Source: Gammaproteobacteria bacterium (GTDB lineage Bacteria; Pseudomonadota; Gammaproteobacteria; Pseudomonadales; JADFDG01). From it: a stretch of DNA of 32,952 bases. Position numbers and translations under genes: made by a program. The notes under the pieces were generated by a model. The model saw only the letters and a program-made list of their open reading frames with translations. It had not been told where the DNA came from and did not search any database. The DNA lies in assembly GCA_018262975.1 (NCBI GenBank), contig JADFDG010000022.1, positions 1-32,952 on the forward strand. Direction: 5' to 3'. Positions within the stretch are counted from its first letter, which is position 1, and every line of letters begins with the position of its first letter. Shown one piece after another: positions 1 through 32,952 of the stretch.

Positions 1-52
1 ACCGGGAAAGCAGACTTATCCACAGAAACCTGATTAGATCAGGCAACCCCAA

Positions 53-77
53 CCCGGGTCAGTTTTAGATGAGCACC
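53..77. repeat. Left half of a split IS21-type terminus (24-bp tandem unit)
   Basis: A unit beginning CCCGGGTCA and ending GATGAGC lies at 53-74. A second copy with the same ends lies at 1360-1381, just past the IS3 element. Removing the IS3 element and one copy of its 3-bp duplication places the two units in tandem with a 24-bp period. This resembles the multiple subterminal repeats of IS21-family ends. What lies left of base 1 is unknown, so assignment to IS21 is inference. Confidence 0.5.
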
Positions 78-156
78 TGGAGTGAACCCTTGGGGCTGGA
101 CCAGCAGGGCCTGCTGAACTGATACCCTCCGCCGGGCCTTCAACAGGAGAAGGTCC

Positions 157-519
157 ATGTCCACCCGTACCACCTACCGGCGCCACACCCACACTTTCAA
201 ATTGCAGGTCTGCAATGACATCCGCCAGGGCGCCATTGGCCGGCGCGAGGCTCAGAAGCACTATCGGCTGTCTGCCAACCTGATCCAGCACTGGCTGACC
301 CAGTACGATCAGGGCGAACTGGCTATCGAGGACGCCCAGGCCGAAACCATTGCCGAGTACGAGGCCAAGGTTGCCGCTCTGGAGCGCAAAGTCGGTCAAC
401 TGACCATGGAACTCGACTTGCTCAAAAAAACGCCACGGCCACCGGTCGCGACGAACAACGAGCAGTCATTGATTATCAGCGGCCCGTTGGTTGCTCCGTC
501 CGTCGGGGGTGCCAAATGA
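157..519 (+). CDS. IS3-family transposase OrfA (DNA-binding part)
   Basis: This 120-aa protein has an N-terminal helix-turn-helix of the IS3/HTH_Tnp_1 type, with the [18 protein letters not shown] region at about residues 30-47. A leucine-zipper-like stretch follows ([10 protein letters not shown], about 73-82). It recognises the element ends and dimerises. A run of seven A residues at 424-430 is a -1 slippage site: shifting there reads into the orfB frame without a stop and gives an OrfAB fusion of about 386 aa, the active transposase of this family. The OrfA stop (517-519) overlaps the ATG of orfB at 516. Confidence 0.93.
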
Positions 520-1316
520 TCGGCTTGCCGCGCAGCACACATTACTACCGGTCAACCGCCGCTTGCGTCGAGTTGGATGATGCCCGGCTCACCGGCTTGA
601 TCGGCGACATTCAGGATGAGTTTTCCGGGTACGGCTATCGGCGCGTGACCCTAGAGTTGGTGCGCCGCGGGTATCCTGTCAACCACAAGCGCGTGGCGCG
701 CGTCATGCGCCAGCAAGGGCTGGGGATCAAGCCACGCCGAAAGAGCCCCACAGTCCCTGTCGGTCCGGGTGAGCAGCCGGCGTTCCCGAACCTCTATGCA
801 AACATCATCCCCAATGAGGTCGATCGGGTCTGGGTGGCGGACATCACCTACATCCACATTCAAAGTGGCTTCTGCTACCTGGCTGCCATCCTTGACGCCT
901 GCAGCCGCAAGGTAATCGGCTATGCCATCTCCCGACGCATCGACACCCGCCTGACGCTTACCGCGCTACAGGCAGCGCTGGCGAGCCGGCAGCCGACACC
1001 GGGAACCTGCATTCATCACAGTGACCGTGGTTGCCAGTATGCGAGTAACCAGTATCGCGAGGCCATGGCCGCCGCAGGCCTGCTAGGGTCCATGAGTGCG
1101 CCGGGCAACCCCTACCACAACGCCCAGATGGAGAGCTTCATGAAGACGCTGAAGGTCGAGGAAGTCTATCTGGCCGGCTACGAAACGTTTGCCGACGTTG
1201 CCCGGCGTCTGCCCCGGTTCATTGATGACATTTACAATGCCAAGCGGATGCACTCGGCCCTTGGCTATGTGTCCCCAAACCAATTCGAAGCCCAGCACGC
1301 CCGGCAGGCGGCTTAG
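516..1316 (+). CDS. IS3-family transposase OrfB (DDE catalytic part)
   Basis: This 266-aa rve-type integrase domain carries the IS3 catalytic triad D109 (VADITYI), D170 (HHSDRGCQY) and E206 ([12 protein letters not shown]). There are 60 residues between the two aspartates and 35 between D170 and E206, the classic spacing. It cuts and joins the element ends. It is probably made mainly as an OrfA-OrfB fusion, because the -1 frame entered at the A7 run (424-430) joins this frame. The frame is undamaged from start to stop. Confidence 0.95.
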
Positions 1317-1359
1317 TTTTGCGAACCCTGCTGGTCCAGTCTCAGGGGTTCACTCCAAC

Positions 1360-1388
1360 CCCGGGTCAATATTGGATGAGCGTCAACA
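1360..1388. repeat. Right half of the split IS21-type terminus; truncates recombinase C
   Basis: This is the second copy of the CCCGGGTCA...GATGAGC unit (1360-1381), followed by CGTCAACA. Read on the minus strand the sequence starts TGTTGACGCTCATC. IS21-family ends start with TG, so an element boundary at about 1388-1390 fits. The minus-strand recombinase C frame runs through it and stops at 1366-1368, inside the repeat. The last about seven codons of C are therefore not native. Confidence 0.5.
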
Positions 1389-3123
1389 CATCAAGCCTAC
1401 TATCGCCCTTTACGCAAACCTGCTCACTGCAATTAAGGCAATCCATCGCCTTAAAGCAGGGCGCCATAACGAAATCATGAGTACAAAACCCGAACTCCGT
1501 AACATGGCCAGTCCGCCCCTCCCTCCCCAAAAACGAATCCTCCGAAAGAGGAATTTGCTTAGAAAGACGGTCAACCAAGGCCTGCACAGACTGGTCAATC
1601 TCAAGACTACTGTCACGCGCGCGAATCAGAGACGCCATATCCTCCGGACACACATGCTGATAGTGGGAGTTCTCGGAAATGTTCTTCCTACCTGACCACC
1701 AGGCGATCTCCTCCGCACTCAACATCCCGCGCAATGCCATCGTCGTTATCTGATGACGAAATTGACCGGCGCGAATCTTATGACGCTCCACATCACTATC
1801 TTCCGGAGGATGCCTAGCGAAAAACGGCGTGAAACCAGAGCCATCTGGAGACGAAGGTTCGCCCAGATCATTCGCAACCATTGCCGGGGAAACCCTTGAG
1901 ACCAAAACGGGGCTGGTAGTTCGGCCTGAATGCATCAGAAATCTCTGAATACAAAAGAGACCCTCGGAGTAACGGATACCGGCCGAACGATCAATCCACG
2001 GAAAATCTGCGGGCAGCCGTTTGTAGACGTAGTTGCCAAGCTCGGAAAGGGTCAACGTATACTCTTGCGTCGACAGCTTTGCATTGTAGAGCATTGCCCT
2101 TACATGCCTATCACTGCCCTCAGCCCACCCCATCGCTGCAGCAACTTGCTGATACGATAGTGGCTGATGATCTGTAACCTCCGGGCAACCTCGGTGTCGG
2201 TAGAATTTCCCGGGATTCTCTTCATGAAACTTCGCAATGCGGCGCGCCTCTTCCCCAAGCGCTCTCAACCTGGATACCGCCTCACGAATAATGGGGGCCA
2301 TCTCTGGCTGCACATGCTTAACTTTAGGGATCCCGTTCTTTTCAACATGAAAGCGCACGCCTAATGCGGGCCGACCATCCTGCAACTTATCCTCGACGAG
2401 ACATTCAACAGGAAGGTTCAGGACCTCACCGATCCGCACAGGCAATGGCAACATGATCGCGCACAATGACGTGGTAATGATGTCTCGGGGGTTCGTCGGG
2501 CAAGACGAAAACACCTGACCAATCTTCTTTACCAGCTCTGGATCAGGCAGGTTTTCCTTCTCTTTTTTCTTAGCCTCCAGGCTGACTCTTCCACGATCGC
2601 GGTCCGCCTTCAACGCAGACCTCCACACAAAGCTGCCCCTCACCAAGCACTTACTAACTAGAAACTCGTGTGCAATCTCCAGCTCTTTTCCAATCCCGTA
2701 CGCAGTCGTCTTTTTGTAGCGCCGCCGCACGACGTCCTGAGCGACATCCATGGTAGACTCATCCACTTGCCAGACCTGCCGCTCTTGATCGACCAGAGCC
2801 TGATGCAGACATTTAAGCATTGGGATGATTTTTGACGCAGTTTTTGTACCTCGCCTGAAGGACTTCTGATAGAAAACCCATGCTTTCGCATAGCTCATAT
2901 ATGGCTCTGGAAATGCATAGTCGGGATTGCCAATCCTTCCCTTCTGCCGAAGATCGCAGAAGTTCAGGCTGAAAGGCTTACCCCAGAAGTAGCTTTCCCA
3001 ATCTATGGAGCCATAGACGTAGGAGAACTCCCCCTGACAGTGCTCAATGAAAGCGCAAACAGCGGCCTTCGCCGTCGTTACATGAAGCGGCCTTTCATAC
3101 GGAATCGGCACTTCATCCCACAT
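1366..3123 (-). CDS. Tyrosine recombinase C of the trio, C-terminally truncated
   Basis: A site-specific DNA recombinase of the tyrosine (phage integrase) superfamily, about 585 aa. In numbering from the TTG at 3129, the visible catalytic signature is the box I arginine in LPVRIGEVLNL (R232), box II FRHQITT (R458-H459), and WWSGRKNISENSHYQH with the probable nucleophile Y490. A Cys-rich, zinc-binding-like segment follows, with cysteines at about 549, 557, 564, 567 and 572. I chose the ATG at 3123 (GGTGA lies 9 bases upstream). The TTG at 3129, overlapping the stop of gene B, is the alternative. The protein ends with foreign residues after about D580 because an IS21-like terminus cuts it, so it is probably a pseudogene or altered enzyme. 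It was translationally coupled to gene B. Confidence 0.82.
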   Translation of the reverse strand: MWDEVPIPYERPLHVTTAKAAVCAFIEHCQGEFSYVYGSIDWESYFWGKPFSLNFCDLRQKGRIGNPDYAFPEPYMSYAKAWVFYQKSFRRGTKTASKIIPMLKCLHQALVDQERQVWQVDESTMDVAQDVVRRRYKKTTAYGIGKELEIAHEFLVSKCLVRGSFVWRSALKADRDRGRVSLEAKKKEKENLPDPELVKKIGQVFSSCPTNPRDIITTSLCAIMLPLPVRIGEVLNLPVECLVEDKLQDGRPALGVRFHVEKNGIPKVKHVQPEMAPIIREAVSRLRALGEEARRIAKFHEENPGKFYRHRGCPEVTDHQPLSYQQVAAAMGWAEGSDRHVRAMLYNAKLSTQEYTLTLSELGNYVYKRLPADFPWIDRSAGIRYSEGLFCIQRFLMHSGRTTSPVLVSRVSPAMVANDLGEPSSPDGSGFTPFFARHPPEDSDVERHKIRAGQFRHQITTMALRGMLSAEEIAWWSGRKNISENSHYQHVCPEDMASLIRARDSSLEIDQSVQALVDRLSKQIPLSEDSFLGREGRTGHVTEFGFCTHDFVMAPCFKAMDCLNCSEQVCVKGDSRLDVLTLIQY

Positions 3124-3125
3124 AG

Positions 3126-4697
3126 TCAATCACCATCCGAACGAAGCCGCTTACGCTCATTGCAGATACGAATGACCTCAGTAACTGCAACTATCGTGCG
3201 GTCACGAATGCTGATAATTCGCATATCGCCCCCCGTCTTCTGCTTGAGTAACTCGCGCTCCACGAGCAGCTCCTCAAGAAGTTTGTCATGAGGGGCTTCG
3301 AGCCAAGGCTGAAACTGCGGGCATGTGTAGCAGGCATATGGAGGTCGCTCATAGCAGCCCCCCTCTTTGCTACAGCTGCCACAGCCCGTTTTAGGAGACA
3401 TGCGTACGATCGACTCAGGCTCGCCCGCCCGCTTAGCGGCGCCATGCCCATCAATGACTTCACCCTTGAAGGCCTGAACAAACTCGGACAGCTGATCTGC
3501 GATCGCGTACGTTATCCGATCAAAGTACGCAGGCACATTAGCCACGTACATCTTCAGGCTACTGGTCTTTTCATGATCTAGAATCTCGGAAACAACCATG
3601 GGAGGAAGGTTCTCCCTTACCGCCTCCGTGGCAACAGTCCTCCGAAATCGGACCGGGGTAGCCGACAGTCTCTTACCCGGAATGCGTGACGGAAGATCGG
3701 CATTCCAGACAAATTCCGCAACCACCGAAGCGAGCTCATTCGATTTCATGTGAAGGAGCTCATCTCCCTCGTATATTCGGAGCCGCCCATCGGGCGTCCT
3801 GGAATCCTCAACAAATTTGTCCCAGTCTATAAACAGTGGAAGATTCAATCTGACCTCTTTCGGAATATCCCCGAGATGAAGGACCGCCGTTTCGACCTCT
3901 TTCCGAGCGTGCTCACTAATCGCCGCCCAGAATTCCTTGTTGAGCTTGATTTCCTTCCTTTGCGCACGCCAACCGTCGCGCTGCTTGCGCCGCGGACAGT
4001 GCAGGATGTATTCGGTTTGGCCGAACTGGCTTTCTCGCTCCTCGAGATCTCCGATCTTCAAGTCGGCCAACTGAGACGGCCGCCGCCCCGTAAACATGAC
4101 CAAAAGACAGATGCTGAATACCATCAGGCTGATCGTCCCTTTCTCAAAGGAACCGAACAGCGCATCCATCACATCTGCGCGCTCAAACTCTGTGAGCGGA
4201 CCGTTTACCGGGCAAAGGGTTGCAGCAGCAAAGCCCTTTTCGTTAGGTCGAATAGACACGCTATCAATGTAGATAGCCGCATCCCTACTCACACCTAGAT
4301 ACTTCCGATCCAGGCAAACAGAGAGCATTGCTAACGGAAAGATCATGAAATAGTCTTGGTGCTCTTCAAGGCTCGCCCGATACGCCATTAGGTGGGAGGC
4401 ATTAACCTCTTCAATGCGATTGCCGTTCTTTTTCCAAAGCCACCTGAACATGGCCTTACTTCGCTCATTTACGTTGCAAGCAGTCTTCGGGGCTGCGCCA
4501 ACGGCATATTCTGCCAGCGCCCTTTTTGCTGAATCGGCGAGATTTCCGGCAATGTACTTATTGATCCAGTTGGTAATTACGGTTGCATCACGCGACAGGA
4601 CCCAAACGTCACTCGCGTAATCGAACTCATGCCCGTACCTGGAGCTGTACTTCTCGTTAGCCGCCCCAAAGGAGGACCGCAGGGATGTCACAGGCAA
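3126..4697 (-). CDS. Tyrosine recombinase B of the trio, start codon cut off by IS21
   Basis: A tyrosine recombinase of 523 aa from an in-frame TTG. It has the box I arginine in TGRRPSQLADLK (about R205), box II RFRRTVATEAV, in which the usual His is Arg (R350xxR353), and LDHEKTSSLKMY with H375 and the likely nucleophile Y384. The C-terminal Cys cluster (439, 442, 448, 456, 459) looks zinc-binding. The true ATG lies on the far side of the IS21 element at 7358-7360. Joining 7341-7360 to 4690-4707 restores MKNSVSFEVE before this frame, for a native protein of about 533 aa. As it stands the gene lacks its start codon and its coupling to gene A, so expression is doubtful. Confidence 0.83.
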   Translation of the reverse strand: MPVTSLRSSFGAANEKYSSRYGHEFDYASDVWVLSRDATVITNWINKYIAGNLADSAKRALAEYAVGAAPKTACNVNERSKAMFRWLWKKNGNRIEEVNASHLMAYRASLEEHQDYFMIFPLAMLSVCLDRKYLGVSRDAAIYIDSVSIRPNEKGFAAATLCPVNGPLTEFERADVMDALFGSFEKGTISLMVFSICLLVMFTGRRPSQLADLKIGDLEERESQFGQTEYILHCPRRKQRDGWRAQRKEIKLNKEFWAAISEHARKEVETAVLHLGDIPKEVRLNLPLFIDWDKFVEDSRTPDGRLRIYEGDELLHMKSNELASVVAEFVWNADLPSRIPGKRLSATPVRFRRTVATEAVRENLPPMVVSEILDHEKTSSLKMYVANVPAYFDRITYAIADQLSEFVQAFKGEVIDGHGAAKRAGEPESIVRMSPKTGCGSCSKEGGCYERPPYACYTCPQFQPWLEAPHDKLLEELLVERELLKQKTGGDMRIISIRDRTIVAVTEVIRICNERKRLRSDGD

Positions 4698-4707
4698 TTC
4701 AACTTCG

Positions 4708-4712
4708 AACGA
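4708..4712. repeat. IS21 target-site duplication, left copy (AACGA)
   Basis: The 5-bp direct repeat AACGA at 4708-4712 recurs at 7341-7345 and flanks the element ends exactly. Removing the element and one copy restores an open reading frame, which independently confirms the boundaries. Confidence 0.93.
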
Positions 4713-4760
4713 TGCGTATTTCGCTGATCGTGACCGGCCGTTTCGGTTGATCGTGACCGG
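4713..4760. repeat. IS21 terminal repeats, istB-side end
   Basis: Two direct copies of a TTTCG-N4-ATCGTGACCGG-type unit start at 4719 and 4741, with a 22-bp period. The outermost copy begins with the terminal TG. Such multiple terminal repeats are the IstA binding sites in this family. Confidence 0.8.
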
Positions 4761-4804
4761 TGGCTGATGGGTCGTTGTGCGCCGTGGTCAGTGTAAAGGG
4801 TCGG

Positions 4805-5560
4805 TCACGATGGTTCTTCTGTTTTCACCTTTTCCGGTTGTTTTCTGCGCAGTGATTCGCCCTTGAGGGCAATGCGGTGCGACCGGTGCACGAGCCGGTC
4901 GAGGATGGCATCGGCCACCGTGGGATCGTTCAGCCAGGCATGCCAGTGGTCGATGGGCAGCTGGCTGGTGATGATGGTCGAGCGCGCGGTGCGGTCGTCG
5001 ATCACTTCCAGCAGGTCGTGCCGGCCGGCCTGGTCCAGCGGGGTCATGCCCCAGTCGTCGAGCAGCAACACGTCGGTACGGGCCAACTGGCCGAGCAGTT
5101 TCCCGAAGCTGCCGTCGGCATGCGCCATGCGCAGGGCTTCCGCCAGGCGCGGGACGCGCAGATACAGCACCGAGAACCCCTGTCGGCAAGCGTGCTGGCC
5201 CAGCGCACAAGCCAGCCAGGTTTTCCCCGCGCCGGTGGCGCCGGTCAGCAACACGCTTTGACCCTGGCGGATCCAGTCGCCGCCCGCCAGGCCAGCCAGC
5301 ACACGCTTGTCCAGTCCGCGACCGGGGCCGGTGTGCACATCCTCCAGACACGCATCGGCGTATTTCAGTTTGGCCTGTCGCAGCAAGCGCTCGAGCCGGC
5401 GCGAGTCGCGCCAACTGCGCTCGCGATCGACCAGCAAGCCGAAGCGATCCTCGAACGCCAACTCGTGGCAGGCCGGCAGCGCGCGTTGTTCTTCCAGCGC
5501 ACGCGCCATGCCGTCGAGCTTGAGCTCGCGCAGGTGATCCAGAGTGGTCTGGTGCAACAT
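4805..5560 (-). CDS. istB: IS21-family ATPase helper protein IstB
   Basis: This 251-aa AAA+ ATPase is related to the DnaC/DnaA group. Walker A is GATGAGKT at residues 107-114 and Walker B is VLLLDD at 164-169. IstB is the target-selection and transposase-stimulating partner of IstA. It starts at an ATG at 5558-5560, preceded by a strong AAGGAG ribosome site and 10 bases after the istA stop, so the two genes form one operon. Its length is normal for the family and no damage is seen. Confidence 0.96.
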
Positions 5561-5570
5561 GTCATCTCCT

Positions 5571-7139
5571 TCAGTGGGTGGTGGTGGTCGGTGGGGTCAG
5601 GTAGTAATCAGGGCCACGCAGGTTGTCGTGCTCGGGGCTGACCCAGTCGGCCTGCGCGGTGGCCGGTAACGGCTGGCGGTCCAGCCCGTTCTGCAGGATC
5701 GACAGCACCGAGCGGCGGGTCTTGGTGCCAATGGCCAACGCCCGGGCGCAAGCCGCCTCCAGGCGCGCGTGGCCGTACTGCCGCTCCAACGACAGCAGGC
5801 CCAGGCAACTGCGGTAACCCATCTCGGGGTGTGGCCGGTTGGCCAGCAGGTGCTCGACCAGCGCGTGCGTCGCCGGCCCGATGTCGCATGCCCAGCGCAG
5901 GAAGCGGCCCGGCGTCCATTCCAGATGCGCCCGATGCGCCGCCGGCATGTGCTCTGCCACCGTGCTGTGCCGTCCCTTGCTGAACGAGCGCACATGGCTG
6001 GCCACGCGCCGCCCGCCGTGCAGGATTTCCACAGTCGTGTCGGTGCTGCGCGCCTCGACCTCGCGGCGCACCAGCGCGTGCGGCACGCTGTAGTAGTGCC
6101 CGTCGACCTCGACGTGATAGTCGATGTTGACCCGGCAGACCGTGAACCGCGCGATCTCGTACGGTTGCTCCGGCAGCGGGCGCAACGCCGGCCGGTCGAT
6201 CGACGCGAACCAGGACTGGCGACTTCCCGCCAGCTTCTTGAACGGCTTCGCGTTTAGCTCGACCAGCAACTCGGCAATCGCCTGGTTGAGCGCGGCCAGC
6301 GTAAAGAAGCGCTGATGGCGCAAGCGCGCCAGGATCCAGCGCTCGACCAGTTGCACACCGGCTTCGACCTTGGCCTTGTCCTGCGGCTTGCGCGGCCGCG
6401 CCGGCAGGATCGCCGTGCCGTAGTGCTCGGCAAAGGCCTGCGTTGCGCGGTTCAGCTCCGGCTCGTAGCGATCAGGGTGCCTGATCAGGGCGCGCGGGTT
6501 GTCCGGCACCACCAGCGCCGGAACACCACCGTAAAACGCCAAGGCCTGGCCCAGGCCGCGCAGCCAGTCGGCCTGCGTCTCACCGGCCGTGGCACAGGCA
6601 TAGGTGTAGTTGGAGGCCCCCAGCACCGCCACAAAGATGTGTGCCGGGCGGATCTCGCCGGTGTCCGCGTTGACGATGTCGACCGTCGGGCCGGCGTAGT
6701 CGATGAACAACTTCTCGCCCGCCCGGTGCACCTGCCGCATCGAGCGCCGCAGCGTCCCGGCATAGGCGTGGTAGTGCGCACAGAACTGGGTGTACTGGTA
6801 AATCGGCGCCGACGCCGCCTGAGCGTATTCCTGCCAGAGCAACTGCAGGGTCACGCCCTTGCGGCGCAACTCCCGATGCACCCACGGCAGGTCGATGGCC
6901 GCACGTTCGCCCCGGGTCGCCGGTGGTTCAGGGCAAAGTCGCCGTACCAGCTCGGCCTCGTCCAGCACCGCCAGCGACGCCCCGTCCAGCCCGGCGATCC
7001 GGGCCCGCGCCACGTATTTGCTGACCACGCCCTTGGACAGGCCCAAGGCCTGGCCAATGCGCTCATGCGACAGGTCGCAGTCGAACTTGAGGCGGAGAAC
7101 TTCCTTGATGTTGCGCATGGGCACCCGCGGTGTCGGCAT
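5571..7139 (-). CDS. istA: IS21-family transposase IstA
   Basis: This 522-aa DDE transposase has an N-terminal helix-turn-helix ([19 protein letters not shown], about 24-42). The retroviral-integrase core carries D147 (LFIDYAGPT), D213 (VVPDNPRA) and E259 ([11 protein letters not shown]), followed by the C-terminal Mu-type region. It binds the terminal repeats and performs strand transfer with IstB. A long N-terminal stretch before the catalytic core is normal for IstA. Full length, with no frameshift. Confidence 0.96.
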
Positions 7140-7248
7140 CTCTCCCCCAAAAAGGGGCGAGGATGGCGACCGGTGAAGTCATGCACAACGAACCCGTCAG
7201 GACCGTTTCGGTAAGCCGTGACCGGGATTTCGGAGAGGCCCTGAAATC

Positions 7249-7340
7249 GGTCACGATCAACCGAAACGGCGGTCACGCCTTACCGAAATGGCCGGTCACA
7301 CCTTAGCGAAATGACCGGTCACGATGGGCCGAAATACGCA
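7249..7340. repeat. IS21 terminal repeat array, istA-side end
   Basis: GGTCAC recurs at 7249, 7271, 7294 and 7317, and CGAAA at 7262, 7284, 7307 and 7330. This gives about four tandem 22-23-bp units in opposite orientation to the two at the other end. The array probably contains both the IstA binding sites and the istA promoter region (7140-7248 shows no other gene). Confidence 0.8.
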
Positions 7341-7345
7341 AACGA
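7341..7345. repeat. IS21 target-site duplication, right copy (AACGA)
   Basis: Matches AACGA at 4708-4712 and directly follows the terminal CA of the element. Confidence 0.93.
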
Positions 7346-7360
7346 CACTGAATTCTTCAT
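7346..7360 (-). pseudogene. Detached 5' end of recombinase B (start codon and first codons)
   Basis: On the minus strand ATGAAGAATTCAGTG begins at 7360. Its ATG shares bases with the TGA stop of recombinase A (7357-7359), an ATGA overlap. Continuing across the removed IS21 element stays in frame with the rest of gene B at 4707 and below. This is the original translation start of B, now 2.6 kb from the gene body. Confidence 0.85.
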
Positions 7361-8667
7361 TTTTCTGACCCAAGCCGACCAGCTTCATCTCGACTGAAAT
7401 GAAGAGCCCGACCTTTAAGAAGATCAGCTTGCATAGAAAGGAATGCTTCGCCGGCTTTCCGGATCACGTGGCGCCGGCTGTACCTCGCACCCTGTTCTGA
7501 TCCGTCAGCCCACCCGAAGATCTCATTCCTCAGTCTGGCCTCTTCCTCTGGAGAGACTCCCAGCCGGTCCATGGCCTCGGAGAAACGGTCATTTGCCGTG
7601 TACCGCCAGATGTGCGGCGAGTGGATCTTTTTGTACTCCGGGTATTTCTCATTGAAGTCGCCCAGAATATCTCTCAGCCCGGTCGCACTTATTGGCTGCC
7701 CGGCATAGCGCCCTTTTCGTTGCGAAACCACCAGGAATCCGTGTTTTCTTTTGGCGGCAACGCGGTGACGGTCAGTCATTACATATTCCCTCACGAGGCT
7801 ATTAAGATCCTCGCTAATCGGGAGCATTCTGGCCTTGGTTTTTGCGACTGGCTGCCTGACTCTGTCATCTTCCACATCGTCAGGGCGACGATGCACCGTC
7901 ATCGTACAACTCTGCAGATTGAAGTCAGTAGCCTTCAGTGCAAGCAGTTCGCTCAACCTAATTCCGGTTTCCAGGAGACGGAACACCAGATAGTTTCTGA
8001 GTCGAAGGTAGCGTGGATACGGATTGTCTTCAGAGTCAGGATGAACAATCCCAATGATTCGGTCGTGATCCTGCTTCGTCAGACCCAACCGTGTCGCACT
8101 GCGGTGAACCTTTGTGTTCTTGGGTATTCCCGCCTTGAGCGAGTCCAGCATGATTCGCACGGACTCTCGGCGAAGATTTTCGGGGATCGGAGACGCGCCG
8201 CGGCATTGATAGTTTGCCAGCCATTCCAAGTATTTCAGGGTGTACCGAATTCTCACCTCGCGAGTTTCAAGAGAAACACCTTGAGCGGGCTTTCTCAGGT
8301 TGGCGCGCGCCCCTTCGAGGGACTTTTTTTTCCGTCGTATTGGAACGACGTTAGTTGGCGCTGGTTCTTTAGAAGAACTCCCCAGCCGCCTGACCAAGTC
8401 TTCGACCTCCCAGCGCTCGAGAAACTGCCCCCTGGCAAACCTCTCGTGCAAATGAATCGCATTGCGATCAGCCCATTCATAGAGGATTCCTATGGTCCCG
8501 GAGACCTTTAGGAGGGTGTTGGCTGCGCAGCCGGGGTTTCGGTACTGGCTTGTGAGGAATAGACAGGCTTGGGGTACGGGCAGGCCAACAGGACCTACCA
8601 GGAGAACGGCGCGCTCCCCCGATGACCGCTTGATCAAAACCGTCCTGTAGGGGGGCCTGCTAGGCAT
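7357..8667 (-). CDS. Tyrosine recombinase A of the trio, apparently intact
   Basis: A site-specific recombinase of 436 aa. It has an N-terminal SAM-like/core-binding region, then the complete catalytic set: R237 (LETGIRLSELLAL), a Lys at 276-278 (AKTKARMLPI), H352xxR355 (HIWRYTAND), W386 (FGWADG) and the nucleophile Y396 (GARYSRRH). I chose ATG 8667 (MPSRPPYRTV) because the upstream reading frame crosses a hairpin and looks non-coding. There is no clear Shine-Dalgarno. The stop TGA originally overlapped the ATG of gene B. The gene is co-oriented with ssb and follows a hairpin by about 20 bases, so its promoter must lie upstream of, or within, 8718-8807. Confidence 0.87.
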   Translation of the reverse strand: MPSRPPYRTVLIKRSSGERAVLLVGPVGLPVPQACLFLTSQYRNPGCAANTLLKVSGTIGILYEWADRNAIHLHERFARGQFLERWEVEDLVRRLGSSSKEPAPTNVVPIRRKKKSLEGARANLRKPAQGVSLETREVRIRYTLKYLEWLANYQCRGASPIPENLRRESVRIMLDSLKAGIPKNTKVHRSATRLGLTKQDHDRIIGIVHPDSEDNPYPRYLRLRNYLVFRLLETGIRLSELLALKATDFNLQSCTMTVHRRPDDVEDDRVRQPVAKTKARMLPISEDLNSLVREYVMTDRHRVAAKRKHGFLVVSQRKGRYAGQPISATGLRDILGDFNEKYPEYKKIHSPHIWRYTANDRFSEAMDRLGVSPEEEARLRNEIFGWADGSEQGARYSRRHVIRKAGEAFLSMQADLLKGRALHFSRDEAGRLGSEK

Positions 8668-8681
8668 TGGGATCGAATTGC

Positions 8682-8717
8682 AACAAAAAGGCCTGGTGCG
8701 CAAGTACGCACCAGGCC
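8682..8717 (-). terminator. Hairpin plus T-run behind ssb / before recombinase A
   Basis: On the minus strand AAGGCCTGGTGCG, a 6-base loop, then CGCACCAGGCCTT form a perfect 13-bp stem followed by TTTTTG. It is a good intrinsic terminator for ssb, whose stop is 90 bases upstream. It also sits only about 20 bases before the recombinase A start codon, so it could instead act as an attenuator of the recombinase operon. The 8718-8807 stretch between ssb and the hairpin is A/T-rich and holds no gene. Confidence 0.8.
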
Positions 8718-8807
8718 TTGATGGCAACACAACACCAACTATGTCAGAAAATACTGCTAAAACAGTAGGTTATATGCCAATCGTAACATTTGGCTCGTTG
8801 GTGTGGG

Positions 8808-9299
8808 CTAGAACGGGATGTCATCATCGAAATCAGCGGCCGGCGCCGGCTGGGCGGCCGCCGGTTTGCGGGCTGCAGGCGCTGCGGCGGGAGCCGGCTG
8901 GTCGAAGCCGTGGTCGAAGCCATGGTCAGCCGCATCCATGCCACCGCCACCGCCGCCACCACCGCGCGAATCCAGCATCTGCATCTCGCTGGCCACGATC
9001 TCGGTGGTGTAGTGCTTCTGGCCGTCCTTGTCGTAGGAGCGGGTGCGCAGCGAGCCCTCGATGTACACCTTCATGCCCTTCTTCAGGTACTCGCCGGCAA
9101 TTTCCGCCAGTCGATTGAAGAAGACCACCTTGTGCCACTCGGTGCGCTCCTGGTTCTGCCCGGACTGCTTGTCCTTCCAGCTTTCACTGGTGGCCACGGT
9201 GATGTTGGTCACGGCACCGCCACTGGGCAGGTAGCGCGTTTCCGGGGCACGCCCGAGGTTGCCGACCAGGATGACCTTGTTGATTCCCTTGCTTGCCAT
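8808..9299 (-). CDS. ssb: Single-stranded DNA-binding protein
   Basis: A 163-aa tetrameric SSB. The OB fold occupies about residues 1-110 ([46 protein letters not shown]). A flexible Gly-rich linker with eight consecutive glycines, an imperfect DHGFDHGFD repeat and an Ala/Pro-rich stretch follow. The acidic tip DDDIPF recruits replication and repair partners. The start has a clear AAGGAG ribosome site. It lies 94 bases behind yajR in the same direction. The uvrA-MFS-ssb neighbourhood is common in gammaproteobacteria. Confidence 0.97.
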
Positions 9300-9393
9300 G
9301 TCTTGTCTCCTTGCGTCCCGTCGCGACCGCGCGGGCTCTCGTTCATTCAGCGGGGATCACTCTAGCATGCACGCCGGGTGGCGCCATGCGGCT

Positions 9394-10773
9394 TCAGCGG
9401 ACAAGCGCGTGCAACTGCGACTCGTCGCAGCGTGAGCCATCGACCGTGACATACACGATGCCGTCCGCCGGCACCACGATGGCCTCCAGCACGCCGCGAC
9501 TGGCCATCAGCCGCTCGGCCAACGCGCGGGCACTGCCGGCATCCAGGCCTGCCGGCAAGGGCAATTCCAGGTGACGCCGGCGGGTCTGCAGGTGCAGGCC
9601 GGTGGCCAGGATCGCCCAGCAAGCGAAGACCGCAGCACAGACCATCAGCACCTTGTCCGGCGGCAGCACGCCCGACAGCGCCCCGCCGAACAGGCCGCCG
9701 GTAAAGGCGCCGAGGAACTGCCCGCTCGAATAGACCCCCATGGCCGCTCCGCGCGCGCCCGCCGGGCTCATGCGGCTGACCAGCGAGGGCATCAGCGCCT
9801 CCAGCAGGTTGAACGCCGTGAAGTACAGCAGCAGACCACCCACCACGCCCCACAGCGACCGGTGCAGCACGGCCAGCAGCACCAGCGACAGGGCGAGACC
9901 CGCGGCCCCCAGCACCAGCACGCCGCGGACCCGGCCGCTGCGCTCGGCGTGCATCATCAGTGGCGACATCAGCACCAGCGACAGCAGGATGACCGGCAGG
10001 TAGATCTTCCAGTGCTCGGAGGCCGCGAGCTGCTCGTAATGCTCGAGCGACGGCGGCACCACCACGAAGACCGCCACCATCACCATGTGCAGCAGGAAAA
10101 CGCCGAGGTTCAGGCGGAAAAGGCCCTGGTGGCGGAACACCCGCAGCATCTGCGGCAGCAGCCGTCGCCGCCCGGCCGAGATGACCGCTACCGGCGTCGG
10201 CACATACCAGGCGACCAGCGCCAGGCTGGCCAGCGCCATCGCCGAGGTGAACAGGAAGATGCCCGGCAACCCGGCCGCGTCGGCAATCAGCGGCCCGATG
10301 ACCATGGCCAGACCAAACGACAGCCCCACCGTCACGCCGATGATGGCCATCGCCCGCGTACGGTGCGATTCGCGGGTCAGGTCCGACAGCAGCGCCATCA
10401 CCACGCCGGACACCGCGCCGCAGCCCTGGATCGCCCGGCCGATGATGACCCCCCAGATGGTGTCCGCCATGGCCGCCACCAGCCCACCGGCGGCGAACAG
10501 CAGCAACCCCGCGACGATGACCGGCTTGCGCCCCCAGCGGTCGGACACGATGCCGAACGGGATCTGCAGGATGCCCTGCAACAGGCCGTAGGCGCCGATC
10601 GCCAGCCCGATCAGCAGCGGCGTGGCGCCGGCCAGCTCCCGCCCGTAGATGGCGAACACCGGCAGCACCACGAACAGCCCCAGCATGCGCATGGCGAACA
10701 CGGCGGCCAGCGCGGCAGTGGTACTGCGCTCCACGGGCGACATCGGTTCGGGGCGGGGGTCGGCGGGGGTCAT
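9394..10773 (-). CDS. yajR: YajR-type major facilitator transporter with C-terminal YAM domain
   Basis: A 459-aa inner-membrane protein with about 12 hydrophobic segments in residues 20-390. MFS signature A is seen as FGIVSDRWGRKP in the loop after TM2, and LSDLTRESHRTRAMA matches YajR-specific sequence. The C-terminal 60-70 residues (LPAGLDAGSARALAERLMAS onward) form a soluble ferredoxin-like YAM domain, as in E. coli YajR, also a proton-driven transporter. The substrate is unknown. The start could also be the ATG 10 codons in (10743). It diverges from the CsgD-like gene across 164 bases. Confidence 0.87.
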   Translation of the reverse strand: MTPADPRPEPMSPVERSTTAALAAVFAMRMLGLFVVLPVFAIYGRELAGATPLLIGLAIGAYGLLQGILQIPFGIVSDRWGRKPVIVAGLLLFAAGGLVAAMADTIWGVIIGRAIQGCGAVSGVVMALLSDLTRESHRTRAMAIIGVTVGLSFGLAMVIGPLIADAAGLPGIFLFTSAMALASLALVAWYVPTPVAVISAGRRRLLPQMLRVFRHQGLFRLNLGVFLLHMVMVAVFVVVPPSLEHYEQLAASEHWKIYLPVILLSLVLMSPLMMHAERSGRVRGVLVLGAAGLALSLVLLAVLHRSLWGVVGGLLLYFTAFNLLEALMPSLVSRMSPAGARGAAMGVYSSGQFLGAFTGGLFGGALSGVLPPDKVLMVCAAVFACWAILATGLHLQTRRRHLELPLPAGLDAGSARALAERLMASRGVLEAIVVPADGIVYVTVDGSRCDESQLHALVR

Positions 10774-10937
10774 GCGAGGGGCAGATGGACCCGGCTGGCG
10801 GGCGGGGGCGCGATTCTAGCAGGCAGCGGGGTACCGGGCTGCTATCTGCGCACGCCGGTAGCGCGCGGGCGTCACTGTGGCATAATACGCCATTGTTCTT
10901 ACTGCCAGTGACCGCGCACGCAGGACAGCCACGACCG
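10774..10937. promoter_or_regulatory. Divergent intergenic region between yajR and the CsgD-like gene
   Basis: This 164-bp region contains no gene. On the plus strand CATAAT at about 10881-10886, preceded by TGTGG, could be an extended -10 box for the regulator gene, about 55 bases before its ATG. No convincing -35 box is seen. Both divergent genes are presumably controlled from here. Confidence 0.35.
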
Positions 10938-11597
10938 ATGAGCCATAACCATAACAACGACCCAGCGACATCGGCCGCCGTGATCATTGTCGGCAGCCAG
11001 CAGCTCCAGAACTCCCTGCTCGTCAACCTGCTGGGCAGTGGCGGCATCCCGCGCTGCAGCAGCGCGGCTAGCCCCGGGGTACCGGCGGACGCTACGGATG
11101 CCGGCACCCTGCTGTTCCTGGTCGATGCCGCCACGCTCAAGCCGGCGGATGCGCTCGACAGCATCGACGAACTGCCGATTGCCGACCAGAAAGTGCGCAT
11201 CGCGTTCTTCAATCTCGATGGCAGCGAGGACATCGACTCGCTGTCGGCGCACCCGGCGATGAACGGCGCTTTCCCGCGTGACTGTCCGCAGGACCAGTTG
11301 CTCAAGGGCGTACAGGCCATCCTCAACGGCGAAGTGTGGCTGCCGCGCAAGGTTCTCGAGCGTTACATGGCCAAGAGCCGCAGCTGGAAGCGCCCGTCGA
11401 ACGCCACCGCGGCGTCGCTCACCGAGCGCGAGATCGAGGTCCTGCGCGTGATGGCCACCGGTGCCAAGAACACCGAGATCGCCGACCGTCTCAGCCTCAG
11501 CCCGCACACCATCAAGACCCACATCTACAACATCTTCAAGAAGATCAACGCCTCCAACCGCCTGCAGGCGGTCAACTGGGCCCAGGAAAACCTCTGA
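10938..11597 (+). CDS. CsgD-like LuxR-family transcriptional regulator
   Basis: A 219-aa DNA-binding regulator. Residues 1-145 resemble a receiver fold but lack the acidic pair expected after the first strand (IIVGSQQ). Residues 158-219 are a LuxR/GerE helix-turn-helix: [10 protein letters not shown], then [19 protein letters not shown] with recognition helix at about 188-200. [24 protein letters not shown] closely resembles E. coli CsgD, and the overall length also matches. The ATG at 10938 follows AGGA 12 bases upstream; longer upstream starts lack support. It ends in a strong terminator, so it is monocistronic. The target genes cannot be inferred from the context. Confidence 0.85.
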
Positions 11598-11611
11598 GGC
11601 TTCCAGCCACG

Positions 11612-11641
11612 AAAAGGCCCCGCACTGGCGGGGCCTTTTTT
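11612..11641 (+). terminator. Intrinsic terminator of the CsgD-like gene
   Basis: A 10-bp perfect stem AAGGCCCCGC / GCGGGGCCTT (11614-11623 and 11628-11637) with a 4-base ACTG loop, followed by a T-run to 11641. It separates the regulator from uvrA. Confidence 0.92.
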
Positions 11642-11745
11642 GTTGCGGCGCTGCGGCAAACACGCATGCCGGCAACCCGCCCGCGACACCCCGGGCGCGT
11701 ATACTTGGCGGTTTCCCGCCTCCCTTTGCGCCAGCCTTTGCCCAC

Positions 11746-14583
<2,838 letters not shown>

Positions 14584-14595
14584 ACGGTCCCCGCA

Positions 14596-14632
14596 GGGCC
14601 CGGTGCTCCTGCCCCTGCAGGAGCCCGGGCCC
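14596..14632 (+). other. Long perfect hairpin just behind the uvrA stop
   Basis: GGGCCCGG (14596-14603) and GCTCCTGC (14605-14612) pair with GCAGGAGC (14617-14624) and CCGGGCCC (14625-14632). This gives a 16-bp stem with one bulged T and a CCCT loop. It has no T-run of its own and may stabilise the uvrA mRNA 3' end or back up the terminator that follows. Confidence 0.75.
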
Positions 14633-14640
14633 ACAAACGC

Positions 14641-14669
14641 AAAAGGCCGGGCATCAAGCCCGGCCTTTT
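14641..14669. terminator. Bidirectional intrinsic terminator between uvrA and rplQ
   Basis: AAAAGGCCGGGC, a 5-base ATCAA loop, then GCCCGGCCTTTT form a 12-bp stem flanked by A and T runs. It can end both the rightward uvrA transcript and the leftward alpha operon, whose last gene stops at 14696. Confidence 0.92.
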
Positions 14670-14695
14670 GGTATCGCCACCCGAAGGTGCGGCGA

Positions 14696-15088
14696 TCACT
14701 CCTTGTCGGCATCCTCGGCAACGCCGGTGGTCGAGCGATCGACCAGTTCGACGTAGGCCATCGGCGCGTTGTCACCGGCGCGGAAGCCGGCCTTCAGGAC
14801 GCGCATGTAGCCACCCGGGCGGGCCTTGTAGCGCGGGCCGATCTCGTCGAACAGCTTGGCTACGGCTTCCTTGGAACGAGTGCGCGAAAACGCAACGCGG
14901 CGGTTGGCGACGGTGTCGTTCTTGGCGAGCGTGATCAGCGGCTCGACCACGCGACGCATTTCCTTCGCTTTCGGCAGCGTGGTGCGAATGGCCTCATGCT
15001 CGATCAGCGCGACCGCGAGGTTGCGGAACAGCGCGGTACGGTGCGCCGATTTGCGGTTAAGTTGACGACCACTCTTGCGATGACGCAT
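14696..15088 (-). CDS. rplQ: 50S ribosomal protein L17
   Basis: 130 aa. The N-terminus [20 protein letters not shown] is the L17 hallmark. L17 binds 23S rRNA near the exit tunnel region. It is the last gene of the alpha operon, 51 bases after rpoA, and is followed by the bidirectional terminator. The C-terminus is acidic (AEDADKE), a mild extension typical of proteobacterial L17. Confidence 0.98.
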
Positions 15089-15139
15089 GGCTCTGTTTCC
15101 TGGCTATCAGTACGCGCGGGCCTCTCGGCCGGCGGCGGA

Positions 15140-16153
15140 TTAACGGTATTTGGCGTTCAGGCGATCGTCGTTCTTGAGGCTGGCCGGCGGCCAGTTCTCC
15201 AGACGCATGCCCAGCGACAGGCCCTTGGAGGCGAGGACATCCTTGATCTCGGTAAGGGACTTCTTGCCGAGGTTCGGGGTCTTCAGCAGCTCCACTTCGG
15301 TGCGCTGTACCAGGTCGCCGATGTAGTAGATGTTCTCGGCCTTCAGGCAGTTCGCCGAACGAACGGTCAACTCGAGGTCATCAACCGGGCGCAGCAGGAT
15401 AGGATCGATCTCCGGACCGGAGGACTCGACGGCACCCACTTCGCGATCACGCTCCAGATCCACGAACACGGCGATCTGTTGCTGCAGGATCGTGGCGGCG
15501 CGACGGATCGCCTCTTCCGGATCAACGGTGCCGTTGGTCTCCAGATCGATGACCAGTTTGTCCAGGTCGGTACGCTGCTCTACACGGGCAGCCTCGACCA
15601 CGTACGCGACGCGGCGAACCGGGCTGAACGACGCGTCCAGCTGCAGGCGGCCGATCGAACGGGTCTCGTCATCGTCACGGCGACGGGCGTCGGCGGCGAC
15701 ATAGCCGCGGCCGCGCTCGATCTTCAGCCGCATCGACAACTCGGCGTTGCCGTTGATGTGGGCAATGACGTGCTGCGGGTTGACGATCTCGACGTCATGA
15801 TCGCGCTGGATATCAGCAGCCGTGACAAGACCCGGACCTTTCTTGCGAAGGGTCAGCGTGGCTTCGCTACGGTTGTTCATGCGGATAGCCAGACCTTTCA
15901 GGTTCAGCAGGATGTTGATCACATCCTCCTGGATACCCTCGATGGTGCTGTACTCGTGCAGCACGCCGTCGATCTCGACTTCGGTCACCGCCGCGCCAGG
16001 GATGCTGGACAGCAGGATGCGACGCAGCGCGTTGCCAAGCGTATGGCCGAAACCACGCTCGAGCGGCTCGAGCGTCACCTTGGCGTGGCTCGGGCTCAGG
16101 GCCTGGATGCCGATCGCTTTCGGCGTCAGGAAGTCGGTTGCAGCATTCGCCAT
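15140..16153 (-). CDS. rpoA: RNA polymerase alpha subunit
   Basis: 337 aa. The N-terminal dimerisation domain (about 1-235) includes [24 protein letters not shown] flexible linker around 236-250 is followed by the alpha C-terminal domain, with the helix-hairpin-helix segment [17 protein letters not shown] that contacts UP elements and activators. The gene sits between rpsD and rplQ, the normal alpha-operon position. Confidence 0.98.
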
Positions 16154-16175
16154 GCGGATTCCCTCAGGGATGTCC

Positions 16176-16799
16176 TTACTTCGAGTAGAGCTCGACGATC
16201 AGCTGTTCGTTGATCTCGGCCGGGAGGTCGATGCGCTCAGGACGGGTCTTGAACGTACCTTCCATCTTCTTCTCGTCGACTTCGATCCACGGCGAGAAAC
16301 CACGCTGGGCAGCCAGCTCCAGTGCGCTCTTGATGCGCAACTGGTTGCGGGCCTTCTCGCGTACCGCCACCACGTCACCCGGGGCAACCTGGTAGGACGG
16401 GATGTTCACGGCCTTGCCGTTCACCAGGATCGCCTTGTGGCTCACCAGCTGGCGGGCTTCCGAGCGCGTGGCGCCGAAACCCATGCGGTAAACGACGTTG
16501 TCCAGACGCGATTCGAGCAGCTGCAGCAGGTTCTCGCCAGTGTTGCCCTTGGTGCGGGCGGCCCTGCCGTAGTAGTTACGGAACTGGCGCTCCAGCACAC
16601 CGTAGATACGGCGAACTTTCTGCTTTTCGCGAAGCTGGTTGCCGAAGTCGGACTGGCGGCCACGACGCGCAGCGCCGTGCTGGCCCGGCGGGGTGTCGGC
16701 CTTGCACTTGGAATCGAGGGCGCGAATGCCACTCTTCAGCGCAAGGTCAGTACCCTCGCGACGGGAAAGTTTGCACTTCGGACCAATATAACGTGCCAT
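16176..16799 (-). CDS. rpsD: 30S ribosomal protein S4
   Basis: 207 aa, starting [16 protein letters not shown], with an S4 RNA-binding domain ([15 protein letters not shown]) in the second half. It is a primary 16S rRNA assembly protein. In E. coli, S4 represses the alpha operon at the rpsM leader. It lacks the Zn-type Cys knuckle: only one Cys is seen near residue 9 and one near 33. Confidence 0.98.
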
Positions 16800-16815
16800 G
16801 TATCAGTTCCCCGTA

Positions 16816-17217
16816 TCAGACGCGACGGCGCTTCGGCGGACGGCAGCCGTTGTGCGGAATCGGCGTGACGTCAGTGATGCTGTTGATCTTGTAACCGCAG
16901 GCGTTGAGCGCGCGCACGGCGGACTCGCGACCCGGACCCGGACCCTTGACGCGAACGTCGAGGTTCTTCAGGCCGTACTCCTTGGCAACGTTGCCCGCCT
17001 TTTCTGCCGCAACCTGGGCAGCAAACGGTGTGCTCTTGCGCGAGCCACGGAAACCGGCACCACCGGACGTCGCCCAGGCCAGTGTGTTGCCCTGGCGGTC
17101 CGTCAGGGTGATGATCGTGTTGTTGAAGGACGCGTGGATGTGCGCAATGCCGTCCGCAACCGTACGGTTGATCTTCTTGCGGGTGCGCGCTGCGTCTTTC
17201 GCGGATACCTTTGCCAT
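16816..17217 (-). CDS. rpsK: 30S ribosomal protein S11
   Basis: 133 aa, with family motifs [35 protein letters not shown] and C-terminal [18 protein letters not shown]. It forms part of the 30S platform at the mRNA exit. It lies between rpsM and rpsD with short gaps (22 and 16 bases), consistent with one transcript. Confidence 0.98.
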
Positions 17218-17239
17218 CTGCCTTTACCCGTGAACCCGG

Positions 17240-17596
17240 TTACTTCTTGATCGGCTTGCGCGGACCCTTGCGGGTACGGGCATTCGTCTTGGTGCGCTGA
17301 CCACGTACCGGCAGGCCGCGCTTGTGGCGCAGGCCGCGGTAGCAACCCAGGTCGATCAGTCGCTTGATGTTCATGCTCACTTCACGGCGGAGGTCACCCT
17401 CTACCGGGAACTTCGCTACCTCACCCCGGATGGCGTCCAGCTGGACGTCGGAAAGGTCCTTCACCCGGGTGGTCGGGGCAATACCCGCCGACGCACAAAT
17501 GGATTGTGCGCGGGTGTTGCCGATACCGTAGATATAGGTAAGGGCAATCACGGCATGCTTGCCGTCCGGAATGTTTACGCCTGCGATACGGGCCAT
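17240..17596 (-). CDS. rpsM: 30S ribosomal protein S13
   Basis: 118 aa, starting [16 protein letters not shown], with the basic C-terminal tail [15 protein letters not shown] that reaches the P-site tRNA. S13 is in the 30S head and contacts the 50S. It is the first gene of the alpha operon. A GGAG ribosome site precedes the ATG, and a promoter plus leader of about 85 bases lie upstream. Confidence 0.98.
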
Positions 17597-17688
17597 CCGT
17601 ATTACTCCAATCGTCGCTACTTACAGCTCAACACATGTCCGCCAGGGACACCGGGCGCCGGGGTTACAGGCCCGAAAAAAGGGCGCTG

Positions 17689-17717
17689 ATTCTATCCCCG
17701 GAACTCCCGATATGCAA
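17689..17717 (-). promoter_or_regulatory. Probable alpha-operon promoter before rpsM
   Basis: On the minus strand TTGCAT (17712-17717), a 17-bp spacer and TAGAAT (17689-17694) match sigma70 boxes. A GC-rich discriminator follows, then a leader of about 85 bases to the rpsM ATG. It falls in the 133-bp gap between rpmJ and rpsM. The leader is where S4 autoregulation acts in E. coli; I cannot verify the pseudoknot here. Confidence 0.7.
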
Positions 17718-17729
17718 TGACGGGTTATC

Positions 17730-17846
17730 TCAACCCTGCCGCTGCTTGTGGCGGGGCTCTGCACTGCAGATCACGCGCACCGAGCCGCGGCGGCGGATGA
17801 TCTTGCAGTTACGGCAAACCTTCTTGACTGACGCCTGTACTTTCAT
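17730..17846 (-). CDS. rpmJ: 50S ribosomal protein L36
   Basis: 38 aa, starting [20 protein letters not shown]. Cys11, Cys14, Cys27 and His33 form the zinc ribbon, so this is the zinc-requiring paralogue type. It lies 30 bases after secY, at the end of the spc operon, as in E. coli. Confidence 0.97.
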
Positions 17847-17876
17847 GACTACACCCGATGGGCTGATAAACCTGGA

Positions 17877-19229
17877 TCACCGAACCCCGGAACCGTAGTT
17901 CTTGAGGTTCGCCTTCTTAAGAAGTTTTTCGTACTGGCTGGACATCATGTGCGCATTGACCTGCGCCATGAAGTCCATCACCACCACCACCACGATCAGC
18001 AGCGAGGTGCCCCCCAGGTAGAACGGCACGCTCAGGGCGGCGTTCAGCCAGATCGGCAACAGGCAAACCGCGGTCATGTAGATGGCGCCGATCAGCGTCA
18101 AGCGCCCTACGACGTCATCGATGTACTTGGCCGACTGATCACCCGGACGGATACCAGGGATCAGCGCGCCGCTACGCTTCAGGTTCTCCGCAATCTCACG
18201 GGGGTTGAACATCAACGCCGTGTAGAAGTAGCAGAAGAACACGATCAGGCCGGCAAACAGCAACAGGTAAAGCGGCTGGCCCGGCGCCAGCGCCAGGGAC
18301 ACTTCCTGCATCCCCTGGGCCATCAGGCCGGTCTGGCCCGCCCCCACCCACTGGCCAAGACTGGCCGGCAGCAGCAGGATCGAACTGGCAAAAATCGCCG
18401 GGATCACACCGGACATGTTGACCTTCAGCGGCAGGTGGCTCTGCTGCGCGGCGTACATACGGCGGCCCTGCTGGCGCTTGGCGTAGTTGACCGTGATGCG
18501 GCGCTGGCCACGCTCCACGAATACGACGGCAAACACCACGGCGACGGCAATAATCGCGACCAGGATCAGCGCGAGGACACTCAGCTCGCCCTGACGCGTG
18601 TTCTCGAATGCCATGCCGATCGCCGACGGGATACCCGCGACAATGCCGGCGAAGATCAGCATCGAAATGCCGTTACCCACGCCGCGCTCGGTGATCTGCT
18701 CGCCCAGCCACATCAGGAACATGGTGCCGGTCGTCAGGCTGACCACCGCCAGGAAGAAGAACGACAGGTCGGCTTTCAAAGCCACACCTTGGCTGGCCAT
18801 ACCGGCGGCCAGACCCCACCCCTGCACCAGCGCGATAGCCACTGTCAGGTAACGCGTGTACTGGGAAATCTTGCGACGACCGGCCTCGCCTTCCTTGCGC
18901 AGCTGCTCGAGCTGCGGGCTTACCGCGGTCATCAACTGGATAATGATCGACGCGGAGATGTACGGCATAACGCCCAGCGCCATGATGCTCATGTTCTCCA
19001 GCGCGCCGCCGGAGAACATGTTGAACATGGCAAGAATGGTGCCCTGGTTCTGCTCGAACAACTGCTCCAGCCGGATCGGATCGATACCCGGAACCGGGAT
19101 GTGCGCGCCGATCCGGAAGACCAGCAGCGCCATCAGCAGGAAACCGATGCGGCGCAGCAGCTCGCTGACACCTGCGTCGGACAGGTTCAGGCCAGGGGCA
19201 CCACTCTGGAGCGTCTTGCCCGTATTCAT
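17877..19229 (-). CDS. secY: Protein translocase subunit SecY
   Basis: The 450-aa channel subunit of the SecYEG translocon, with about ten membrane segments. The N-terminus ([33 protein letters not shown]), the plug region and the conserved cytoplasmic loops ([21 protein letters not shown] and [15 protein letters not shown]) are typical of proteobacterial SecY. It sits between rplO and rpmJ in the spc operon. The partner gene secE, usually next to nusG, is not in the window. Confidence 0.98.
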
Positions 19230-19246
19230 CTCGCGTCAGTATCCGT

Positions 19247-19684
19247 TCAGGCTTCCACGACCTTGCCGCCGGCTGCCTCGATGGCAGCACGGGCACCCTT
19301 GGTCACGCCAACGCCCTTGACGGTCAGCGCGCGCTTGACGGCGCCGCTCAGGACGATCTTCGCGCGAACCATGTCGCCACGAACGATGTTGGCTGCCTTC
19401 AGGCTGGCCATGTCGACCACGTCGCCATCAACGGCGTCGATCTCCGACAGGCGAACCTCGGCAGTACCCATCGCCATGTGCGAGGTGAAACCGAACTTCG
19501 GCAAACGACGCTGCAGCGGCATCTGGCCGCCCTCGAAGCCCGGCATGATGCCCTTGCCGGTGCGCGCCTTCTGACCCTTGTGGCCGCGGCCACCGGTCTT
19601 GCCCCAGCCACTGCCGATACCACGGCCGATGCGCTTGCGCACCGTCTTGGCGCCCGGCGCCGGGGAGATGGTATTGAGTTTCAT
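19247..19684 (-). CDS. rplO: 50S ribosomal protein L15
   Basis: 145 aa. The Gly/Lys-rich N-terminus includes [23 protein letters not shown], and [17 protein letters not shown] follows, both L15 hallmarks. It is a late 50S assembly protein. It is 17 bases upstream of secY. Confidence 0.98.
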
Positions 19685-19688
19685 GGGA

Positions 19689-19871
19689 TCACTCCTGTAC
19701 GCGCAGCATGTAGCTGATCTTGTTGATCATGCCGCGCACGGCCGCGGTATCCTCGACCTGCACGGTGTGGCCGATGCGACGAAGGCCCAGGCCGCGTACG
19801 CAGGCCTTGTGCGCTTCGAGACGGCCGTGGACGCTCTTGGTGAGCGTTACCGAAATCTGCTTCTTCGCCAT
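19689..19871 (-). CDS. rpmD: 50S ribosomal protein L30
   Basis: 60 aa from the ATG at 19871 ([16 protein letters not shown]), with the short L30 fold, including [18 protein letters not shown] longer in-frame start upstream has no family support. It is 4 bases from rplO. Confidence 0.97.
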
Positions 19872-19908
19872 GGTCTTCACTATCTCCGCTTTTGGCGTTG
19901 CCAACGGC

Positions 19909-20406
19909 TCAGTTGAGGATTTCCTCGACGGACTTGCCGCGCTTGGCTGCAACCTGTTCCGCCGACGTCTGACCCTTGAGGCCGTTGAAGGTGGCGCGCA
20001 CGACGTTCACCGGGTTGGTGGAGCCGTAGCACTTCGCCAGCACGTTCTGCACACCGGCAACCTCGAGGACGGCGCGCATGGCACCGCCGGCGATGATACC
20101 GGTACCTTCGGAAGCCGGCTGCATGTACACGCGCGAAGCGCCATGCGCGGCATTCACCGGGTGCTGCAGCGTGGTGCCGTTCAGATCAACCTTGATCATG
20201 TTGCGGCGAGCGGCCTCGAGAGCCTTCTGGATCGCCTGCGGCACTTCGCGCGCCTTGCCACGGCCGAAACCGACCTTGCCCTTGCCGTCGCCGACCACGG
20301 TCAGCGCGGTGAACGACATGATGCGGCCGCCCTTGACGGTCTTGGCAACGCGGTTGACCTCGATCAGCTTCTCGACCAGGCCTTCGTTCTGCTCAACTTT
20401 CGCCAT
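19909..20406 (-). CDS. rpsE: 30S ribosomal protein S5
   Basis: 165 aa. It has an N-terminal dsRBD-like S5 domain ([33 protein letters not shown]) and a C-terminal S5 domain ([19 protein letters not shown]). It helps maintain decoding accuracy. It is part of the spc operon between rplR and rpmD. Confidence 0.98.
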
Positions 20407-20415
20407 GATGCACCT

Positions 20416-20766
20416 TTAGAATTGCAGGCCGGCTTCACGCGCGGCGTCAGCCAGGGCCTTGATGCGGCCGTGGTAGCGGAAACCCGAGCGATCAAAGGCC
20501 ACGGCTTCGATGCCTGCCTTCTTTGCGCGTTCGGCGATCAGCTGGCCAACTTTCTTGGCCGCGTCGACGTTGCCGGTCGTGCCTTCGCGCATGTCCTTTT
20601 CGACCGTCGAAGCAGCGACCAGCACGCGGTCACCACCGGCAGTGGTGATCTGCGCGTACATATGACGCGGCGTGCGGTTGACGCAAAGACGGTATGCGCC
20701 GTTGTCACGGATCTTCAGGCGCGTACTGCGTGCACGACGGAGGCGTGCAACTTTTTTCTCGTTCAT
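20416..20766 (-). CDS. rplR: 50S ribosomal protein L18
   Basis: 116 aa from ATG 20766 ([19 protein letters not shown]). GAGG lies about 10 bases upstream and supports this ATG over a TTG two codons earlier. It binds 5S rRNA, with the conserved C-terminus [24 protein letters not shown]. Confidence 0.97.
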
Positions 20767-20784
20767 CGTCAATGCCTCAACGAA

Positions 20785-21318
20785 TTACTTCTTCTTGGCT
20801 TCCTTCTGCCGCACGCGCTCAGCCGCGTAGCGGACACCCTTGCCCTTGTAGGGCTCGGGCGGACGGAAAGCACGGATATTCGCGGCAACAAGGCCCACGA
20901 GCTGCTTGTCCAGACCCTTGATGATGATCTCGGTCTGGGTCGGCGTTTCCGCCGTGATACCTTCCGGAAGCTGGTAGGCAACCGGGTGGGAAAAGCCCAG
21001 CGTCAGGTTCACGGTGCGGCCTTGCGCCTGGGCGCGGTAGCCCACGCCCACCAGCTCGAGCTTGCGCTCGAAGCCGGCCGACACGCCGGTTACCAGGTTG
21101 TTCAGGTTGGCACGGGTCGTACCCGCACGCATCCAGCCATCGGCGGACGGGTTGCGCGGCGCGATGTTCACCTGCTCGCCATCGATGGCCACATCGATGG
21201 TCGGGTCGATGGCGATGCTGAGGGTGCCCTTGGCGCCCTTGGCGGTCACCAGCGAATCGGCGACAGTCAGCTGCACGCCCTTCGGAAGGCTGATGGTTTT
21301 CTTGGCAACTCGCGACAT
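20785..21318 (-). CDS. rplF: 50S ribosomal protein L6
   Basis: 177 aa, with two L6 repeats and the C-terminal signature [24 protein letters not shown]. It lies near the sarcin-ricin loop. Spacing to rpsH (42 bases) and rplR (18 bases) fits one operon. Confidence 0.98.
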
Positions 21319-21359
21319 GATTGTTACCTGCTATCTCGTCTCGTCGTTCCAGCCGTGCC

Positions 21360-21755
21360 TTACGACACCTGGGCGATGACTTCACCGCTAACGTTCGCCT
21401 TGCGGGCGGCGCGGTCGGTCATCAGGCCATTGCTGGTCGAAAGGATCAGGATGCCCAAGCCCTGCTTGACGCGGGTCAGCTGATCAACCTTCTTGTAAAC
21501 ACGCAGGCCAGGGCGGCTCACGCGAGCGATCTGCTCGATGACCGGCTTGCCTTCGTAGTACTTCAGGTCGATGCGCAGGACGGCCTTGGCATCAACCTTG
21601 TCGACGGAGAAGCCGCCGATGTAACCCTCGTCCTTCAGGACGCGGGCAACCTCGACCTTCTGCTTCGACGACGGCATTTCTACCGCACTCTTCCTCGCCA
21701 ACTGCCCGTTGCGGATACGGGTGAACATGTCGGCCAACGGATCCTGGAGACTCAT
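21360..21755 (-). CDS. rpsH: 30S ribosomal protein S8
   Basis: 131 aa, [18 protein letters not shown] to the conserved [25 protein letters not shown] tail. It is a primary 16S rRNA binder and, in E. coli, the translational repressor of the spc operon. Confidence 0.98.
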
Positions 21756-21772
21756 CTCATCGCTCCCGATTC

Positions 21773-22078
21773 TTACCAGCTGGCCTTGTACAGGCCAGGA
21801 ATGTCACCGCGCATGGCCGCTTCACGCAGCTTGTTGCGGCCCAGACCAAACTTGCGATAGAAGCCGTGCGGGCGACCGGTCAGACCGCAGCGGTTACGCT
21901 GGCGGCTCGGGGACGAGTCGCGCGGCAGCTGCTGCAGCTTGAGCTGCGCTTCCCAACGCTCGTCCTCGGACGACTTCGGATCGCGAATGATCGCCTTGAG
22001 TGCGGCGCGCTTGGCGCCGAACTTGACCGCGAGCTTCACGCGACGCTTCTCGCGGTTAACCATCGAAAGCTTGGCCAT
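21773..22078 (-). CDS. rpsN: 30S ribosomal protein S14
   Basis: 101 aa, the long zinc-independent form: the C-terminus [26 protein letters not shown] lacks the CxxC pairs of the short form. It is a 30S head protein. It sits between rplE and rpsH. Confidence 0.98.
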
Positions 22079-22102
22079 GCCTTAATCCTGACTCTTTCGT
22101 TG

Positions 22103-22642
22103 TTACTTGCGGAGCGGGAAGTTGAACGCACGCAGCAGCGCGCGGGCTTCCTCATCCGTCTTTGCGGTGGTGGTAATGGTGATGTCCATACCACGCAGCG
22201 CGTCGATCTGGTCGTAATCGATCTCCGGGAACACGATCTGTTCCTTGAGACCCATGCTGTAGTTGCCACGGCCGTCGAACGAACGCGCATTCAGGCCGCG
22301 GAAATCGCGGATACGCGGAATGGCGATGTTCACCAGGCGCTCAAGGAACTCGTACATGCGCTCGCGACGCAGCGTGACCTTGACGCCCACCGGCCAGTTC
22401 TCGCGAACCTTGAAGCTCGCGATCGACTTGCGGGCCTTGGTCACCACCGGCTTCTGGCCGGCGATCTTGGTCATGTCCGTCACCGCGCCCTCGATCGCCT
22501 TGCGATCCTGGGTGGCTTCACCAACACCCATGTTCAGGGTGATCTTGGTGATGCGCGGCACTTCCATGATGTTCTTGTAGCCGAACTCCTTCTGGAGCTG
22601 CGGCACCACCTTGGAGGTGTAGATATCCTTGAAATTGCTCAT
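22103..22642 (-). CDS. rplE: 50S ribosomal protein L5
   Basis: 179 aa, starting [21 protein letters not shown], with the conserved [10 protein letters not shown] and [20 protein letters not shown] segments. It binds 5S rRNA and contacts S13 and P-site tRNA. Confidence 0.98.
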
Positions 22643-22654
22643 GGCGTATTAACC

Positions 22655-22969
22655 TCAGCCCCCGACGACTTCGCCGGTCGACTTGAAGACGCGGACCTTC
22701 TTGTCACCGTCGACCTTGAAACCGACGCGATCGGCCTTCTGGGTCTTCGGGTTGTAAATGGCAACGTTGGAGGCCTGGATCGGCAACTCCAGTTCAACGA
22801 TGCCGCCAGCCAGACCACGGGCCGGGTTGGGCTTCTGGTGCTTCTTGGCGACATTGACGCCGGACACCACGACGGTGCCGTTGTCGAACACGCGGGTCAC
22901 GGTACCGCGCTTGCCCTTGTCCTTGCCGGTGATGACGACGACTTCGTCGCCGCTCTTGATCTTCAACAT
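22655..22969 (-). CDS. rplX: 50S ribosomal protein L24
   Basis: 104 aa, with an N-terminal KOW motif ([20 protein letters not shown]) and [12 protein letters not shown]. It initiates 50S assembly near the tunnel exit. The rplN-rplX and rplX-rplE gaps are each about 12 bases. Confidence 0.98.
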
Positions 22970-22980
22970 GACACGAGACC

Positions 22981-23349
22981 TCAGATTACTTCCGGCGCCA
23001 GGGAGATGATCTTCATGAACTGCTCGCCACGAAGCTCACGGGTCACCGGCCCGAAGATACGGGTACCGACCGGCTCCTTCTTGTTGTTCAGAAGGACCGC
23101 CGCGTTCTCGTCGAAGCGGATGACCGAACCATCGGCGCGGCGCACACCCTTCTTGGTGCGGACAACCACGGCGTTCATGACGTCACCCTTCTTCACGCGA
23201 GCACGCGGAATGGCGTCCTTTACGGATACCTTGATGACATCGCCAACCGTCGCGTAACGACGCTTGCTGCCGCCGAGGACCTTGATGCATTGCACTCGAC
23301 GGGCGCCGCTGTTGTCGGCAACCTCAAGCACGGTTTCTGTCTGGATCAT
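22981..23349 (-). CDS. rplN: 50S ribosomal protein L14
   Basis: 122 aa, starting [22 protein letters not shown], a highly conserved L14 N-terminus. It forms intersubunit bridges with 16S rRNA. It is the first gene of the classical spc operon, 40 bases after rpsQ; no clear promoter is visible in that gap. Confidence 0.98.
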
Positions 23350-23389
23350 GGACGTTCTCCCGTCATCACTTCCGGCGAGCCGACAGGCT

Positions 23390-23653
23390 TCAGCCGGCGC
23401 GCTCTACGACTTCGACCAGGCGCCAGGCCTTGGTCTTGGAAATCGGACGACACTCTTCGATCGTCACGACATCACCCTCGTGGCACTGGTTCTGCTCGTC
23501 GTGCGCATGGATCTTGCTCGACTTGCGGACGAACTTGCCGTACTTGGGGTGCTTGACGCGACGCTCGATCAGCACCGTGATCGATTTGTCCATCTTGTTG
23601 CTGACGACCTTGCCGGTCAGCGTGCGCTTGACGTTGCTGGCTGCAGTAGTCAT
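23390..23653 (-). CDS. rpsQ: 30S ribosomal protein S17
   Basis: 87 aa from ATG 23653 ([21 protein letters not shown]), one base after the rpmC stop. The longer in-frame start overlaps rpmC and lacks support. It has an OB fold with the family motif [18 protein letters not shown]. Confidence 0.97.
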
Positions 23654-23654
23654 G

Positions 23655-23846
23655 TCACTTACCCTTCTGGCCAATTACAGTGCGGACGCGCGCAATGGCA
23701 CGGCGCACTTCCTGCAGGCGGTGGGTGTGGTTCAGCTGACCCGTAGCCTTGCTCATACGCAGCTTGAACTGCTCCTGCAGAAGCTCCGTCAGTTGCTTCG
23801 CGAGCTCTTCACCGCTCTTCTTGCGCAATTCGACAGCTTTCATCAC
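23655..23846 (-). CDS. rpmC: 50S ribosomal protein L29
   Basis: 63 aa, two helices, with [21 protein letters not shown] and the conserved [13 protein letters not shown] end. It lies at the tunnel exit next to L23. Its ATG overlaps the rplP stop by 4 bases (ATGA), so translation is coupled. Confidence 0.97.
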
Positions 23847-24256
23847 ATCACCGTCCGCGAAACGATCTTGGTCATGACCGGCAGCTTGGCCTGGGCAAGG
23901 GCAAACGCCTCGCGGGCCACTTCTTCCGGAATGCCTTCCATTTCGTAAAGCATCCGGCCGGGCTGGATCTGGGCTACCCAGTACTCGACGCTACCCTTAC
24001 CGGAACCCATCCGCACTTCCAGCGGCTTCTGGGTAATCGGCTTGTCCGGGAAGATCCGGATGTACAGCTTGCCACCACGCTTGATGTGGCGGCTGATGGC
24101 GCGACGCGCCGCTTCGATCTGGCGGGCCGTGATGCGGCCGCGGCTGGTCGCCTGCAGGCCGATCGTGCCGAACGAGACCTTGTTGCCGGACTGCGCCAGG
24201 CCGGTGTTGCGGCCCTTGTGCACCTTCCGGAATTTAGTGCGCTTAGGTTGCAGCAT
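23843..24256 (-). CDS. rplP: 50S ribosomal protein L16
   Basis: 137 aa, starting [17 protein letters not shown], with [22 protein letters not shown]. It sits near the A site and 5S rRNA. It is coupled to rpmC by a 4-base overlap. Confidence 0.98.
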
Positions 24257-24267
24257 GACTCGTTACC

Positions 24268-24987
24268 TCACTTGCCGGCCGGAGCGCGGCGCTTGGCCGG
24301 CTTCTTCGGGGCGGCGACTTCTTCAACGGCAGCCGGGGCAACGGCTTGTGCGCCGCGCTCACCGAGTACTTCGCCCTTGAAGATCCAGACCTTCACGCCG
24401 ATGCAACCGTAGGTCGTTTCGGCACGCGCGGTGGAGTAGTCGATGTCGGCGCGCAGGGTGTGCAGCGGCACACGGCCTTCGCGGTACCACTCGGTGCGGG
24501 CGATCTCGGCGCCGCCGAGGCGGCCGGACACCTGCACCTTGATGCCGAGCGCGCCCTGCTTGAGCGCGTTCTGCACCGCGCGCTTCATGGCGCGACGGAA
24601 CATGATGCGGCGCTCGAGCTGGCTGGCAATGCTTTCGGCGACCAGGCGAGCATCGACGTCCGGCTTGCGGACTTCCTCGATGTTGATCTGGACCGGCATG
24701 CCCATCAGCTTCGCCACTTCGCGGCGCAGCGTTTCGACGTCCTCGCCCTTCTTGCCGATGACCACGCCCGGACGTGCCGTGCAGATGGTGATGCGAGCAT
24801 TGTCGGCCGGACGGTCGATCAGGATGTTCGACACCGAGGCGTTCTTCAGGCGGCGGAACAGGTACTCACGCACCTTGAGGTCGCTCAGAAGGTAGCTGGC
24901 GTAATTTTTCGGGCTCGCATACCACGTGGAGTTGTGCTTGCGCACGATACCCAGGCGGATGCCTACCGGATTGACTTTCTGACCCAT
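24268..24987 (-). CDS. rpsC: 30S ribosomal protein S3
   Basis: 239 aa. The N-terminus is [15 protein letters not shown] type-2 KH domain with [14 protein letters not shown] (about 76-89) is followed by the S3 C-terminal domain ([22 protein letters not shown]). The last 20 or so residues are a loose Ala/Pro/Lys-rich tail. S3 lines the mRNA entry channel. Confidence 0.98.
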
Positions 24988-24999
24988 CGGGGACTCCGA

Positions 25000-25338
25000 T
25001 TACCTGTCCGAGACCTTGATCGTGATATGGCAGGTCTGCTTGCTGATGCGATCAGCGCGGCCCTTGGCCCGCGGTTTGATACGCTTCATGACCAGACCCT
25101 CGTCGACGTAGATCGTCGACACCTTCAGCTCGTCGACGTCCGCACCCTCGTTGTTCTCGGCGTTGGCGATGGCCGACTCGAGAACTTTCTTGACGATGCG
25201 AGCAGCCTTCTTGGGGCTGAACTCGAGGACGTTCAGTGCGCGATCGACCTTCAGGCCGCGCACCTGGTCAGCGACCAGGCGAGCCTTCTGGGCAGATACG
25301 CGGGCGCCGCGAAGGCGAGCTGCAACTTCAATCGTCAT
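25000..25338 (-). CDS. rplV: 50S ribosomal protein L22
   Basis: 112 aa from ATG 25338 ([20 protein letters not shown]). The 42-residue upstream extension of the open frame overlaps rpsS and is not part of the gene. The conserved C-terminus is [21 protein letters not shown]22 lines the exit tunnel. Confidence 0.97.
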
Positions 25339-25348
25339 GGCTGCGGCC

Positions 25349-25621
25349 TCACTTCGTCTTCTTGTCCGATGCATGACCGCGATAGGTGCGGGTAGCAGCG
25401 AACTCGCCGAGTTTGTGGCCGACCATCTGCTCGGTGACGAACACCGGCATGTGCTGGCGGCCATTATGTACGGCGATGGTCATGCCAACCATCTCCGGAA
25501 TGATCATGGAACGGCGCGACCAGGTCTTGATCGGCTTCTTCGAGCTGGCGGCCATCGCGGCCTCCACCTTCTTCAGGAGGTGGAGGTCGACGAACGGGCC
25601 TTTCTTCAGGGAACGGGACAC
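25349..25621 (-). CDS. rpsS: 30S ribosomal protein S19
   Basis: 90 aa, [20 protein letters not shown], with [22 protein letters not shown] 30S head protein partnering with S13. Confidence 0.98.
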
Positions 25622-25642
25622 TGCCGATTACCTCTTCGTCGA

Positions 25643-26470
25643 TTACTTCACGCGGCGATCGCGCACGATCATGTTCTGGGTACGCTTGTTCTTGCGGGTC
25701 TTGTAACCCTTGGTCGGCACGCCCCATGGAGTGCAGGGGTGACGGCCGCCTTTCGAACGACCTTCACCACCACCGTGCGGGTGGTCAACCGGGTTCATGG
25801 CCGCGCCACGCACCGTCGGACGAACACCCTGCCAACGCTTCGCACCGGCCTTGCCGAGGTTGCGAAGGTTGTGCTCGGAGTTCGAGACTTCACCGATGGT
25901 CGCGCGGCAGTCCGCGTGAACCTTGCGCATTTCGCCCGAGCGCAGGCGCAGGGTCACGAAGCCGCCTTCGCGGGCCAGCAGCTGCACGGATGCACCGGCG
26001 CTGCGCGCCAGCTGGGCACCCTTGCCGATCTTCAGCTCCACGCAGTGGATATTGCTACCCAGCGGGATGTTGCGCAGCGGCAGGGTGTTGCCGACCTTGA
26101 TCGGCGCATCCGAACCGGACTGCAGGGTGTCGCCGGCCTTCACACCGCCAGCGGCGATGATGTAACGGCGCTCACCGTCGGCGTATTTCAGCAGGGCGAT
26201 GTGGGCGCTGCGGTTCGGGTCATATTCCAGGCGCTCAACGACGGCAGGAACGCCGTCCTTGTTGCGACGGAAATCGATGACGCGGTACTGCTGCTTGTGA
26301 CCACCACCGATATGGCGGGTGGTGATGCGGCCCGTGTTGTTGCGGCCACCGGTCTTCTGCTTGGTCTCGACCAGCGAGGCCAGCGGACGGCCCTTGTACA
26401 GGTCAGCGTTTACGACCTTGACGACGAAGCGGCGGCCAGCGGAAGTGGGTTTGGTCTTGACGACAGACAT
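25643..26470 (-). CDS. rplB: 50S ribosomal protein L2
   Basis: 275 aa, with an RNA-binding OB/SH3-like core ([22 protein letters not shown]). The catalytic-centre-proximal C-terminus includes [19 protein letters not shown], containing the conserved histidine. It is required for subunit joining and peptidyl transfer. Confidence 0.98.
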
Positions 26471-26481
26471 CGGTCAACTCC

Positions 26482-26778
26482 TCACTCTGCGCCGGCAAAA
26501 TTGATGTCGAAGCCAGGCTGCAGCGAAACATAGGCCTTCTTGGTGTCGCCGCGGCGACCCTCGAAGCGGCCGAAGCGCTTGCTCTTGCCCGGCATGACAG
26601 TCGTCTGCACGGACTTCACCTTTACCGAGAACAACCGCTCGACGGCAGCCTTGATCTCCGGCTTGGTGGCGTCCTTCGCGACCTTGAACACGAACTGGCG
26701 GTGCTTTTCGGCTACCACAGTCGCCTTCTCGGACACGTGCGGTGCCAGAAGCACCTGGAATACGCGATCCTGGTTCAT
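26482..26778 (-). CDS. rplW: 50S ribosomal protein L23
   Basis: 98 aa, with [20 protein letters not shown]-like family sequence at the N-terminus and [12 protein letters not shown] near the C-terminus. It is the docking site for trigger factor and SRP at the tunnel exit. The start overlaps the rplD stop (ATGA). Confidence 0.97.
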
Positions 26779-27377
26779 GCCAGCGACTCCTCAACCTGCT
26801 TGAGCGCCTGCACGGTGACGAGCACCTTGTCAAACGCGATCAGGGCAACCGGATCGATGCCGGCAGCGTCACGCACATCGATGTGCGGCACGTTGCGCGC
26901 GGCAAGGAACAGGTTCTCGTCCAGATTCTCGGTCACGATCAGCGCGTTCGAGAGACCCAGACCCTTCAGCTTGGCGACGAGATCCTTGGTCTTCGGGCCG
27001 CCGATGCTGAAATCATCGACAACCAGCAGTCGATCCTGGCGAACGAGTTCGGACAGGATGCACTGCAGTGCGCCGCGGTACATCTTGCGGTTCACTTTCT
27101 GGTCGAAGTCACGCGGACGGGCAGCATGGATCTTGCCGCCGCCACGCCAGATCGGGCTGCGAATGGAGCCGGCGCGTGCGCGACCGGTACCCTTCTGCTT
27201 CCACGGCTTCTTGCCGCCGCCACGAACTTCGTCGCGCTTCTTCTGCTGGGCCGTACCCTGGCGGGCGCCCGCGAGGTACGCGGTGACCACCTGGTGCACC
27301 AGCGCCTCGTTGAATTCCTTGCCAAATGCAACTTCGGAAACGGAGACCGTTCCACCGGATGCTTTGTTGAGATTCAT
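26775..27377 (-). CDS. rplD: 50S ribosomal protein L4
   Basis: 200 aa. It carries the conserved tunnel loop [20 protein letters not shown] with [20 protein letters not shown]. In E. coli, L4 also represses the S10 operon through the rpsJ leader. Its stop overlaps the rplW start. Confidence 0.98.
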
Positions 27378-27397
27378 CCGTCAGTTCCTCTTGAGGC

Positions 27398-28036
27398 TCA
27401 GGCCTTGACGGCAGGGCGAACGATCACGTCGTTGCCCGGCGCGCCCGGAATGGCACCCTTGATCAGGAGCAGATTGCGCTCGGCGTCCACGCGGACGACC
27501 TCGAGGCTCTGAACCGTTACCTGTTCGGCGCCCATGTGGCCGGACATCTTCTTGCCCTTGAACACGCGGCCCGGCGACTGGCGCTGGCCGATCGAGCCCG
27601 GGGCGCGGTGCGACACCGAGTTACCGTGCGTGGCGTCCTGGGTGGCGAAGTTCCAGCGCTTCACGGTGCCCTGGTAGCCCTTGCCGCGGGACACGCCCGT
27701 GACATCCACCTTCTGGCCGGCGGCAAAGCGCTCGACCGTGATGGCGTCACCGGCCTTCAGACCCGACAGGTCGGAAGCCTCGGCGCGGAACTCCCACAGG
27801 CCACGACCCGGCTCGACGCCAGCGGCGGCGAAATGGCCAGCCTCGGCCTTGCTCAGGCGATTCGCCTTCACGGCACCCGCAGTAACCTGCACAGCCGCAT
27901 AACCATCGGCCTCGGCAGTGCGAACGCGCGTTACGCGGTTCGGCTGCACCTCGATGACCGTCACCGGGATCGATTCGCCGCTTTCGACGAATACACGGGT
28001 CATGCCCGCTTTACGACCGATCAACCCAATTGCCAT
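27398..28036 (-). CDS. rplC: 50S ribosomal protein L3
   Basis: 212 aa, with an N-terminus [16 protein letters not shown] and the long loop with [20 protein letters not shown] that reaches the peptidyl transferase centre. The glutamine that follows GSIG (GQRQSPGRV) is the site methylated by PrmB in E. coli. Confidence 0.98.
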
Positions 28037-28067
28037 TGTTCAACCCCTTACGTTTGCGCAGCGCCGA

Positions 28068-28379
28068 TCAGCCGAGGCTGATCTGGACATCGACGCCCGC
28101 AGCAAGATCCAGCTTCATCAGGGCATCGACCGTCTTGTCGGTCGGATCCACGATGTCGATCAGGCGCTTGTGCGTACGGACTTCGTACTGGTCACGCGCA
28201 CTCTTGTTGACGTGCGGCGAGGTCAGGACGGTGAATCGCTCCCGGCGAATGGGCAGCGGAATCGGACCGCAGACCTGGGCGCCCGTGCGCTTGGCGGTAT
28301 CGACGATTTCGGTGGCCGACTGGTCGATCAGCTTGTGATCGAACGCCTTGAGCCGAATTCGAATCCTCTGGCTTGCCAT
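28068..28379 (-). CDS. rpsJ: 30S ribosomal protein S10 (NusE)
   Basis: 103 aa from ATG 28379 ([20 protein letters not shown]). A GGAG lies upstream. An upstream extension of the frame overlaps the leader and is not coding. S10 also acts as NusE in transcription antitermination. It is the first gene of the S10 operon. Confidence 0.98.
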
Positions 28380-28528
28380 TGCAACCAACTCCGGACACAG
28401 GTTTTTCAACGCGAAAAAACCGACCACCCTTGCCAATTCAAGGGGGTAGGCTGAATTCGCAGCCCCGGGAACGATGCCCCGGTTGTAGTGAAATCATGCC
28501 CCCTGGCGGACTTGGTCCTACAGGGGGC
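28380..28528 (-). promoter_or_regulatory. Structured S10 operon leader
   Basis: About 145 bases of leader between the rpsJ promoter and ATG. Visible stem-loops, in transcript order: GCCCCCTG/CAGGGGGC enclosing GGAC-CAA-GTCC (28498-28528), GGCTG/CAGCC (28449-28464), CCCTTG/CAAGGG (about 28424-28444) and GTTTTT/AAAAAC just before the ribosome site. In E. coli such a leader mediates L4-dependent attenuation and repression; here the role is inferred. Confidence 0.6.
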
Positions 28529-28532
28529 GCGA

Positions 28533-28561
28533 ACTATACCCCGGATAGCCGGGGTATGCAA
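28533..28561 (-). promoter_or_regulatory. rpsJ (S10 operon) promoter with palindromic spacer
   Basis: On the minus strand TTGCAT (28556-28561), exactly 17 bases, then TATAGT (28533-28538). A GC-rich discriminator (CGCGCCCCC) fits stringent, growth-rate control. It lies only 5 bases past the tuf stop. The palindrome ATACCCCGG-CTAT-CCGGGGTAT spans the spacer and the inner edges of both boxes. Confidence 0.75.
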
Positions 28562-28565
28562 CACC

Positions 28566-29756
28566 TTACTTGATGATCTTCGCAACCACGCCGGCGCCGA
28601 CGGTGCGGCCACCCTCGCGGATCGCGAAGCGCAGGCCCTCGTCCATCGCGATCGGCGCGATCAGGGTCACGTGCATCTTGATGTTGTCGCCCGGCATCAC
28701 CATCTCCACGCCTTCCGGCAGGACGACGGCGCCCGTCACGTCCGTGGTACGGAAGTAGAACTGCGGGCGGTAGCCCTTGAAGAACGGGGTGTGACGACCA
28801 CCCTCTTCCTTCGACAGTACGTACACCTCACCTTCGAACTCGGTGTGCGGCTTGATCGCGCCCGGCTTCGACAGCACCTGGCCACGCTCGACGTCTTCAC
28901 GCTTGGTGCCGCGCAGCAGCACGCCGCAGTTCTCGCCCGCACGACCTTCGTCGAGCAGCTTGCGGAACATCTCGATGCCGGTAACCGTGGTCTTGACCGT
29001 GTCCTTGATGCCCACGATCTCGACTTCGTCACCCACCTTCACGATGCCGCGCTCCACGCGACCGGTCACTACCGTGCCGCGGCCCGAAATCGAGAACACG
29101 TCCTCGATCGGCATCAGGAACGGCTTGTCGATCGCACGCTGCGGCTCCGGAATGTAGCTGTCCAGCGTCTCGGCCAGCTTCAGGATGGCCTGCTCGCCCA
29201 GCTCGCCCTTGTCGCCTTCCAGCGCCTTCAGGGCCGAACCCTTGATGATCGGGGTGTCGTCGCCCGGGAAGTCGTACTTCGACAGCAGCTCGCGAACTTC
29301 CATCTCGACCAGCTCGAGCAGCTCGGCGTCGTCGACCATGTCGCACTTGTTCAGGAACACCACAACGTACGGTACGCCTACCTGGCGGGCCAGCAGGATG
29401 TGCTCGCGCGTCTGCGGCATCGGGCCGTCAGCGGCCGAGCACACCAGGATGGCGCCGTCCATCTGCGCCGCACCCGTGATCATGTTCTTCACGTAGTCAG
29501 CGTGCCCCGGGCAGTCAACGTGGGCGTAGTGACGGTTCGCCGTCTCGTACTCCACGTGCGCCGTGTTGATCGTGATGCCGCGCGCCTTCTCTTCCGGCGC
29601 CGCGTCGATCTCGTCGTACTTCTTCGCCTGGCCGCCAAACTTCTGCGCCAGCACCGTGGCGATCGCCGCCGTCAGCGTCGTCTTGCCATGGTCCACGTGG
29701 CCGATCGTGCCAACGTTCAGGTGCGGTTTGGTACGTTCAAATTTTTCCTTTGCCAC
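28566..29756 (-). CDS. tuf: Elongation factor Tu
   Basis: The 396-aa GTPase that delivers aminoacyl-tRNA to the ribosome. It has P-loop GHVDHGKT, switch [14 protein letters not shown] and GSALKAL (the SAK-type box), followed by domains II and III ending [11 protein letters not shown]. It starts with GTG at 29756, as tuf genes often do. Its position right after tRNA-Thr(GGT) is that of tufB, while rpsJ directly downstream is the neighbour of tufA. secE, nusG, rplKAJL, rpoBC, rpsL, rpsG and fusA are absent between these flanks. Confidence 0.98.
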
Positions 29757-29880
29757 GGTAATTACCCCTGTTGCTGGCTGCTTACTGCTGCGGGCGGCGA
29801 CCCGCGTCCGAACACATCAAACACCGCGCCCGACGGACGCGCAAAAGCCGGCCGACGTTCTCCGCCGGCCGACCTTGACA

Positions 29881-29956
<76 letters not shown>

Positions 29957-30000
29957 GTTAACCCAACACAAACACACTTGCCGGACTAGCGCGATGCTGG

Positions 30001-30074
<74 letters not shown>

Positions 30075-30133
30075 GTGTCCGCGAGGCAGATTCCCCAGTC
30101 GAGCCGTCGAGCCTTTCGTCTTGTCCGTAAAAC

Positions 30134-30218
30134 TGGTGGAGGGGGGTGGATTCGAACCACCGAAGGCAGAGCCGTCAGATTTACAGTCTGATCCCTTTGG
30201 CCGCTCGGGAACCCCTCC
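30134..30218 (-). tRNA. tRNA-Tyr (anticodon GTA)
   Basis: 85 bases with a long variable arm (class II) and encoded CCA. The acceptor is GGAGGGG and the anticodon loop is ACTGTAAAT with GTA. This is the tyrU position of the operon. Confidence 0.97.
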
Positions 30219-30293
30219 AAAGAGGGCGCTAATTCTCTTTACCGACAGCCCCCTTGTCAACAACAAATCACAGATGATTTTGGTTCCGGGGAA

Positions 30294-30369
30294 TGGAGCT
30301 GGCGAGAGGAATCGAACCCCCGACCCACTGATTACAAATCAGTTGCTCTACCGACTGAGCTACGCCAGC
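30294..30369 (-). tRNA. tRNA-Thr (anticodon TGT)
   Basis: 76 bases with encoded CCA. The acceptor is GCTGGCG/CGCCAGC and the anticodon stem-loop ACTGA-TTTGTAA-TCAGT gives TGT. It is the first tRNA of the operon, 22 bases from the -10 box of the promoter. Confidence 0.97.
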
Positions 30370-30391
30370 CCTTCAGACCGAAGGGCCGGCG

Positions 30392-30420
30392 ATCATAAGA
30401 GAGCGGCCGGCTTAGTTCAA
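30392..30420 (-). promoter_or_regulatory. tRNA-tuf operon promoter
   Basis: On the minus strand TTGAAC (30415-30420), 17-bp spacer, TATGAT (30392-30397), then a GC-rich discriminator (CGCCGGCCC), typical of stable-RNA promoters under stringent control. It begins 6 bases after the SPOR gene stop. Confidence 0.8.
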
Positions 30421-30425
30421 CGCGG

Positions 30426-31073
30426 TCAGGGGCAGGCAAGGCGCTCGAGGCGGGCCGAGGACTGCAGGGACAACGGGACGAACTCCAAAAAGCCCTGGGC
30501 CGCCGGATTGGCGAGAACCACCCAGGACTGGCGGACATTGCGCACCTGCTGGCGGATCTCGGCCGTGTAGCCCGCCGCCCCGAGGCGGGCCTGGACACCC
30601 AGCGCCGAGTCCCTGCTACTGAACGACCCGAGCGAAATGGCATTGAGGTCCTCACCCGAGGTCACGACAAAGCTGTCAATGCCCTTGGCATGCAGCTCGC
30701 GCAGCTGGCGCAGCGCCTGCTGGCGGCTGGCAGCAGGCGGGATGTACACCCAGAAAACGGGCATGGCATCCCGGTCAACGGCGACCTCGGCCGCCTCGAA
30801 GCCTGCCTTCGCCAAGGCATCGACGACCTGGCCAACATCCTTTTCGGCGAACGGACCAACTGCCGGGCATCCCGGGACGGGGGCGGTCGCTACCACGGCG
30901 GGAGGCTCCGCCGACGGGGCGGAGCGCTCGGAAAGCAACTGCAGTCCGGCCGGGAACTGGCCGGCATCGCTGCTCTCCACCTGTGGCGGCACGACGCGAT
31001 CATCGGCGTCGAGCAGCTTCCAGCCGAGGTACAACAGGTTGAGCGCGACAATTGCAACGAAGACCCAGCGCAT
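30426..31073 (-). CDS. SPOR-domain membrane protein
   Basis: 215 aa from ATG 31073 (AGGA 6 bases upstream; a GTG one codon earlier is possible). It has one N-terminal membrane segment (WVFVAIVALNLLYLGWKLL), a Pro/Ala-rich periplasmic linker to about residue 70, then a SPOR-like peptidoglycan-binding fold of about 75 residues including ISLGSFSSRDSALGVQARL. SPOR domains bind denuded glycan strands at the septum. It lies 41 bases behind coaX and precedes the tRNA promoter; birA-coaX-SPOR is a recurring gammaproteobacterial set. Its function is not known more precisely. Confidence 0.8.
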   Translation of the reverse strand: MRWVFVAIVALNLLYLGWKLLDADDRVVPPQVESSDAGQFPAGLQLLSERSAPSAEPPAVVATAPVPGCPAVGPFAEKDVGQVVDALAKAGFEAAEVAVDRDAMPVFWVYIPPAASRQQALRQLRELHAKGIDSFVVTSGEDLNAISLGSFSSRDSALGVQARLGAAGYTAEIRQQVRNVRQSWVVLANPAAQGFLEFVPLSLQSSARLERLACP

Positions 31074-31114
31074 CACACTTCCTATGCCGACGGCAGATGG
31101 TAGGGAAAAAGCGA

Positions 31115-31855
31115 TCAGGCGGTTGGTTCGGCCAACAGGACGAGCATCCCCCGGAACAGGATGTCCTCGTCCACGACCGCCCTGGCCGACAGTAACAGCG
31201 GCGCGATCCGCTGAGCGTCACCACCGGTCAATACCAGTCGGCAAGTATCACCAACGCCCAGCCGCAGTTCAATCATGGCACGATCGACCAATGCCGCGAG
31301 CCCGAGCAGCACACCATTCGCGACCGCCTCTGCGGTATCGCGCCCCCAGCCGGTTGCAGGCTCGTGCGCACTGAACCCGACCCTGGCCGTACCGCTGTCC
31401 AGCGCACGACACTGCAGGCGCAAGCCCGGGACGATGTAGCCGCCCAGATGGCGCCCGGCGGCGTCAACGGCATCGAGTGTCATGGCAGTGCCCGCATCGA
31501 CCACGAGAAAGGCCCCGCTCCCAAGCTGGCGCGCACCCAGCATTGCCAGCCAGCGATCAACGCCGAGGCGCTCGGGTTCACGATAGCCATTGCGCAGCCC
31601 GCCGGCGACCGCCCGGGACGCCAGGAAGCAGGGCTCGCGCCAGCCCAGTGCGGCAAGCCGCGCAACCAGCGCCGCCCGGCGATCGGGCCCGGCGACGGAA
31701 CTCACCGCAACCGTTGGGACCTGGCCGGCCCATTCCTGCAACCCATCCTGCGCGCCTGCACCGCCCTCGTCGAGAGTGCCGCGCGCCACCACCCGTTCAC
31801 CGGAGACGACAACCCAGCGCGTGCGCGTATTTCCCTGGTCGAGCAGCAACTTCAT
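31115..31855 (-). CDS. coaX: Type III pantothenate kinase
   Basis: 246 aa; it phosphorylates pantothenate, the first step of coenzyme A synthesis. The ASKHA fold shows an N-terminal phosphate loop LLLDQGNTRTRW, the LGVDRWLAMLGA signature, VVDAGTAMTLD and LTGGDA. The type III enzyme replaces the CoaA kinase found beside birA in E. coli. The ATG overlaps the birA stop by 4 bases (ATGA), implying coupled translation. Confidence 0.96.
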   Translation of the reverse strand: MKLLLDQGNTRTRWVVVSGERVVARGTLDEGGAGAQDGLQEWAGQVPTVAVSSVAGPDRRAALVARLAALGWREPCFLASRAVAGGLRNGYREPERLGVDRWLAMLGARQLGSGAFLVVDAGTAMTLDAVDAAGRHLGGYIVPGLRLQCRALDSGTARVGFSAHEPATGWGRDTAEAVANGVLLGLAALVDRAMIELRLGVGDTCRLVLTGGDAQRIAPLLLSARAVVDEDILFRGMLVLLAEPTA

Positions 31856-32826
31856 CGGACGCCCCTGACCGAGACTTCCCCCGAGCGGAATACCTGAACG
31901 CCGGCCTCAGTGCGTACGCACAAGCCGCCAGTCTGATCAATGCCCTCGGCAGAGCCGGGAATTGGCTCCCCGCCAGCAAAGACATTCACGGGCCGACCGA
32001 GCAGGCAATCAAAACGCTGCCAGCGGGACAGGAAGCCGGCAAGCCCATCCCGCTCGAAGTCACGCACCGCGAGGCTCACGCCGTTCAGCAGGGCTATCGC
32101 GAGGTCGTTGCGGCGCCCCCTGGGCAGGCCGATACGCAGCAGGTCGATGAGCGGCTGATCGAGCGGGGGCATGTCTACCGAGGACAGATCCACGTTGATC
32201 CCCACGCCGATGACGGCGCGACAAGGGCCACCCACATCCCCGTAGACCTCGATCAGGATTCCGCCAAGCTTGGCGTCGGCGGCAACGAGGTCGTTGGGCC
32301 ACTTCAACCCGACCCCGCGGCAACCCGCGGCCTCGAGGGCTTCGGCTACCGAGACGCCCACCACCAGGCTCAAACCGTCAATCGCCGGGAAGCCCCGCAG
32401 GAATTCGTGGACGAAGGTGAAATAGATGGAAGTCGCATAAGGCGACACCCAGCTACGCCCGCGACGACCGCGACCAGCCGTCTGGCACTCCGCGAAACAA
32501 GCATAGCCCCCTTCGCCACCGGCTTTCAGGCGGGATGCGGCAACCGCATTGGTGGAGTCCACGACATCGAACACGTCGACGTCGCGAATCATTGCGCGCG
32601 CAACCGGCCCCATGCCCGCCAGCAACTGCCCGACATGCAGCAAATCCAGCCCATGCGGAATCCGGTAACCCTTGCCGCGAACGGCATCTACCTGAATGCC
32701 GAGCTTCTGCACGGCCTGGACGTGGTTCCAGACCGCGGTGCGACTGATGCCGAGGCGCGCCCCCAACTCGGCGCCGGAATGAAAGGCACCATCGGCGAGC
32801 AGATTGATGAGCGGACGCGTTTCCAT
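31852..32826 (-). CDS. birA: Bifunctional biotin ligase / biotin operon repressor
   Basis: 324 aa. An N-terminal winged helix-turn-helix (SGAELGARLGISRTAVWNHV, about 17-36) marks the repressor form. The ligase core has the biotin loop GRGRRGRSW and KWPNDL, and the C-terminal SH3-like domain follows. It makes biotinyl-AMP and biotinylates AccB, and can repress biotin genes. It starts 45 bases after the 5S terminator. Confidence 0.96.
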   Translation of the reverse strand: METRPLINLLADGAFHSGAELGARLGISRTAVWNHVQAVQKLGIQVDAVRGKGYRIPHGLDLLHVGQLLAGMGPVARAMIRDVDVFDVVDSTNAVAASRLKAGGEGGYACFAECQTAGRGRRGRSWVSPYATSIYFTFVHEFLRGFPAIDGLSLVVGVSVAEALEAAGCRGVGLKWPNDLVAADAKLGGILIEVYGDVGGPCRAVIGVGINVDLSSVDMPPLDQPLIDLLRIGLPRGRRNDLAIALLNGVSLAVRDFERDGLAGFLSRWQRFDCLLGRPVNVFAGGEPIPGSAEGIDQTGGLCVRTEAGVQVFRSGEVSVRGVR

Positions 32827-32871
32827 CGATGAGGCGCTACCTGGATCCCGCCGACATGATGCGCGATGCGC

Positions 32872-32908
32872 GAAAAATAAAAAACCCCGGTCATTTCTGA
32901 CCGGGGTT
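32872..32908 (-). terminator. rRNA operon terminator behind 5S
   Basis: On the minus strand AACCCCGGTCA, a GAAA tetraloop and TGACCGGGGTT form an 11-bp stem followed by TTTTTTATTTTT. It is a strong intrinsic terminator of the rRNA operon. Confidence 0.95.
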
Positions 32909-32916
32909 CGGGATAG

Positions 32917-32952
32917 GTGCCTGACGATGACCTACTCTCGCATGGGCAATGC
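32917..32952 (-). rRNA. rrf: 5S ribosomal RNA, 3' end only
   Basis: On the minus strand the sequence contains CCCATGCGAGAGTAGG and a CAGGCA terminus, the conserved 3' part of bacterial 5S rRNA. The gene continues beyond the window. The exact 3' end is estimated to within about 2 bases. Confidence 0.92.

Follow-up and report, generated by a model that had tools for sequence, protein, structure and literature searches.

The window, i.e., the whole 32,952-bp stretch of DNA analysed here, is the entire contig C14 of a 3.31 Mb genome assembled in 29 contigs. Its recombinase trio very probably represents the left end of an island of the GInt type that is seated at the 3′ end of ssb and has been wrecked by insertions. 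Three adjacent tyrosine-recombinase-like genes lie there in the order ginA-ginB-ginC, with ginB interrupted and ginC truncated, but a profile search of the genome did not detect ginD, the fourth gene of such islands. The window is therefore a GInt remnant and not a complete GInt.

The relevant passages of PMC5385486 report that the three tyrosine recombinases and one small protein of the studied GInts move the island as a circle, and that all four genes, ginABCD, are essential for excision and integration. They further describe several GInts at the end of ssb, where attL overlaps the gene end and attR, as an imperfect direct repeat, lies at the opposite end of the island. Our assignment rests on gene order, position at ssb, and homologous loci, with the reference GInts of that paper compared by description.

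Features of the window (coordinates, strand, identity, and basis)

1..77, no strand assigned: remainder of the end of a second IS21-family element (IS-X), reaching the contig edge; same end elsewhere in the genome
78..1357, plus: IS3-family element nested in IS-X, ACC repeats at 75-77 and 1358-1360; NF033516, E 1.1e-79, and uninterrupted site on contigs C11, C22, and C6
1361..1388, no strand assigned: terminus of IS-X cutting ginC; uninterrupted end on C11, C22, and C6
1389..3129, minus: gene C, a ginC fragment of ~580 of ~680 residues with start TTG 3129 or ATG 3123; tblastn to the relatives' ginC
3126..4712, minus: remainder of gene B (ginB), tyrosine recombinase, including one AACGA copy (4708-4712); NF041502, E 1.8e-122, and PF00589, E 2.4e-6
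4708..4712, no strand assigned: AACGA target duplication, left copy; flank match
4713..7340, minus: IS21-family insertion sequence; NCBIfam IS21 and IstB models, matching ends, AACGA repeats
4805..5560, minus: istB helper ATPase; NF038214, E 6.6e-75
5571..7139, minus: istA transposase; NF033546, E 1.5e-87
7341..7345, no strand assigned: AACGA target duplication, right copy; flank match
7346..7360, minus: opening five codons of ginB (gene B), whose ATG overlaps the TGA of gene A; frame arithmetic
7357..8667, minus: gene A (ginA), tyrosine recombinase of 436 aa from ATG 8667; PF00589, E 8.2e-9
8688..8719, minus: intrinsic-terminator-like hairpin between ssb and ginA; hairpin search
8784..8804, minus: box AC[CT]-N-GT[TA]A just past the ssb stop; conserved among ssb-linked loci (counts below)
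8808..9299, minus: ssb, the insertion-site gene; PF00436, E 2e-38

An IS21-family element splits ginB

The element at 4713-7340 has what defines the IS21 family, i.e., an istA DDE transposase and an istB ATPase, terminal inverted repeats, and a target duplication. Both IstA and IstB exceed the curated NCBIfam cut-offs, and the inward-read terminus at each end is TGCGTATTTCG. Target duplications of the IS21 family measure 4-8 bp, and a five-base match such as that of the AACGA repeats would occur at given places by chance about once in 1000 cases. The best-covered plasmid matches of the element belong to the IS1162 group (73.7% nucleotide identity over 60%), 4 of 79 plasmid records reach 90-95% identity to some part of it, and no second copy was found in its own genome. 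An earlier note, made from the letters alone, had placed an IS21 insertion at codon 7 of gene B and taken it for later damage to a translationally coupled gene unit; the element indeed lies between the AACGA copies with matching ends at about codon 6-7, and the reading as later damage is supported.

The insertion together with one AACGA copy accounts for 2633 bp, which we subtracted by frame arithmetic. ATG 7360-7358 then stands exactly 10 codons before TTG 4697 in the frame of B, giving a protein of 533 aa, and overlaps the TGA of gene A (7359-7357) as ATGA. This is the uninterrupted frame and the junction that the earlier note had reconstructed, and its sizes for A (436 aa) and B (533 aa) are likewise correct. 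ATG 8667, 140 nt from the ssb stop (8808), is the better start of ginA because the alternative GTG 8730 lies upstream of the terminator-like hairpin at 8719-8688. The overlap of B and C that had also been claimed exists if C starts at TTG 3129 but turns into a 2-nt gap with ATG 3123. For C itself, the 640 aa given earlier shrink to an open frame of 587 codons, the last of which lie inside another insertion sequence.

ginC is truncated and ginD was not found

This other insertion sequence is IS-X. On contig C11 of the same genome, window positions 1-77 join directly onto 1358-1388, with three bases shared, and on contigs C22 and C6 positions 29-77 likewise join onto 1358-1389; on C11, the IS-X end is preceded by an istB-like ORF (family judged by eye). 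The IS-X end is thus uninterrupted at three other places of the genome, and gene C therefore stops at IS-X (position 1388). The ginC genes of the relatives are about 100 aa longer than the fragment in the window, with GinC lengths, estimated from the aligned parts, of 666-690 aa in 37 of the 38 relatives kept and 476 aa in the remaining one. When the own genome was searched with a profile built on the end of ginC, the only matches were the fragment in the window and a single weak one (E 0.05) lying in an 819-codon frame.

A 13-row ginD profile gave no match in the genome at E values up to 1. As a control, the same profile detects ginD in a genome outside the profile (G252, E 6.1e-33), and it also detects ginD in G210, apparently the same genome as locus L033, which is part of the profile; no match was obtained in G279, whose own match to B is weak. 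In our genome, ginD is thus either gone or not assembled. Taking out IS21 in silico, which the earlier note expected to restore the operon, leaves it unrestored because IS-X has itself shortened ginC by about 100 aa and no ginD was detected in the genome.

Relatives of the gin operon are distant and mostly sit at ssb

A close IS-free orthologue was not found, and the family level contains the own genome only. Matches to B were obtained in 4 of 369 genomes at the class level and 23 of 390 at the order level (own genome included in both), the best other match at the order level being 33%, and a scan of a genome collection yielded 49 loci with best segments of at most 42% identity. All plasmid records stayed below 60% identity (~30-34% among the matches listed), and no B-type gene was found in the viral contigs searched. 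The closest relatives overall reach 42% in their best segments and 33-35% in the best whole alignments. A closer relative may exist because collections may omit records of, or very near, the own genome.

Adding two others to the 49 scan loci, we examined 51 loci, which are partly non-independent: L015 and L033 have identical match statistics and seem to come from one genome, as do L016 and L055; the pairs L030/L032 and L039/L041 are near-identical, and L052-L060 are mutually close. In 46 of the 51 loci, all three genes A, B, and C were found with their order conserved; A was not found in L048 and L062, where the contigs begin inside B, nor C in L025, L043, and L063. A ginD-like ORF of 132-160 aa, judged by eye, adjoins ginC in 41 of 46 loci with a readable ginC end (not seen in L020, L037, L046, L048, and L065), and the 13 ginD-like proteins that we aligned have 17 invariant columns in common. 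As in the window, ssb lies directly upstream in 32 of the 39 scan loci that could be assessed, two of the 49 being without A and eight having too little upstream sequence; the seven located elsewhere are L032, L033, L038, L040, L042, L045, and L050.

Defence-system models gave no match to A, B, or C, no Pfam or NCBIfam family was found for ginC from either the window or L018, and three ginD proteins showed weak Pfam/NCBIfam matches, none near a curated cut-off. A literature search on Tn6571-type three-integrase islands at ssb found no paper.

Operon packing among the relatives

We scored packing as the distance from the nearest in-frame ATG or GTG of B to the end of the stop of A in 47 of the 49 loci with A and B, leaving out L021 (offset 0, a script artefact) and L065 (broken), and used 2484 out-of-frame stops inside B genes as a control. 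The offset is -8 in 13 loci, -14 in 11, -4 in 7, -11 in 3, and -1 in 2, with +4 and +8 in 2 each, 0 and +7 in 1 each, and no start in 5. In 36 of 47 relatives (control, 344 of 2484), the nearest B start thus precedes the end of the A stop by 1 to 14 nt, and the 4-nt ATGA/GTGA overlap (-4) is present in 7 of 47 loci, two of them the near-identical copies L030 and L032 (control, 129 of 2484). At the B/C junction, 27 of 48 loci show an offset of -8. Among 12 more order-level loci with A and B, many of them very distant and scored with TTG starts included, the B start is at -4 in 3, -8 in 4, -1 in 1, +2 in 1, and +11 in 2; L076 has no B-frame start within 20 nt. From the A/B counts it follows that packing is general in these loci and that the exact offset drifts.

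The earlier note had described the three genes as one translationally coupled unit, of which the tight packing stands; the packed starts would imply translational coupling of the gin genes, as far as overlaps can suggest it. Since tight A/B and B/C packing is general among the relatives of the window, making the recombinases in proportionate amounts may be important for the reaction.

The earlier note had also proposed a search for the ATGA junction in IS-free loci and named IS-free relatives with another junction as evidence against its reconstruction. Seven of 47 distant relatives have the ATGA/GTGA-type overlap, and the other 40 differ (35 with another offset, five without a start), but distant relatives cannot decide the exact junction because their identity is only about a third. 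A maximum-likelihood GinB tree places the window on a very long branch (2.85) next to L018, L020, and L023 (moderate support, 86/75). The ATGA overlap is present in L018 and L023, and in L020 the ATG is at -8.

State of the proteins

For protein alignments, we dropped the duplicates L015, L016, L032, and L041 as well as sequences that were poorly covered, stopped early, or ran off the end, which left, out of 47 candidates, 40 relatives for A, 40 for B, and 38 for C. GinA of the window retains R258, H373, R376, and Y417 of an R, H-x-x-R, Y pattern (numbered from GTG 8730) but has Y at position 377, where 40 of 40 relatives have H. GinB retains R206, R350, R352, H375, and Y384 and reads R, I at 338-339 versus E, R in 40 of 40 relatives. 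In GinC, R458 and Y490 are retained and position 455 is G versus H in all 38 relatives. By our own reading, the R/H/Y columns listed here would belong to the catalytic set.

Departures of the window from near-invariant columns amount to 15 of 57 in B and 6 of 44 in C (rank first in both) and 3 of 37 in A (rank third). We hesitate to take these departures for decay: the row of the window is at the same time the most divergent one, and its frames contain no stops. Those in B may reflect lineage divergence or relaxed constraint.

Two other views of the interrupted ginB deserve consideration. The A-B junction could have differed before the insertion, e.g., through a deletion accompanying IS21, as might be argued from the -8 and -14 offsets that prevail among the relatives, but the 5-bp repeats are perfect, frame continuity at the site is exact, and the identical ATGA overlap recurs in L018 and L023, two of the three lineages nearest in the GinB tree, which makes such a history extremely improbable. 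It is less far-fetched, if still unlikely, that translation of gene B continues from TTG 4697 or GTG 4691, yielding a shortened GinB, and that IS21 altered its expression without killing it. Starting at TTG 4697, the frame of B stays open for 523 codons, and upstream of this start it is open for 30 more, into IS21; the ~10 lost residues precede the part aligned with relatives in most tblastn matches. However, no promoter-like site was found near the interrupted gene (positions 4500-8900), no clear ribosome site ahead of TTG 4697 is seen by eye, and a shortened GinB would still face a truncated ginC and a ginD that was not found.

The ssb end and the island boundary

Just past the ssb stop, the window shares a box with its relatives that likely is the left end of the island. 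Its pattern, AC[CT]-N8-16-GT[TA]A, occurs in 23 of 33 rows compared to ~0.5 expected from letter shuffles, the rows being the 32 ssb-linked loci plus the window, with close relatives among them, and the pattern having been chosen after inspecting them. The island thus has the site-specific position at the end of ssb that is known for several GInts.

We also observed that 23 of the 33 rows have a terminator-like hairpin within 140 nt past the ssb stop (~0.5 expected from shuffles). The words terminator, hairpin, and stem-loop are absent from the main texts of PMC5385486 and PMC10214605.

No attR was found as an exact second copy of the ssb end in the own genome; an 18-base ssb-end pattern with up to three mismatches hits ssb itself and one three-mismatch place, and a control also gives one place. 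In the 32 ssb-linked relatives, flanks of up to 10 kb likewise yielded no attR-like match to the final 15 bases of ssb when two mismatches were allowed. Since the contig stops at an IS copy, the window does not show the far end of the island.

We tentatively suggest, at somewhat less than even confidence, that GInts inserting at ssb bring along, within their own left end, a conserved box shortly after the ssb stop and, behind it, a replacement terminator that would end ssb transcription and shield the gin operon. If true, this would help explain how many unrelated GInts can be seated harmlessly behind ssb. Even the wrecked window retains both the box and the terminator-like hairpin.

Proposed course of events

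In an intact relative, the gin operon would make four proteins that excise the island and insert it at the end of ssb. In the lineage of the window, an IS21-family element jumped into ginB at codon 6-7 with a 5-bp duplication and probably decoupled the gene, the only ATG, GTG, or TTG starts left at the head of its frame being TTG 4697 and GTG 4691. The second IS21-family element, IS-X, cut the end off ginC and was later split by the IS3-family element. Judging from the sequence, the island would be immobile through the loss of ginD and of the ginC end; it should be fixed in place, its excision and integration machinery being damaged at two or more points and short of one gene.

Comparison with known systems

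The insertion at 4713-7340 resembles the IS1162 group of the IS21 family in its istA/istB genes, its TG...CA ends with repeated end motifs, and its 5-bp target duplication, and differs by sequence divergence only.

The gin operon as a whole shares with the strand-biased circularizing integrative elements (SEs) a packed four-gene operon with tyrosine recombinases. Available descriptions give the SE genes as intA-tfp-intB-srap, a protein group apart from GInts, so that the window differs by its gene set as described. For SEs, passages of PMC10214605 suggest coupling from gene overlaps and report that complementation of intA and intB failed.

Three consecutive recombinases with short overlaps also recall RIT (Recombinase In Trio) elements, which comprise three overlapping recombinase genes within ~3.5 kb, no fourth gene, and overlaps of 4-8 bp according to PMC3414803. 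It is very improbable that the window carries one of these: unlike in RITs, a ginD-like gene follows ginC in most relatives, these relatives mostly sit at ssb, and genes for 436, 533, and ~680 aa occupy ~5 kb. As to the fourth gene, the comparison was made on the relatives because the operon in the window has lost its end. Both RIT and SE were set aside on gene order and neighbours, compared by description.

The best fit remains the GInt, in connection with which PMC10121019 uses the name Tn6571-family transposon. The window shares with GInts a packed operon of three tyrosine-recombinase-like genes at one island end, insertion at the 3′ end of ssb, and, in its relatives, a ginD behind ginC. 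It differs by the IS21 in ginB, a ginC without ~100 residues, a ginD that was not found, and a whole-protein identity of about a third to any copy found. A puzzling three-recombinase operon thereby becomes a named element, and serial transposon insertion into the recombination operon emerges as one route by which such islands die. What remains in the window is a decayed and divergent representative of an already known type of element.

Sequence features around ssb and ginC

Immediately 3' of ssb, the window carries a terminator-like hairpin and a conserved box (8688-8807), each of which recurs at a roughly constant position in 23 of the 33 rows, i.e., the relatives inserted at ssb together with the window itself. 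Position 455 of the recombinase GinC (window region 1366-3129), which falls within the H-x-x-R motif region, is G in the window vs H in all 38 relatives kept. The second IS21-family element, IS-X, is multi-copy and was located as follows:

Window 1-77 and 1361-1388: IS-X
Contigs C6, C11 and C22 of the same assembly: further IS-X sequence

Several contigs of this assembly end in IS-X, and the window copy is interrupted by an IS3-family element.

Related gin loci in other genomes

At locus L020, what remains of ginC shares a single open frame of ca. 585 codons with the ginB region, as if the two had been joined through a deletion. One contig of Tepidimonas fonticaldi harbors two near-identical ginABC copies spaced ca. 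21.7 kb apart, the first (L030) behind ssb and the second (L032) not, which looks like a tandem island pair. Neisseria dentiae, a Moraxella and several genera of the Pasteurellaceae carry highly similar gin operons (L016 and L052-L060; the ginB start appears broken in L058-L060), and this sequence similarity suggests recent transfer between distant hosts.
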